This document shows, in pieces, positions 1 through 64,000 of a stretch of 64,000 nt of DNA. A model generated the notes under the pieces. It saw only the letters and a program-made list of their open reading frames with translations, did not search any database and was not told the DNA's origin. Source of the stretch: an uncultured Dechloromonas sp. (GTDB lineage Bacteria > Pseudomonadota > Gammaproteobacteria > Burkholderiales > Rhodocyclaceae); NCBI RefSeq assembly GCF_945957265.1, contig NZ_CAMFKO010000010.1, positions 44,885 to 108,884 of the forward strand, given 5' to 3'. The first letter of the stretch is position 1. Each line of letters starts with the position of its first letter. Both the position numbers and the translations under genes were made by a program.

Positions 1-705
1 CAGGGCCGGGATGGCGGTGCGCAGGGTTTCCAGCGCGCCATCGGCCAGGGTTTCGGCGGTGGCCGTGCCCGGGGCGACGGCGATCCGGGCCAGCGAGCGT
101 TCCGTGCGTTCCGGCGTCAGCAGCAGCCCGACCCCGGCCACATCGGGCACCGGGCGCTTGGCGAACAGCGGTTCCGGGTATTCGCTGTCGTAGGCGATGA
201 GCAGCGTCGGCTGGCGGTCGAGGACGACCTGGCCGAGGGCGTCGATCAGGCCGGCGCCGAAGCTGGCGTCGTAGGCGCAAAGGACCTGGCAGGGGGCCAT
301 GGCGCCGGTGGCGATGCCCCAGTAACCGGCGGCGGCGTTATGCACGGAGTTGTGGAAGCGGGTCGGCGAAATCTGGCGGTCCTCGCCGGCCAGCTGTTCG
401 CACAGGGCGTGGCAGTTGTGGCCGTCGGCGCCGGACGCGGAAAACACGGTGGCCAGCCGGGCGACATCGGCCCCGGCATGGGCGGCGGCTTCGAGGCCGA
501 TGGCCAGCGTCAGCTTGACGACGCGGCTGGCCCGGCGCCGTTCGGCCGGCGGCAGGATGGCCGGGGCGGGCAGCACCGACGGCGCATGTTCGTAAGCCTG
601 CTCGCCGCGCAGCACGGCGCGGGCGGTCGGCCAGTCGGGCAGGCCGGGGGCCAGGAAGCCGATGCCTTCGATCCAGGCGGATAGCTGGCGGTTGGGTTTG
701 CTCAT
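1..705 (-). CDS. Beta-ketoacyl synthase chain-length-factor-like protein (partial, runs off left edge)
   Basis: This frame is open from an ATG at 705 to the window edge (235 codons, no stop), so the ORF track omitted it. The translation begins MSKPNRQLSAWIEGIGFLAPG and resembles the N-terminal ketoacyl-synthase family (Ketoacyl-synt_2 type) found beside the main ketosynthase in aryl-polyene clusters. Its ATG overlaps the TGA of the upstream ketosynthase (ATGA), which implies translational coupling and a heterodimer partner role. Whether it keeps a catalytic triad cannot be judged without the missing C-terminus. The family call rests on sequence feel and context; the coding status is firm. Confidence 0.75.
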   Translation of the reverse strand, partial: MSKPNRQLSAWIEGIGFLAPGLPDWPTARAVLRGEQAYEHAPSVLPAPAILPPAERRRASRVVKLTLAIGLEAAAHAGADVARLATVFSASGADGHNCHALCEQLAGEDRQISPTRFHNSVHNAAAGYWGIATGAMAPCQVLCAYDASFGAGLIDALGQVVLDRQPTLLIAYDSEYPEPLFAKRPVPDVAGVGLLLTPERTERSLARIAVAPGTATAETLADGALETLRTAIPAL

Positions 706-1892
706 GGCGCGACTCCGAGGATCAGGCTGCAGTTGCTGCCGCCGAAGCCGAATGAATTGGTCAGCGCATGGCGCACGCTGCCGGCCTTGCCCTGGTGCAG
801 GTAGGCGATGGGAATGGCCGGATCGAGGTGTTGCGTACCCGGGCTGCCGGGCAGGAAGCCATCGGTCAGCGCCAATGCGCAGATCACCGCCTCGACGGCG
901 CCGGCAGCGCCCAGCGTGTGGCCGGTGGCGCCCTTGGTCGAACTGCACGGGACAGTCTGGCCGAAGAGCGCTGCCACGGCCTTGCCCTCGGCGGCATCGT
1001 TGGCCGGCGTCGAGGTGCCGTGCAGGTTGATGTAGTCGATGTCGGCAGTGCCCAGCCCGGCCGAGCGCAGCGCGGCTTCCATGGCCAGCTTGGCGCCCAG
1101 CCCTTCCGGGTGCGGCGAGGACATGTGGTAGGCATCGCTCGATTCGCCGGTGCCGAGCAGCAGCACGGACCCGGTGGCCGGCGCCTTCGCACGTTCGAGC
1201 AGCGCGAAGGCGGCGCCCTCGCCGATGGAGATGCCGTTGCGTTCGGCATCGTAGGGCCGGCAGGGCTGGGCGGAGGTCAGTTGCAGCGAGGCGAAGCCGT
1301 ACAGCGTGGTCAGGCACAGCGTATCGACGCCGCCGACGATGGCCGCGTCGATGGTGCCGAGTTCGAGCTGGCGGGCGGCGGCGGCGAAGACTTTGGCGCT
1401 CGACGAACAGGCCGTCGAAATGGCCATCGCCATGCCTTCCAGCGCGAAGTAGTCGCGGGTGAATTCGGCCAGCGAAAAGGAGTTATGCGTCGTGCGGTAG
1501 TGGAAATCGTCGGGCAGCGCGCCGGTTTGCGGGTCGCGGCGGCGGTAGGCCAGCTCGGTCTGCAGGATGCCGGCGGTGCTGGTGCCGAGGAAGACGCCGA
1601 CCCGCGTCCTGCCGTAGCGGGCGATGGCGTCCCGGACACGCTCGGCGAAGCCGTCGGTCTCCAGGCCCATGCGGGTCAGGCGGTTGTTGCGGCAGTCGTA
1701 GGCGGCCTGCGCGGCGGGCAGCTTTTCGTCATCGACGCCCGGCACTTCGCCGAGCCAGGTGTCGAGGCGCACCGTTTCGAAGGCACAGGGGGCCAGCCCG
1801 CTGCGGCCCGCGCGCAAGGCCGAGCGCGTGGCGTCCAGGCCACGCCCGAGACAGGTCGTGGCGGTGTAGGCGGAAAGTAGCAGCGGAGTCAC
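702..1892 (-). CDS. Beta-ketoacyl-ACP synthase (FabF/KAS II-like), polyene cluster
   Basis: This 396-residue thiolase-fold condensing enzyme would extend an ACP-bound acyl chain by decarboxylative Claisen condensation. The nucleophile cysteine lies in ISTACSSSAK. The two catalytic histidines are in INLHGTSTPAND and KGATGHTLGAAG, and the C-terminal NSFGFGGSN glycine-rich motif is present, so it looks catalytically complete. The start is GTG at 1892. It is immediately followed by and overlaps the chain-length-factor-like gene by 4 bases. The pair matches the ketosynthase/partner arrangement of aryl-polyene pathways; the remaining reductive genes would lie left of the window. Confidence 0.9.
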   Translation of the reverse strand: MTPLLLSAYTATTCLGRGLDATRSALRAGRSGLAPCAFETVRLDTWLGEVPGVDDEKLPAAQAAYDCRNNRLTRMGLETDGFAERVRDAIARYGRTRVGVFLGTSTAGILQTELAYRRRDPQTGALPDDFHYRTTHNSFSLAEFTRDYFALEGMAMAISTACSSSAKVFAAAARQLELGTIDAAIVGGVDTLCLTTLYGFASLQLTSAQPCRPYDAERNGISIGEGAAFALLERAKAPATGSVLLLGTGESSDAYHMSSPHPEGLGAKLAMEAALRSAGLGTADIDYINLHGTSTPANDAAEGKAVAALFGQTVPCSSTKGATGHTLGAAGAVEAVICALALTDGFLPGSPGTQHLDPAIPIAYLHQGKAGSVRHALTNSFGFGGSNCSLILGVAP

Positions 1893-1952
1893 GGTTTCGC
1901 AGTCCGTATCGGCAAAAGCCGATTTTAGCAGAGGCCCCCGAAAAGCCCCCGT

Positions 1953-1970
1953 TTGTCATCCGGATGACAA
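1953..1970. promoter_or_regulatory. Perfect 18-bp palindrome, candidate operator
   Basis: TTGTCATCCGGATGACAA is its own reverse complement over all 18 bases. It sits between the divergent ketosynthase gene (start 1892) and the solute-binding gene (start 2031), where a dimeric repressor or activator could control both. No regulator gene is adjacent, so the binding protein is unknown. Confidence 0.45.
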
Positions 1971-2030
1971 TGCGCTGCGCGGTTTGCGACCTAGACTGCG
2001 GGGTCCATAAAAACGACTCGAGGAGACAAC

Positions 2031-3155
2031 ATGTTGGCAACCCTGAAGCAATGGCTGGCGCTGGCCGCCCTGGCGCTGCTCGCGCTGGGCACCCAGGCGC
2101 AGAGCGGGCCGATCCGCCTCGGCCAGTCGCTGCCCCTGAGCGGCCCGCTGGCCGAACTGGGCAGCGAGTACCGCGACGGCATGCTCGCCTATTTCAACGC
2201 CCTGAACGCCAAGGGCGGCATCAACGGCCGCCGGGTCGAGCTGCTCACCCTCGACGACGGCTATGTCGTCGAGCGCAGCGTCGAGAATGCCAAGAAACTC
2301 ATCGACCAGGAAGACGTGCTCGCCTTCCTCGGCATGTTCGGCTCGGCCAACTACGGCGCCCTGCTGCCGCTGATCAACGAGCGCGCCATCCCCTCGCTGG
2401 CGCCCTACACCGGCTCCGACGAACTGCGCGCCCAGAAATCGCCGACCACCTTCTGGCTGCGCGCCAGCTACGGCGATGAAACCGAGAAGATCATCGACCA
2501 GCTGACCACGCTGGGCATCAACAAGATCGCTGTCTTCTACCAGGACGACGCCTTCGGCAAATCCGGCCTGGCCGGCGTCGAAAAAGCCCTCGCCAAGCGC
2601 AACCTGAAAATGGTCGCCGTCGGCGCCTTCGACAAGACCCGGAACGACGTGCGCGATGCGGTCAAGGCCATCGGCGCCGCCGACCCGCAAGGCGTCGTCA
2701 TGATCAGCACCTATAAGCCGACCGCCGCCTTCGTCCGCGAAATGCGCCAGGCCGGCAAGCAATCGCAGTTCTTCGCCCTGTCGGTCGTCGGCTACAAGGC
2801 GCTGCAGGCCGAAATGGGCCCGTCGGCAGCCGGCATCGCCATCGCCCAGGTCGTCCCCTACCCGTGGAGCGGCGTCACCGCCATCGTGCGCGAATTCCAG
2901 GCCCTGCCCGCCGAATTCGTCCCGAAGAGCGGCCCCACCTACACCGTCCTCGAAGGCTACATCGCCGCCAGGGTCATGACCGAGGGCCTGCGCCGCGCCG
3001 GCCCGCAGCCCACCCGCGACAAACTGCTCGCCGCCCTCGCCGGCCTGCAGAAATACGATACCGGCAACTTCATTGTCGACTACAGCAAGAACCGCCTCGG
3101 CTCGCACTTCGTCGAAGTCACCATCGTCGGCAGTTCCGGGCGGCTGATGCGCTGA
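2031..3155 (+). CDS. Periplasmic branched-chain-amino-acid-type ABC substrate-binding protein
   Basis: This 374-residue protein has an N-terminal signal peptide (hydrophobic stretch ending GTQAQSG). It has the type I periplasmic-binding fold sequence of the LivJ/Leu-Ile-Val family: IRLGQSLPLSGPLAELG, then NAKGGINGRRVELLTLDDGY. GAGGAG lies 5 bases before the ATG. No permease or ATPase genes accompany it, so it is an orphan binding protein. It may feed a transporter encoded elsewhere or act as a ligand sensor. It is plus-strand and divergent from the ketosynthase. The ligand cannot be assigned. Confidence 0.88.
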   Translation: MLATLKQWLALAALALLALGTQAQSGPIRLGQSLPLSGPLAELGSEYRDGMLAYFNALNAKGGINGRRVELLTLDDGYVVERSVENAKKLIDQEDVLAFLGMFGSANYGALLPLINERAIPSLAPYTGSDELRAQKSPTTFWLRASYGDETEKIIDQLTTLGINKIAVFYQDDAFGKSGLAGVEKALAKRNLKMVAVGAFDKTRNDVRDAVKAIGAADPQGVVMISTYKPTAAFVREMRQAGKQSQFFALSVVGYKALQAEMGPSAAGIAIAQVVPYPWSGVTAIVREFQALPAEFVPKSGPTYTVLEGYIAARVMTEGLRRAGPQPTRDKLLAALAGLQKYDTGNFIVDYSKNRLGSHFVEVTIVGSSGRLMR

Positions 3156-3180
3156 GCGACTGGTCCTCTCGCCGCGCATG

Positions 3181-3213
3181 GCCCGCTGGGGATGACGGGC
3201 GGGTTGTTTGTTG
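3181..3213 (+). terminator. Weak hairpin plus T-rich tract after the binding-protein gene
   Basis: CCCGC pairs with GCGGG across a 12-base loop and is followed by TTGTTTGTT, 26 bases after the stop codon. The short stem makes this a tentative intrinsic terminator. Confidence 0.3.
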
Positions 3214-3246
3214 CTCATGTCATGCGGCGGCGGTAAGCTGGCGGGC

Positions 3247-3664
3247 ATGGTTCATAAGCCAAGCCCCTATCTTCCAGACGGAATCGTGCAGTTCCATGCC
3301 GCGCCCGTTGCCTCCACCGAGGCGGCTGCCGCACTCCAGCGCTCGGCCACGATACAGCGCCTGAAACCCGGCAAGCCCGGAACCCGGCGGCTGCTTCAGC
3401 GTTACGGAGCAGACCTCCGTTCGTTATCGCATCGACCGCAGTACCGGCAAACGCTTTACCACCGTGGAGCTACTCGTCGAAGAGCGGGCCGGGCCTCCGG
3501 CAGCCATGGTGTGGGTGCGGGTTGGCTACGGCGAAACGGTAGTCCGCCGGCAGATCAAGGAAGCCGGCGGCGTCTGGGATGCCGAGCGCAAACTGTGGCG
3601 CGTCTCCGGACACATCGCCCACGCCCTGAAGCTGCAAAAACGCATCGTCAAGGATGCCCAATAG
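3247..3664 (+). pseudogene. Frameshifted small conserved ORF preceding the cassette array
   Basis: Two overlapping frames seem to form one former protein. Frame 1 from the ATG at 3247 gives MVHKPSPYLPDG and later RLKPGKPGTRRLLQRYGADL. Frame 2 continues as VRYRIDRSTGKRFTTVELLVEE and ends GGVWDAERKLWRV...RIVKDAQ at 3664. From memory, a common small proteobacterial hypothetical protein has GTRxLxxxYGxxLVCVRYRYD in one frame, so about five bases seem lost near 3430. The track shows only the last 66 codons from a GTG at 3464. No function is known. The stop codon lies inside the first attC-like core, so this may be the cargo of a leading cassette. A sequencing indel is also possible. Confidence 0.5.
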
Positions 3665-3764
3665 TGGCAATTACGGCCTGTCCATTATTGGAAACGAATA
3701 TCCATGTTTGGCAACAAATGGCTGGATATGGGTATGTGCAAGTGCCGTCTACTTCTAGTTGGGC
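3656..3764 (+). repeat. attC-like site 0 (left boundary of array)
   Basis: GCCCAAT at the left and GTTGGGC at the right are nearly complementary cores 109 bases apart. Between them ATATCCA and TGGATAT form an inner stem around TTTG-GCAA-CAAA with unpaired extra bases, as attC sites have. The following cassette starts at the TTGGGC. Confidence 0.6.
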
Positions 3765-3778
3765 ATCCTAGATACGCC

Positions 3779-4807
3779 ATGCTACAGATCCAGCTTTCCG
3801 AGCTCACAAAGATTCCGCAGATCGATCACACCAACCTCGGAGGACGAGGGCTGGCTTCATTGACTTTCTTCGTTGATGGTGAGTGGCATCTTTGGGTCCC
3901 AACCAACGCCGGACTGATTCGCATGAAGGGCTGGCCCGCGGAAGGGTTCTATTTTGCTGCCCAGCCAGAATCCGAAAAAGATGGATACCTGCATTTCCTA
4001 GACTTCATCGCTCAAATTGGGAACTCTCAAGGTGTCTCGCGACCGATGCAAGGGTTAATGGAAGACTTCTTCAACTTAAGCGGGTGCCTGAAGAAGTTCG
4101 ACCTACTCTTCGAATACTCTCAAAAAGATCGATCGGGGGTTTCTCGGCTAGTAATTACAGAGCTTGAGTACCTGTTCATGGTGTGCAAAAGCATATTTGA
4201 CCTCCTACAAGAGGTAGTAGCGGCTCAGTGGCAGAACATCAAGCTTCTTGACGAGACTAAGCGTAAGCGGCAACTACCGGAGACTTTCGCCGCCGTTGCC
4301 CTAGAAGCAAACCGACTGAGAACCGAGGACGAATTGGTCGCTCGCTTCCTCATTCCGAAAGAACTCGCAGCCTTCTATGTGAGGTGTGGAGCGTTCTTCC
4401 AGATACTGCGCACGTTCCGAGATAAATTCGTTCATGGAGGAAATTCGCCGGACTTGGTATTCGTTACAGAAAGAGGATTTGCTGTGCAAGCCTCAACCAA
4501 ACCGTTTTCGCTCTTTAACATCTGGAATGAAGAGCATCGCCTTCCAAACGATCTTTGCTCACTTCGTCCCGCGATTGCATATCTCGTGAATGAGACACTC
4601 AAGGCTTGCGAGGACTACGCATCAACAATTCAAACCGTTATTAAGTTCCCACCACCGGTTTGTCCTGGCCTAACCTTCTTCATGCGCGGCTACTTCAACG
4701 AGCAACTGCTCATGAATGACAAAGTGCTGCGCGAGTGCCTGTGGTGGGAAGATGCCCAACCAATCATTCCACCGGACCTGTCGCGGCAAGCCGCGCCAGT
4801 CCTGTGA
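3779..4807 (+). CDS. Cassette 1: unknown protein with possible HEPN-like motif
   Basis: The product is about 342 residues from the ATG at 3779. The longer track start at 3704 would translate through the attC site, so it was not used. No signal peptide is visible. The middle is alpha-helical and ends FRDKFVHGG, where Arg214 and His219 fit the Rx4-6H signature of HEPN domains, several of which are RNases in defence and toxin systems. That match rests on one short motif and is an inference. The N-terminal third (FVDGEWHLWVPTNAG) is unrecognised. The gene ends inside attC 1, as cassette genes often do, and is AT-richer than the host genes. Confidence 0.75.
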   Translation: MLQIQLSELTKIPQIDHTNLGGRGLASLTFFVDGEWHLWVPTNAGLIRMKGWPAEGFYFAAQPESEKDGYLHFLDFIAQIGNSQGVSRPMQGLMEDFFNLSGCLKKFDLLFEYSQKDRSGVSRLVITELEYLFMVCKSIFDLLQEVVAAQWQNIKLLDETKRKRQLPETFAAVALEANRLRTEDELVARFLIPKELAAFYVRCGAFFQILRTFRDKFVHGGNSPDLVFVTERGFAVQASTKPFSLFNIWNEEHRLPNDLCSLRPAIAYLVNETLKACEDYASTIQTVIKFPPPVCPGLTFFMRGYFNEQLLMNDKVLRECLWWEDAQPIIPPDLSRQAAPVL

Positions 4808-4822
4808 ATTCAAACGTTAGGC
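4754..4822 (+). repeat. attC-like site 1
   Basis: GCCCAAC and GTTAGGC bound a 69-base hairpin. The inner stem is CGCGGC-AA-GCCGCG, with outer GGACCTG facing CAGTCC and leaving one extrahelical base. The R'' core is the exact complement of the GTTGGGC that opens cassette 1. Confidence 0.85.
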
Positions 4823-4827
4823 ATCTT

Positions 4828-5445
4828 ATGTACCGTCTCCTCACTGTCGAAGAAATACGTTCGGGGTTGCGTAATCGTTTTGCCGAAGACGCTCTTAAGT
4901 ACCCAGATCACTTTGCGAGTCTAATTCCTGAGGCGTCGTCCGAGGCCCAGGCAACCAATATCTCTGACCGTCTAGCAGAGTTCCTCGGTTCGGCTCTGCC
5001 GCCATCCTTTGTCGCTGGAATGTGCGAATGGAATCTAGGGTGCCTCGAACTAGCCGGCATTAATTTCGGGCGCACTGGAGATTTCGTCGCGCGAGTTAAA
5101 CAGTGCAATAAGCCAGCTCCCGGCACTCAATGGTGGGAAGACCAAGAATTGGATGACCGCCCGCCGGGCTTGCTAATGATCGGGCAAGGCGATCCACACG
5201 TTGTTTTGTTAGAGCAATCAACCGGCCGAATACTTGCTTACGTAGCCGATGAAGGTTCGGCATCGTGCGCTCTTGTTGCGCCCAACCTTTCCATGTTTCT
5301 TCGCGGGCTCGGTTCGGTTTCATTGCACCCACACCAGCAGGGGCGAGATACTGAAAATCTCACAAATGACCTAGTCACCCAAATCGGAACTAACGTCAAT
5401 AGGGCATTCTGGTATGAACTTGCGATCATTCACGCAGATGCCTAA
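4828..5445 (+). CDS. Cassette 2: SUKH (SMI1/KNR4)-like protein
   Basis: The product is 205 residues from the ATG at 4828, six bases after the GTTAGGC core. The track start at 4735 lies in the previous cassette. The segment LGSALPPSFVAGMCEWNLG, then LLMIGQGDPHVVLLEQSTGRILAYVADEG, then APNLSMFLRGLG follows the layout of SUKH domains: a helix with a Leu-Pro turn, a strand run with GD, and a closing FxxFL-like helix. Many SUKH proteins are immunity proteins against contact-dependent toxins. No toxin gene is adjacent. The stop TAA overlaps the R'' core of attC 2. The family call is by eye. Confidence 0.7.
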   Translation: MYRLLTVEEIRSGLRNRFAEDALKYPDHFASLIPEASSEAQATNISDRLAEFLGSALPPSFVAGMCEWNLGCLELAGINFGRTGDFVARVKQCNKPAPGTQWWEDQELDDRPPGLLMIGQGDPHVVLLEQSTGRILAYVADEGSASCALVAPNLSMFLRGLGSVSLHPHQQGRDTENLTNDLVTQIGTNVNRAFWYELAIIHADA

Positions 5446-5535
5446 CAGGTCGGTGAAAGCCGCTCCCTACGGTCGCTGGACGCTGCGCGATAAAGCACCG
5501 CGCAGCGCCCTTTACCTTCAACGCTAGCGTTAACA
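5440..5535 (+). repeat. attC-like site 2
   Basis: GCCTAAC exactly complements the GTTAGGC that opens cassette 2. The central hairpin GGACGCTGCGCG-ATAAAGCAC-CGCGCAGCGCC carries one bulged A, the extrahelical base typical of attC. The right core is GTTAACA. Confidence 0.88.
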
Positions 5536-5537
5536 AA

Positions 5538-6041
5538 ATGGTACGCGTGCTCTATTTTTTTATGGGGTCTGCCTTGATTTTGGCAGTTATCTCGGAGTCA
5601 TATTCGCTAGCAATTGGCGCGCTAGGCCTCGGAGCCACTTACTACCTCTTCCGTGGTTCTCGTTGGATCAAGAATGAAGGAACACTATTCCCAGAAATCG
5701 CACTCCCGGCATGGGAGCACAACGATTTCGAGATTATTGATGAATCAGAGGACGAACTTATCATTCGCGGAAGCGTGCAAGCCCTTGTCGTAAATCGGCG
5801 GACCAGAACGATCTCTAACCTGAAAAGAGTTCTTTGCTCTTTTGATCGAATAAAGTGCATTCGTATCCACTACTCTGGTGCAAACAGTGATGGATACAAG
5901 CCCAGTTACTTCGTTTCACTTTCGCTTGGCGTTTTCTCGTCCATCTGCCTAGGAGAGTCCACTGACGCAAGCAACGCATCTACTGCAGCAGCCAAGCTGA
6001 GCACATGGACCAGCAAGAATGTGGTTGCTCAAACACGTTAA
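5538..6041 (+). CDS. Cassette 3: small membrane-anchored protein of unknown function
   Basis: The product is 167 residues. Residues 3-40 (VLYFFMGSALILAVISESYSLAIGALGLGATYYLF) form one or two membrane helices. A soluble, mostly beta-looking domain follows, with ELIIRGSVQALVVNRRTRTISNLKRVL; this pattern resembles membrane-anchored PH-like or DUF domains but is not firmly recognisable. The ATG lies three bases after the GTTAACA core, leaving almost no leader. Codon use is AT-rich compared with flanking genes. No enzymatic motif is visible. Confidence 0.7.
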   Translation: MVRVLYFFMGSALILAVISESYSLAIGALGLGATYYLFRGSRWIKNEGTLFPEIALPAWEHNDFEIIDESEDELIIRGSVQALVVNRRTRTISNLKRVLCSFDRIKCIRIHYSGANSDGYKPSYFVSLSLGVFSSICLGESTDASNASTAAAKLSTWTSKNVVAQTR

Positions 6042-6106
6042 CAATCCGCTCCAGCCGACCGTCAAAAAGCTGCGCTTTTGCCGTCCGGTGATTTAGCACG
6101 TTAGCC
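6036..6106 (+). repeat. attC-like site 3
   Basis: CGTTAAC matches 6 of 7 bases of the complement of GTTAACA, the core that opens cassette 3, which explains its non-consensus sequence. CAAAA-AGCTGCGC-TTTTG forms the inner hairpin. The right core is GTTAGCC. Confidence 0.75.
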
Positions 6107-6130
6107 ATTTTTTCTCGGAGTCCCGTCGCT

Positions 6131-6562
6131 ATGCGTATCGCGCACTTGTCAAAAGCTCTTGTCGCTATAGCGGCTCTCGCGGTTTATGGCGCTGCTTATA
6201 GCAGCAACGCATGTCAAGCCTCTATATGTTCATCCGAAGAAGAATGCAGGAATAAGGCTCAATGGGAAATTGAGGGAACGGTATTCGATCTAATTCGAGA
6301 CAAGCCTGGTAAAGGCTGTATGGGAGCCCCACTACCTGAACTGCAATGTGGGCAAACCGATCCTCACCCCCTCTACTTTCTTGAGGGGGTCGAAATCAAG
6401 AAAGGAAAATTCGATGTCAGCGCGAGTGGACGCACGGCCATTTCTAGAAACGGTATTTGTTTTTACCGATCACCTTCTGTATACGAGCCTCTTAAGCGCT
6501 CTGAGCGCTATCGATTTTTCGGAATCGGAGATTATGGATTCGTCTTTGTTTCTAAGCCATAG
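6131..6562 (+). CDS. Cassette 4: small exported cysteine-containing protein
   Basis: The product is 143 residues with a clear signal peptide (MRIAHLSKALVAIAALAVYGAAYSSNA). The mature part has cysteines at QASICSSEEECRNK and in GKGCMGAPLPELQCG, suggesting disulfides in the periplasm. GYAYSSNACQA is not a convincing lipobox. CTCGGAG lies 7 bases before the ATG. No family is recognised. It is one of three cassettes here whose product is directed to or through the inner membrane. Confidence 0.72.
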   Translation: MRIAHLSKALVAIAALAVYGAAYSSNACQASICSSEEECRNKAQWEIEGTVFDLIRDKPGKGCMGAPLPELQCGQTDPHPLYFLEGVEIKKGKFDVSASGRTAISRNGICFYRSPSVYEPLKRSERYRFFGIGDYGFVFVSKP

Positions 6563-6570
6563 CCGTCAAT

Positions 6571-6651
6571 GGCTAACACTCCAGTCAAATCGCACCCAGT
6601 AGGTGCTTGGACGTGCCGCAAGCGGGACGCCATTTATTTTGCACGTTAGGG
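6571..6651 (+). repeat. attC-like site 4
   Basis: GGCTAAC exactly complements the GTTAGCC opening cassette 4. GCTTG-GACGTGCCG-CAAGC forms the inner hairpin. The right core is GTTAGGG. Confidence 0.85.
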
Positions 6652-6657
6652 GTTGCA

Positions 6658-7002
6658 ATGGATCTCGACCAGTTGGCGACTGCTATTGCGCAAACATCCA
6701 ACGGCCCGGCCGCGATGCAACTCTCAGCTCTTCTCTCTGACTGGAAGACCGACGGAACGAATGTGAAAGAACTAGAAGGTACCGTTGAGCGTTTCATTAG
6801 CAGTTTGGGTGCTTCACCCGCAGTTGAGCACGCGAAGGCTGCTGACCTCTGGACTCAATTTCGAGATGAAACAATTTCCCGAATTGGGGGTATGACCATG
6901 AACGAGAGGTTGTATTCCTTCAGCCTTTTTCCCCGCTGGGACGGCGCCACAACAGATGAAGAACGAAAGGCAATCTATGCCAAGTTGCTGGCCAACCCCT
7001 AA
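6658..7002 (+). CDS. Cassette 5: small soluble protein of unknown function
   Basis: The product is 114 residues from the ATG at 6658. The track start at 6607 falls in attC 4 and is rejected. It is acidic and helical with no signal peptide. A C-terminal stretch (MTMNERLYSFSLFPRWDGATTDEERKAIYAKLLAN) resembles a segment found in various small hypothetical proteins but gives no function. The stop codon overlaps the CCCTAAC core of the next attC, the usual tight packing of cassette genes. Confidence 0.7.
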   Translation: MDLDQLATAIAQTSNGPAAMQLSALLSDWKTDGTNVKELEGTVERFISSLGASPAVEHAKAADLWTQFRDETISRIGGMTMNERLYSFSLFPRWDGATTDEERKAIYAKLLANP

Positions 7003-7065
7003 CCCTGCGGTCAACACGGACCTTGCGCATAAAGCCGCACAAGGCCGGTTACCTCCACGTTGAAC
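6997..7065 (+). repeat. attC-like site 5
   Basis: CCCTAAC exactly complements the GTTAGGG opening cassette 5. CCTTGCGC-ATAAAGCC-GCACAAGG forms an inner stem with one mismatch. The right core is GTTGAAC. Confidence 0.85.
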
Positions 7066-7071
7066 TTCACA

Positions 7072-7473
7072 ATGAATCGCACCCTCAAGGTTATTGCGTG
7101 TGGCTCAGTTGTAATTGGCGCTGTTATCGCCGGCTACTGGCTCGGCATGGAGCGCGCCTCTGACGCATATGAAAAGCATTTTTTCTCGGAAGCTTTCACA
7201 AGGGAGATTCGTGAAGCCCATAACGACCTTGGCATGCTTGAGGCATTGGAGCAAAACAAGGCAGAGGTTGCTCTACAGGTGGGGCAGCATCGCTATTACA
7301 GCCGCTTACTTCTCGCATCCGATATTGTTCAAAAATCTGCTAGTCCCGCCTCGCAGCTACTATTGAAGTCTCAAGTTATTGAGGCACACAGGCATCAGCA
7401 AGCGCACCCTTATCGCTTCCCATCCGATGCCGACCAAAAGCAATGGGAAACCTTGGTTAAAGCATCCCAATGA
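7072..7473 (+). CDS. Cassette 6: single-pass membrane protein of unknown function
   Basis: The product is 133 residues from the ATG at 7072; the track start (TTG at 7060) is the recombination core itself. Residues 6-24 (VIACGSVVIGAVIAGYWLG) form an N-terminal membrane anchor. The rest is helical and charged (EAFTREIREAHNDLGMLEALEQNKAEVALQ) and probably periplasmic, possibly coiled coil. No known family is recognised. Confidence 0.7.
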   Translation: MNRTLKVIACGSVVIGAVIAGYWLGMERASDAYEKHFFSEAFTREIREAHNDLGMLEALEQNKAEVALQVGQHRYYSRLLLASDIVQKSASPASQLLLKSQVIEAHRHQQAHPYRFPSDADQKQWETLVKASQ

Positions 7474-7474
7474 A

Positions 7475-7580
7475 ATTTAACACTCCGCTCAAAAACGCTT
7501 CTTTCGATCGCTCGGACGCACCGCAAGCGGAGCGCCTGGAAGCTGCGCCTGCAGACTTCTTCCACCGCCAACTTACGCTT
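7475..7580 (+). repeat. Degenerate attC-like site 6 (right end of array)
   Basis: The left half aligns with attC 4 (AACACTCC, then GCTCGGACGCACCGCAAGCGG against GCTTGGACGTGCCGCAAGCGG). The right side has no clear GTTRRRY core, only CAACTTACGC. It looks like a decayed or truncated last attC. Confidence 0.5.
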
Positions 7581-7586
7581 TCCGCC

Positions 7587-8033
7587 ATGAACAAAAAATC
7601 CCTCGCCATTGCCTTGTTTTCCCTCTTCGCCGCCCTGCCCGCCCTCGCCGGCCCGGATGCCGTCGCGCTGACCAGTTGCCTGAGCGACAGCACCAGCGGC
7701 AAGGATCGCAAGGATCTCGCCAAGTGGGTCTTCGCGGCTATGTCGACGCACCCGGAGATTCGCGAGTTTGCGGTGGTGACGGACAAGGTGCGCGACCAGA
7801 CATCGAATACCGTGGGGGTGCTGGTTACCCGCCTGCTGAGCGAGGATTGCGCCAAGCAGACGCAGGCCGCGATCCGCAATGAAGGGCAGGTTGCCATGCA
7901 GACGGCGTTCCGGGCGCTGGGCGGGCTGGCGATGCAGGAGCTGATGTCCAACCCCGAGGTGACGGCCTCGTTCAGCATTTTCGAGAAGTACCTGGATCGC
8001 CGGAAGATCGAGGCGGCCGTGCCGGCCAGGTGA
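7587..8033 (+). CDS. Small periplasmic protein of unknown function
   Basis: The product is 148 residues from the ATG at 7587, where a signal peptide begins (MNKKSLAIALFSLFAALPALAG). The track's longer start at 7470 would read through the attC remnant. The mature protein has CLSDSTSGKDRKDLAKWVFAAMSTHPEIREF and one later cysteine (EDCAKQ). Base composition returns to host-like GC-rich codons, so it is probably chromosomal and not a cassette. The region 8034-8180 downstream shows no gene. Function unknown. Confidence 0.75.
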   Translation: MNKKSLAIALFSLFAALPALAGPDAVALTSCLSDSTSGKDRKDLAKWVFAAMSTHPEIREFAVVTDKVRDQTSNTVGVLVTRLLSEDCAKQTQAAIRNEGQVAMQTAFRALGGLAMQELMSNPEVTASFSIFEKYLDRRKIEAAVPAR

Positions 8034-8180
8034 GGTGCTTGTTGCGAGCGGTGTAGCGCAGGTTTTTTTTCTGATGTCGTAGCTGGACGATCTGCCGGCC
8101 GGCTGAGCTGCACAGGAAAGCCTTTTGGAGAGCAGGAATGGCTGAATATGCGTTTGTGATAATCTCCGCTTCTTTCATCC

Positions 8181-9116
8181 ATGCCATTGGTGTTTCTTGT
8201 GAAACGAGTCATTTGCTGTCTATTGCTTTGCTTGGGGCTGATTGCCCCGGCGGGTTTTGCCATTGCCGATCAGGCTGCTGACAAAGCGGCGCAGGAGGCG
8301 CAGATAAACGCGCTGATCAAGGAATCCGAAAACCGCTTTGTGTACGGGCCGGCCAGCATCGATCTGGGGCTTCAGGGCACGATGCGCCTGCAACGTGGCC
8401 AGGCCTTCATGCCGCCAGATATCGCCTTGAAGATATTCGCCGTGTCCGGCGTCAAGTCGGCACCGGATCTTGTCGGAATCGTCATTCCCGGCTTGCCGGG
8501 CGATGAAATGCCGACCGACAACTGGGGGATGGTGGCGGTATTCTTCCGGCCGATCGGCTTCGTCCGCGATGACGATGCCAACAACTGGGAGCACGGGAAG
8601 TTGCTGGATGCTCAGCGTAAGGGCATCGAGGAACGCAACGCGGTAGCGCGCGAAAAAGGCTTGCCGGAAAAGGAACTGAACGGCTGGGTGGAGGCACCGC
8701 GCTACGATTATGCCGGCCACCGTTTGCTGTGGGCGACGTCGAGTCAGGAAAGGGGCAAGCCGGAAACGGCGTTCGCCTTGTATGGAGCCGCCGCGCTCGG
8801 TCGCGAGGGGGTGATGATCTTCGCCTTTGGCACCGAGGCGGCAAAGCTGAATGAACGCAAGGGGTTGGCCAACGAGTTGCTGACGGGCATCCAGTTCAAG
8901 GAAGGCAAGCGCTATCAGGATTACGCGGAGGGCACCGACAAGGTTGCCGAAATTGGCCTGGCCGCTCTGGTCGGCGGCGTCGCCGCGAAAAAGCTTGGCT
9001 TGTTCGCTATGCTCGCTGTTTTTCTGGTCAAGTGGGGGAAAGTCATTGCTGTCGCCGTGGGCGGGCTGGCCTTCTTCAAACTGAGGAAAAAGAAAGCCGA
9101 TTCGGCGAGTAACTGA
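8181..9116 (+). CDS. DUF2167 family membrane protein
   Basis: The product is 311 residues with a signal sequence (VICCLLLCLGLIAPAGFA). A periplasmic-looking domain contains LGLQGTMRLQRGQAFMP, PTDNWGMVAVFFRPIGFVRDDDANNW and APRYDYAGHRLLWATS. A C-terminal transmembrane region follows (GLFAMLAVFLVKWGKVIAVAVGGLAFF), then a basic tail. The pattern fits DUF2167. No biochemical function is established to my knowledge. Its TGA shares one base with the ATG of the site-2 protease gene, so the two are translationally coupled and probably act together. Confidence 0.85.
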   Translation: MPLVFLVKRVICCLLLCLGLIAPAGFAIADQAADKAAQEAQINALIKESENRFVYGPASIDLGLQGTMRLQRGQAFMPPDIALKIFAVSGVKSAPDLVGIVIPGLPGDEMPTDNWGMVAVFFRPIGFVRDDDANNWEHGKLLDAQRKGIEERNAVAREKGLPEKELNGWVEAPRYDYAGHRLLWATSSQERGKPETAFALYGAAALGREGVMIFAFGTEAAKLNERKGLANELLTGIQFKEGKRYQDYAEGTDKVAEIGLAALVGGVAAKKLGLFAMLAVFLVKWGKVIAVAVGGLAFFKLRKKKADSASN

Positions 9117-9823
9117 TGAAATCCCTGATGCTCCTGCTGACGCTGCTCAAGTCGGGCAAGCTGCTGACGACGGCAGGCTCGATGTTCGTGTCGCTGGGGG
9201 TCTATGCGCTAGCCTATGGTTGGAAATTTGCGGCCGGCTTCATCGCCCTGCTTTTCGCACATGAAATGGGCCATTTCGTGGCCGCCCGCCAGCGCGGAAT
9301 GAAGGTCGGAGCACCGACCTTCATTCCCTTCGTCGGAGCCTGGATCGAAATGAAGGAGATGCCGCATGACGCGGAAGTCGAAGCCTATGTCGGCTTCGGC
9401 GGCCCCCTTGTTGGTACGCTGGCTGCCCTGTTCTGCTATTTTCTGGGACGCCATGCCGATAGCACCTTGCTGCTGGCCATTGCCTATGTTGGATTTTTTC
9501 TGAACCTGTTCAACCTGATCCCGATATCGCCGCTGGATGGCGGACGAATAACGGCCGTGCTTTCACCGCGCATCTGGCTGGCCGGGATTCCCGTGCTGCT
9601 CGCCTGGTTCTACTGGCGCCCGAGTCCGATGCTGATCCTGGTGGCCATCGTGGCTCTGCCGCAGGTGGTCAAAGCTTTGCGCTACAGCGCAGCTTCGGAC
9701 GAGGCGGCGTACTACGCGGTGGGTGCCGAGCACAAGCTGGTCTACACCGTCTACTACCTTGGGTTGACCGGCTTTGTGGCAATGATGACGTTTGAACTGC
9801 ACCAGCTTCTCGGGCGTGCCTGA
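9116..9823 (+). CDS. Site-2-protease-type M50 membrane metalloprotease
   Basis: The product is a 235-residue multi-pass protein. The zinc-binding HExxH motif is HEMGH in FAHEMGHFVAARQRG, and the second metal-ligand motif is NLFNLIPISPLDGG. Both are intact, so it is predicted to cleave substrates within the membrane. It lacks the PDZ domain of RseP and is short, like the M50B/FtsH-neighbour type seen as DUF2167 partners. It is coupled to the upstream DUF2167 gene by a one-base TGATG overlap and ends 33 bases from the convergent DUF1615 gene. The substrate is unknown. Confidence 0.88.
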   Translation: MKSLMLLLTLLKSGKLLTTAGSMFVSLGVYALAYGWKFAAGFIALLFAHEMGHFVAARQRGMKVGAPTFIPFVGAWIEMKEMPHDAEVEAYVGFGGPLVGTLAALFCYFLGRHADSTLLLAIAYVGFFLNLFNLIPISPLDGGRITAVLSPRIWLAGIPVLLAWFYWRPSPMLILVAIVALPQVVKALRYSAASDEAAYYAVGAEHKLVYTVYYLGLTGFVAMMTFELHQLLGRA

Positions 9824-9856
9824 GCGTGCAGTAAGGTGCCGGGTGGATTTGGCTGG

Positions 9857-11047
9857 CTACCCGGGCTGGCCGGCACCGCGCGTCAGGCAGGTCTTGTAGC
9901 GGCCTTCGACCCGTTTGGCGAACCATTCGGTCGTCAGCTTGCGGGTGATCTTCGGGCTTTTCAGGTCGATCTGCGGCATGGCCTGGCGGGGCATGGGCTT
10001 GCCCTGCTTGTCGGCGAGTTCGAAGACGCGTGTGAACAGCGGGCTGCGGCTGAAGGCGGCGGTCTTTTCCATGAGCAGGTCGCGGCGGATTTGCGGGCGG
10101 CTCATGTCCAGCTTGTAGGCGATGCTCAGCGCGGCGTCCTCGACGCTGCTGGCGACATTGGCCGGCAGGCCGTTCTCGTAGCGCAGCAGGTCGCCGTCCG
10201 GGGCCAGCGGCTTGCCGCTGATGCGGGCGAGCGCCAGCTGGAAGGCGGCGTTGCGGCTGCTGTAGCGGCCGGCATTGAAGTCGGCGAAGCGATACACCAC
10301 CTGGTCGTAGGGCACTTCGTAGTCGAGCAGGATGGCGCTGCCGAAATAGACGCCGCCGCGCCGGGTGAATACTTCGTCGCGCAGCTTTTTGGCCATCGGG
10401 TACGGGTAGCTGCGTTCCTTGACGTGCTGGCTGGCGAATTCGATGCTGACCTGCATCGGGCCGCCGGTGCGTACCGGGTTGTAGTCGGCGAAGAGCTGCC
10501 GGCCGAAGGGCAGTTCGCCGATCATGTCCTCGAACAGGGCGTTGAGCTGCTTTTCGGTTTTCAGGGCGTCGATGCGCTCGTTGTAGCTCTTGCCGTCCGG
10601 CGAGCTTTTGCTCAGCGCGGCGGTGACCAGCAGCGAAGGCACGCCGTAGCGCCCGGCCCGGGTTTCCAGCTCCTTGCGCACGATGCCGGGCAAGCCGGGG
10701 ACGACCGGGTCGGCCTGGAAGGTGGATTCCTGCTCGATGACGGCCATGGCGGCGCAATAGGTCTGCGCGGCGTGTGGCACTTCCAGGGTCTTGAAGGCGG
10801 TGTGCAGGTCTTCGGCCCAGCCGGCCCTGTCCTTTACGTAGCCGGGCAGCAACTGGGCGATGCGCTTGCGGACTTCGGCGTCGCCGAGCGAGGTCGGCCA
10901 GGCGGTGGCGGTCTTGCCGTCGGCGCGGCGGGCCATGTCGGGCGGCAGCGCCGGGCCTTCGCCCTCGCCTTCGTCGAAGGTCGAGCAGCCGGCCAGGGCG
11001 GCGAGCAGCGCGACGAGCGGGAGGGCGAGGCGGCAGGCGGGAAGCAT
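9857..11047 (-). CDS. DUF1615 domain lipoprotein
   Basis: The product is 396 residues with a lipoprotein signal peptide (lipobox LAALAGC). Family-like features include CAAMAVIEQESTFQADPVVPGLP, GPMQVSIEFASQHVKERSYPYP, FTRRGGVYFGSAILLDY and RFADFNAGRYSSRNAAFQLALA. The EQES...GPMQV layout recalls a lysozyme-like fold, so peptidoglycan contact is conceivable but is inference. It is the last gene of the minus-strand polyene operon, 9 bases after the methyltransferase. DUF1615 is not a core member of described polyene clusters, so it may be a hitchhiker. Confidence 0.85.
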   Translation of the reverse strand: MLPACRLALPLVALLAALAGCSTFDEGEGEGPALPPDMARRADGKTATAWPTSLGDAEVRKRIAQLLPGYVKDRAGWAEDLHTAFKTLEVPHAAQTYCAAMAVIEQESTFQADPVVPGLPGIVRKELETRAGRYGVPSLLVTAALSKSSPDGKSYNERIDALKTEKQLNALFEDMIGELPFGRQLFADYNPVRTGGPMQVSIEFASQHVKERSYPYPMAKKLRDEVFTRRGGVYFGSAILLDYEVPYDQVVYRFADFNAGRYSSRNAAFQLALARISGKPLAPDGDLLRYENGLPANVASSVEDAALSIAYKLDMSRPQIRRDLLMEKTAAFSRSPLFTRVFELADKQGKPMPRQAMPQIDLKSPKITRKLTTEWFAKRVEGRYKTCLTRGAGQPG

Positions 11048-11056
11048 GGGGTGATG

Positions 11057-11779
11057 TCAGCCCGGAACGCGACAGACGAGCATGACGTTGGCGAAAGGTT
11101 TGCCTTCGTTCATCGGGTCGGTTTCGACGCTGAAGCCGAGGCTTTGCAGGAGCGCCACCCATTCGGCCAGCGGCCGGCAGTAGAGGCGCGGCAGGCGGTG
11201 GCCGCGCACGAAGGTGACGGCATGGTCGACCCAGTTGCAGATGTGGTACGGCAGGCCGGCCGAGGCGTCGCCGACGCGGGTGAGGAACAGGCCGCCGGGC
11301 GGCAGCGCGGCGCGGATGCGCTTCAGAACGTCCTTCTGGTGGGCGTGGTCGAAGTAATGCAGGGCGTCGAGGATGGTGATCACGTCGGCCTTGCCGAAAT
11401 CGGCCCGGGTCATGTCGCCCTGCTCGATGCGGACGACCGGATGATCGGCGCCGAAGGCGCGGGCGGCGCGGTCGACGTCCTTCTGCATCAGTTCGATGCC
11501 GCGCAGCTGCAGCGCCTTGGGCGCGGCCGGCCAGTCCTTCGGCCAGTGGCCGGCGGCGTGGAGCTTCTGGGCGGCGAGCAGCCAGGCGAACAGGCTGCCC
11601 TGCCCGCAGCCGAGGTCGAGGTAGCGGCCTTCGGCGGGGAACAGGCCGCGCTTGAGGATTTCGCGGAAGATGCTGTCGGAGGAGAGCTTGCCGCGCGCGT
11701 AGCGGTAGGCGAAATGGCCGCCGCCGATGAAGGGGCGGCTGGCGTCGTCGAGCAGGGTTCTCAGGAAACGCTTGGTCAT
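11057..11779 (-). CDS. Class I SAM-dependent methyltransferase, polyene cluster
   Basis: The product is 240 residues from the ATG at 11779; the longer track ORF is a run-on. The SAM-binding glycine motif is YLDLGCGQGSLFAWLL (motif I), followed by an acidic IEQGDMTRADF and DVITILDALHYFD, typical of Rossmann methyltransferases. Its start overlaps the deacetylase stop (ATGA). In aryl-polyene pathways a methyltransferase modifies the aromatic head group; this is a plausible role here, inferred from context. It is soluble and cytoplasmic. Confidence 0.87.
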   Translation of the reverse strand: MTKRFLRTLLDDASRPFIGGGHFAYRYARGKLSSDSIFREILKRGLFPAEGRYLDLGCGQGSLFAWLLAAQKLHAAGHWPKDWPAAPKALQLRGIELMQKDVDRAARAFGADHPVVRIEQGDMTRADFGKADVITILDALHYFDHAHQKDVLKRIRAALPPGGLFLTRVGDASAGLPYHICNWVDHAVTFVRGHRLPRLYCRPLAEWVALLQSLGFSVETDPMNEGKPFANVMLVCRVPG

Positions 11780-12576
11780 GTGGTGGCGTCGTTCAGCGTG
11801 ACGGGGTTGAGTTGTTGGTCGCGCAGCGCGGCGAGCAGGCGCGGCAGGACGGCGAGGATGACGGGCTGGCCTTGCGGCGTGCGGGCGGCGTGGCCATCGT
11901 GCAGGAGCAGGATGTCGCCGGGAGCCAGGTCGCGGGCCAGGCGGGCGAAGACGGTATCCGGGTCGCCGCAGCGGGTGTCGTAGGGGCGGCGGGTCCAGGC
12001 GGCGAGCTTGATGTCGAGGCGGTGCAGCACCGGATCGAGGAAGGGGTTGCGCAGCCCGGCGGTGGCGCGGAAGTAGCGCGGCGTGCGGCCGGTGATCTCG
12101 GCCAGCGTGGCCTGCCCGGCGGCGATGTCGGCCATCATCCGGCCGGGGCCGAAGAAGGCGAAGACCTTGGAATGGCTGTCGCCGTGGTTTTCGACCTGGT
12201 GCCCGCGGGCGACGATTTCCCGGCACAGCGCCGGGTTCTCGCGGGCCCGCCAGCCGATGCAGAAGAAGGTGGCCTTGGCGCCGGCGGCATCGAGCAGGTC
12301 GAGCACCTGCGGCGTCACTTCCGGGTCGGGGCCGTCGTCGATGGTGATCGCCACCTCGCGATGGGCGATGGCGGCGGGCGGCAGGCGGGTGAGATTGGGG
12401 CCGAGCAGGGTCGAGCGCGGCAGCAGGCCGGCGGTGGTGATCACCGCATGATTGACGACCAGCGCACCCAGCGCCCACGGCCAGAGGGCCGGCGCCAGCA
12501 GGCAGCCGACGGCGGCGCCGGCATGGATGGCCAGCGTGGCGTGGATGGCGGGGGTGGGCTTCCAGGGTGTCGGCAT
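11776..12576 (-). CDS. Polysaccharide deacetylase (NodB-homology) family protein
   Basis: The product is 266 residues from the ATG at 12576. Hydrophobic N-terminal segments (ATLAIHAGAAVGCLLAPALWPWALGALVVNHAVI) anchor it in the membrane. The NodB-type motifs are VAITIDDGPDPEVT (catalytic and metal Asp) and ENHGDSHS (metal His). The family removes acyl groups from sugars, for example N-acetyl groups. It sits between the alpha/beta hydrolase and the methyltransferase with 2-base and overlapping spacing, so it is part of the operon. The substrate, perhaps a sugar or lipid anchor of the polyene, is inferred. Confidence 0.88.
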   Translation of the reverse strand: MPTPWKPTPAIHATLAIHAGAAVGCLLAPALWPWALGALVVNHAVITTAGLLPRSTLLGPNLTRLPPAAIAHREVAITIDDGPDPEVTPQVLDLLDAAGAKATFFCIGWRARENPALCREIVARGHQVENHGDSHSKVFAFFGPGRMMADIAAGQATLAEITGRTPRYFRATAGLRNPFLDPVLHRLDIKLAAWTRRPYDTRCGDPDTVFARLARDLAPGDILLLHDGHAARTPQGQPVILAVLPRLLAALRDQQLNPVTLNDATT

Positions 12577-12578
12577 GG

Positions 12579-13217
12579 TCAGGTGGGGATGAGGCCGCGG
12601 TCGAGAAAATGTTCCCACAAATCGCACCAGGCCGGCCAGTCGTGGCCGCCGGGAACGGCACGCCGGGCGGCGGGCGGGAAGCGTTCGGCGATGGCCCGCA
12701 TGCCCGGCGCGAAGCGGTCTTCGCTGCCGTAGCCGACAAAGGCGGGCAATGCCGGCGGCGCCTTGAGCCAGCGATAGACGCGGAATTCGGGGTCGGCCAG
12801 TTGCTCGGCGCTGGGGTGCCAGGCATCGAGACCGCCGCTGCGGGCGATGGCGTTGGTGGTCAGCCGGCTGCCCGGATAGGGCGCGATCAGGCACAGGCCG
12901 TCGATGGCCTCGGGGTGGTCGGTGGTCAGGCCCAGCGCCAGCAGGCCGCCGAGCGAGATGCCGCCAAGCCAGACCTGCCGGTGGGTCTGCCGCGCCGGGC
13001 GGAGAACCTGGTCGAGCACGGCCGGTAGGGCGTCGCCGGCGGAGACGGCATCAAGGCCGAGATCGACGGCGGCCAGGTCGAGCCGCAGGCCGCGCCGTTC
13101 GACGGCCGGGAAGAACTGCGCGGCGTAGTCGTCGGCCGTCATGTAGGCGCCGGGCAGCAGGACGAGCAGCGTATCGGCGCCGCATGGGCGGCCGACGGTG
13201 CGCAACGGCCCGCTCAT
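12579..13217 (-). CDS. Alpha/beta-hydrolase, polyene cluster
   Basis: The product is 212 residues from the ATG at 13217 (MSGPLRTVGRPCG). The longer track start at 13271 would overlap the MMPL gene and the parS-like site. The nucleophile elbow is GISLGG, with an oxyanion region LLVLLPGAY and a late GGHDWPAW histidine, so a Ser-His-Asp esterase or thioesterase is likely. It lies 28 bases after the MMPL exporter and 2 bases before the deacetylase. A role as thioesterase or deacylase for polyene release is plausible but unproved. Confidence 0.82.
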   Translation of the reverse strand: MSGPLRTVGRPCGADTLLVLLPGAYMTADDYAAQFFPAVERRGLRLDLAAVDLGLDAVSAGDALPAVLDQVLRPARQTHRQVWLGGISLGGLLALGLTTDHPEAIDGLCLIAPYPGSRLTTNAIARSGGLDAWHPSAEQLADPEFRVYRWLKAPPALPAFVGYGSEDRFAPGMRAIAERFPPAARRAVPGGHDWPAWCDLWEHFLDRGLIPT

Positions 13218-13223
13218 GCCATG

Positions 13224-13237
13224 GTTCCACGTGAAAC
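13224..13237. promoter_or_regulatory. parS-like ParB-binding site
   Basis: GTTCCACGTGAAAC matches the 14-base core of chromosomal parS sites (consensus TGTTYCACGTGRAACA); only the outermost T and A differ. It lies in the 28-base gap between the MMPL and hydrolase genes. If real it would be a ParB loading site and would suggest nearness to the replication origin, though a chance match is possible. Confidence 0.5.
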
Positions 13238-13245
13238 GGCGGCGC

Positions 13246-15600
13246 TCATGCCCCGCCCTTTCGGCCGACAAAGCAGGCCGAGAGCAGCAGCGCGAGGATC
13301 GCGCCCGGGCCGACGGTGACGCCGACGGCGTGCAGCACCGGCACCTTGGACAGGGCGAGCGTGCCGAAGCCGATGGCGGTGGTCAGGTTGGCGACGGCCA
13401 TCGACACCAGCGTCGCATCGTCGAAATCCTCGAAGCCCCGGGCGGCCTGGCTGGCATCGTCGAAGAACAGCGCGTAGTTGGAGCCGACGGCGACGATCAG
13501 CAGCATGCCGATCAGGTGCAGCAGATGCAGTTGCTGGCCCGCCAGGTGCAGGCCGGCGATGACCAGCACGACCGACAGCAGCAGCGGCAGCAGCAGCCGG
13601 CCCAGGCGCCGCGGCGAACGCAGCGTGACGGCGAGCAGACCGACGATGGCGACGAAGCCGGCCAGCGAGAGCAGCGTGGCTTCGTGAAGGTAGTCGTTGT
13701 ACAGGGTGTCGAACTCGTTCTTCATGTCGACGAACAGGGCGCCGGACCCGGCCAGCGCGGTGCGCACCGGTTCGATGGCGATATCGACGCCGGCATCGCT
13801 TTCCGTTTTGCCGACCGGCGGGCGCAGCGGCAGCAGCACGCTCCAGCCGGCCGGGCGCTGGACCAGCAGCGAATCGACGACCAGCGCCAGGGCGGTGCCG
13901 TTCAGCGAGTCGCGGTTGAGCTGGCCCTGGCGACGCGTGGCTTCGACATCGTCGACGAAGCCGCCGAGCTTGCTGGAGGCCAGCGACGAGTCGGCCAGCG
14001 CCGTGTGCAGCCGTGCCTGCAGCTCGGCCGCGGGCGGCAGGCTGGCCCGGCGGCTGGCCTGCATCGCGGCGCTGGGCAGGAAGCGGGCCGGGCTGTCGTA
14101 GCCGCCGATGACGCCATCGGCGATCAGCCGGTCGAGCTTCTGCCCTGCCCGCTCGGCGGCCTGCAGCGCCGATTCGCGGTCGGGCGCGGTGATCACCGCC
14201 ATGTAGCGGGCATCGGGCGCCGAGATGTCGGCCCGCAAGGCCTGGTCGGCCGCGCCGTCGGCCGCGCTGACCGTGCTCAGCGCCGAGAGGTTGGGGTGCC
14301 ACAGGTGGTCGCGATTGACGGTGAGCACGGCGGCGGCAGCCAGCGCCAGCAGCAGGATGGGCCAGCGCAGGCCCTGCAGCACGGCGATGCCGCGCTTGAG
14401 GCGGGGGCCGATGTGGCTCAGGTCGCGCATGTCGAGGTTGGCGCCGGCCAGCGGCGGCAGGATGAAGCGGGTGACCAGCGCGGCGACGACGACGCCACTC
14501 AGCGAGTAGAGGCCGAGCTGGGCGAGCCCGGGGAAGCCGGAGAACAGCAGCGCGCCGAAACCGCAGGCCGAGGTCAGCACGCCGAGGCGGATGGTCGGCC
14601 AGAAACGGGCGCGCCAGTGATCGACCCCGAGCCGGCCGGACTGCACGAAGTAATAGATCGAGTAATCGACGGCTTCGCCGATCAGCGCCGAACCGAAGCC
14701 GACGGTGATGCCGAAGACCGTGCCGTAGGCCAGGCTGACCGCCACCACGCCGGCTAGCGCGCCGCTGACGACCGGCAGCAGGCCGAGGGTCATCAGGCGC
14801 AGCGAGCGGTAGACGAAGAACAGCACGGCGACGATGGCGACGGTGCTGAGCGTGGACAGCTGGCTGACTTCGCTCTTGATCGTCGCCCGCGACTTGACCG
14901 CGAACAGGCCGGGGCCGGAGAGTTGCAGACTGAGTTTGCCGCCCGGCGCGGCCTCTGCGAACTGGCCGTGGACCAGGCCGATGGCGCGCTCCTGGCCGTC
15001 GGTGTCGGAGCCGAGGGCGGCGGTCTGGATGAGCAGCATGGCGCGCTCGCCGTCGCGCGAGGCCCACACGCCGTCGCGGGCATTGGGCTGGGCGCCGGCG
15101 TTGAGGCCGCCGATCAGCTCGACCAGTTCGCCGGTCGGGTCGCGCGGCAGCAGCGGCTTGAGCATCATGCCGGCCGGCGAGGCGAGCAGGTCGATGCTGT
15201 CGGCGACGGCCTGGCGCAAGCCGTCGACCGTGAAGCGTTCGGGGGTGACGGCCGGGCTGAGCAGGTAACGGTGGGCGAACAGGAAGTCGCGCTCGGCGTT
15301 CATGCTGCCGGTTTCGCCGTTCTGGATCGAAACGAATTCCGGCAGCTTTTCCAAGCGGGCGCGCAGCTCGCGGGAGGCCGCCGCCCGGCCGGCGGCATCG
15401 CCGCCGGCGATGGCGACCATGAGCAGGCGCGAGACGACGCCTTCCTTCAGCTGGTCGACCAGCACCTGCTGCTCGGCGCTCGGTTTGGCCGGCAGGAAGA
15501 AGGACATGTCGGCCGAGAAACGGCTGTTCCAGACAATGACGGCCCCGGCCAGCATGGCCAGCAACCACAGGGCGAGCGCGCGACCGGCCGGGCGGGTCAT
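13246..15600 (-). CDS. MMPL/RND-family lipid exporter, polyene cluster
   Basis: The product is 784 residues with two repeats of one membrane helix, a large periplasmic loop and about five helices. The N-terminus is ALALWLLAMLAGAVIVW; membrane clusters occur at LSTVAIVAVLFFVYRSLRLMTLGLLP and at SLAGFVAIVGLLAVTLRSPRRLG. FGSALIGEAVDYSIYYFV corresponds to the GxxxDY-type proton-relay region of MMPL proteins. It is the expected exporter of polyene lipids across the inner membrane. It overlaps the LolA-like gene by 4 bases, so carrier and exporter are coupled. Confidence 0.9.
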   Translation of the reverse strand: MTRPAGRALALWLLAMLAGAVIVWNSRFSADMSFFLPAKPSAEQQVLVDQLKEGVVSRLLMVAIAGGDAAGRAAASRELRARLEKLPEFVSIQNGETGSMNAERDFLFAHRYLLSPAVTPERFTVDGLRQAVADSIDLLASPAGMMLKPLLPRDPTGELVELIGGLNAGAQPNARDGVWASRDGERAMLLIQTAALGSDTDGQERAIGLVHGQFAEAAPGGKLSLQLSGPGLFAVKSRATIKSEVSQLSTLSTVAIVAVLFFVYRSLRLMTLGLLPVVSGALAGVVAVSLAYGTVFGITVGFGSALIGEAVDYSIYYFVQSGRLGVDHWRARFWPTIRLGVLTSACGFGALLFSGFPGLAQLGLYSLSGVVVAALVTRFILPPLAGANLDMRDLSHIGPRLKRGIAVLQGLRWPILLLALAAAAVLTVNRDHLWHPNLSALSTVSAADGAADQALRADISAPDARYMAVITAPDRESALQAAERAGQKLDRLIADGVIGGYDSPARFLPSAAMQASRRASLPPAAELQARLHTALADSSLASSKLGGFVDDVEATRRQGQLNRDSLNGTALALVVDSLLVQRPAGWSVLLPLRPPVGKTESDAGVDIAIEPVRTALAGSGALFVDMKNEFDTLYNDYLHEATLLSLAGFVAIVGLLAVTLRSPRRLGRLLLPLLLSVVLVIAGLHLAGQQLHLLHLIGMLLIVAVGSNYALFFDDASQAARGFEDFDDATLVSMAVANLTTAIGFGTLALSKVPVLHAVGVTVGPGAILALLLSACFVGRKGGA

Positions 15601-16175
15601 TTGCCGTTACCGGGGTCGACCGGATCGATGTTCAGCACCGAGCGGTCGCCGTCGGCCTGCAGGTACTCGATGATGCGCACCTGGTTCTTGTTGCCGGTGA
15701 CGGTGATGCGCTGGACCATGCTGGCGATTTTCTGGTCGCTGGGCAGCAGGGTGAGCACCCACTTGTCCGCGTTTCCCGCCAGGTGCAGGGCATAGTTTTT
15801 CTCCAGCGCCGCGCGATTGCCGGACAGCGTGCCGCGGATGCTGTCCACGAAGGCCAGCGCCTCCGGCTGGTTGGCCAGGTTGATGCTCAGTTTCTGCTTG
15901 TCGCGCTCGATGGACAGGATGTCCTTGTCGAGGAGCAGGGTTTCCACCTTCGGGGTCAGCGTGCGCTTTTCCAGGCGGTCGGGCGCGGTGTAGGTCATTT
16001 CGCCGGTCGACACGACTGGCTTGTCGAGGATGGCGAGGTACTTCTTCTCGACGAACTTGGCACGGCCGCCCTTGTGCCTGGCCAGGTCGCCCATCAGTTG
16101 GGCGATATCGAAGGCGGCGCTGGCGGGCAGCGCGACGAGCACGCAAAGCAGGCCGGCAAGGAGGCGCTTGATCAT
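15597..16175 (-). CDS. LolA-like outer-membrane lipoprotein carrier, polyene cluster
   Basis: The product is 192 residues from the ATG at 16175; the track run-on to 17003 is in a frame that is a shadow upstream. It has a signal peptide (MIKRLLAGLLCVLVALPASAA) and then LMGDLARHKGGRAKFVEKKYLAILDKPVVSTGEMTYTAPDRLEK, the strand-rich start of the LolA fold. Such proteins ferry lipids across the periplasm. Position between the acyltransferase and MMPL genes, with overlapping ends on both sides, supports a role in moving the polyene lipid. Confidence 0.88.
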   Translation of the reverse strand: MIKRLLAGLLCVLVALPASAAFDIAQLMGDLARHKGGRAKFVEKKYLAILDKPVVSTGEMTYTAPDRLEKRTLTPKVETLLLDKDILSIERDKQKLSINLANQPEALAFVDSIRGTLSGNRAALEKNYALHLAGNADKWVLTLLPSDQKIASMVQRITVTGNKNQVRIIEYLQADGDRSVLNIDPVDPGNGK

Positions 16176-17083
16176 TTTTTCTGCCAGAAATCGAAGAAGT
16201 TGAACCAGTTGTACGGGGCCGAGCGGCAATAATGCGTCAAACGGTCGGCGTAGCGCTGCATGGCGGCGCGAATCGCGGCATCGCGCTCCTCGCGCGGCGT
16301 CTGCGTGAAATCGGCCAGCGCTTCGAAGTGCAGCCGGTAGCGGTTGCCGCCCAGGTAAAGCCCGGTCATGAAGAAGACCGGCCGGCGCAGCATCGCCGCC
16401 ATGCGCCAGGGGCCGAGCGGGAACGGGGCGGGTCGGCCGAGGAATTCGCAATCGACGGTGGCGTCGTCGCTCAGGCTGCGGTCGGCCAGCATGCCCACCG
16501 CGTAGCCGGCGTCGAGCTTGTCGCGGGCCTGCAGCATCGAGTCCATGCGGCCGAGCGGAATGACGTCGCGGCTGGCGGCCGGGTTGATGGCTTCCAGCGT
16601 GGCGTTGAGCTTGCGGGCGTTTTCCTCGTACATCAGCATCGCCACCGGCAGCCCTTCCCTGCCCCGGCCGACGGCGCGCAGGACTTCGAAACTGCCGAGG
16701 TGGGCGCCGATGAGCAGCGCGCCGGGATGGCTGCGGGCCGCCTCGGTAACCGCTTCGGCGCCGATCACTTCGATGTCGAACAGGTCGAAGCGGTCGTTGA
16801 GCAGGTAGATGCGGTCGTGGATGGTGCTGGCGAAGCTGAATACGTGGCGAAAACCGTCCGGCCATTCGGCCCAGCGCCCGAGCGCCTGGTGCAGGTAGTT
16901 GCGGCTGAAGCGGCGGGCCTTGGGCGAGAACAGCACGAAATAGCCGGCGATGCCGTAGAGCACAAGGCGGCCGATGGCGCGGCCGAAGGTCAGCGAGATC
17001 CACACCATCAGCTTCAGGATGGCCAGGTTGCTGCGTTCCTGTTGGCGCAGCCAGGCGGCTTCGGCGGGTTTGTCCTGGCTCAT
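16172..17083 (-). CDS. LpxL/HtrB-like acyltransferase, polyene cluster
   Basis: The product is 303 residues with an N-terminal membrane segment (IGRLVLYGIAGYFVLFSP). The HxxxxE catalytic motif of lysophospholipid/lipid A acyltransferases is seen in LLIGAHLGSFEVLR, and GMLADRSLSDD occupies the usual second motif. It would transfer the finished acyl chain to a lipid or sugar acceptor. Described polyene clusters often have this domain fused to a glycosyltransferase; here it stands alone. It overlaps its neighbours by 4 bases on both sides. Confidence 0.87.
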   Translation of the reverse strand: MSQDKPAEAAWLRQQERSNLAILKLMVWISLTFGRAIGRLVLYGIAGYFVLFSPKARRFSRNYLHQALGRWAEWPDGFRHVFSFASTIHDRIYLLNDRFDLFDIEVIGAEAVTEAARSHPGALLIGAHLGSFEVLRAVGRGREGLPVAMLMYEENARKLNATLEAINPAASRDVIPLGRMDSMLQARDKLDAGYAVGMLADRSLSDDATVDCEFLGRPAPFPLGPWRMAAMLRRPVFFMTGLYLGGNRYRLHFEALADFTQTPREERDAAIRAAMQRYADRLTHYCRSAPYNWFNFFDFWQKK

Positions 17084-17385
17084 GGCGCGGGGGGCGTCAG
17101 GCTGCCGGCGGCGACTTCGCGCGTGCTGGCGCGCACCGTGAAGGCAATCGCCCCGCTGGTTTTTTGAGTCAAGGAGAAAGTAAGCGCTTCCTCCGGGCCG
17201 ACCGGGCTGAAGAACTTGGCGTTGCCGACCTGCCAGGCCAGGCCCGGGCGGCCGAGCATTTCCTCGGCGAACAGGAGGGCGCGGTCGAGCAGGACGACGC
17301 CGGGGACGATCGGGCGGCCGGAGAAATGGCCGGGAAAGGCCGGGTGGTCGGCCGGCACGGTCCAGCGGAATTCAGCCTCGGCCAT
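17080..17385 (-). CDS. FabZ-like 3-hydroxyacyl-ACP dehydratase, polyene cluster
   Basis: The product is 101 residues with the hotdog-fold motif HPAFPGHFSGRPIVPGVVLLD, in which the histidine of PGHF is the catalytic base in FabZ/FabA. It is shorter than FabZ (about 145 residues), as is usual for the ApeI-type dehydratases of polyene clusters. It overlaps the ligase stop by 14 bases and the acyltransferase ATG by 4, so all three are coupled. Confidence 0.87.
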   Translation of the reverse strand: MAEAEFRWTVPADHPAFPGHFSGRPIVPGVVLLDRALLFAEEMLGRPGLAWQVGNAKFFSPVGPEEALTFSLTQKTSGAIAFTVRASTREVAAGSLTPPAP

Positions 17386-18727
17386 GCCCTGCCCCTTCCA
17401 CCTTTGTGGCGTACAGCGCCTGCAGGTCGCTGCGCGGCAGCTTGCCGGTGCTGTTGCGCGGCAGCTTGTCGACCAGCAGCAGCGGTCGGGGCAGGAAGAT
17501 GGCCTCGATCCGCTGGCGCAGCGCGACGGTGATCTGCCGGGCGCTCAGGCCGGGGGCGACGACGAAGGCGGTGAGGCGGGTGATGCCGTCCGGGCCTTCC
17601 TCGTCGGGCAGGAAGAAGGCGCCGTCGACGACGCCGGGCACGGCGCCGAGCTGGTGGTTGAGGTAGGCCAGCGAGGTGCGTTTGCCGGCGATGTTGACCA
17701 GGTCGGCGTGGCGGCCATGGAGCAGGAAGCGGTTGTCGGGCAGCAGCTCGATGACGTCGGACAGCGCGATGCGTCCTTCGACATGGCCGGCGCAGGCGGT
17801 CGTTTCGTCGCCCGTCTGCTCCAGGCGCACGCCGGGCAGCAGGGTCCACGCCGCGCCGTCGGTGGTGCGCCGGCTGGCCAGCTGGCCGGATTCGGTGGAC
17901 CCGTAGATTTCCAGCATCGGCGCCCCGGTGCGCGCTTCGGCCTCGGCGGCCAGCGCCGTCGACAGCGGCGCGGTGGCGGAGAGCAGGATGTCGATGGCCG
18001 GCAGGTCGATGCCCGACGCGAGCAGCGCCGACAGATGGAAGGGCGTGGTCACCAGCAGGCGGGGTTGCGGCACGGCGGCCAGGGCGCCGGCGATGTCCTG
18101 CGGATAGAAGGGCTTGCCGGACCAGAAGGCGCAGCCGCCGTGCAGGGCGAGCAGGAAGGTCGATTCGAAGCCGTAGCTGTGCTGGACCGGAACGGTGCCG
18201 ACCAGGACCTGCGGCCTGGCGTCGAGGCCCAGGGCGATGGCTTCGGCGCGGCCGTTCAAGGCCAGCTTGCCCCAGGTTTTAACCTGCGCCTGGGGCAGGC
18301 CGGTCGAGCCGGAGGTGAACAGGATGGCTGCCGGGTGATCGGCCGGAATCAACGGGATGTCGCCGGCGGCCGGCGTTTCCGCCGCATCGTCGAGGCCGGG
18401 GAAGGCGAAGCGCGGCAGGTCGGGGGCGTCGGCCGGGTTGTCGCACAGGGCGATCAGGTCGGGATAGTCGTCCTGCAGGCGGCGGAAGGTCTCCGGCGAC
18501 TGCGAGGACGGCTGCAGGCTGGTCATGCCGCGCAGCAGGCCGGCGGCGAAACCGACGGCAAAGCGGTAGCGGTCGTGGCACAGGTTGAGCAGGTAGCCGG
18601 TGGCGGGCAGCCGTGCGGCCAGGGCGCGGACATCGGCCAGGTAGGCGCCGACCGTTACCGGGCCATCCGGGCGCCACGCGAACACGGCAGCCGAATCGCC
18701 ATGGGCGAGTAGCGGAACGGCGTTCAT
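17372..18727 (-). CDS. AMP-dependent acyl/aryl ligase, polyene cluster
   Basis: The product is 451 residues from the ATG at 18727; the 692-residue track ORF extends in a shadow frame. The ATP-binding P-loop is AAILFTSGSTGLPQAQVKT, followed by EIYGSTESGQ, the ribose-binding HGRHADLVNIAGKRTS and the catalytic lysine region PRNSTGKLPRSDL. It would adenylate the aromatic or acyl starter and load it on an ACP. It overlaps COG4648 upstream by 4 bases. Confidence 0.9.
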   Translation of the reverse strand: MNAVPLLAHGDSAAVFAWRPDGPVTVGAYLADVRALAARLPATGYLLNLCHDRYRFAVGFAAGLLRGMTSLQPSSQSPETFRRLQDDYPDLIALCDNPADAPDLPRFAFPGLDDAAETPAAGDIPLIPADHPAAILFTSGSTGLPQAQVKTWGKLALNGRAEAIALGLDARPQVLVGTVPVQHSYGFESTFLLALHGGCAFWSGKPFYPQDIAGALAAVPQPRLLVTTPFHLSALLASGIDLPAIDILLSATAPLSTALAAEAEARTGAPMLEIYGSTESGQLASRRTTDGAAWTLLPGVRLEQTGDETTACAGHVEGRIALSDVIELLPDNRFLLHGRHADLVNIAGKRTSLAYLNHQLGAVPGVVDGAFFLPDEEGPDGITRLTAFVVAPGLSARQITVALRQRIEAIFLPRPLLLVDKLPRNSTGKLPRSDLQALYATKVEGAGHGRG

Positions 18728-19398
18728 GAGGGCTTGGCCGGCGACTGGTTTTGCTTGCTGTGCACGCGATAGGCGCGGACGACCTGGGCCAGGCTCGGGC
18801 GCTCCTCCGGCGGCAGCGCGAACATCCGCCAGATGTGCTCGGCGACGAACATGCCGGCCAGCAGGGGCATCGACAGCAGGTTGGCGAAGACCGACCAGGT
18901 CGCTTGCGGGGCGAACAGCCAGAGCACGGCGGAGATCAGCGCGTTGGACAGGAAGAACAGCGTCCAGGCCAGGGTCGCCTGGCGGGTGTAGCGTCTTTTG
19001 CGTTCGGATGTCGGGCCGGGATGCACCGCGCGGTCGAGCTGGGTGATCAGCGCTTCGCCGCCGCCGAGCAGGCTGCGTCCGAACAGCGTGGCGAGGGCGA
19101 GATTGGCGCCGGCGTGCTGGATGAAAAAGACCAGCGGGACATTCTCCCGCAGGGTCGGCCACAGCCAGGCGATGGCCCCGAACAGCAGCACGTTGCCGCC
19201 GACGGCGGGCAGCGGGTGGCGGGTGCGCCAGAGAAGCAGCCCGACGGCCGCGATGATCGGCGAGACGCCGAGCAGCACCGAGATGTCGGGCGATCCTTCG
19301 CCGGCGGTGCCGACATGGGCGAGCACGGCCCAGGCGACGAGCAAGGCGACGATGGCCAGGCCGCGCAGCAGCTGGGCCGGGGTAGCGTGGTGTTTCAT
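18724..19398 (-). CDS. COG4648-type multi-pass membrane protein, polyene cluster
   Basis: The product is 224 residues from the ATG at 19398 (MKHHATPAQLL), preferred over the GTG at 19410. There are about six hydrophobic helices: LAIVALLVAWAVLAHVG, ISVLLGVSPIIAAVGLLLW, VGGNVLLFGAIAWLWP, FIQHAGANLALATLFG, ATLAWTLFFLSNALISAVLWLF and ANLLSMPLLAGMFVAEH. This uncharacterised membrane family is a regular companion of the ACP-ligase part of polyene clusters. The start codon lies inside a perfect 9-base-stem hairpin. Confidence 0.85.
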   Translation of the reverse strand: MKHHATPAQLLRGLAIVALLVAWAVLAHVGTAGEGSPDISVLLGVSPIIAAVGLLLWRTRHPLPAVGGNVLLFGAIAWLWPTLRENVPLVFFIQHAGANLALATLFGRSLLGGGEALITQLDRAVHPGPTSERKRRYTRQATLAWTLFFLSNALISAVLWLFAPQATWSVFANLLSMPLLAGMFVAEHIWRMFALPPEERPSLAQVVRAYRVHSKQNQSPAKPS

Positions 19399-19428
19399 GC
19401 GGCGAGGCACTTAATGAAGTCGCCGCAT
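19397..19428 (-). promoter_or_regulatory. Hairpin overlapping the COG4648 start codon
   Basis: ATGCGGCGA and TCGCCGCAT are perfect 9-base arms around a 14-base loop. In the minus-strand mRNA the AUG start sits at the edge of the 3' arm, so folding would hide the initiation region. The whole ACP-to-COG4648 gap is 117 bases, unusual in an otherwise overlapping operon. Confidence 0.4.
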
Positions 19429-19515
19429 CTGACCTTGCGGCAAGGCGCAAACCACGGCGATACCGGGCGTGTCGCGAGGATTTTCAACGCAGCCACGGGG
19501 CCAAAGCACGGGTGT

Positions 19516-19800
19516 TCATTGGCTTCGCTGGCTGGCGATGTAGGTGCCCAGGGCGCGCAGCGACGAGAAGATGCGGATGTTGTCCTCGTTGTCCGACTTG
19601 AGCTGGATGGCGTATTTCTTGGAAATGACCAGCGCGATTTCGAGGACGTCGATCGAATCCAGGCCCAGTCCGTCGCCGAACAGCGGCGCGTCGGCCTCGA
19701 TTTCACCGGCGTCGATGTCGAGATTGAGAGCCGAGACGATGAGTGCGGCGATTTCCGGCAGCAGGGCTTCGACGGATTCCGGGGACGGGGCTTGAGACAT
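19516..19800 (-). CDS. Acyl carrier protein 2, polyene cluster
   Basis: The product is a 94-residue acidic protein with the phosphopantetheine attachment motif GLGLDSIDVLEIAL (serine of DSID). The helix arrangement EIAALIVSALNLDIDAGEIEADAPLFGDGLGLDSID is typical for ACPs. It holds the growing chain or starter for the ketosynthases and is the substrate for loading by the AMP ligase downstream. It lies 18 bases after the ketosynthase gene. Confidence 0.92.
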   Translation of the reverse strand: MSQAPSPESVEALLPEIAALIVSALNLDIDAGEIEADAPLFGDGLGLDSIDVLEIALVISKKYAIQLKSDNEDNIRIFSSLRALGTYIASQRSQ

Positions 19801-19818
19801 GGCGAGACTTCCGAGTGT

Positions 19819-21069
19819 TCAGGGGGTGACGGCGCGGAAGGCCAGCACCGCGTTGCTGCCGCCAAAGGCGAAGGAGTTGGACAGCGCCGCGCGCAGCGCC
19901 TGGGGGCGGCCGGTCGTCACGTGATCGACGCCGGTGCAGGCCGGATCGAGATTGTTGTCGAGATTGGCCGTCGGCGGGATGACCTGCTCGCGCAGGGCGA
20001 GCACCGTGGCAATGGCTTCGATGGCGCCGGCGGCGCCGAGCAGGTGGCCGTGCATCGACTTGGTGGCGCTGACCGGCAGGCTGGCGGCGCGGGCGCCGAA
20101 CACCGCCTTCAGGGCGCCGACCTCGACCGGGTCGCCTTCCGCCGTGGCCGTGCCGTGGGCGTTGATGTAGTCGATGTCGTCGGGCGTCAGGCCGGCGTCG
20201 GCCAGGGTCAGGTTGAGGGCGCGGACCTGGCCTTCGATTTCCGGGCGGACCAGGTGGCTGTGATCGCAACTCGTGCCGTAGCCGACCATTTCGCCGTGGA
20301 TGCGGGCACCGCGGGCGACCGCGTGGTCCCAGTCCTCGAGCACCAGCGCCGCGCCGCCCTCGCCCAGCACCAGGCCGCGGCGGTCGGCGGCGAACGGCCG
20401 GCAGGCGGCCGGCGAGGTCTCGGCGTCGCCGGGAGCCATGACGCGCAGGGCTTCCCAGGCGCGGGCGACGCCGTAGGCCTGCGGCACGTCGGAACCGCCG
20501 GTGACCATGATCGTCGCCTCGCCGGAACGGACGCGGCGGAAGGCCTCGCCGATGGCGATGGCCGACGAGGCGCAGGCCACGGTGTGGCTCTGGCTGATGG
20601 CGCCCAGCCCGAGCTGGATCGAGATGTGGGCGTTGGCGGCGTTGTTCATGCCGAGCACGACGGCGAGTGGCGACAGGCGCTCGCGGCCCTTCTGCCACAG
20701 TTCGCGGTAGCCCTTTTCATAGGCCAGCGTGCCGCCCAGCGCGGTGCCCCAGGAAACGCCCCAGGTGTCGCGCGATTCGCCGTCGGCCTGGCGCGGCAGG
20801 CCGGCATCGTCCCAGGCGCCGAAGGCGGCGGCCATGCCGAGCTGGGCGAAGCGGTCCATCATCGCGGCCAGCGGCCTGCCGAGGACGGCATCCGGATCGA
20901 AGCCCGGGCAGCTGACGAAGGGAATGGACAGCGGACGCGGCAGATCGTCGGTCAGCAGGTAGCGGATGGCCGATTCGCCGGCGCTCAGACGGGCGAAGAA
21001 GTCGGCCAGGTCGCCGCCATAAGGACTGACCAGCCCGAGGCCAGTGATCGCAACCCGCCGCTGGCTCAT
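19819..21069 (-). CDS. Beta-ketoacyl-ACP synthase (FabF-like), polyene cluster
   Basis: The product is 416 residues. The active-site cysteine is in HTVACASSAIAIGE, with histidines in INAHGTATAEGD and KSMHGHLLGAAGAIEA, and a closing NSFAFGGSNAVLAF; the triad is complete. It is a second full ketosynthase besides the one at 702-1892, as expected for polyene clusters that carry two or three. It sits 3 bases from the first ACP gene upstream and 18 from the second downstream. Confidence 0.92.
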   Translation of the reverse strand: MSQRRVAITGLGLVSPYGGDLADFFARLSAGESAIRYLLTDDLPRPLSIPFVSCPGFDPDAVLGRPLAAMMDRFAQLGMAAAFGAWDDAGLPRQADGESRDTWGVSWGTALGGTLAYEKGYRELWQKGRERLSPLAVVLGMNNAANAHISIQLGLGAISQSHTVACASSAIAIGEAFRRVRSGEATIMVTGGSDVPQAYGVARAWEALRVMAPGDAETSPAACRPFAADRRGLVLGEGGAALVLEDWDHAVARGARIHGEMVGYGTSCDHSHLVRPEIEGQVRALNLTLADAGLTPDDIDYINAHGTATAEGDPVEVGALKAVFGARAASLPVSATKSMHGHLLGAAGAIEAIATVLALREQVIPPTANLDNNLDPACTGVDHVTTGRPQALRAALSNSFAFGGSNAVLAFRAVTP

Positions 21070-21072
21070 CGC

Positions 21073-21312
21073 TCAGTTTTTCTGGGAGGCGATCAAGCCG
21101 TCCATCAAGGCGACCATTTCGCCGACGGTCTGGGGAGTCTTCAGGTCGCTGGAGAGCTTGATGTTGAAGCGATCCTCGAATTCGAACATCAACTCGAGCA
21201 TCATCAGCGAGTCGACGCCGAGGTCTGCCAAAGGCGCTTCCGGCACGACGCTGTCGGGCTCGACGCCAAGGCGGTCTTTGAGAAATTCGCGAATCAGGCC
21301 AATGGAATCCAT
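21073..21312 (-). CDS. Acyl carrier protein 1, polyene cluster
   Basis: The product is 79 residues with the phosphopantetheine motif LADLGVDSLMMLELMFEFE, serine in VDSL. This is the first gene of the long minus-strand operon, with a candidate sigma-70 promoter immediately upstream. Two tandem but divergent ACPs (this and 19516-19800) are usual in aryl-polyene clusters and may serve starter loading and elongation separately. Confidence 0.92.
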   Translation of the reverse strand: MDSIGLIREFLKDRLGVEPDSVVPEAPLADLGVDSLMMLELMFEFEDRFNIKLSSDLKTPQTVGEMVALMDGLIASQKN

Positions 21313-21321
21313 AGGTTCGCG

Positions 21322-21349
21322 ATTTTAGCTGAAAGCCCATGTTTTCCAA
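21322..21349 (-). promoter_or_regulatory. Candidate sigma-70 promoter for the polyene operon
   Basis: On the minus strand TTGGAA and TAAAAT are 16 bases apart. The -10 ends only 9 bases before the ACP start, so any leader would be very short. By-eye match only. Confidence 0.35.
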
Positions 21350-21456
21350 AGACTTGCCCGGAGGCCTCGGGTTTTTCCGATGGCGCCGGCGCTTCGGGGG
21401 CCGATTTGCTACCATACCGCCGCCCTTTCTCCTTTCCGACCGCCGCCGAGCCACCG

Positions 21457-22131
21457 ATGCACCTGTTTCGCGAATCGCCCTGGTATCGCCAGATCGCCGC
21501 CCGGATGATCACCCTGTGGCCGCTCAAGGCGCTGGGTACGGCTGCATTCATGATGGCCTTCTTCTGGGCCTATTTCGCCGTCCTGCGCAACCCGCTGAAT
21601 CCGGTCACGGTGATGCCGCTGACCTGGCTCGACACGGCGATACCGGTCACCTCGCTGGCCTTTCCGTTCTATGCCTCGCTGTGGGTCTATGCCTCGCTGC
21701 CCGTCGCCTTCATGAAGGACATCCGCGCCATGCTGCTGTTCGGCTGGTGGATGGCGCTGATGTGCCTGCTCTGCCTGGGCATCTTCTGGCTGTTGCCGAG
21801 CGGCGTGCCGCCGGCCGGCATCGACTGGACGCTGTATCCGGAAATGGCGGTGATCAAGGATGTCGATACCGGCGGCAATGCCTGCCCGTCGCTGCATGTC
21901 GCTTCGGCGGTGTTCGCCGCGGTCTGGCTGGGGCGGATATTCGCAGGCGTCGGCGCGCCGTCCGTCGTGCGCTGGTTGAGCTGGCTGCATTGCCTGGCCA
22001 TCCTGTGGTCGACCGTCGCCACCCGCCAGCATGTGGTGCTCGACGTGCTGGCCGGGGCCGCCGTCGGGGTGCTTTTTGGCCTGTGGGGCCTGCGCCATGC
22101 CTTGCGCATGGCGCCGGAGCAGCGAATCTAG
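21457..22131 (+). CDS. PAP2-family membrane phosphatase
   Basis: The product is 224 residues from the ATG at 21457; the 1126-codon track ORF upstream is a shadow. It has about six membrane helices. The phosphatase motifs are GNACPSLHVASAVF (PSLH histidine) and ATRQHVVLDVLAGAAVG (HxxxD). The KxxxxxxRP first motif is not clearly seen, as in the PAP2_3/inositol-phosphotransferase branch. It probably dephosphorylates a lipid phosphate. It is divergent from the polyene operon, and its TAG stop is part of a large inverted repeat. Confidence 0.85.
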   Translation: MHLFRESPWYRQIAARMITLWPLKALGTAAFMMAFFWAYFAVLRNPLNPVTVMPLTWLDTAIPVTSLAFPFYASLWVYASLPVAFMKDIRAMLLFGWWMALMCLLCLGIFWLLPSGVPPAGIDWTLYPEMAVIKDVDTGGNACPSLHVASAVFAAVWLGRIFAGVGAPSVVRWLSWLHCLAILWSTVATRQHVVLDVLAGAAVGVLFGLWGLRHALRMAPEQRI

Positions 22132-22295
22132 CAGCCAGTCACGCAGATTCCGCTATGTTCGGCACGCCCCGCATCCCCGCTCGCTTTGTCGCTCATCCTC
22201 GCCATGGCTACGGCCATGGCTGCGGTTCGCTTCGCGCGACCGGGGCGCGGATGCGTGCCTCGGCATCGACGCGAACCTGCGTGACTGACTGCTAG
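22128..22295. repeat. 168-base imperfect inverted repeat between convergent genes
   Basis: Terminal arms CTAGCAGYCAGTCACGCAGRTTC match in 21 of 23 positions in inverse orientation. The middle carries GCCATGGCTACGGCCATGGC, itself nearly palindromic. The ends contain the TAG stop codons of both PAP2 (plus) and DsbD (minus). It could be a REP/MITE-type element or a large bidirectional terminator. Confidence 0.6.
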
Positions 22296-24058
22296 CCCGC
22301 CGTGCCGGTTTTCTGCAGCGATTTCACGAATTGCTCGGCATTCTGGAAGCCGACGACGCGAACGGCCTTGTTTTCCTGGCCCTTGGCATCGAAAAAGATG
22401 ATGCCGGGCGGGCCGAACAGGCCGAAACGGGCCAGTAGCGCCTTGTCGTCGGCCGAATTGGCGGTCACGTCGGCCTGCAACAGGGTGTAGGCCGCCAGCC
22501 TGGCCTGGACTGTCGGGTCGGAAAAGGTGAATTTCTCCATTTCCTTGCACGACACGCACCAGTCGGCATAGAAATCGAGCATCACCGGCTTGCCGGCGGC
22601 GGCGATCTTCGCTTCCAGCTCGGCTACCGAGGCGACGCGCGTGAACGGCAGGTGTTTGACGTCGGCGGCAACCGCCGTGCCGCGCAGGCCGGCCAGCGGC
22701 TGCAGCGGGTCGCGGCTGCCGGCCAGGGCGCCGAGCAGCAGGGCGGCGCCGGTGAGCAGCATGACGATGCCGATGCCTTTCCAGAAGCGTTGCCAGCCCT
22801 TGGCGTGCGGCGGCAGCGGGTCGAGGGCGTGGAGGTAGATGGCCGGCACGATGAGCAGCAGCGCCCAGGCCAGCATGGCGGCGACCGGCGGCACGACCGG
22901 CGACACCAGCCACACCGCGGTGGCCAGCAGCAGCACGCCGAAGGCTTTCTTGACACCTTCCATCCACGGCCCGGTCCTCGGCAGCAGCGAACCGCCGGCC
23001 AGGCCGACGGCAAGCAGCGGCGCACCCATGCCCAGCGCCATGACGAACAGCGCCGTGCCGCCGAGCACCGCGTCGCCGGTCTGGCCGATGTAGAGCAGCG
23101 CGCCGGCCAGCGGCGCGGCGACGCAGGGGCCGACAATCAGCGCCGACAGCGCGCCCATCAGGAAGACGCCGATGCCGCGCCCGCCCTGCAGGTGGCCGGA
23201 TTCTTCCGACAGCTTGCTCTGCAGCGCGGTCGGCAGCTGCAGTTCGTAGAAGCCGAACATCGAGAAGGAGAGCACCACGAAGACCAGCGCGAAGCCGCCG
23301 AGCACCCAGGCGTTCTGCAGGGCGCTGGAGATCAGCGTGCCGGTGAGGCCGGCGGCGATGCCGGCGGCGGCGTAGGTGACCGCCATGCCCAGCACATAGG
23401 CCAGGGCCAGGGCGAAGCCGCGGGCGTGCGACGCCTTGTGGCCCTGCCCGGCGATGATGCCGGAGAGGATGGGAATCATCGGGAAGACGCAGGGGGTCAG
23501 CGACAGGCCGAGGCCGGCGACGAAGAAGAAGGCGAGAATGGCCCAGAAGCCGGCGTTCTTCAGCGTCGCGGCGATCAGGCCGCTCTCGTCGCCCTCGCCC
23601 GCTTCGCCGAGCGCGGCCGCGCTCGGCGTGCTGGCCGGGTCGGGCAGTGTGACGCTGAGCGGCTGGGTTTGCGGCGGGTAGCAGACGCCGGCGTCGGCGC
23701 AGCCCTGCGCGGTGACCTTGAGGTCGAGCGTCAGCACGCCCGAGGCTGCCCTTTCGACCGGCACGCGGATGGCGACCGACTTGTAATAGACCTCGACCTT
23801 GCCGAAGGTGTCGTCTTCCTTTTCCTTGCCCTTGGGGTAGGTTGTCGTGCCCGGCCGGGCGGCGTCGCCGTCGATGGCGATGCGGAACTTGTCGCGATAG
23901 AGGTAGTAGCCCTTGGCGATCTCGTAGCGGACTTCGAGGGTCTCTCCGTCGATGGCGCGCACCGAGGGCTTGAAGGCGACGGCGGGATCGAGGAACTCGT
24001 CGGCGTGGGCAAGCGGGACGAGCAGGGCAAACAGGAAGAGAAAAACGCGCATGGTCAT
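22292..24058 (-). CDS. dsbD: Thiol:disulfide interchange protein DsbD
   Basis: The product is 588 residues from the ATG at 24058 (MTMRVFLFLFALLVPLAHA, signal peptide). The order is as in DsbD: a periplasmic alpha domain (GCADAGVCYPPQTQPL, redox cysteines), an eight-helix membrane domain with LSLTPCVFPMIPILSGI and VGPCVAAPLAGALLY (the two membrane cysteines), and a thioredoxin-like gamma domain with FYADWCVSCKEME. It carries electrons from cytoplasmic thioredoxin to periplasmic disulfide isomerases and cytochrome c maturation. It overlaps cutA by 4 bases. Confidence 0.95.
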   Translation of the reverse strand: MTMRVFLFLFALLVPLAHADEFLDPAVAFKPSVRAIDGETLEVRYEIAKGYYLYRDKFRIAIDGDAARPGTTTYPKGKEKEDDTFGKVEVYYKSVAIRVPVERAASGVLTLDLKVTAQGCADAGVCYPPQTQPLSVTLPDPASTPSAAALGEAGEGDESGLIAATLKNAGFWAILAFFFVAGLGLSLTPCVFPMIPILSGIIAGQGHKASHARGFALALAYVLGMAVTYAAAGIAAGLTGTLISSALQNAWVLGGFALVFVVLSFSMFGFYELQLPTALQSKLSEESGHLQGGRGIGVFLMGALSALIVGPCVAAPLAGALLYIGQTGDAVLGGTALFVMALGMGAPLLAVGLAGGSLLPRTGPWMEGVKKAFGVLLLATAVWLVSPVVPPVAAMLAWALLLIVPAIYLHALDPLPPHAKGWQRFWKGIGIVMLLTGAALLLGALAGSRDPLQPLAGLRGTAVAADVKHLPFTRVASVAELEAKIAAAGKPVMLDFYADWCVSCKEMEKFTFSDPTVQARLAAYTLLQADVTANSADDKALLARFGLFGPPGIIFFDAKGQENKAVRVVGFQNAEQFVKSLQKTGTAG

Positions 24059-24372
24059 TGGAGTGTCTCGGCGGCGACCCAGTTCAGATAGGCCGGCAGG
24101 CCGCGGGCGAGCGGCAGGGCGACGATTTCCGGCACCTCGTAGGGGTGCAGGGCGGTGATCCGGGCTTCGAGCGCCGGGTAGTTGCCGGCGGTCGTCTTGA
24201 TCAGCAGCGGGATTTCGGCCGCCGACTCGACGCTGCCCTGCCAGCGGTAGAGGGATTGCACGCGCGGCAGGATGTTCACGCAGGCGGCGAGCCGTTCCTC
24301 GACGACGGCCAGCGCGATGGCGTTGGCGGTTTCCTCGTCGGGGCAGTTGGTGATGACGATCAGGGTTTCCAT
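24055..24372 (-). CDS. cutA: Divalent-cation tolerance protein CutA
   Basis: The product is 105 residues with the CutA1 signature: VITNCPDEETANAIA, LAACVNILPRVQSLYRWQG and PLLIKTTAGNYPALEARITALHPYEVPEIVALPL. CutA forms a trimer like PII proteins; the copper-tolerance role in E. coli is largely indirect. Here, as in many proteobacteria, it is coupled to dsbD (ATGA overlap). Confidence 0.95.
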   Translation of the reverse strand: METLIVITNCPDEETANAIALAVVEERLAACVNILPRVQSLYRWQGSVESAAEIPLLIKTTAGNYPALEARITALHPYEVPEIVALPLARGLPAYLNWVAAETLQ

Positions 24373-24384
24373 GGGCGGACGATT

Positions 24385-25170
24385 CTACTTGAGCAGCCGG
24401 CGGCGGGTCAGGTGGAGGGCGATGGCGAAGGCTACGCCGGCGGTGGCGAGCAGCGCCATGATGTGGATCAGGGCGTCGGCCGGCACCTGGCCGGCGAGCA
24501 GCGGGCGCACCAGCGCCACGCCCTGGGCCAGCGGCAGCCAGCCGCCGATGGCGGCCAGCCACGCGGGGAGCTGGTCGGTCGGGAAGAAGACGCCGGAAAT
24601 CAGCGTCATCGGGGTGATGAACAGCGTGAAGTAGTACATGAAGAAATCGTAGCTCGGCGCCAGCGCGTTCCAGATCAGGCCCAGCGCGGCAAAGGCCAGC
24701 CCGGTCAGCACGATGGCCGGGAGCGCCCACAGCATCAGCGGCCCGTTGGTGAGGCCCATGGCGGTGATGACGACGAGGATGGCGGCGCCGGAGAACAGCG
24801 ACTTGGTCGCCGCCCAGAACAGTTCGCCGGCGACCACGTCGGCCAGCCCGAGCGGCGTGTTGAGGATGGCGTCCCAGGTCTTCTGCACGTGCATGCGCGA
24901 AAAGGCCGAATACAGGGCTTCGAAGGTGGCGGCGTTCATGGTCGATGCGCAGACCGTGCCGGCGGCCAGGAAGGCGACGTAGGGCTGGCCGTCGACGCTG
25001 GGCAGCATGGCGCCCAGGCCGTAGCCGAGGCCGAGCATGTAGATCAGCGGATCGGCCAGGTTGCCCAGGATGGACGGCAGCGCCAGCTTGCGCCAGACCA
25101 GGAAGTTGCGTCGCCACACCGGCAGGAAGCCGGTCAGGCTCGGGCGATGGGCGGGCGAGGTGGCATGCAT
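24385..25170 (-). CDS. ABC-2 type permease (NodJ-like)
   Basis: The product is 261 residues with six membrane helices. The opening WRRNFLVWRKLALPSILGNLADPLIYMLGLGYGLG and the inner VQKTWDAILNTPLGLADVVAGELFWAATKSLFSG fit NodJ/ABC-2 permeases, which export oligosaccharide-lipid or similar compounds with a NodI-type ATPase. The likely ATPase is at 26262-27179, with an HDOD gene between them. The substrate is unknown; nodulation is not implied. Confidence 0.88.
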   Translation of the reverse strand: MHATSPAHRPSLTGFLPVWRRNFLVWRKLALPSILGNLADPLIYMLGLGYGLGAMLPSVDGQPYVAFLAAGTVCASTMNAATFEALYSAFSRMHVQKTWDAILNTPLGLADVVAGELFWAATKSLFSGAAILVVITAMGLTNGPLMLWALPAIVLTGLAFAALGLIWNALAPSYDFFMYYFTLFITPMTLISGVFFPTDQLPAWLAAIGGWLPLAQGVALVRPLLAGQVPADALIHIMALLATAGVAFAIALHLTRRRLLK

Positions 25171-25273
25171 CGGGTAGGCGGTTCGGCAAGGGGGCGGCGA
25201 GGATAAGCCGCCATTCTAGGGGTGCCGCGCCGCGCCGACCGTAATGCTTTGTGACGGCGCACGGCGGGGCCGT

Positions 25274-26185
25274 TCAGCCGGTGCTTTCGGGCAGGCAGGA
25301 TTGGGCCAGCTCGGGCAGCTGTTCGGGGGTCAGCTCGAGGCAGGCCAGGCTGGCGTCGCCCAGTTTTTGCCATTCGCAGGTCTGCGACTGGGCGGTTTTC
25401 TGCTGGATCAGGTACTCGGCCAGTTGCGCCACGGCGATCAGGCGCCGGCTGCGCCCGGTGAGCTCCGCTCCACCTTCGAGCGCGGCGCGGTCGTGGTGAT
25501 GGCGGATGGCCTGGCAGGTTTCCTCCGGGAGCAGCCAGTCTTCCGCCAGCTGGGCGCCGAGCACGGCATGGTTGAGGCCGATGGCTTGCTCTTCGATGGC
25601 GGTGAAGCTCAGGGCTTCTTCCCGATTGGCCTGGACCAGGACATCGCGGTACTCGGGAAAGGGAATCATCAGCATCGGGATGCCGCAGTCGCGGAACAGC
25701 GCGAAGGTGTGCGCGTCTTCCGGGCGGATGCCGATGCCCTTGCCGATCTGCCTGACCAGCATGGCCGAGACTTCGGCCGTCGTCGCCGAGGCATCCCAGA
25801 AGCGGTCCATGTTCGGGACGTGCTTGAAGACCTGCTGCAGCGACAGCCCGGCGATGGTCCGGAGGACCTGCTTGAGCCCCAGCACGAGCAGGGCTTCCTG
25901 CACGGTCGGCACCTTCTTGCCGAACGAGAAGAACGGCGAATTGGCGATCTTGATCACGCCGGCCGACAGCGCGACATCTTGGCTGAGGAGCTTGGCCAGA
26001 TGGATGAAATCCGGGTCGTCCCTGGCCGTTTCCTTTTCGATGGCGACCAGAATGGCCGGTCGCGGCGGGATGCCGATATCGCGGAGTTCGATCTTCATCC
26101 GGGATTCGACGGCATCGGCCGCAGCCGTGCGGGTGTCGGCGGGATTGTGCTGGAGGTCTTCCACGCGAGGCTCGGTCAAGGTCAT
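25274..26185 (-). CDS. HDOD domain signalling protein
   Basis: The product is 303 residues. The HDOD core starts around residue 35 (DIGIPPRPAILVAI, FIHLAKLLSQDVALSAGVIKIANSPFFSFGKKVPTVQEALLVLGLKQVL) and includes LFRDCGIPMLM and HAVLGAQLAEDWLLPEETCQAIRHHHD. HDOD lacks the catalytic HD pair of HD-GYP enzymes and works as a signalling or scaffold domain. A TATAAT lies just upstream on the minus strand. It separates the two halves of an ABC exporter, which is unusual. Confidence 0.9.
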   Translation of the reverse strand: MTLTEPRVEDLQHNPADTRTAAADAVESRMKIELRDIGIPPRPAILVAIEKETARDDPDFIHLAKLLSQDVALSAGVIKIANSPFFSFGKKVPTVQEALLVLGLKQVLRTIAGLSLQQVFKHVPNMDRFWDASATTAEVSAMLVRQIGKGIGIRPEDAHTFALFRDCGIPMLMIPFPEYRDVLVQANREEALSFTAIEEQAIGLNHAVLGAQLAEDWLLPEETCQAIRHHHDRAALEGGAELTGRSRRLIAVAQLAEYLIQQKTAQSQTCEWQKLGDASLACLELTPEQLPELAQSCLPESTG

Positions 26186-26261
26186 GAGCCGCCGATTATA
26201 TGCCTTATGTCATAGATTGGCGTGGGCGCGCGACAGATTGCCGGGCGGGAGCGGGCGGCGC

Positions 26262-27179
26262 TCAGTCGCGCAGTTCGCGGCCGGTCAGCTTGATGAACAC
26301 GTCCTCGAGGTTGGAGGCGCGGTGCACGTAGCGCAGGCCTTCGGCTTCGGCCAGCGCGGCGAGCAGGGGGCGCGGGTCGCGGCAGTAGAAGAAGGCGGTT
26401 TCGCCGCTGGTCTCGACGCGCTCGCAGAGCAGGCGGTGGCGCTCGACGAAGGGCGGCAGCTGGCCGCGCGCTTCATCGAAGACTTCGACGACCTGCGGCT
26501 CGATGTGCTCGGCGATCAGCGCGCGCGGGCTGCCCTCGGCGATCTTTCGGCCGTGATCGATGACGATCAGCGAATCGCACAGGCGCTCCGCCTCGTCCAT
26601 GAAATGGGTGGTCAGGATCAGCGTCTTGCCGGCTGACTTGAGCTGCTTCAGGCGGTCCCAGATCAGGTGCCGGGCCTGCGGGTCGAGGCCGGTAGTCGGT
26701 TCGTCGAGAAAGACGACGTCGGGGTTGTTGATCAGGGCCCGGGCCAGGGTCAGCCGCCGTTTCATGCCGCCGGAGAGCGTCGCGATGCGGGCATCGGCCT
26801 TGCTGCCGAGGCCGGCGAAGTCGAGCAGCTGCGGGATGCGGCCGCGGATGTCGGCGTCGGCCATGCCGAAATAGCGGCCGAAGACGAGCAGGTTCTCGGC
26901 GCAGGTGAAGTCGGGATCGAGGTTGTCGAACTGCGGCACGACGCCGACCCGCGCCCTGGCCTGCTGCGCCTCGGCGGGAATGGCGCGCCCGTTGAGCGCG
27001 ATGGCGCCGCTGGCCGGGGCGGTCAGGCCGAGACAGAGGCGTAGCGTGGTCGTCTTGCCGGCGCCGTTCGGGCCGAGCAGGCCGAAACAGGTGCCGGCGG
27101 CGACCGCGAAGGACAACCCGGCGACCACTTCCTGGTCGCCGTAGGCCTTGCGCAGGTCGCGGACGTCTAGTGTCGCCAC
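26262..27179 (-). CDS. ABC exporter ATP-binding protein (NodI-like)
   Basis: The product is 305 residues from the GTG at 27179 ([14 protein letters not shown]), chosen because longer starts run into the hydrolase frame. Walker A is GPNGAGKTT, the Q-loop is VVPQFDN, the signature is LSGGMKRRL and Walker B is [13 protein letters not shown], with switch His in [10 protein letters not shown]. The C-terminal tail resembles the NodI/DrrA extension. It probably pairs with the permease at 24385-25170. It overlaps the hydrolase stop by 13 bases. Confidence 0.93.
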
Positions 27180-27805
27180 GCCCGGGTGATGATGTCGCGG
27201 ATGACGTGCAGGCGGCGGTGGAAGAAGTGGTCGGCGCCGGGCACCATGACCACCGGCAGGTCGAGCGGCAAGGCCCACGCGAAGACGTTGCCCGGCGGTA
27301 CCAGCGTGTCGTCGGAGCCGTGGATGACGATGGTGTCGTGCGGCACGGCCTCGGTGTCGTAGTGGCGGGTGTCTTCCACGTAGCCGGCCGCCGTGCCGAC
27401 CAGCACCAGGCGCTGGGCCGGGTGGCCGGCTTCCTTGAGGCGCTTGGCGACGCGGCTCTGGCAGTAGGCGCCGAAGGAGAAGCCGCTGAGGACCACCGGC
27501 AGGTCGCCGCAGCGGCGCTTGGCTTCCTCGAGCACGGCGAGCAGGTCTTCGGTCTCGCCGCGGCCCTCGTCGTGCACGCCCTCGCTGTCGCCGACGCCGC
27601 GGAAATTGGGACGGAAGGCGGCATAGCCGAGGCTGACGAAGGTGCGCGCCAGGGTGTAGGCGACCTTGTTGGTATTGGCGCCGCCGCCGAGCGGATGCGG
27701 GTGGGCGACCAGGGCGATGCCTTTCGGCGCGTCCGGGCGTTCCATGATGATCTCGATCTTGCCGGCCGGGCCGTCGATCAGGAGTTTTTCTTCGGGTGCT
27801 CTCAT
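27167..27805 (-). CDS. Alpha/beta-hydrolase (COG2945-type)
   Basis: The product is 212 residues with [16 protein letters not shown] (oxyanion region), the nucleophile elbow [16 protein letters not shown] (acid) and GADHFFH (histidine), so the triad is complete. The family is of uncharacterised cytoplasmic esterases or peptidases. It starts 4 bases after the ferredoxin gene and overlaps the ABC ATPase. Operon structure ferredoxin-hydrolase-ATPase is apparent, but no common function is evident. Confidence 0.88.
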
Positions 27806-27809
27806 GGCG

Positions 27810-28118
27810 TCAGATCTTCAGGCGTTCGACGACCTTGCCGCCGATCAGGTGTTCCTGGATGATTTCCTCGACGTCTTCCTTGTCGACATAGGTGTACCAG
27901 ACGGCTTCCGGGTAGACCACCATGACCGGGCCGTTGTCGCAGCGGTCGAGGCAGCCGGCCTTGTTGATCCGGACCTTGCCCTCGCCCTTCATCTTGAGCT
28001 GGGCGATGCGATCCTTGGCATAGGCCTGCATTTCGCTGGCGCCCAGGGCATTGCAGCAAGTCTCGCCGGGCTCGCGCTGGTTGCAGCAAAAAAAGACGTG
28101 GTGTTTGAAATGGCTCAT
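27810..28118 (-). CDS. Thioredoxin-like [2Fe-2S] ferredoxin
   Basis: The product is 102 residues. Cysteines in FFCCNQREPGETCCNALG and in AGCLDRCDNGP match the CX(8-12)C...CX3C cluster ligands of the Shethna/NuoE-like family, with VYPEAVWYTYV closing the fold. It is an electron carrier; partners are unknown. It is the first gene of the ferredoxin-hydrolase-ABC operon. Confidence 0.92.
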   Translation of the reverse strand: MSHFKHHVFFCCNQREPGETCCNALGASEMQAYAKDRIAQLKMKGEGKVRINKAGCLDRCDNGPVMVVYPEAVWYTYVDKEDVEEIIQEHLIGGKVVERLKI

Positions 28119-28172
28119 GCGGGTTCTCCTGTGCAGACCCGCATTATAGGCGAGGGGTCGGGGCGTGGGCGC

Positions 28173-30491
28173 TTATGCGCCTGCCTGCTCCGCCGTTCGG
28201 GCGCGCGGCCGGGACAGGCTGGTCAGCAGGAGCTTGAGAAAGCTGTCCGGATCGATGGGCTTGGTGGCGAAGTGATCCATGCCGGCCGCCAGGCAGCGCT
28301 CCCGGTCGTCGGCGAAGGCGTTGGCGGTCATGGCGATGATCAGCAGATCGCCTCCCCCGGGCAGCGCGCGGATATGGCGGGTCGCTTCGAGGCCGTCCAT
28401 TTCCGGCATCTGCATGTCCATCAGGATCAGGTCGTAGCGGCGCTGGCCGGCCATGCGGACCGCCTCGACGCCGTTCTCGGCGGTGTCGACATGGAAACCG
28501 ATATCTTCGAGGAGGATCTGCGCCACCTCGCGGTTCACCGGCTCGTCCTCCACCAGCAGGACGGGAATCCCGGCATACATCCGGTGCAGCGTGGCTTCGC
28601 AATCGTCGGGATGCTCCGGCTCGGGCATCGGGACATCCGCCGATTTCCCCAGGCGGGCGGTGAACCAGAAGCGGCTTCCCTGCCCCGGCTCGCTGTACAC
28701 CCCGACCTCGCCGCCCATGGCCGTGGCGATGTGCGCGGTGATGGCGAGCCCCAGGCCGGTGCCGCCGTATTTCCGGGTGGTCGACCCGTCGGCCTGCTCG
28801 AAGGCGTTGAACAGGCGCGCCTGGGCTTCGGGCGCGATGCCGATGCCGCTATCCTCGACCTCGAAGCGCAGGATCACGTGTTCCGTCTCGTCGGCCTGAA
28901 CGCGCATGCGCAATGCGACGGTGCCCCGCTCGGTGAATTTCACCGCATTCGACGCGTAGTTGAGCAGGCATTGCTGGAGGCGCGTCTGGTCGCCGATCAG
29001 GCGCGCCGGCAGATCGGCAGGCAATTCGCAGATCAGGTGCAGGCGTTTTTCGAGCACGCGCTCGTGCAGCATGGAGCGGACGTTCTCGAACAGCGTCGCC
29101 GGTTCGAACGGCGCTTCCTCCAGTACCAGCTTCCCGGCCTCGATCTTGGAGAGATCGAGCACCATGTTGATGACTTCGAGCAGATGCTGGCTGGCGGCCT
29201 CCAGCTTGCCGAGGCGGCTGCTCTGCTCCGGCGCCAGGCCGCCGCGGCGGATCAGCAGCGCCATGCCGTTGATGGCATTGAGCGGGGTGCGGATTTCGTG
29301 GCTCATGTTGGCCAGGAAGATGCTCTTGGCGAGATTGGCCTGCTCGGCGGCCTCCTTGGCCAGGGAAAGGGCGACGGTCCGTTCGTCGACGCGCGCCTCG
29401 AGCTGGGTGTTGAGGTCGCGCAGCTCCTGCTCGCGGGCCAGGATGGCGCCGGCCATGTGGCCGATGTCGGAAGACAGGCGGTTGAATTCCACGATCCGTC
29501 CGCGCGGCCACTGGTTGGCCGTTTGCCCGAGGGCGAGCTGGTGCGCCCGGCGGACGATGCCGGACAGCGGCCGCATCAGGCGCCGGGCCGCGTAGAGCGA
29601 AAGCAGCGCGCCGATGGCCAGCGAGGCCACGAAGCCGCCGACCACGATCAGCACCGTCATGCGGATTTCCGGGTTGGCGAAACCGGCCGGCAGGCGGGCG
29701 ATGAACGACCAGCCGAGCGCCTGCGAGCGGGCGCCGCCGACGTAGTACTGGCGGCCGGCGAAGCTGAACTGGGTGGGCAGTTCCGTGCCCTTGAGCACGG
29801 CGTTGAGGATAGGCGAGTTGTAGAGGTTGAGGCCGCCGAGCAGCTTGGTCGATTCGGTGTCGGCCAGCAGTTCGCCCCGCTGGTCGATGACCCAGATGGC
29901 CCGCTGCTTGTCGACCGGGTTGCGGTCGAGGATGTTGAGCAGGTAGTCGAGCGGTATCTCGGCGAGCAGCACGCGGCCGCCGCTGGCCGGCACGGCGAGG
30001 CCGACGGTGACGACGCCGCTGAGCGACGAGAGGTACTTGTCGCTCCACACCGGCGCGCCCCGCTGGCTGGCTTCGCGGAAGAGCGGCGTCGCCGACAGGT
30101 CGCTGCCGAGCACTTCGCGCTCCAGGTGGCGATATTCGGGGGTCAGTCCGGCGTTGATCACGTCGCCCTCCGGCGACAGAAGGTACAGCGCCCGGAACAC
30201 CTTGCCGCCGACCACCGCCTGGCTGATCAGGGTGGCCGGCGCTTCGCTGTTGAGCAGCGCCGTGGCGACCAGGGCCAGCTGTTCCTGCTGCGCCAGCATC
30301 TGCATCTCGATGCGGAAGGCCAGTTCGCGGGCATCGCTTTCGGCGCGGGTGCGAATCTCGGACTCCAGTTGCGGAATGCGGATCAGCAGAAAGATGGAGC
30401 CGACGATCAGGAAGGTCAGCGTCGACGTGACGGCCAGCAGCACGCCGAGGTAGGCATGCAGGGGCCATTCACGCTGTCGGGTTGGCATCAC
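28173..30491 (-). CDS. Cache-HAMP hybrid sensor histidine kinase
   Basis: The product is 772 residues. TM1 is at about 12-35 ([23 protein letters not shown]), then a periplasmic double-Cache domain, TM2 ([23 protein letters not shown]), and HAMP. The HisKA phospho-acceptor is in [14 protein letters not shown], the ATPase lid is [10 protein letters not shown], and a C-terminal receiver has [12 protein letters not shown] and [13 protein letters not shown]. The ATG overlaps the stop of the upstream solute-binding lipoprotein by 4 bases, so that protein may present ligand to the Cache domain. No output response regulator is adjacent. Confidence 0.93.
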
Positions 30492-31597
30492 TTGACCTGT
30501 ACCGGCGCATCGCCGCGAATCTCGGTGAAATAGACCTTGCGCGTCGCGTCGCCATAGGCATCGAAGCGGATTTCCTGCTGCACGCCCTGGTAGGGGCCGT
30601 ACTTGAGCAGGGCCGGCTTCATGCCTTCGCCGGCCTCCCGCTTCTTCATGGCGGCGAACACGATGTTGGCCGTGTCGTAGGCGAGCAGGGAGAACGAACC
30701 GAACTCGCGCTGGAAGCGTGTCTTGAAGGCGTTACGGAAGTTCAGGTAGGCCGCGCTGTCGTCGCTGCGGTTGTAGGCGTGCGTCATCAGCAGGCCATCC
30801 ACGGCGCTGCCGCCCATCTCGACCAGCGCTTCGGCCGAGGCCGCCCATTCGGACGAGCTGAGCGGCAGGCCGGGGGCCTGCCGGCGCGCCTGCTGGGCGA
30901 GCCGCGAGGTGTCGAGGGTGCTGGCGACCAGCACCAGCGCATCGGGTTTCGATTCGAGCAGGTGGGCAACGACATCGGAAAAGCGGGTGCCGCCGGCCGA
31001 CTCGAAACCGGCGGTCGCGCTGGTGCTGCCGCCCAGTTTTTCGAACTCGGCCGAGAAGGCCTCGATCCAGGTACCGCTGAACGGCAGGTTGGAGGCATCG
31101 AAAGCGAGCCCGGCCCGGCGCGCGCCGCGCTCGTAAACGACCCGGGCATGCTGGATGGCGGCTTCGCGCGTGGTGCAATTGACGCGGAAGAAGTTGTCGT
31201 CCTTGCCGTAGAAATTGGTCGATGCGACGGTCGGGCTGATCATCACCTGGCCGGCCTTGTCCATCAGCGGCAGCACGACGGTGGCCATCGAACTGGTGAC
31301 CGGGCCGATGATGATGTCGGGGCGCAGGGCGATCAGCTCCTGGGCGGCGAGCTCGGCCTTGGCCTTGTCCTGCCCGTCGTCGCGGACGATCAGCTCGATC
31401 TTGCGGCCGTTGATGCCGCCCGCCTCGTTCTGTTGCTCAATGGCCAGGATCACGCCGTTGCGGACGCTCTCGCCGAAGTCGGAGCCGCGGTCGGAGAGGC
31501 CGGCCAGCAGGCCGATGCGTATGGGTTCGGGCGGGGCGCAGGCGGCCAGCGCCCAGGCCAGGGCGAGCGCCCCCGCGAGCAAGGATGGTTTTCCCAA
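30488..31597 (-). CDS. Solute-binding lipoprotein (branched-chain amino acid type), kinase partner
   Basis: The product is 369 residues with a lipoprotein signal ([13 protein letters not shown]). The type I binding fold is shown by [44 protein letters not shown] and [21 protein letters not shown]. The start is TTG at 31597 with GGAGGAG close upstream; the nearby ATG is out of frame. No ABC permease or ATPase genes are adjacent. Instead it is coupled to the hybrid kinase, which points to sensing and not transport. Confidence 0.88.
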
Positions 31598-31711
31598 GGC
31601 ATCTCCTCCGCTTTGCTGGTTATTGTTTTTCTATGTTTACGACTAGCTTACGCCATTCTAAGCCAAGCATCGGCATCGGGGCGCTTCCGTCTCCGGGCGC
31701 GCCGGCGGTGA

Positions 31712-34417
<2,706 letters not shown>

Positions 34418-34466
34418 CGCTGTCCTTTTATGCAAAGGCCTCGACGCCAGTCTAGCGCAGCCTGCC

Positions 34467-35525
34467 CTAGCCGCGCCGGCTGGCCAGGAGCAGGAAGGGC
34501 AGCGTCAGGAAGGGCCAGGCCGTGGCGACCAGGCGGGTGAGGCCGTTGAAATTGAGGAAGTGCCCCTGGCGCCAGGTGGCCAGGGCGGCGGCCGAGTAGG
34601 GGTTGGGCGGCGCCAGGTTGACCAGCACGGTGCCCGCCATCAGCGACAGGGCGGCGATCATCAGCCGCGGTGTCGGCGGCAGGGCGATGGCGATGGCCAG
34701 GATGGCCGCCCCGACCAGCAGCCCGAGGCGGGAGCCCTGCGTCAGCCAGGACAAGGCGTCGGCCGGGCTGACCAGGACGGCCGTGGCGAGCGTGGCGACG
34801 ACCAGGCTGAGCAGCAGGAACAGCGGCACGACGGCGTAGGCCACGGCCAGGCGGGCACTCAGCATGCGCACGATGAGCCCGACCGCGACCGCGTTGAAGG
34901 CGGTAATGCTGGCTTCGATCATGACGAAGCTTTCCGCGGCGAAGGGTACGGCGCCGGTCAGGCCGAACAGCTGGCGGACATCGCCGGCGCCGAAGAGGAG
35001 CGTTTCGGGCGACAGCGGCACGAGCAGCCACAGCCCGAGCAGGGTCAGGCCGAGTTCGGCGTGCGGGATGGGGGCGATCAGCCGGTGTTCGAGGGCGGCG
35101 ACGCGGGCGAAGATGCGCGGCCCGACCGCCTTCGCCCAGAGCGCGCCGAGCAGTCCGCCGAGGCTGTTGCAGGCGAGGTCGAGGTTGGAGGGCACGCGCG
35201 ACGGCAGCCAGGTCTGCAGGGTTTCCAGTCCGAAACTGACACCGGCGGCGAGCAGCGTGGCGACGACCAGGGCCGTGTAGCGGCCGGGCAGGCGGCTCAG
35301 TGCCAGCGTCAGGAAAAAGCCGAGCGGCAGGTAGACGGCGACGTTGGCGGCCAGGTCGAAGGCCGTCCAGTAGCGCGGCCAGCCGCCTTCGAGAAAGGCG
35401 ATCGGCGAGACGCCGGTATCGCGCCAGCCGCTGAACGGGTGCAGGCTGCCGTAGACGACCAGGCCGAACCAGGCGAGCGCGAGGTAGGTGGCGAAACGGA
35501 CGGGGCCAAGGCTGGAATGGGGCAT
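34467..35525 (-). CDS. VanZ-like multi-pass membrane protein
   Basis: The product is 352 residues with about ten hydrophobic helices. The N-terminal half matches the VanZ pattern: YGSLHPFSGW, FDLAANVAVYLPLGFFLTLALS, GVSFGLETLQTWLPSRVPSNLDLACNSLGGLLGAL. The C-terminal half is a further hydrophobic domain with no recognised motif. Molecular function is unknown for most members. It ends 49 bases downstream of the P-type ATPase start in the same orientation. Confidence 0.85.
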   Translation of the reverse strand: MPHSSLGPVRFATYLALAWFGLVVYGSLHPFSGWRDTGVSPIAFLEGGWPRYWTAFDLAANVAVYLPLGFFLTLALSRLPGRYTALVVATLLAAGVSFGLETLQTWLPSRVPSNLDLACNSLGGLLGALWAKAVGPRIFARVAALEHRLIAPIPHAELGLTLLGLWLLVPLSPETLLFGAGDVRQLFGLTGAVPFAAESFVMIEASITAFNAVAVGLIVRMLSARLAVAYAVVPLFLLLSLVVATLATAVLVSPADALSWLTQGSRLGLLVGAAILAIAIALPPTPRLMIAALSLMAGTVLVNLAPPNPYSAAALATWRQGHFLNFNGLTRLVATAWPFLTLPFLLLASRRG

Positions 35526-35632
35526 GCCTTGATTTTAGGGGCTTTCCGGGAAGGCGTCAGCTTCGCCGTCTGGAAACACAGGTTTCCGGCGAACGGCGAA
35601 ATGCCCGTTTTCCGGTCACAGTGTGACTGAAA

Positions 35633-37129
35633 TCAGTGGCGATGCGGCGGCTCGACGGCGTGGTGCGTTTCGGCGGCGGCCCGGTGGTGCAGCGCCTCGT
35701 GTATGTCTTCCGCCGCCTGCCGGTGGCCGACCCATTGCGGCAGCAGCGAGCCGACGACCATGCCGAGTATGCTGACGCCGAGGCCGATCAGCTGGGGCGG
35801 CACCAGGCTGGCTTCGCCGATCAGCGTTTCGATCAGCAGCCAGGAGGTCAGGCCGCCGAAAATGGCGGCCAGCGCGCCCTGCGTCGTCGCCCGCTTCCAG
35901 AAGGCGCCGAAGAAGAGCGGCACGAAGGCGCCGGCCAGCGTCACCTTGTAGGCGTTTTCGACCATCTTGAAGATGCTGGCGTTGGAATACAGCGCAAAAC
36001 CGAGCACGACCATGGCAAAACAGACGATCGAGGCGCGCATGACCTTCAGGAACTGGTGATCGCCCATGTTCGGGTAGAAGCCACGCACGATGTTTTCCGA
36101 GAAGGCGACCGACGGGGCCAGCAGCGTTGCCGACGAGCAGCTCATGATGGCCGACAGCACGGCGCCGAAGAAGATGGCCTGGGCGAAGACGGGTGTGTGC
36201 TGGAGGACCAGCGTCGGCAGCACCAGTTGCGAATCGGTCTTGAGCAGGCCGTTGAACAGCTCGGGGTCGATCAAGGTCGCCGAATAGGCGATGAACATCG
36301 GCACGAAGGTGAAGCAGAAGTAGATCGTGGCGCCGATGACCGAGCCCCACAGCGCGATCTTCTGGCTGCGCGCCGAGGTGATGCGCTGGAAGACGTCCTG
36401 CTGCGGGATGGAGCCGAGCATCATGGTGATCCAGGCGCCGAGGAAGGTCAGCCACAGCCACGGGTCGGGCGGCGGGAAGAAGTCGAGCTTGCCGGCGGCC
36501 GAGGCGTGCTGGATCACGGTTTCGACGCCGCCGGCCGGCACCGCGACGACGCTGGCGATGTAGAGCATGCCGCCCATGATCACGCCCATCTGCACGAAAT
36601 CGAGGATGGCCACCGACAGCATGCCGCCGAAGGTGGTGTAGGTGAGCACGATGGCGGCGCCGAGGATCATGCCGGCCGTCTGGCTGACGAAATCGTTGGT
36701 CACGACGTTGAAGACCAGGCCCAGCGCCTTGATCTGGGCCGATACCCAGCCCAGGTAGGAGGCGACGATGCACAGCGTGGTCAGCACTTCGACGCTGCGG
36801 TTGTAGCGCATGCGGAAGTAGTCGCCGAGGGTCAGGATGTTGAGCTTGTAGAGTTTCCGGGCGAAAAAGAAACCGGCGATGATCAGGCACATCGAGGAGC
36901 CGAAGGGGTCGGCGACGACGCCGGTCAGGCCTTCCTTGACGAAGGTGGCGGAGACGCCGAACACGGCCTCGGCGCCGAACCAGGTGGCGAAAACCGTGGC
37001 GGTGACCACCGGCAGCGGCAGGTGGCGGCCGGCGACGGCGAAGTCCTTGGCGCTATGGACGCGGGTGGCTGCGTAGAGGCCGATGCCGATGGAAAGCAGC
37101 AGGTAGAGGACGACGAACCAGATCAGCAT
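35633..37129 (-). CDS. Sodium:solute symporter family protein
   Basis: The product is 498 residues with about 13 membrane helices. Typical SSS segments are FAVAGRHLPLPVVTATVFATWFGAEAVFGVSATFVKEG, LGDYFRMRYNRSVEVL, GSIPQQDVFQRITSARSQKIALWGSVIG and SAIMSCSSATLLAPSVAFSENI. The substrate is not evident; some members act as sensors or acetate/choline/proline carriers. The cytoplasmic tail is histidine-rich (HEALHHRAAAETHHAVEPPHRH), which could bind metal. Confidence 0.9.
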   Translation of the reverse strand: MLIWFVVLYLLLSIGIGLYAATRVHSAKDFAVAGRHLPLPVVTATVFATWFGAEAVFGVSATFVKEGLTGVVADPFGSSMCLIIAGFFFARKLYKLNILTLGDYFRMRYNRSVEVLTTLCIVASYLGWVSAQIKALGLVFNVVTNDFVSQTAGMILGAAIVLTYTTFGGMLSVAILDFVQMGVIMGGMLYIASVVAVPAGGVETVIQHASAAGKLDFFPPPDPWLWLTFLGAWITMMLGSIPQQDVFQRITSARSQKIALWGSVIGATIYFCFTFVPMFIAYSATLIDPELFNGLLKTDSQLVLPTLVLQHTPVFAQAIFFGAVLSAIMSCSSATLLAPSVAFSENIVRGFYPNMGDHQFLKVMRASIVCFAMVVLGFALYSNASIFKMVENAYKVTLAGAFVPLFFGAFWKRATTQGALAAIFGGLTSWLLIETLIGEASLVPPQLIGLGVSILGMVVGSLLPQWVGHRQAAEDIHEALHHRAAAETHHAVEPPHRH

Positions 37130-37199
37130 GGGCGCGCAACCGACAAGCTAAGGGGTTGAAATTGCGCGGATTATAAGGTTATTGCGCGTTTTCGCGGCG

Positions 37200-37853
37200 T
37201 CAAAAAGGCGGCTCGCTGTGAAAATCCATGCGCTCGCCGGTTGCCGGGTGCATAAAGCCCAGATCCATCGCGTGCAGCAGCAGGCGATCAGCCATTTTTT
37301 CCGCCGGCCCGCCGTACAGATCGTCGCCAAGGATGGGATGCTGCAGGGACATCATGTGCACCCGCAGCTGGTGCGAACGGCCGGTGACCGGTTCGAGCGC
37401 GACGCGGGTCGTCTGCTTTTCGGTATCGCGGCCGAGCACGCGGAAGCGCGTCTGCGACGGCCGGCCCTCGTCGAAATCGACCTTCTGCTTCGGCCGGTTC
37501 GGCCAGTCCACGATCAGCGGCAGGTCCACGCCGCCCTCGTCGTAGGGCAGCAGGCCGGCCAGCACGGCGACGTAGAGCTTGTCCACCTGGCGCTCCTGGA
37601 ACATCTTCGACAGCCGGCGGTGCATGTCGGCGCCGCGGGCGAAGACCAGGATGCCGGAGGTCGACATGTCCAGCCGGTGCACGGTCAGCGCATCCGGGTA
37701 TTCCTGCTGAACCCGGCTGAGCAGGCAGTCGGCCTTGTGTTCGCCGCGGCCGGGTACCGACAGCAGGCCGCAGGGCTTTTCGGCAATGATCAGGAAGTCG
37801 TCGGCAAAAACGACCGGCGAGGCGCCGGGGGGCGGGGGCAGGTAGGCAGTCAT
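37200..37853 (-). CDS. rluA: RluA-type pseudouridine synthase
   Basis: The product is 217 residues from the ATG at 37853. The catalytic aspartate is in [13 protein letters not shown]. The runs [42 protein letters not shown] and [27 protein letters not shown] follow E. coli RluA almost position by position, and the length is the same (219). RluA modifies U746 of 23S rRNA and U32 of some tRNAs. It overlaps the small exported protein gene by 4 bases. Confidence 0.92.
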
Positions 37854-38062
37854 CGGGGATCGAGGCGAATTCGGCAGCGGGCGTCCTTGAAAGCCACCGG
37901 TTCCTGCGTCCATCCTTCGCCCAGGCCGCTCTGGCGGCAGACCCGGCTGCCGTCCAGCTTGCTGACCCACCAATACCACGGAGCCGGCGCGCCGCTGGCG
38001 GCGGCGCTGGCCAGCAGCAGGAGAACGGCGGGGAGAGCGATGGGTAAACGTCTGATCGACAT
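37850..38062 (-). CDS. Small exported protein of unknown function
   Basis: The product is 70 residues from the ATG at 38062 ([28 protein letters not shown], signal peptide). The mature 43 residues contain [27 protein letters not shown] and a second cysteine (DARCRIRL), perhaps forming one disulfide. The track ORF from 38185 runs through the SOS box and is not used. Coupling to rluA and divergence from recA are clear; function is not. Confidence 0.7.
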
Positions 38063-38099
38063 GAAGAATTTTCTTGCCAAGAAAAGGCGGGTCAATGTA

Positions 38100-38115
38100 C
38101 TGTACGTATACACAG
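38100..38115. promoter_or_regulatory. LexA-type SOS box upstream of recA
   Basis: CTGTACGTATACACAG fits the LexA consensus CTGT-N8-ACAG exactly. It lies 128 bases before the recA ATG and 37 bases before the divergent small exported gene, so LexA could affect both directions. Confidence 0.85.
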
Positions 38116-38243
38116 TATCCGACTGGCCGGTAGCGGTGGCGAATATACCGCGTTTGGGCCGGCACGGATGCAGGGTTTCCAGCAATTTCTATTCCATCCT
38201 TGGCCCCTGTGCCATAATCCGCTCAAATTTTCGAGGTCACCCC

Positions 38244-39269
<1,026 letters not shown>

Positions 39270-39274
39270 CCGAC

Positions 39275-39706
39275 ATGCCTGACCTGCGCGTGCGAGCCCT
39301 GCAACTCCTCACCCGGCGCGATTACAGCCGGGCCGAGCTGAAAGGCAAGCTCGCCGCGCATGCCGAATCCGAGGAAGAACTCGACGCCGTGCTCGATACC
39401 CTGCAAAGCGAACGTCTGCTGTCCGATACCCGCTACGCCGCCCAGCGCGTCGTGGCGCGGGCCGGCCGCTATGGCAATGCGCGCCTGAAGCAGGAATTGC
39501 GGCAGAAAGGCGTCGCCGACGACGACATCGCGAACGCCCTGCCGGAAGGCGGCGACGAAACCGAACGCTGCCGCAGCGTCTGGCAGCGCAAGTTCAGGGA
39601 CTTGCCGCACTCGCCGGAAGAACGTGCCAAACAGATGCGTTTCCTGCAATATCGCGGTTTTTCCAGCGAAGCCATCCGTCGCGTCCTGCGCGGAGTCGAG
39701 CAATGA
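39275..39706 (+). CDS. recX: Recombination regulatory protein RecX
   Basis: The product is 143 residues from the ATG at 39275, inside a longer run-on track ORF. It is made of three-helix repeats as in Rec[45 protein letters not shown] and [16 protein letters not shown], then [20 protein letters not shown]. RecX caps and shortens RecA filaments. It is located 5 bases after recA and overlaps lptB by 4 bases. Confidence 0.93.
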
Positions 39707-40437
39707 CCATGTCCGCCGCCAAACTGACCGCCAACAACCTGAAGAAGCGCTACAAGGCGCGGACCGTCGTCGAGGACGTTTCCTTCGAGGTCAAGTCGGG
39801 CGAAGTGGTCGGCCTGCTTGGCCCGAACGGCGCCGGCAAGACCACCTGTTTCTACATGATCGTCGGCCTGGTGGCCGCCGACGGCGGCGAAGTCCATATC
39901 GACGACAACCGCCTGACGCACCAGCCGATGCACAGCCGGGCGCGCCTCGGCCTGTCCTACCTGCCGCAGGAGGCGTCGGTCTTCCGCAAGCTCAATGTCG
40001 AGGAAAACATCCGCGCCGTTCTCGAGCTGCAGAAGCTGCCCGAAGCCGAGCTGAACGACCGTCTCGAAGGCCTGCTCAAGGAACTGCACGTCGACCACGT
40101 GCGCCACGTCAATGCCGCCGCCCTTTCCGGCGGCGAGCGGCGCCGCGTCGAAATCGCCCGGGCGCTGGCGACCAGCCCGCGCTTCATCCTGCTCGACGAA
40201 CCCTTCGCCGGCGTCGATCCGATTGCCGTGCTGGAAATCCAGAAGATCATCCGCTTCCTGAAGGAGCGCGGCATCGGCGTGCTGATCACCGACCACAACG
40301 TGCGCGAAACGCTGGGCATCTGCGATCACGCCTACATCATCAACGCCGGAAATGTACTTGCCGCTGGACGGCCAGCCGAAATCGTGGAGAATGAAAGCGT
40401 GCGCAAGGTTTATCTCGGCGAGCACTTCAAGCTCTGA
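39703..40437 (+). CDS. lptB: LPS export ABC transporter ATP-binding protein LptB
   Basis: The product is 244 residues. Walker A is [18 protein letters not shown], the Q-loop region is [18 protein letters not shown], the signature is [16 protein letters not shown], Walker B is [16 protein letters not shown] and the switch His is in [18 protein letters not shown]; all agree with LptB. With LptFG it drives lipopolysaccharide transport to the outer membrane. It lies directly upstream of rpoN, as in most proteobacteria. lptC and lptA are not in the window. Confidence 0.96.
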
Positions 40438-40461
40438 TCGAGTCGCACCAGACCCCAACCG

Positions 40462-41919
40462 ATGAAGCCGGCACTCCAACTCAAACTATCCCAGCACCTG
40501 GCGCTGACGCCGCAACTCCAGCAGTCGATCAAGCTGCTGCAGCTGTCGACCATCGAGATGCAACAGGAAATCGAGCGCTACCTGCTCGAGAATCCCATGC
40601 TGGAGCGCGAAGACGAAGGGCCGGAGTCCTTTGCCAACGCCCAGCAGTTCGATTCCCCGCGCAACGAGGAGTCGCGCAGCGAAAGCAGCGAAGAGCGCGA
40701 GCCGCGCGAGGACCGCGAAGCCGAGCCGCCGAGTTCCCCTTCCGAAGTCGATGACGATCGCTGGGCCTCCGATGCCGGCACCTTCACCGGCGCCGGACGC
40801 GACGAGGACGACGACAGCGACAGCCACGACATCCATGCCGCCAACGTCAGCCTGCGCGAGCATCTCGGCTGGCAGCTCGGGATGACCCAGCTGAACGAGC
40901 GCGACCGCAGCCTGGTCCGCTTCCTGATCGAGGCGCTCGATGACGACGGCTACCTCTCGGCGCCGCTGCTGGAGCTGTGGGAAACCCTGCCGCCGGAATA
41001 CGAAATCGAGCTCGAGGAGCTCGAAATCGCCCTGCGCCACATCCAGAACTTCGATCCGACCGGGATCGGCGCGCGCAACCTGCAGGAATGCCTGAGCCTG
41101 CAACTGAAGGCCTTGCCGGACGAATACGATCGCAACGTGGCGCTGCTCATCGTCGACAAGCACCTGGAGTTGCTGGCCGCCCGCGATTTCGCCAAGCTGC
41201 GCCGCGTCACCGGCTACGACGACGAAGACCTGAAGGCCGCCCAATCGCTGATCACCAGCCTGAATCCGCGCCCGGCGGCCGGCTACGCCCAGCACGAAGC
41301 CCGCTACATCACGCCGGACGTGATCGTGAAGAAGCTCAAGGGCAAGTGGACGGCCTACATCAATCCGGACGCCTATCCCCGCCTGCGCATCAACCGCCTG
41401 TATGCCGAGATTCTCGCCAAGCAGCGGCGCGGCAACGGCAACATGTCCACCCAGTTGCAGGAAGCCCGCTGGCTGATCAAGAACGTCCAGCAGCGCTTCG
41501 ACACCATCCATCGCGTCACCCAGGCCATCGTCGACCGCCAGCGCCAGTTCTTCGAGCACGGCGAAGTCGCCATGCGGCCGCTGGTCCTGCGCGAAATCGC
41601 CGACATCCTCGGCCTGCACGAATCGACCGTGTCGCGCGTGACCAGCCAGAAATACATGGCCACGCCGCGCGGCATTTTCGAACTGAAATACTTCTTCGGC
41701 AGCCATGTCGCCACCGACACCGGTGGGGCTTGTTCTGCCACGGCCATCCGCGCCCTGATCAAGCAACTGATCGGAGCCGAGGACGGCAAGAAGCCCTTGT
41801 CGGATAGTCAATTATCCGAAATACTAGGCCAGCAGGGAATCGTAGTTGCCCGACGTACGGTAGCCAAATACCGCGAGTCGCTCAACATCCCCCCGGTCAA
41901 TTTACGTAAGACCCTGTAG
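40462..41919 (+). CDS. rpoN: RNA polymerase sigma-54 factor
   Basis: The product is 485 residues. Region I is at the N-terminus (MKPALQLKLSQHLALTPQLQQSIKLLQLST), followed by an acidic, variable region II (DEGPESF...DEDDDSDSHD). The core-binding region III is next, then a helix-turn-helix (EIADILGLHESTVSRVTSQKYMATPRG) and the RpoN box ARRTVAKYRESLNIPP. It directs polymerase to -24/-12 promoters with enhancer-binding proteins. It lies 24 bases after lptB. Confidence 0.97.
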   Translation: MKPALQLKLSQHLALTPQLQQSIKLLQLSTIEMQQEIERYLLENPMLEREDEGPESFANAQQFDSPRNEESRSESSEEREPREDREAEPPSSPSEVDDDRWASDAGTFTGAGRDEDDDSDSHDIHAANVSLREHLGWQLGMTQLNERDRSLVRFLIEALDDDGYLSAPLLELWETLPPEYEIELEELEIALRHIQNFDPTGIGARNLQECLSLQLKALPDEYDRNVALLIVDKHLELLAARDFAKLRRVTGYDDEDLKAAQSLITSLNPRPAAGYAQHEARYITPDVIVKKLKGKWTAYINPDAYPRLRINRLYAEILAKQRRGNGNMSTQLQEARWLIKNVQQRFDTIHRVTQAIVDRQRQFFEHGEVAMRPLVLREIADILGLHESTVSRVTSQKYMATPRGIFELKYFFGSHVATDTGGACSATAIRALIKQLIGAEDGKKPLSDSQLSEILGQQGIVVARRTVAKYRESLNIPPVNLRKTL

Positions 41920-41934
41920 AGAGAGGAGAAAAAA

Positions 41935-42261
41935 GTGAATCTGCAGATCAGTGGTCATCACATCGAAGTTACCCCCGCCCTGCGCGAATACGTGGAAAAC
42001 AAGCTGGATCCCGTGATCCGTCACTTCGACAAAGTGAGCGGCGTCAACGTGGTGCTGTCGGTCGAAAAGCTGAAGCAGAAGGCCGAAGTCACCGTTCACG
42101 TCCCGGGCAAGGACATGCATGTCGAAGAGTCCGGCGACGACCTCTATGCCGCCATCGATTCGATGTTCGACAAGCTGGATCGTCAGGTCCAGAAGCACAA
42201 GCAAAAGGTCCAGGATCACCATCGCGGTGAAAAGCCCGGGCTGCATGCCGCCGCTGAATAA
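41935..42261 (+). CDS. hpf: Ribosome hibernation-promoting factor
   Basis: The product is 108 residues from the GTG at 41935, preceded by GAGAGGAGAAAA. The S30AE/HPF sequence is MNLQISGHHIEVTPALREYVENKLDPVIRHFDKV, KAEVTVHVPGKDMHVEESGDDLYAAIDSMFDKLDRQVQKHKQK. It is the short form, which binds the 30S subunit and promotes 100S dimers. It is the conserved neighbour of rpoN and is followed by an intrinsic terminator. Confidence 0.95.
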   Translation: MNLQISGHHIEVTPALREYVENKLDPVIRHFDKVSGVNVVLSVEKLKQKAEVTVHVPGKDMHVEESGDDLYAAIDSMFDKLDRQVQKHKQKVQDHHRGEKPGLHAAAE

Positions 42262-42270
42262 GCGCCCCAT

Positions 42271-42300
42271 GGCCGCAGCGCAAGCTGCGGCCTTGTTTTA
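42271..42300 (+). terminator. Rho-independent terminator after hpf
   Basis: GGCCGCAGC-GCAA-GCTGCGGCC is a perfect 9-base stem followed by TTGTTTTA. It separates rpoN-hpf from ptsN-hprK, so the latter pair needs read-through or its own promoter. Confidence 0.85.
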
Positions 42301-42309
42301 TCCGCTCCT

Positions 42310-42756
42310 ATGAACCCTCTCAACAATCTACTGAGCGTCGACCAGGTGCTGCTGAATCTCGAAGCCAGCAGCAAGAAACGCGTTTTCGAACAAGCCGGCA
42401 TCCTGTTCGAGACCCGCCTGGGCCTGGCCCGCTCGACCATTTTCGACAGCCTGTTTGCCCGCGAAAAACTCGGTTCCACCGGTTTGGGCCAAGGCGTCGC
42501 CATTCCCCACGGCCGCATCAAGGGCCTGAAGCAGGCTGCCGGCGCGTTCATGCGCCTGACGACGCCGGTGCCGTTCGACTCCCCGGATGGCCGGCCGGTC
42601 GACCTGTTGTTTGTCCTGCTCGTGCCCGAGCAGGCCACGGAACAACACCTCCAGATCCTGTCGGAGCTTGCCCAGCGCTTTTCGGACCGGGCTTTCCGGG
42701 AAAAGCTCCAGGCCGCCGGCGACCCGAACGCAGTGCTCGCGCTATTCCAGTCCTGA
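42310..42756 (+). CDS. ptsN: PTS IIA-like nitrogen-regulatory protein PtsN
   Basis: The product is 148 residues of the PTS EIIA type 2 family. The phospho-accepting histidine is in GLGQGVAIPHGRIKGLKQAAG, and PDGRPVDLLFVLLVPEQATEQHLQILSELAQRF follows the family. Part of the nitrogen PTS with PtsP and NPr, it regulates potassium and nitrogen metabolism in related bacteria. It lies 9 bases upstream of hprK, a typical betaproteobacterial pair. Confidence 0.93.
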   Translation: MNPLNNLLSVDQVLLNLEASSKKRVFEQAGILFETRLGLARSTIFDSLFAREKLGSTGLGQGVAIPHGRIKGLKQAAGAFMRLTTPVPFDSPDGRPVDLLFVLLVPEQATEQHLQILSELAQRFSDRAFREKLQAAGDPNAVLALFQS

Positions 42757-42765
42757 GTTCCCGTC

Positions 42766-43701
42766 GTGCGTCACGTCAGCCTGGTTCAGCTTTATGAGGA
42801 TAATCGGGAAAAGCTGCTGCTGAACTGGCATATCGGCCAGAACGCGGACCGCCGCATCGAGATCAAGGGCTCCAACAGCTACGGGGCCGATCTGGTCGGC
42901 CATATCAACATCATCCACCCCGAGCGCCTGCAGGTACTCGGCCTGGCCGAGTACGACTGGGCGATGCGCATTGGCGAGCGGCGCTTCGGCGCGATGTTCG
43001 TCGACCTGCTCAGCGCCCAGCCGCCGGCCGTCATCGTCGCGGACGGCTTGACGCCGCCGGCCCAGGTTGTGGAAACCTGTACCCAGACCGGTACTCCGCT
43101 GATCAATTCGCCCAAGCCCTGCTCGGCGATCATCGATCTGCTGCGCATCTATCTGTCGGCCCGCCTCGCCGATACCGTCAGCCTGCACGGCGTCTTCATG
43201 GACGTTTTGGGGATGGGCGTGCTGATTACCGGCGATTCGGGCGTCGGCAAGTCCGAATTGGCGCTCGAGCTGATTTCCCGCGGGCATGGCCTCGTTGCCG
43301 ACGACGTGGTCGAAATGGCGCGGATCGCGCCGACCACCATCGAAGGCCGCTGTCCCGGCATGCTGCGCGACTTCCTCGAGGTGCGCGGGCTCGGCCTGCT
43401 CAACATCCGGACCATCTTTGGCGAAACGGCCTCGCGCCGGAAGATGAAGCTGAAGCTGATCGTCCATCTGCAGAAAACCGCCGCCGCCGCCGATGCGCCC
43501 CGCCTTCCCCTCGATGCCCAGACCCAGGAAGTGCTGGGGGTCCCGGTGCGCAAGGTGGTCATTCCCGTCGCCGCCGGGCGCAACCTGGCGGTCCTGCTCG
43601 AAGCGGCGGTACGCAACACCATCCTGCAATTGCGCGGTATCGACAGCCTGCAGGATTTCATGGATCGCCAGCAGCGCATGATGCTTGACGATGACGCATG
43701 A
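42766..43701 (+). CDS. hprK: HPr kinase/phosphorylase
   Basis: The product is 311 residues from the GTG at 42766. It has an N-terminal MurF-like domain, then the P-loop TGDSGVGKSELALELISRGHGLVADD, and the HprK signature EVRGLGLLNIRTIFGE. A bifunctional enzyme that phosphorylates or dephosphorylates the serine of HPr. In Gram-negatives it belongs to an incomplete regulatory PTS with PtsN. Confidence 0.95.
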   Translation: MRHVSLVQLYEDNREKLLLNWHIGQNADRRIEIKGSNSYGADLVGHINIIHPERLQVLGLAEYDWAMRIGERRFGAMFVDLLSAQPPAVIVADGLTPPAQVVETCTQTGTPLINSPKPCSAIIDLLRIYLSARLADTVSLHGVFMDVLGMGVLITGDSGVGKSELALELISRGHGLVADDVVEMARIAPTTIEGRCPGMLRDFLEVRGLGLLNIRTIFGETASRRKMKLKLIVHLQKTAAAADAPRLPLDAQTQEVLGVPVRKVVIPVAAGRNLAVLLEAAVRNTILQLRGIDSLQDFMDRQQRMMLDDDA

Positions 43702-43750
43702 ATCGCTGATAGTACGTCGGCGTTTTTGCACACTACGAGGGACATCCACC

Positions 43751-44008
43751 ATGAAAAAACTGATCGCTCTGCTGCTCGTCGCGTTTTCCGCCAATGCCGT
43801 TTATGCCGCTGACGATTGCGCCGCCCGCGCAGCCGAAAAGAAGCTGGCCGGTGCTGCCAAGAACAGTTTCATGAAGAAGTGCCAGGCCGATGCCGGCGCT
43901 CCCGCCGAAAACGCCGAATGCGCCATGAAGGCCAAGGAAAAGAAGCTGGCTGGCGCGGCCAAGAACAGTTTCATGAAGAAATGCTCGGCTGACGCCGCCG
44001 CGAAGTAA
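43751..44008 (+). CDS. PsiF-repeat small exported protein
   Basis: The product is 85 residues from the ATG at 43751 (signal peptide MKKLIALLLVAFSANAVYA). The mature protein has two nearly identical PsiF-type units, CAARAAEKKLAGAAKNSFMKKC and CAMKAKEKKLAGAAKNSFMKKC, each with a cysteine pair. In E. coli psiF is phosphate-starvation induced, but no Pho box was recognised here. It probably resides in the periplasm; function unknown. Confidence 0.85.
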   Translation: MKKLIALLLVAFSANAVYAADDCAARAAEKKLAGAAKNSFMKKCQADAGAPAENAECAMKAKEKKLAGAAKNSFMKKCSADAAAK

Positions 44009-44036
44009 TCCCGACCGGGGGAGAACGATTGAACGT

Positions 44037-44056
44037 CGGCCGCCTTCGGGCGGCCG
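44037..44056. terminator. Bidirectional hairpin terminator between convergent genes
   Basis: CGGCCGCC-TTCG-GGCGGCCG is a perfect 8-base stem with a stable TTCG loop, between the psiF-like stop and the cyclase-FHA stop. The following T tract is poor (ATTGTCGTTT), so strength is uncertain. Confidence 0.6.
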
Positions 44057-44064
44057 ATTGTCGT

Positions 44065-44961
44065 TTACAGGTGTTCGAAGTCGGCGAGGTCCGACTGCGG
44101 GTCGTTGGCGGAGCTGCCGAAGCCGAACTTGCCCTTGCCCTCGAGCTGCATCTCGTTGCGCCGGACCATGATCTCCTGGCGCCCGGAGAGGGTAACGAAG
44201 GTGCCGTTGGTGCTGGTATCGACCAGGTAGAAGCCGTCGTTGCGGCGTTCGACGCGGGCGTGCTGGCGGGAGGCCTTGCGGTCGTCGATGGTTAGTTTGC
44301 AGCCGAGGTCGCGACCGATCGTGAGCACCGGGGTTTTTTCATCGACCAGAAAAGCCTTGCCGCGATAACGGATGCACAGGCGTTCGACCGGCAGGCGGCT
44401 CAGTTCGCCGAAAGTCGAGTGGGGCGACGAGGTGCCCTGATAGCTGGGCCAGTGCACCTGGAACAGCGACAATTCGTTGCCGCCCTCGGCAACGGTGCCC
44501 AGCTTGGGCATGGGGTCGACGGTGATGATGCCGGGTTGCGGCAACTCGCCGACCAGGTCGGAGCTGCACAGGATCTGGTCGCGTCGGGCAATGCCGGCGA
44601 TGCGCGCCGCCGTGCTGACGGCCGAGCCGCTCAGCTTGTCCTCGCTTTCGGCCACGACGCCGCAATGGAGGCCGATGCGGATGGTCAGCTTGAGGCCGGA
44701 GACGGGGGGTAGGTCGGCAATGCGTTGTTGCATGTCGATTGCCGCCTGGCAGGCTTCCTCGGCCGTGGCGAAGGAGGCCAGCAATTCGTCGCCGACGATC
44801 TGGACCGTTTTCCCCTTGTAGCCGTCGATGGAGCGCTTCATGCGCTTCAGGCAGCGCTCGACGGCATGCATGGCTTCGCGGTCGCCCAGCTTTTCGAAAA
44901 GCGCGGTACTGCCGGAAACGTCGGCGAACATGACCGTCAATCTGCGTTGCGTGGCGCTCAT
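44065..44961 (-). CDS. Class III nucleotide cyclase-like domain fused to FHA domain
   Basis: The product is 298 residues. The N-terminal cyclase homology domain has the metal-binding MFADVSGSTALFEKLG and IVGDELLASFATAEEA. The usual transition-state asparagine (VNxAaR) is replaced by serine in GSAVSTAARIAG, while the arginine is kept. From about residue 195 an FHA domain follows (TIGRDLGCKLTIDDRKASRQHARVERR, DTSTNGTFV), which binds phosphothreonine. It could tie phosphorylation to cyclic nucleotide signalling, or be a non-catalytic sensor. Confidence 0.88.
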   Translation of the reverse strand: MSATQRRLTVMFADVSGSTALFEKLGDREAMHAVERCLKRMKRSIDGYKGKTVQIVGDELLASFATAEEACQAAIDMQQRIADLPPVSGLKLTIRIGLHCGVVAESEDKLSGSAVSTAARIAGIARRDQILCSSDLVGELPQPGIITVDPMPKLGTVAEGGNELSLFQVHWPSYQGTSSPHSTFGELSRLPVERLCIRYRGKAFLVDEKTPVLTIGRDLGCKLTIDDRKASRQHARVERRNDGFYLVDTSTNGTFVTLSGRQEIMVRRNEMQLEGKGKFGFGSSANDPQSDLADFEHL

Positions 44962-45031
44962 CGGCTAGTCAGGACCAAAAGTGGAAAAATTATCGAAGCC
45001 CCATTATATGCTGCCATGCCCTCATTATGCA

Positions 45032-45895
45032 TTATGCCTTTAGGCTTATCGGGATGGTTCCGCTGACCGAAAATTCGGGGCTGTCGAAGGCGATATCGCC
45101 CTCGTCGACCGGGGTGTCGAGCGTCAGGCCGTGGAAGTCGAAGAGGTCCAGGTCGGCCAGGTGCGACGGCACGACATTCTGCATGGCGGTGAGCACCGAC
45201 TCGGTCCGTCCCGGGTAGCGCTTGTCCCAATCCTGCATCATCTCGCGGATCTTCTGGCGCTGCAGGTTGTCCTGGGAGCCGCACAGGTTGCAGGGAATGA
45301 TCGGGAATTCCATGCCCCGGGCGAACTTGGCGATGTCCGATTCGGCGCAGTAGGCGAGCGGGCGAATGACGATGTGCGCCTTGTCGTCGGTGACCAGCTT
45401 GGGCGGCATGGCCTTGATCTTGCCGCCGAACAGCAGGTTCAGGAACAGCGTGTGCACCATGTCATCGCGGTGGTGGCCGAGGGCGATCTTGTTGGCCCCC
45501 AGCTCCTTCGCGGTGCGGTAGATGATGCCGCGGCGCAGGCGGGAGCACAGCGAACAGGTGGTCTTGCCCTCGGGAATCTTGTCCTTGACGATGGAGTAGG
45601 TATCGGACTCGATGATGTGATGCTCGATGCCGATCGACTTGAAGTAGTTGGGCAGGACATCGGCCGGAAACCCGGGCTGTTTCTGGTCGAGGTTCATCGC
45701 GATCAGGCGGAACTTGACCGGGGCGCGCTGCTGCAGGGCCATCAGCATGGCGAGCAGGGTGTAGGAGTCCTTGCCGCCGGATACGCAGACGAGCACGGTG
45801 TCGCCATCCTCGATCATGTTGTAGTCGATGATGGCCTTGCCGGTGCGGCCTTCGAGAAATTTGCGGAGTTTTTGCAGGGTGTTGGAGCTGTTCAT
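45032..45895 (-). CDS. ttcA: tRNA 2-thiocytidine(32) synthetase TtcA
   Basis: The product is 287 residues from the ATG at 45895. The PP-loop is [13 protein letters not shown]. The two CxxC pairs that hold the iron-sulfur cluster are [12 protein letters not shown] and [11 protein letters not shown], and [26 protein letters not shown] is characteristic. It thiolates C32 in a set of tRNAs. A TATAAT lies on its downstream side and serves the cyclase gene, not this one. It runs in the same direction as the hybrid kinase upstream, 92 bases apart. Confidence 0.95.
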
Positions 45896-45987
45896 GGTGG
45901 CTGGCGGTGTAAACCGACTCGCGAGTGCGAAAAGCCGCAAGTTTACCCTCTGCCTTGGCGGTCGGACAGAGAATTTTCGATGTTTAA

Positions 45988-48738
<2,751 letters not shown>

Positions 48739-48749
48739 GTCGAATCAGC

Positions 48750-49892
48750 TCAGGTTTCACCGAGACAGGTGATGGTCATCGTCTGATTGTGCAATTTGCA
48801 GGAAGATCCCGGGGTGAAGGGGCTGATCTCGCCATAGGAATAGAATCCGGTCAGCGTCGCCTTGTTGCTGAACACGTCGCCCACCGCCTCGACCTCCTCG
48901 TCGACCCGGCTGCCCATGACCAGCTTGCGGCCGACGCAGCTGACCAGGATGGCGAGCGTCTCCCCGGCCGACCGGAACATGCCGGCGGCTGCCTCGGCGG
49001 CCGCTTCGGCGCCATTCACCAGCTTGTCGGTGCTGGCGTGCATCAGGCGGAGATAGCCGTTGGCATCGATCTCGCCGGCCAGGATCAGGCTGCCCAGGCT
49101 TTCATCGACGCCGAGAATGGTGCGGATCAGGCCGATGGCGTTGTGGTCGTCGCCGAGCATCGCGAACGGAAACAGCAGGCCCGAGGCCGGCAGGCTGCGG
49201 GCATGGTCGCCGAGATAGCGCTTGTAGATTTCCAGCGCCGGCTCGCCATCGAGTTCGTACAGGATATTGCCTTCGCTGCGCGTCACCTTGCGTGCCGGCC
49301 CGAAAGGCTCCCAGCCGCCGAAGGAGCCATGCCCGAAGCGCAGGCCGTCGCCGCACAGGCCGACGGCCACCACGGCGTTGTTGCTGACACCGTCCCGGCC
49401 GAGCGTGAAGGTTTCCCTGAACGCGCCGCCATCGCCGGCCAGGCCGCCGGTGATGGGAACGGCGATGCCGATGATGCTGGAGATGCCGTCGACCAGGGCG
49501 CTGCCGTTGATCCGCACGCCCGGGCCGAAAACGAGGACGGCCTTGAGGTCGGGGGCCTGGATTTGCCGGCCGATTCGTTCGCCGGCGGCAAACGAATCGT
49601 CCATGCCGTTCAGTGTCGTACTGGCCGGTTTCAGGCCAACCTTGTCGAAATCGATGGCCGTGATGCAGCAGGTGCCGTCGTCGACCCCGGCGGCCGAAAT
49701 CTCGCCGGCGGTGGAGCAGCCGAGCAAGGCGGTGCCCGGCGGCAGTTCGTTCAGGGCCTGGCGGAAGGCGGGATGGGTAAAATGATCGATGGCGCCGAAG
49801 ACCAGCAGCAGATCGAGCGGACGACCGGCCAGGACAGCAAGGGCGCGGCCAAGCTCGCTGGGCTGGCGGCTGATGACTTGAGTGATCTGCAC
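48750..49892 (-). CDS. FIST domain sensor protein
   Basis: The product is 380 residues from the GTG at 49892. The FIST_N region has LLGCSTAGEISAAGV and VFGPGVRINGSALVDGISSIIGIAVPITGGLAGDG, and FIST_C has PASGLLFPFAMLGDDHNAIGLIRTI and ILVSCVGRKLVMGSRVDEEVEAV, GFYSYGEISPF. FIST proteins are cytoplasmic ligand sensors, perhaps for amino acids, often next to kinases. It lies 11 bases before the hybrid kinase in the same orientation. Confidence 0.92.
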   Translation of the reverse strand: MQITQVISRQPSELGRALAVLAGRPLDLLLVFGAIDHFTHPAFRQALNELPPGTALLGCSTAGEISAAGVDDGTCCITAIDFDKVGLKPASTTLNGMDDSFAAGERIGRQIQAPDLKAVLVFGPGVRINGSALVDGISSIIGIAVPITGGLAGDGGAFRETFTLGRDGVSNNAVVAVGLCGDGLRFGHGSFGGWEPFGPARKVTRSEGNILYELDGEPALEIYKRYLGDHARSLPASGLLFPFAMLGDDHNAIGLIRTILGVDESLGSLILAGEIDANGYLRLMHASTDKLVNGAEAAAEAAAGMFRSAGETLAILVSCVGRKLVMGSRVDEEVEAVGDVFSNKATLTGFYSYGEISPFTPGSSCKLHNQTMTITCLGET

Positions 49893-49982
49893 GGGTGCTC
49901 TCCCCTGTATGATCTGGCTACAAAAATAACATACGGCGCTCGCCTTGCGCTGATCTTAAAATCGATATTTTTTTCATTTGCG

Positions 49983-51143
49983 ATGAACAACCTCCCTGCC
50001 CCCGCACCCGAAGCGATCGTCCATAGCCAGCGTCTGACCCAGGCCATCGCGGACGACATCACGGCTGCCGGCGGCTGGATTTCGTTCGCCCGCTTCATGG
50101 AGCAGGTGCTGTATCGCCCTGGCCTGGGCTATTACACGGCCGGCGCCCGCAAATTCGGGGCGGCCGGCGATTTCGTGACGGCGCCGGAGATGTCCGCCCT
50201 GTTCGGGCGGGCGGTGGCCCGCCAGGTCATGCAGGTGCTGGCCCGGTCGGCGCCGTGCGTGCTGGAGGTCGGCGCCGGCTCCGGGCGACTGGCGGCGGAT
50301 CTCCTGCTCGAACTGGAACGCCTGGGCGGCTTGCCGGAGCGCTATTTCATCCTCGACCTGTCGGCCGACCTGCGCGAGCGGCAGCAACAGACCATCGCGG
50401 CGGCAGCCCCTCACTTGCTGTCGCGGGTGAGCTGGCTGGATCGTTTGCCGGCGCGTTTTTCCGGGGTGGTGCTGGCCAACGAACTGCTCGACGCCATGCC
50501 GGCCCATGTCGTGGCCTGGCGGGAGGACGGCATCTTCGACCGGGGTGTCGCGCTCGATGCGGACGGGGGTTTTACCTGGCAGGAACGCCCGGCGACCGGC
50601 GCCCTGCTCGCCGCGGCCCGGCAAATCGGCGAACAATGCCAGCTGCCGCCGGGTTTCGAGAGCGAAATCAGCCTGGCGGTATCGTCCTGGGCGGCCGAAT
50701 GGGGGCATCGCCTCGACCGGGGCGCCCTGCTCCTGATCGACTACGGCTTCCCGCGCCGCGAGTTTTACCACCAGCAGCGCGGTCGCGGCACCCTGATGTG
50801 CCACTACCGCCACCATGCCCATCCCGATCCGTTCTACCTGCCCGGCCTGCAGGACGTCACCGTCCATGTCGATTTCACGGCGGTGATCGCCGGGGCGCAT
50901 GGCGCCGGGCTCGATCTGCTCGGCTATGCCAGCCAGGGGCAGTTCCTGCTCAATTGCGGCATTCTCGACTTGCTGGCCGATCTTCCCAACGGCACGCCGG
51001 AGTACATTCGGGCGGCCGGTGCCGTCAATACGCTCCTGATGCCGCACGAGATGGGGGAGCTGTTCAAGGTCATCGCCATCGGGCGCGGCATTGACGACGC
51101 CCTCCTCGGCTTTGCCAGCGGCGACCAGGGCTGGCGGCTCTAG
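49983..51143 (+). CDS. MidA/NDUFAF7-type SAM-dependent methyltransferase
   Basis: The product is 386 residues from the ATG at 49983; the track ORF from 48789 is a run-on. The family features are ISFARFMEQVLYRPGLGYYTAGARKFGAAGDFVTAPEMSALFG, LEVGAGSGRLAADLL (SAM motif I), VVLANELLDAMPAHVV and LLIDYGFPRREFYHQQR. The mitochondrial homologue NDUFAF7 dimethylates an arginine of complex I, but bacterial roles are poorly defined. It is divergent from the FIST gene; the 90-base gap holds both promoters. Confidence 0.92.
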   Translation: MNNLPAPAPEAIVHSQRLTQAIADDITAAGGWISFARFMEQVLYRPGLGYYTAGARKFGAAGDFVTAPEMSALFGRAVARQVMQVLARSAPCVLEVGAGSGRLAADLLLELERLGGLPERYFILDLSADLRERQQQTIAAAAPHLLSRVSWLDRLPARFSGVVLANELLDAMPAHVVAWREDGIFDRGVALDADGGFTWQERPATGALLAAARQIGEQCQLPPGFESEISLAVSSWAAEWGHRLDRGALLLIDYGFPRREFYHQQRGRGTLMCHYRHHAHPDPFYLPGLQDVTVHVDFTAVIAGAHGAGLDLLGYASQGQFLLNCGILDLLADLPNGTPEYIRAAGAVNTLLMPHEMGELFKVIAIGRGIDDALLGFASGDQGWRL

Positions 51144-51149
51144 GCTTGC

Positions 51150-52124
51150 TTAACGCTTGGCCAGTTCCCTGAAGCGATTGGGCTGGCCGAGCACGACGTG
51201 CCCGAAGTCGTCGAGCAGGGCCTGGTCGACCGCCTCGGGGCGCAAGGTATAGAGCGTGCTGCCCAGGCGTTCGAGGTTGCGCGCCTCGACGATGATGGCG
51301 CCCTTGGCGAAATCGGCCCGCCAGCGAACGCTGACGCTGACATCGCTGCGAATCTCGAATTCGGCATGTTCGACATACTGGCGTTCGTTCTTGAATTCCT
51401 TGCAGGTGAACGGCAATCCGAAATCGAAGAGCATGCTGCGGAAACGCTCGACGGCCGGGCCGTCGCGCCCGATCGCCAGCAAGCCGGGCCCGTTCAGGCG
51501 GTACGAAAAGCTGACCAGCTCGACCAGCGCGCCGGCGCTCTGGCTCTGGGTCCGGTAGTCGGCGAATCCCTCCTGCCAGTCCAGCCGGCTGAGCTGGTGC
51601 TGCTCGAGCAGCGGGTAGTCGCGCGGGATGCCCGGCTTGACGATGTTCAGCTGCTGGACCAGTTCGTGCAGGAAAAAGAAGATGTGCTTCAGGGCCTGGT
51701 CGATCGCTTCGTTGATGGCGGTTCGTTCGGCCAGCGCGCTGTGGATTTCGCGCTGGCGAATTTCCGCCTGGCGCCGCAACTGATCGAGCAGGCCGCCCGC
51801 GGCGATGGTGGGCAGCGGCGCCTCGGCCAGCGCCGGCTCGGCAGGAGGCGGTTCGCTCGCCGGCGCGGGCTGCGCCGCGGACAGCTTTTTGGGGGCGATT
51901 TCGGGAAACACCAGTTCCGAGTCGCTCATTCCGGCACCGCTGCTGGCCAGGTATTCGCGGCGGGCACGGCGCTCGGCGGCGTCCAGGTCGAAGGCTTCGA
52001 TATCCGCGACCAGCGCCGCTTCCAGCGCCTCGATGTCTTGCGTCGTCGGACTCTTGCGTTCGCGCTTGGCGCGAATCGCCTGACTGATCGCGGAGAGTTG
52101 GCTGGCAGGGTCGGAATTGCTCAT
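51150..52124 (-). CDS. Unknown cytoplasmic protein with helical N-terminus and Pro/Ala linker
   Basis: The product is 324 residues. Residues 1-65 are charged and helical (QAIRAKRERKSPTTQDIEALEAALVADIEAFDLDAAERRARREYL). A linker rich in Pro and Ala follows (PAPASEPPPAEPALAEAPLP), then a heptad-like helix (LLDQLRRQAEIRQREIHSALAERTAINEAIDQALKHIFFFLHELVQQLNI) and a C-terminal mixed domain (DWQEGFADYRTQSQSAGALVELVSFSYRL). No signal peptide or catalytic motif was seen, and no known family was recognised. The stop is 6 bases from that of the convergent MidA gene. Confidence 0.8.
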   Translation of the reverse strand: MSNSDPASQLSAISQAIRAKRERKSPTTQDIEALEAALVADIEAFDLDAAERRARREYLASSGAGMSDSELVFPEIAPKKLSAAQPAPASEPPPAEPALAEAPLPTIAAGGLLDQLRRQAEIRQREIHSALAERTAINEAIDQALKHIFFFLHELVQQLNIVKPGIPRDYPLLEQHQLSRLDWQEGFADYRTQSQSAGALVELVSFSYRLNGPGLLAIGRDGPAVERFRSMLFDFGLPFTCKEFKNERQYVEHAEFEIRSDVSVSVRWRADFAKGAIIVEARNLERLGSTLYTLRPEAVDQALLDDFGHVVLGQPNRFRELAKR

Positions 52125-52187
52125 TGAACTTGTCGCAGGGTCAGCTACACTGGCTCAATAATGTGTCCTAAATGGAGCTTGCGCAAG

Positions 52188-52379
52188 ATGGACGTTGCAT
52201 CGATTTCCGGACAGGCCTCGACACTGACCCAGACGCAGCTGTCGGAAGCGGTCAGTACCGCGGTACTCCGCAAGGCCATCGATATCCAGGCGCAGGGCGC
52301 GCTGCAGCTGCTTCAGGCCTTGCCGTCGGTCACCAATAACCCGCCCAACCTCGGCAACAGCATCGACGTCAGGGCGTGA
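52188..52379 (+). CDS. YjfB-like small putative motility protein
   Basis: The product is 63 residues from the ATG at 52188; the track start at 52161 adds nine unlikely residues. The sequence MDVASISGQASTLTQTQLSEAVSTAVLRKAIDIQAQGALQLLQALP matches the YjfB_motility family, which shows up with flagellar regulons in some bacteria. The link to motility is weak. The gene overlaps the end of the convergent hydrolase by 11 bases. No flagellar genes are in the window. Confidence 0.78.
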   Translation: MDVASISGQASTLTQTQLSEAVSTAVLRKAIDIQAQGALQLLQALPSVTNNPPNLGNSIDVRA

Positions 52380-53175
52380 GCTCTTCCAGCCAGTCGCGCA
52401 GACAGGCCGCCACGAGCGGCCATTCCTTTTCGTGGGTCACGGCGTGTCCCATGCGACGGAAAATGTGGGCGCGCTGACCGTAGGTGTTGGCCGTGCTTTG
52501 AACCAGGAAAGCCGGCACCAGCACGTCGTCTTCGGCGCCCAGGATGAGCATCGGCGGCCGGTGCATGGAAAACAGGTTGGGCAGGTTGAACATCGTCATG
52601 TCGAGGATGGCGCGCTGCGATTCGTTCTGCATCCGGGTCATCCAGGCAGCCAGCATGGCCTCGTCCGCATCGCCGGCGAACAAGGCTTCGCGCAGCGTTG
52701 CCGTATCGGTATATTCGCCGCTCAGGATGCGGTTGAGCTCGAGGAAGAGGTGCGGCTTGCTGAACAGCAGGTGGAACTGGGAGGCGATCAGGCCTTGCGG
52801 CGGCACCGAGCAGATCAGCGCGGCAGCCCGGGCCGGGCGGTGTTCCAGGTACTTCTGCACGATGAAGCCGCCCATCGAGTGGCCGATCAGGACGGGCTCT
52901 TCACCGAGCCAGTCGACCACGCTCTTCAGGTCGTCGACATAGTCGGCGACCGAGTGCCAGTTGATATGATCCCGGCCTTCGCTGCCGCCGTGGCCGCGCA
53001 GGGAGAGCGCGTGGCAGGGGTAGCCGGCCTGGGCCAGGAAGGGCATGAAGGTTTCGGTCCACATCCAGCCGCCGGCAAAGGCGCCGTGTACGAACAGCAA
53101 GGGCGGCTTGCCGGTCTTGCGGTCGGGCGTGCAGGAAAAGACTTCGAGGCCGGCGATGATTTGTGTTTTTAGCAT
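52369..53175 (-). CDS. Alpha/beta-hydrolase
   Basis: The product is 268 residues. The oxyanion motif is LLFVHGAFAGGWMW, the nucleophile elbow is LIGHSMGGFIVQ, the acid is in MLILGAEDDVLVP and the histidine is in RRMGHAVTHEK, a complete triad. It lies in the lysophospholipase/esterase-like branch; the substrate is unknown. It is convergent with the YjfB gene and divergent from the DUF2905 gene. Confidence 0.9.
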   Translation of the reverse strand: MLKTQIIAGLEVFSCTPDRKTGKPPLLFVHGAFAGGWMWTETFMPFLAQAGYPCHALSLRGHGGSEGRDHINWHSVADYVDDLKSVVDWLGEEPVLIGHSMGGFIVQKYLEHRPARAAALICSVPPQGLIASQFHLLFSKPHLFLELNRILSGEYTDTATLREALFAGDADEAMLAAWMTRMQNESQRAILDMTMFNLPNLFSMHRPPMLILGAEDDVLVPAFLVQSTANTYGQRAHIFRRMGHAVTHEKEWPLVAACLRDWLEELTP

Positions 53176-53228
53176 GGGGTCGGTTGGGGCCGTGTTCTAA
53201 TGCGGTTTTTGGGGCGAAGCAGGGCAAT

Positions 53229-53426
53229 ATGCTGAAGTGGTTAGTGACGCTGGTGGTGGCGATTTTCCTGCTGGGCATCATCGCCCCGCATCTGGCGCGC
53301 TTCATTCGCTTCGGCCAACTGCCGGGCGACTTCGCCTTCCGCTTCCGTGGCCGGAACTATGTCTTTCCGGTGGCCACGACGATCATCTTTTCGCTATTGC
53401 TCTGGCTGCTCTCCCGGCTCATTTAA
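53229..53426 (+). CDS. DUF2905 small membrane protein
   Basis: The product is 65 residues from the ATG at 53229. The DUF2905 pattern is nearly complete: helix 1 WLVTLVVAIFLLGIIAPHL, then the loop RFGQLPGDFAFRFRGRNYVFPV, and helix 2 TTIIFSLLLWLLSRLI. Function is unknown. The 3' end overlaps that of the convergent cca gene by 33 bases. Confidence 0.9.
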   Translation: MLKWLVTLVVAIFLLGIIAPHLARFIRFGQLPGDFAFRFRGRNYVFPVATTIIFSLLLWLLSRLI

Positions 53427-54629
53427 GGCGGCCTTGACGGCAAGAACCCGGGCGGCGTGGATGCGTTCGGGAATCCCGCCCTTGTCGGCGCAGGCGGCCG
53501 CTATGTCGCCGGCCGGCACGGAGCGCACGGCGGCAAGCGCCGCCAGCAGGCGCTGCGGACTGTCGTAGCGGCGGTTTTCCCAGCCCAGGCGCCCGGTATA
53601 GTCGCACAGGCAGGCATCGAGCAGTTGCTGGAAGCGTTCCGGCCGGCGCAGGGCGTCGGTTTTCTCGAACAGCGTGACGAGGGTGCTTGCCTTGAGGTCG
53701 GCGGCACGGTGCACGTTGCCGTGGTAGCGGGCCATCAGCAGGGCCAGGTCGCGGCAGTCGTTGGGCACGCGCAGCCGGGCGCAGAGCTGCTCGGTCAGGC
53801 GCACGCTGCGCTCCTCGTGGCCGAGGTGGCGCGGCAGGATGTCGGCCGGGGTTTCCGCCTTGCCGAGGTCGTGGGTCAGCGCCGCGAAGCGCACCGGCAG
53901 CGCAAAGCCGCGCAATGCCGACTGGTCGATGACCATCAGCGTATGGATACCGGTATCGACTTCCGGATGGTAGTCGGCGCGCTGCGGCACGCCGAACAGC
54001 TTGTCGACCTCGGGCAGCAGGCGAACCAGGGCGCCGCAATCGCGCAGCACCTCGATCATCCGCGACGGCCGCTCTTCCATCAGCCCCTTGGCCAGTTCCT
54101 GCCAGACGCGCTCGGCGACCAGGTGATCGACTTCGCCGTCGGCCACCATGCCGCGCATCAGGTCGAGCGTTTCCGGTGCGATGGTGAAGTCGCTGAAGCG
54201 GGCCGCGAAACGGGCCAGGCGCAGGATGCGCACGGGGTCTTCGGCGAAGGCCGGGCCGACGTGCCGCAATACCTTGGCCCGCAGGTCGGCCTGGCCGTGG
54301 AAAGGGTCGACCAGGCTGCCGTCGCCGGCCCTGGCCATGGCATTGATGGTCAGGTCGCGGCGGGCGAGATCGTCTTCGAGCGTGACGTCGGGCGCGGCGT
54401 GGAAGGCGAAGCCGTGGTAGCCGCGGCCGGTCTTGCGCTCGGTGCGGGCCAGCGCGTATTCCTCATGGCTTTGCGGATGGAGGAATACCGGGAAATCCTT
54501 GCCCACCGGCCGGAAGCCTTGCGCCAGCATGGCTTCCGGGGTGGCGCCGACGACCACGTGGTCGCGGTCGGCGTTGGGCCGGCCGAGCAGTTCGTCACGG
54601 ACGGCACCGCCGACGAGGTAGGTCTGCAC
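53394..54629 (-). CDS. cca: CCA-adding multifunctional tRNA nucleotidyltransferase
   Basis: The product is 411 residues from the GTG at 54629 (VQTYLVGGAVRDELLG); the track ORF to 55040 is a run-on. The nucleotidyltransferase GG...AVRD and the metal-binding DRDHVVV are present, as is RRDLTINAMA and the base-selecting EDPVRILRLARFAARF. The C-terminal HD domain (HTLMVID, LTHDLGKAETP, H-D residues) marks the phosphohydrolase-containing gammaproteobacterial/betaproteobacterial type. It adds or repairs the 3' CCA of tRNAs. Confidence 0.95.
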   Translation of the reverse strand: MQTYLVGGAVRDELLGRPNADRDHVVVGATPEAMLAQGFRPVGKDFPVFLHPQSHEEYALARTERKTGRGYHGFAFHAAPDVTLEDDLARRDLTINAMARAGDGSLVDPFHGQADLRAKVLRHVGPAFAEDPVRILRLARFAARFSDFTIAPETLDLMRGMVADGEVDHLVAERVWQELAKGLMEERPSRMIEVLRDCGALVRLLPEVDKLFGVPQRADYHPEVDTGIHTLMVIDQSALRGFALPVRFAALTHDLGKAETPADILPRHLGHEERSVRLTEQLCARLRVPNDCRDLALLMARYHGNVHRAADLKASTLVTLFEKTDALRRPERFQQLLDACLCDYTGRLGWENRRYDSPQRLLAALAAVRSVPAGDIAAACADKGGIPERIHAARVLAVKAALNEPGEQPEQ

Positions 54630-54652
54630 GGCTGGCGAGGCGGGCCGCTTGT

Positions 54653-55615
54653 TCAGCGGCCGGCGCGGTAGCGGAAGCTGTCCAGCTTGCCTTTCGGCGT
54701 GTTCAACGCAATGTAGGTCGGCGCGATGGCTTCCAGCGCGGTCGGTTGCCAGTTGGCCGGCGCCTTGGATGCGCCTTCGCAGACGCTGTCCTTTTCCATC
54801 GAGCGCAGGTTGTCGGGCGACAGCATCGGGCTCGGGGCCAGCCACATCAGGCCGGCCTGCAGGTAGGCCCAGCCTTCCGACAGCGGCACGATGGTGGCGC
54901 TGCTGCCGGTCAGCTCTTTGGCGTAGTCGACCAGCTCGCGCAGGGTGTAGACCTTGGGGCCGGCCAGCTCGTAGGCCTGGCCGTAGGTGTTCACGTCGGC
55001 CAGCGCGTCGACGAAGGCGTCGGCGACGTCGGCGGCCCATACCGGCTGAAAGCGGGCATGGCCGAAACCGAGCGGGAAGAACGGCACCTTCTTCAGGATG
55101 TTGGCGAACATCGACAGGAAGGAGTCGCCGAGGCCGAAGATGACCGACGGACGGAAGACGGTGACGTCCAGTTCGCCCTGGGCGGCGAGCACGACGGCTT
55201 CGCCATCGCCCTTGGAGCGCAGGTATTCGGAGGGGCCCTTGGGATCGGCGTTGAGGGCGCTCATGTGCACCAGGCGGCGGACGCCGGTGGCCTTGCAGGC
55301 GGCGACGATCTTCTTCGGCAGCTCGACGTGGGCTTCGGCGAAGTCGCGGCTGTAGGGCAGGACGACGTCGCGGCTGTGCAGGACGCCGACCAGGTTGATC
55401 ACGGCATCGTGGCCGCGCATCAGTTCGGTCAGGGTCTTTTCGCAGTTGATGTCGGCTTCCGGCATCTCCACGCCCGGCTGGATGATCAGCGCCTTGTTGC
55501 GTTCGCGGCGGCGCGTCGGGATGGTGAGCTCGATACCGCGCTGCGACAGGCGATTGGCGATGTAGGTACCGATGAAACCGCTACCCCCCAGCAGCAAGAC
55601 CTTTTTGATGTCCAT
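54653..55615 (-). CDS. NDUFA9-like NAD(P)-binding epimerase/reductase
   Basis: The product is 320 residues from the ATG at 55615. The Rossmann motif is VLLLGGSGFIGTYIANRL, followed by AVINLVGVLHSRD and VRRLVHMSALNADPKGPSEYLRSKGDGE; the YxxxK is kept as YLRSK. PVWAADVADAFVDAL and the end match the atypical SDR a5 (NDUFA9) family. The mitochondrial homologue is a complex I subunit. In bacteria the role is unclear. It lies 23 bases before cca in the same direction. Confidence 0.92.
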   Translation of the reverse strand: MDIKKVLLLGGSGFIGTYIANRLSQRGIELTIPTRRRERNKALIIQPGVEMPEADINCEKTLTELMRGHDAVINLVGVLHSRDVVLPYSRDFAEAHVELPKKIVAACKATGVRRLVHMSALNADPKGPSEYLRSKGDGEAVVLAAQGELDVTVFRPSVIFGLGDSFLSMFANILKKVPFFPLGFGHARFQPVWAADVADAFVDALADVNTYGQAYELAGPKVYTLRELVDYAKELTGSSATIVPLSEGWAYLQAGLMWLAPSPMLSPDNLRSMEKDSVCEGASKAPANWQPTALEAIAPTYIALNTPKGKLDSFRYRAGR

Positions 55616-55706
55616 GTGGAACCCCGGAAACTTGAATCGTTCGTAAAAGTCGGATTTTAAGGCAATTTGACCATTTTCGGGCGGCCGGATGGCCGGCCGG
55701 CGGCTA

Positions 55707-57779
55707 TCAATTGCCTGAATTCCCGCCGGCCTGGCCGAGGACGCGTTGCGCCGCCAGCTCGAACAGGGATCGGCCGGAGCGGATTTCGGCGCTGCCGTCG
55801 CGGAGCTGGCGGTCGAGGATGGCCGGGTGGACGGCGGCCGCGAACCCGCTTTCCGGGTTGAGCAGGAGGACTCTTTGCGTACCCGGGCTGACGTGGCCGA
55901 CCATGCCGCTGCGGGTTGCGCCGTCGCCGAGCGCCGTGGAAATCCAGTCGCCCGGCGCGTAGGCCGGTGGGCGTGCCGGCGGCGAATGGGGTTCCGGAAA
56001 ATCGAAGGTGAGCAGAACGAGGTCGCCGGATTGCAGCCGGCCGCCGACCGGCCGGCCAGGCGCCTGGAGCGCGGCCTCGACCGGCGGGACGCCGGCATTG
56101 TCGGCGCTGGCGGTGGCGCGCAGCGCCTGGGTCTGCAGCTGGAAGCAGGTATCGAGGAAGGCTTCCTGCTCGCCGCTGGGCAAGCCGGCGCGTTCCATCC
56201 CGGCTTTCAGCGTCCGGAGCATGGGCGGCACGCGCTGGGCCAGCTGCTTGCGGTCCTCGGCGGCCGTCTTGGGCTGGAAGGACCACAGCAATCCGTCGAT
56301 GGCGGCGGCGTATTCCTGCCACGACGGGCTGTCGGGGCCGGCTTCGCGGCCGATGTCCAGCATCGCCTGGCGCCAGGTCCCGTCGAGAAAGCGGGCAATC
56401 GCTTCGGGCGGGTTTTTGTGCAGCGCGGCCCGTATGGTTTGCGCCACGCGCGTGACCAGCGCGTCTTGCCGGTCCAGTTGTTCGAGCAGGGGAAGGTAGC
56501 GTGCCGCCTCGGCGGCGATTTGCTCGTGACGGCTGGCGATCAGCGCATCCAGTTCGCCGACGGTGGCGGCGAACGGGCCCGGGTCGCTGCCCGCTTCCAG
56601 GCGCAGGTGCGAGGCCAGTTCGAACAGGCGCCGGCATACCGGGTGGCGCGGCGACACGTCGAGAGGCAGTCCCAGGGCGGCCTGCGCCATGCGGTCGAGG
56701 ACCAGGCGGGCCGGATGGGCGCTGTCGGTGAACAGGGCGCTGTCCTTCATCGCCACCTTGAGCACCTTGATCTGCAGGCTGGAGACGATGGCTTTCAGCG
56801 CATCGGGTAGTTCCGGGTCGGCGAAGATGGCTTCGAAGATCATCGCCAGGGTGTCGATGGCGACGCTTTCGGTGGCGGTTTTCGGGATGCCGAGCTCGCC
56901 GGAGCGGATGATTTTCGGCGCCGCGGAGGGCGAGCCTTCGGCAAACAGCGCCGGCATCATGGGTTCGCCGGCGGGGGCGCTGCCGGGGATCACCGGGGGG
57001 CCGAAACGCCCTACCCGTTCGAGCGCTTCCAGGCGGAACATCAGCTGTTCGAGGGAGGACTGGCTGAGCAGGCTGGCCGCCGCGCCGCCGGAGAACGCCG
57101 CGGCGCCTTCCGGCATCGCCGGCAGGCGGGCCGCCAGCAGTTGCTGCAGGCCTTCGAGGGCGTTGCCGGCGGGGGCAGCCGGGATTTCGCGGGCCTGCGT
57201 CGGGCTGTCCGGGGCGGTGATGATGGCCGGCTGGGCGGCGTCGATGCCGGCTTTTTCCAGGAAGGCGTTCAGTTCCGCGTAGAGGCCGGGCAGGTTCTGG
57301 CGCAGGTAGGCCTCGAACTGGTCGAGCAGGTTGAGCTTGTCGTCGAGGCTGCCGGCACCCGCCGCGGCGAACAGCGTGTCGAGACCCCGGCAGATGCTCT
57401 TCGGCCCGACCGGGTTGTCGCTTTTCGGCAGGTCGGGGCGACGCAGCAGCGTGACGAAGCGCAGGTGCAGCTTCCACAGGCTGTCGCCCGAGTTCTCGAA
57501 GAGCCGGGCGGTCAGGTTGTCGAGGCGGATGCCCAGCTCGAGGTCGTCCTCGGCGAGCAGCGTGATGCGCGAGGCGGTCAGGCCGTCGACCTCGTCGGCG
57601 AAGCTGCCCCGCTTGTCGGTGGCGACGACTTCGTCGAAGTAGGCGCCGGCGCCGTCCTGGACGGCCGCGATGGCCGGGCCGGAAACCAGGTGGCTATCCT
57701 GCAGCAGGGCGCCGAGATGCCTGACGAACAGGGCTCGGCAGTTGCGCAGTACCTCGAACGAGTCGGAATGCATGGCCAT
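55707..57779 (-). CDS. DUF1631 family protein
   Basis: The product is 690 residues without signal peptide. The features are FVRHLGALLQDSHLVSGP, LLAEDDLELGIRLDNLTARLF and LPKSDNPVGPKSICRGLDTLF near the N-terminus, with a helical body and a C-terminal PilZ-like beta region (GDWISTALGDGATRSGMVGHVSPGTQRVLLLNPE). It has at times been annotated as thymidine phosphorylase with no basis. Function is unknown; a c-di-GMP link via the PilZ-like part is speculation. It lies 6 bases from the transglycosylase gene. Confidence 0.88.
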   Translation of the reverse strand: MAMHSDSFEVLRNCRALFVRHLGALLQDSHLVSGPAIAAVQDGAGAYFDEVVATDKRGSFADEVDGLTASRITLLAEDDLELGIRLDNLTARLFENSGDSLWKLHLRFVTLLRRPDLPKSDNPVGPKSICRGLDTLFAAAGAGSLDDKLNLLDQFEAYLRQNLPGLYAELNAFLEKAGIDAAQPAIITAPDSPTQAREIPAAPAGNALEGLQQLLAARLPAMPEGAAAFSGGAAASLLSQSSLEQLMFRLEALERVGRFGPPVIPGSAPAGEPMMPALFAEGSPSAAPKIIRSGELGIPKTATESVAIDTLAMIFEAIFADPELPDALKAIVSSLQIKVLKVAMKDSALFTDSAHPARLVLDRMAQAALGLPLDVSPRHPVCRRLFELASHLRLEAGSDPGPFAATVGELDALIASRHEQIAAEAARYLPLLEQLDRQDALVTRVAQTIRAALHKNPPEAIARFLDGTWRQAMLDIGREAGPDSPSWQEYAAAIDGLLWSFQPKTAAEDRKQLAQRVPPMLRTLKAGMERAGLPSGEQEAFLDTCFQLQTQALRATASADNAGVPPVEAALQAPGRPVGGRLQSGDLVLLTFDFPEPHSPPARPPAYAPGDWISTALGDGATRSGMVGHVSPGTQRVLLLNPESGFAAAVHPAILDRQLRDGSAEIRSGRSLFELAAQRVLGQAGGNSGN

Positions 57780-57785
57780 GGCGGG

Positions 57786-59723
57786 TCAGGGAAGGTCGGC
57801 GTCCTTGGGCGCGTCCGCCGTGCGGGCCCCGACGGTGCCGAGGCGGGCTTTCAGCGAATCGGGTTTGCCGTTGAAGATGGCTGAATAATAGACCGCGTTG
57901 CTCATCACCTTCTTGACGTAGTCGCGCGTTTCGCTGAACGGGATGGTCTCGGCGTAGATGGCGCCTTCCAGCGGCCGGTCGGCGCGCCATTTCTTGGCGC
58001 GGCCGGGGCCGGCGTTGTAGGCGGCGGAGGCGAGCACCGGGTGGTTGTCGAGGTTTTCCATGACCAGGCGCATGTAGGTGGTGCCGAGCAGGACGTTGGT
58101 CTCGGTATCGTTGACCCGGCCCTGGCTGAAGTCGCGCAGGCCGATCTTCTTGGCGACCCACTTGGCGGTGGCCGGCATCAACTGCATCAGGCCGGAGGCG
58201 CCGACGGTGGACTTGGCGCTGACGATGAAGCGGCTTTCCTGGCGCATCAGGCCGTACACCCAGGCGTCGTCGAGCGCCTGGTTCTGGGCGGCGGGCCGCA
58301 CCGTTTCGCCGTAGGGGGCGAGGAAGCGCAGGGTGTAGTCGTGCTCGTTCCTGGTCCGGTCGGCGGTGTTGATGGCGCGGTCCCAGATCTGGTTGCGCTT
58401 GGCGAGATCGGCGGCGGCGAGCAGTTCGCGGTCGTCCATGCCGCGCAGCGACCAGTTCCATTCCTTGACCGCCTCGGTCCGCATGTCGTTGCGGAAGAAG
58501 GCCAGGGCGCGGCGGATGCCCGGGTTGTCGCGGGCGGCGCGCTGTTCCTCGGCGGTCGGCGCCTTGGCCTTGGGCGGCGGGACAACGGTGCGGCCGAGTT
58601 CCTCGTCGGCGAGATTGCCGTAGAAACTGGGCTGTCCGGCGATTTTCTCGAACAGCGCGTTGCCTTCGCTGCTGCGGCCGCCGGCGTGCTGCGCCCGGCC
58701 CAGCCAGTAGATCCATTCGGGCTTGGCCGCCAGCTCGGCCGGCATGGCTTCGATGGCGTTGCGGACGACGCCCCACTCCTGGGCGCGCAGCGCGGCACGC
58801 ACCTTCCATTGGGCGCCGTCTTCCGACAGCAGGGCCTTGGCGGCCTGGTTATACCAGCCGACCGCTTCCGGCAGGTGCTTCTTGGCGCCCTGCAGGCCGA
58901 TCTGGCTCCACGCCCACTGGCGTTCGCCGTCGTTCAGCTTGCCCTTGATCCGTTCCAGTTCGTCGGCGGCTGCGCGCGGATCGTTGGCGGCAATGCGGGC
59001 GATGGCAAAGGCTGCCAGTTCGCGTCCGGCGCGGCTGCCGTTGCCGACGCCCTGCTTGACCAGGTGGCTCATGGCGCTGTTGAGGGCGCTGTCGAATGAA
59101 CGGCTGTCCGGCATCTGGCTGTCCGGCAGGTAATTCAGCGTGGTCTTGGCCCAGCCCGGGCGGTTGGCCTCGACCTGGCGGCGGGCGCGCGCCCAGACGT
59201 CGTCGGCGTTCATCTTCTGGCTGGCGACCACGGCATCGAGGATGGGCCGGCACGGTTCGGGCGGTTCCAGCATGGTCAGCCACTGCTTTTCCGCTTCGGC
59301 CAGCACGCTGCGGTCGTCGCGGGCCAGCCGGGCCTGCTGGCTGTAGCAGGTGACGTCGGGTTCGGGGGCGAGCAGCTTGGAAAACTCGGCATCGACCTCG
59401 TTCCACGAGGCGCGCTTGCCGAGCAGGCGGATCCAGTCGGCACGCAGTTTCTCGGCGACGTAGCTGCCTTCGTGGCGTTGCAGGAAATCGCGCAGGTTGC
59501 CCGGATCGCCCTTGTCCATCCACATGCGCAGCCGGTAGCTCTCGGCGTAGGGCGCCAGTTCGTGGTTGCCGAGCTGGCCGATGGCCTGCTCCAGCTTGTT
59601 CAGGTTGCCGGCGCGGAAGGCGTCGCGGGCCGTCAGGAAGGCCATGTCGCCGTTCTGGGCGAAGACGGACAGCGAGAGCGCGAGGCCAAGCGTCAGGGGG
59701 GCGAAGCGGGCGTGAAACTTCAT
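57786..59723 (-). CDS. Soluble lytic murein transglycosylase
   Basis: The product is 645 residues, an Slt70 type. It has a signal peptide (LGLALSLSVFA), a long helical superhelix domain with TPR-like repeats, and a C-terminal SLT domain with the catalytic glutamate in VYGLMRQESRFIVSAKSTVGASGLMQLMPATA. It also has NVLLGTTYMRLVMENLDNHPVLASAAYNAGPGR. It cleaves peptidoglycan with 1,6-anhydro product formation in the periplasm. It is divergent from the cyclo-ligase gene by only 11 bases. Confidence 0.95.
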   Translation of the reverse strand: MKFHARFAPLTLGLALSLSVFAQNGDMAFLTARDAFRAGNLNKLEQAIGQLGNHELAPYAESYRLRMWMDKGDPGNLRDFLQRHEGSYVAEKLRADWIRLLGKRASWNEVDAEFSKLLAPEPDVTCYSQQARLARDDRSVLAEAEKQWLTMLEPPEPCRPILDAVVASQKMNADDVWARARRQVEANRPGWAKTTLNYLPDSQMPDSRSFDSALNSAMSHLVKQGVGNGSRAGRELAAFAIARIAANDPRAAADELERIKGKLNDGERQWAWSQIGLQGAKKHLPEAVGWYNQAAKALLSEDGAQWKVRAALRAQEWGVVRNAIEAMPAELAAKPEWIYWLGRAQHAGGRSSEGNALFEKIAGQPSFYGNLADEELGRTVVPPPKAKAPTAEEQRAARDNPGIRRALAFFRNDMRTEAVKEWNWSLRGMDDRELLAAADLAKRNQIWDRAINTADRTRNEHDYTLRFLAPYGETVRPAAQNQALDDAWVYGLMRQESRFIVSAKSTVGASGLMQLMPATAKWVAKKIGLRDFSQGRVNDTETNVLLGTTYMRLVMENLDNHPVLASAAYNAGPGRAKKWRADRPLEGAIYAETIPFSETRDYVKKVMSNAVYYSAIFNGKPDSLKARLGTVGARTADAPKDADLP

Positions 59724-59734
59724 GCTAGATTACG

Positions 59735-60319
59735 GTGATGCAAGAAGCGAACGAGGATAACACGGCCTGGCGCCGGGCATTGCGGCGCGACATGGTGGCC
59801 CGACGGGCGGCATTGAGCGATGCCGAGCATGACGCCTGGTCGGCGCACATCGTCGCCCATCTGCAGGCGGCCTTGCCGTTGCCGCGCATCGTGGCCTTCT
59901 GCTGGCCGATCAAGCACGAACCCGATGTGCGGGCGGTCATCCCCCGCTGGGCGGCACAAGGCGTGCTGGCCGCCTTGCCGGTGGTGGTCCGGGAAGACGC
60001 GCCGCTGGCCTTCCGGCTGTGGACGCCGGATACGCCGCTGGCCGCCGACCGTTACGGCATTCCGACGCCGACCGGCGGTGAATTCGTGCAGCCCGACATG
60101 CTGCTGCTGCCGCTCAACGGCTTCGACGGCGACGGTTACCGGCTGGGTTACGGCGGCGGCTATTTCGACCGCACGCTGGCCGCGCTGTCCCCTCGCCCGC
60201 TGGCGGTGGGCGTCGGCTTCGAGATCAATCGCCTGCCGACCATCCGCCCGGAGCGGCACGACCAGCGTCTCGACTGGCTGGTCACCGAAGCCGGGGCGCT
60301 CAGGCTTCCTGCCGCCTGA
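59735..60319 (+). CDS. 5-formyltetrahydrofolate cyclo-ligase
   Basis: The product is 194 residues from the ATG at 59735 or 59738. Signatures are RRALRRDMVARRAALS at the N-terminus, FCWPIKHEPDVRAVI, YGIPTPTGG and LLPLNGFDGDGYRLGYGGGYFDRTLA, the ATP/substrate loop of this family (YgfA/MTHFS). It converts 5-formyl-THF to 5,10-methenyl-THF. No 6S RNA was found upstream; the gap to slt is too short. Its end overlaps the next convergent gene by 20 bases. Confidence 0.93.
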   Translation: MMQEANEDNTAWRRALRRDMVARRAALSDAEHDAWSAHIVAHLQAALPLPRIVAFCWPIKHEPDVRAVIPRWAAQGVLAALPVVVREDAPLAFRLWTPDTPLAADRYGIPTPTGGEFVQPDMLLLPLNGFDGDGYRLGYGGGYFDRTLAALSPRPLAVGVGFEINRLPTIRPERHDQRLDWLVTEAGALRLPAA

Positions 60320-60590
60320 AGCCGCGGATGGCGTAGGCCATGGTCAGCGCGGCGAGGCCGACCAGGATGGCCTGGCGCTGGTCGTAGATGCCGGTGCGCA
60401 AAGCCAGTTCGAGGGCATAGCCGTCGTGCAGCGCGAAGAGCATGGCCGTACCGGCGACGGCCAGCCAGATGCGGCGCCGGCCGCCATCCCGTTTGCGGCG
60501 CAGGCATTCCTCGATGGCCAGCGCGCTGGTCCAGATTTGCAGGATGGACGCGGCGAGCAGGATGGCCAGGGTCAGCGTGTAGCTGTTCAT
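60300..60590 (-). CDS. Small membrane protein of unknown function
   Basis: The product is 96 residues with three likely helices: LTLAILLAASILQIWTSALAI, RIWLAVAGTAMLFALHDGYALEL, and AILVGLAALTMAYAIRGF, and a basic cytoplasmic loop (CLRRKRDGGRRR). It overlaps the upstream patB-type gene by 4 bases and may be coupled to it. Not recognised. Confidence 0.72.
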   Translation of the reverse strand: MNSYTLTLAILLAASILQIWTSALAIEECLRRKRDGGRRRIWLAVAGTAMLFALHDGYALELALRTGIYDQRQAILVGLAALTMAYAIRGFRRQEA

Positions 60591-61717
60591 GCGGCGCGGC
60601 AGGCCTGTTCGAAGCGGCGCAACGCCTCGTCCAGCGTCGCTCTCGGACAGCCGAAATTGAGGCGCAGCCAGCCGGGGCAGCCGAAAGCGGCGCCGTCGGA
60701 GAGGCCCAGCCCGTGGGCTTCGAAGTGGGCGGCGGGGTGGTCCAGCCGCAGGTCGCGGATGTCGAGCCAGGCCAGGTAGGTGGCTTCGACGGGGGCCATG
60801 CGCACCCCGGGCAGGCCGGACATCGTGGCGGCGACGCGGTCGCGGTTGCCGCGCAGGTAGGCGATCAGTTCGCGGTGCCAGTCGCCGCCGTCGCGGAAGG
60901 CCGCTTCGCAGGCGGCGAGGCCGAGCACGTTCACATGCGGGACGATGCCCAGCATGGTCCGCTCGAAGCGGCGGCGCAGGGCGGGGTCGGAAATGATCGC
61001 GAAAGCGCAGCCGAGGCCGGGAATGTTGAAGGTCTTGGACGGCGCCATCAGGGTGATGGTGCGTTGGGCGATGGCCGGCGACAGGCTGGCGAACGGGATG
61101 TGCCGCTTGTCCTCGTCGAGGATCAGCCCGCAGTGGATTTCGTCGGAGCAGACGATCAGGTCGTTGGCTTCGACATGCCCGGCCAGGGCCAGCAGCTCAT
61201 CCCGGCCCCAGCAGCGGCCGACCGGGTTGTGCGGGTGGCAGAGCAGGAACAGCCGGGTGGCGGGGCTGGTGGCTTTTTGCAGGACGTCCATGTCCCAGTG
61301 CCAGCGGGTGCCGGTGCAGCTCAGGTCGATCCGGTTCAGCTTGCGGCCGGAAAGATGGGGGGCGGACAGGAAGGGCGGGTAGATCGGCGCCGCCGTCAGC
61401 ACCTCGCCGTCGATGCTGCGGCAGGCGACGTTAAGCCCGTTGACCAGGCCCGGCAGCCAGACGATCCACTCCGGCTCGATGCGCCACGCGTACTCGCTTT
61501 CGAGGTGAGTGAGCACCGACTCCGTCAGCGATGGCCAGGGGCTGCCATAGCCCAGCACGCCATGCTCGAGGCGCCGGTGCAGGGCGGCGAGGACCGCCGG
61601 GGGCGCCGCGAAATCCATGTCGGCGACCCATAGCGGCAGGATGTCCTGGTCGGCGTATTTCCGCCACTTTTCGGAATCCGAGTCGCGGCGGTCGATGACG
61701 ATATCGAAGGGACTCAA
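60587..61717 (-). CDS. PatB/MalY-type PLP-dependent C-S lyase (cystathionine beta-lyase-like)
   Basis: The product is 376 residues. Family marks are LPLWVADMDFAAPPAVLAAL at the N-terminus, LLCHPHNPVGRCWGRDEL, VCSDEIHCGLILD and the PLP lysine in LMAPSKTFNIPGLGCAFAII. It should split cystathionine or other cysteine S-conjugates to thiol, ammonia and a keto acid. The position next to cysK and a sulfate-binding protein supports sulfur amino acid metabolism. It starts 10 bases after cysK. Confidence 0.92.
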   Translation of the reverse strand: MSPFDIVIDRRDSDSEKWRKYADQDILPLWVADMDFAAPPAVLAALHRRLEHGVLGYGSPWPSLTESVLTHLESEYAWRIEPEWIVWLPGLVNGLNVACRSIDGEVLTAAPIYPPFLSAPHLSGRKLNRIDLSCTGTRWHWDMDVLQKATSPATRLFLLCHPHNPVGRCWGRDELLALAGHVEANDLIVCSDEIHCGLILDEDKRHIPFASLSPAIAQRTITLMAPSKTFNIPGLGCAFAIISDPALRRRFERTMLGIVPHVNVLGLAACEAAFRDGGDWHRELIAYLRGNRDRVAATMSGLPGVRMAPVEATYLAWLDIRDLRLDHPAAHFEAHGLGLSDGAAFGCPGWLRLNFGCPRATLDEALRRFEQACRAA

Positions 61718-61727
61718 GCCGTGCGCC

Positions 61728-62660
61728 TCAGACCTCGAGGTGCTGGTACAGCGCCGTCGACAGGTAGCGCTCGCCGAAGGACGGGATGATCACGACGATC
61801 AGCTTGCCGGCGTTTTCCGGCCGCTTGGCCAGTTCCAGCGCGGCCCAGGTGGCGGCGCCGGAGGAAATGCCGACGAGCAGGCCTTCCTCGGTCGCCATCT
61901 GGCGGGCGGTGGCGAAGGCGTTGTCGTTGGTGACGCGGATCACCTCGTCGTAGATGCCGGTGTTCAGCACGCCCGGCACGAAGCCGGCGCCGATGCCCTG
62001 GATCGGGTGCGGGCCCTTCTGGCCGCCGGACAGCACCGGCGAGGCATCGGGTTCGACGGCGACGATCCGGACGCCCGGCTTGCGCGCCTTCAACACTTCG
62101 CCGACGCCGGTCACCGTGCCGCCGGTGCCGACGCCCGACACGAAGATGTCGACCTGGCCGTCGGTATCGCGCCAGATTTCCTCGGCCGTGGTGTTGCGGT
62201 GGATTTCCGGGTTGGCCGGGTTCTCGAACTGCTGCGGGATGAAATACTTGGCATCGCCGTCGGCCAGTGCCTTGGCCCTGGCGATGGCGCCGCCCATGCC
62301 TTCGGGGCCCGGGGTCAGGATCAGGTCGGCGCCGTAGGCCTTGAGCAGCAGCTTGCGCTCGCGGCTCATCGTCTCGGGCATCGTGAAGGCGCACTTGATG
62401 CCGCGCGCGGCGCAGACCATGGCCAGGCCGATGCCGGTGTTGCCGGACGTCGGTTCGAGGACCACGGTGTCCGGGCCGATCTTGCCGGCGGCGATGGCGG
62501 CGTCGAGCATGGCGACGGCGATGCGGTCCTTGACGCTGTGGCCGGGGTTGAAGAATTCCAGCTTGGCGACGACGGTGGCGCCGCTGCCGGCGGTAACGCG
62601 GTTGAGCTTGACGAGCGGCGTGTTGCCGACCAGTTCGGTGACGTTGTTGGCGATTTTCAT
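61728..62660 (-). CDS. cysK: Cysteine synthase A
   Basis: The product is 310 residues from the ATG at 62660, which overlaps the EAL gene by 4 bases. The PLP lysine is in [19 protein letters not shown], followed by the substrate loop [30 protein letters not shown] (phosphate-binding), and [13 protein letters not shown]. It makes cysteine from O-acetylserine and sulfide. The gene order EAL-cysK-patB with a sulfate-binding gene upstream suggests a sulfur assimilation unit. Confidence 0.95.
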
Positions 62661-63469
62661 GGACGGGTTCCGTACGAAGAAGGGGGATTGTAGGGGTTTC
62701 TCGCCCCGGTGTGTGTGGGGCGGCAGGCGCGGGCCGGTTCGCCGAACAGGTCCCCGGTGCCGAGGTCCGCTCCGCTGGCCAGCGCCTGGCGCAGCGCGTC
62801 GCCGTCGTCGATGCCGGCGATCTCGATGCGTGTCGCCGAGCACGGCACCGCGGCGCAGGCGGAAGGATCGGCCGCGGCGATGCGCAGGATGTCGGGTTCC
62901 AGCGCCAGTACGGCGGGCAGGGCCGGGGGCTGTTCCGGTCCGTGCAGGGCCAGCCGGTAGCCGCGCTGGCGGTAGCTGGCCAGGGCGTGCGCGCCGTGGC
63001 TGCCCAGCTCGCTGGCATCGGCGTCGATGTCGAGCACGATATCGGCCGGCCCCAGGCCGCAGCGCTTGAGGATGGCTTCATAGACCAGGCCGTGCTGGTT
63101 GCTGACGGCCTGCAGGTGGTGCGGATGGATGGCGACCTGCAGATAGCCGCCGGCGTGCTGGCGCTGGGCGAGGAAGTTGAGGGCGTGCAGCGTGCGGCAC
63201 AGGCGGTCGAGATGGACGATGGCCGGTCCGCTCTCGCAGGCATCGAAAGGCGCTTCGGGCGGCAGGCCGGCGCCGTCGCTGCGGCGCACGGTCAGGCTGG
63301 CCCGATGCCCGAGCACGCGTTCGCTGCGCAAGTCGGCGATCGGCTGGAACAGCGAACCGAGGTGCAGGCCGCCATGCCAGGCCTCGACGCGGTCGCCGGC
63401 GACGTACAGGGTGCTGTCGCCGCTGGCGTCGGCGGCATTGAAGTAGCGGATCAGGTCTTCGACGGGCAT
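62657..63469 (-). CDS. Degenerate EAL-domain protein
   Basis: The product is 270 residues. [25 protein letters not shown] has the shape of the EAL start, but the EAL motif reads RAS. The following conserved motifs (N of the metal site, DDFGTG, the later E) are also altered: [13 protein letters not shown] and AGIDDGDAL. It cannot be an active c-di-GMP phosphodiesterase by motif. It may bind nucleotide or be a protein interaction module. It sits between a sulfate-binding gene (8 bases upstream) and cysK (overlap 4 bases). Confidence 0.8.
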
Positions 63470-63477
63470 GGCGCGGC

Positions 63478-63950
63478 CTATTTCTTCAGGTAGATCTGGT
63501 CGAAGGTGCCGCCGTCGGCGAAGTGCGTCTTCTGCGCCTTCTGCCAGCCGCCGAAGGTATCGTCGATGGTCACCAGCTTCAGTTTCGGGAACTGCCTGGC
63601 GGTCTGTGCCGCCACCTTGGGATGGGTCGGGCGGTAATAGTGCTTGGCGGCGATCTGCTGGCCCTCCTCGGAATACAGGTAGTCGAGGTAGGCCTGCGCC
63701 GTCAGCCGGGTGCCGCGCTTCTCGACCACTTTATCGACTACCGCCACCGGCGGCTCGGCGAGGATGGAGAGGCTGGGATAGACGATCTCGAACTTGTCCT
63801 TGCCCAGTTCGTTGACCGCCAGGATGCCTTCGTTCTCCCAGGCGATCAGCACGTCGCCCAGGCCGCGTTCGACGAAGGTCGTGGTCGAGCCGCGGGCGCC
63901 GGAATCGAGCACCGGCACGTTCTTGAAGATGGCGCTGACCAGTTCCCTCG
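63478..63950 (-). CDS. Sulfate/thiosulfate ABC substrate-binding protein (partial, contig end)
   Basis: The C-terminal 157 codons of the Sbp/CysP family are visible: [60 protein letters not shown] and [24 protein letters not shown]. The track start at 63918 is internal; the frame stays open up to 63950, where adapter sequence begins. The N-terminal half including the signal peptide is missing because of the contig end, not because of a mutation. It would bring sulfate to a CysTWA transporter outside the window. Confidence 0.92.
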
Positions 63951-64000
63951 CTGTCTCTTATACACATCTGACGCTGCCGACGATATGCAGTGTGTAGTTC
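63951..64000. other. Illumina Nextera adapter contamination with i5 index
   Basis: CTGTCTCTTATACACATC followed by TGACGCTGCCGACGA is the Nextera read-2 adapter (63951-63983). TATGCAGT at 63984-63991 is the reverse complement of ACTGCATA, which I recall as Nextera i5 index S506, then GTGTAG. The short ORFs in the track that read MCIRDS or SYTHLTLPT are the familiar false peptides of this adapter. Not biological. Confidence 0.97.

Follow-up and report, generated by a model that had tools for sequence, protein, structure and literature searches.

The window analysed here is a stretch of 64 kb (G000:C10:44885-108884) in which six one-gene cassettes, all on the plus strand, occupy positions 3758-7570. 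A first-pass annotation had described six consecutive, AT-rich cassettes of this kind, and they are real: the GC content of the array is 50-51%, as against about 60-72% in the surrounding DNA. Its left end needs correction, as cassette 1 opens at 3758 instead of 3656. Cassette 1 (3758-4815, +) carries a gene at 3779-4807 for a 342-aa protein without a family or a significant Pfam match, whose motif RDKFVHG resembles the RX4-6H motif of HEPN ribonucleases; judged by its sequence, this product is possibly a toxin or defence protein. Cassette 2 (4816-5528, +; gene 4828-5445) encodes 205 aa with a weak match to SUKH-4 immunity proteins (E 0.007, 16.9 bits) that stays below the cut-off of 25.5. Downstream lie cassette 3 (5529-6099, +; gene 5538-6041), encoding 167 aa with likely N-terminal membrane segments, cassette 4 (6100-6644, +; gene 6131-6562), encoding 143 aa with a signal-peptide-like N-terminus, cassette 5 (6645-7058, +; gene 6658-7002), encoding 114 aa, and cassette 6 (7059-7570, +; gene 7072-7473), encoding 133 aa with an N-terminal membrane segment. 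No significant match was found for any of the six proteins in Pfam, NCBIfam, PADLOC or PHROG, and a search of Rfam gave no match.

Integron arrays are recognised by an R'' core that complements the core opening the same cassette. This pairing is exact in cassettes 1 (GTTGGGC/GCCCAAC), 2 (GTTAGGC/GCCTAAC), 4 (GTTAGCC/GGCTAAC) and 5 (GTTAGGG/CCCTAAC), and extends to 6 of 7 positions in cassette 3 (GTTAACA/CGTTAAC) and to 5 of 7 in cassette 6 (GTTGAAC/ATTTAAC). Our recount was identical to that of the first-pass annotation, including the self-match of the non-consensus pair in cassette 3. By our own arithmetic, the chance of four exact matches is approximately 15 × (1/256)^4 with AAC/GTT fixed and four bases free, and approximately 2e-4 when the degenerate R/Y bases alone are free.

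The attC sites were also searched with a covariance model trained, to avoid circularity, on eight sites none of which lies in the window: contig C23, with its IntI array, supplied six, and two other species (G009 and G040) one each. This independent model finds four of the six sites at the correct place and strand, those of cassette 1 (4754-4822, +; 65.7 bits, E 3.7e-13), cassette 3 (6037-6105, +; 43.3 bits), cassette 4 (6571-6651, +; 20.7 bits) and cassette 5 (6997-7065, +; 31.4 bits), and its sole further match in the 64 kb is a weak mirror of the first site. The attC of cassette 2 (5440-5535, +; 96 nt) falls below model R1 and is recognised by its R''/R' cores and the folding of its bottom-strand hairpin, which has a long stem (-42.7 kcal/mol). 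The attC of cassette 6 (7475-7575, +; 101 nt), also below the model, is degenerate: its hairpin fold is partial and its R' lacks the recombining G, reading CCAACTTACGC (CCAAC-TTACGC) as opposed to CCAACGTTACGC at the same junction in G040. Thus the situation that had been named beforehand as fatal to an array, with most sites scoring below threshold, did not arise. The first attC of the window is approximately 85% identical to one attC of the C23 array.

To the right of the array lies a gene for 148 aa (7587-8033, +), which in G040 stands after an attC with GTTACGC, and whose homologue in G007 is followed by attC-like sequence; it is probably an old cassette gene that became fixed at the right end. 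Between this gene and a conserved gene at 9857-11047 (-), positions 8181-9823 hold a DUF2167 gene and a second gene, likely for a membrane protease. The pair is seemingly missing in G009, G037 and G018, where both flanking genes adjoin.

To the left of the array lies a gene, orf66 (3250-3664, +), that is frameshifted in the window: the N-terminal portion is read in frame with 3250 and the C-terminal portion (3464-3664) in another frame. The name refers to the 66 aa of this C-terminal piece; intact homologues have about 115-140 aa, as in G037 (140 aa; L026:5151-5570, minus strand). Relative to G037 and to G041, which is Dechloromonas sp. CZR5, five bases are missing near 3415-3420, and the window copy is either a pseudogene or the product of a sequence error. 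Orf66 has no explanatory family match, comparison with the PDB gave none at the level of either sequence or fold, and its predicted structure is of low confidence (pLDDT 64, pTM 0.37). A promoter scan upstream of the gene found none, and a plasmid search did not find orf66.

Between the orf66 stop and cassette 1 lies an attI region (3665-3757, +), in which repeats of the CCA-N4-TGG palindrome type are followed by a core, CGTCTACTTCTA joined to GTTG (3746-3761). The first-pass annotation had seen no attI. The genus supplied 14 IntI-linked attI cores for a matrix, to which the site itself did not contribute; with this matrix, position 3746-3761 ranks top of approximately 128,000 positions (19.9 versus 10.3 for the runner-up), and it coincides exactly with the junction of cassette 1. 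Homology to G037 covers the window from its first position as far as 3763, ending at GTTRGG, and the approximately 95 nt before this end come directly after the orf66 stop. An imperfect inverted repeat, AGGATGCCCAAT (3650) and GTTGGGCATCCT (3758), was considered as an attC and rejected; it is not kept in G037 or G040 and is therefore probably due to chance.

The combination of orf66 and attI recurs. Among 101 genomes, most of the genomes compared being drafts, orf66 is present in nine, the window's own and eight relatives, and in all nine the same attI core stands 83-95 nt after the stop, within a conserved region of approximately 95 nt, and is followed by a different first cassette each time. 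These loci lie in four chromosomal contexts, namely A (the window, G037, G041), B (G016, G040), C (G005, G026, G054) and D (G029), which have in common only a unit of approximately 530 bp consisting of an upstream ATGCTTGyGCCATA element, orf66, the repeats and the core. In a wider scan, which covered named genomes plus samples of the family and the class, the same order was found in Sulfurisoma, Gallionella and many other Beta- and Gammaproteobacteria: 19 distinct loci score at least 15.7 with the attI matrix, most with the core 93-96 nt from the orf66 stop, and several further loci have a divergent but recognisable core. About fourteen orf66 homologues, including some from Geobacteraceae, had no attI core. 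In G607, three of four orf66-family matches (L108, L116, L117, L118) are followed by attI-like cores ending in AATGTTA, as does the attI of its single intI. Two candidate loci were discarded. In G005, the 54 kb from orf66 to the 148-aa gene were considered as an array and yielded one attC alone; G001 (L022) does not serve as a clean empty site, since its copy of the 148-aa gene is truncated and the flanks enclose no orf66.

The palindromes accompany the gene. Forty CCA-N4-TGG palindromes occur between the orf66 stop and the attI core in 27 orf66 platforms, as opposed to none in 13 IntI-linked attI without orf66, and 67 half-sites were observed versus a shuffled mean of 5.6. This association suggests that Orf66 may bind the palindromes before the core.

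No intI was found anywhere in the 64-kb window, in agreement with the first-pass annotation, which had seen no integrase near the array and had advised a search of the rest of the genome. The genome, that of an Azonexus/Dechloromonas-type betaproteobacterium, has a single IntI, intact and in an open frame, on another contig, C23 (485 bits versus a cut-off of 265). The integron there has an attI core, TGACGTCTACTAATAGTT, at least six cassettes and the same attC family as the window; one of its cassette junctions (within L009:12693-16200) reads ATTGGGC instead of GTTGGGC. The presence of orf66 goes along with that of an integrase, as intI occurs in 13 of 13 orf66 genomes versus 165 of 286 others in the family sample (p 0.001) and, in the class sample, in 11 of 12 versus 136 of 356 (p 0.0003). 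In G037, whose genome is 86% complete, the platform is present and intI was not found. IntI crosses over between G and TT. The bases to the left of GTT should thus remain on the host side, so that likeness between sites in these bases would not simply be cassette-borne. In these bases the orphan attI resemble their IntI-linked counterparts within a genome (permutation p 5e-5), in a first test in which three linked cores had been placed partly by eye. In a later test, which left these out, used only cores chosen by score and dropped close relatives, p was 5e-5 to 3e-4, with the proviso for both values that related genomes are not independent. Both sites of G458 have TACTCACTGTTA, for example, and both of G554 have TTGGCGTTG.

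The cassettes at these sites also change. G037 and G041 are 96.6% identical over the 5 kb up to attI and differ in their cassettes from the first onward, which indicates that the platform swapped cassettes without a linked intI. Across species, the arrays have attC sites in common and almost no cassette genes. A conserved order of the six genes would have spoken against an array, but related species do not show it; their copies of the attI are occupied by other cassettes. A gene in the C23 cassette array is homologous to one in the orphan array of G041, which hints at a common pool. As for the window itself, orf66 lacks five bases and the last attC has lost its recombining G; partial freezing of this copy is therefore conceivable. 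The frameshift would mean either that the gene is dispensable, or that the platform is frozen here, or that the sequence is wrong.

Taken together, the locus is probably a recurrent integrase-less integron platform, composed of orf66, attI and array, that is filled in trans by an unlinked IntI; the activity of IntI at the orphan attI is inferred indirectly, from the cassette turnover in G037 and G041 and from the core likeness within genomes. The first-pass annotation had called the locus CALIN-like. This holds insofar as it is a cassette array with at least two attC and no nearby integrase, the sole intI being on another contig. The label leaves out the attI behind a conserved gene and the intact IntI elsewhere in the genome, and since such an attI recurs in many species, the locus is more than a group of attC sites left behind.

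CALINs are usually attributed to loss or translocation of the integrase (PMC11389934), and the locus might be a decaying remnant of an ordinary intI-orf66-attI platform that lost its intI. The frameshifted orf66 and the broken last attC would fit such decay, and in three genomes intI, orf66 and attI do stand together, with intI directly upstream of and divergent from orf66 (L085 from a Rubrivivax MAG, L097 and L098). However, the remaining orf66 loci have neither intI nor a remnant of it in the 1.5-8 kb examined upstream, in any of the contexts, the cassettes of G037 and G041 turned over without a linked intI, and the attI core and its spacing are kept across genera, with cores that track the local IntI. 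We therefore regard simple degradation as unlikely, though an origin by loss would be compatible with present use in trans; the orf66 family tree is poorly resolved, and neither the linked nor the orphan state emerges as ancestral.

It is much less likely still that IntI inserted the cassettes into an attG, a secondary site in the chromosome with no more than a likeness to attI. Such insertion is a demonstrated source of scattered cassettes (Loot et al. 2024, as cited in PMC11389934 and PMC12444791), and conserved CALIN positions have been reported in Xanthomonas (PMC12444791). An attG site would show no conservation beyond the crossover triplet, whereas here conservation spans the whole region of approximately 95 nt after orf66, through four contexts and several orders, and the core scores as true attI sites do. 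The least credible reading takes orf66 for a former cassette gene followed by a degenerate attC, which an R''-like RYYYAR stretch at the gene end (GCCCAAT, GCCTAGC) and the behaviour of the module as a discrete unit might suggest, but the core fits attI and not attC, the left side has no GTT boundary, in several species the R''-like stretch and the core downstream of it do not pair, the attC model does not find the region, and orf66 was seen here neither as a free circular cassette nor inside arrays.

In the integrase-less platform that we favour, the unlinked IntI, here that of C23, would use the bottom-strand attC hairpins of free cassettes to recombine these into the second attI in trans and would also excise them again, such that one integrase would serve two or more arrays. 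Orf66 might bind the CCA-N4-TGG palindromes between its own gene and the core and thereby control recombination or transcription into the array, although this is a weaker inference. Pursued further, and only tentatively, the Orf66 family could represent "split" integrons, in which a dedicated attI-binding protein and a repeat-bearing attI form a mobile integrase-less platform, with one IntI filling several separate arrays in a genome, of which G607 might be a case, and Orf66 steering where or when cassettes enter.

Integrase-less arrays occur about as often as complete integrons do (2961 CALINs versus 2760 complete integrons; PMC9024848) and are mostly read as debris, and IntegronFinder searches no attI outside class 1 (PMC9024848). 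If our reading is true, part of the CALINs would be working second docking sites served in trans, an accessory integron protein would have been overlooked so far, and counting intI-linked arrays alone would underestimate the integron activity of a genome. Given that each genome offers at least two natural attI for one enzyme, it would also allow a direct test of which attI features IntI reads. In the literature covered, which included few subscription papers, we found neither a matching orphan attI or attI-associated gene nor a platform that combines attI with a conserved gene while lacking an integrase.

With sedentary chromosomal integrons, which comprise IntI, attI and an array, the locus shares the attI core, the one-gene cassettes and the attC family; it differs in that intI is not adjacent to its attI, in the orf66-family gene on the cassette strand and in the palindromic repeats before the core. 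As in attG sites, IntI could place cassettes away from the integron, yet attG sites are minimal and scattered, whereas the window site is a conserved attI of approximately 95 nt behind one gene. With CALINs it has in common cassettes that are bounded by attC, the absence of a neighbouring intI and, in principle, mobilisation in trans. However, CALINs are usually viewed as degraded integrons, and unlike these the platform described here possesses a genuine attI together with a conserved gene, is found as a module in many species and shows turnover of its cassettes.
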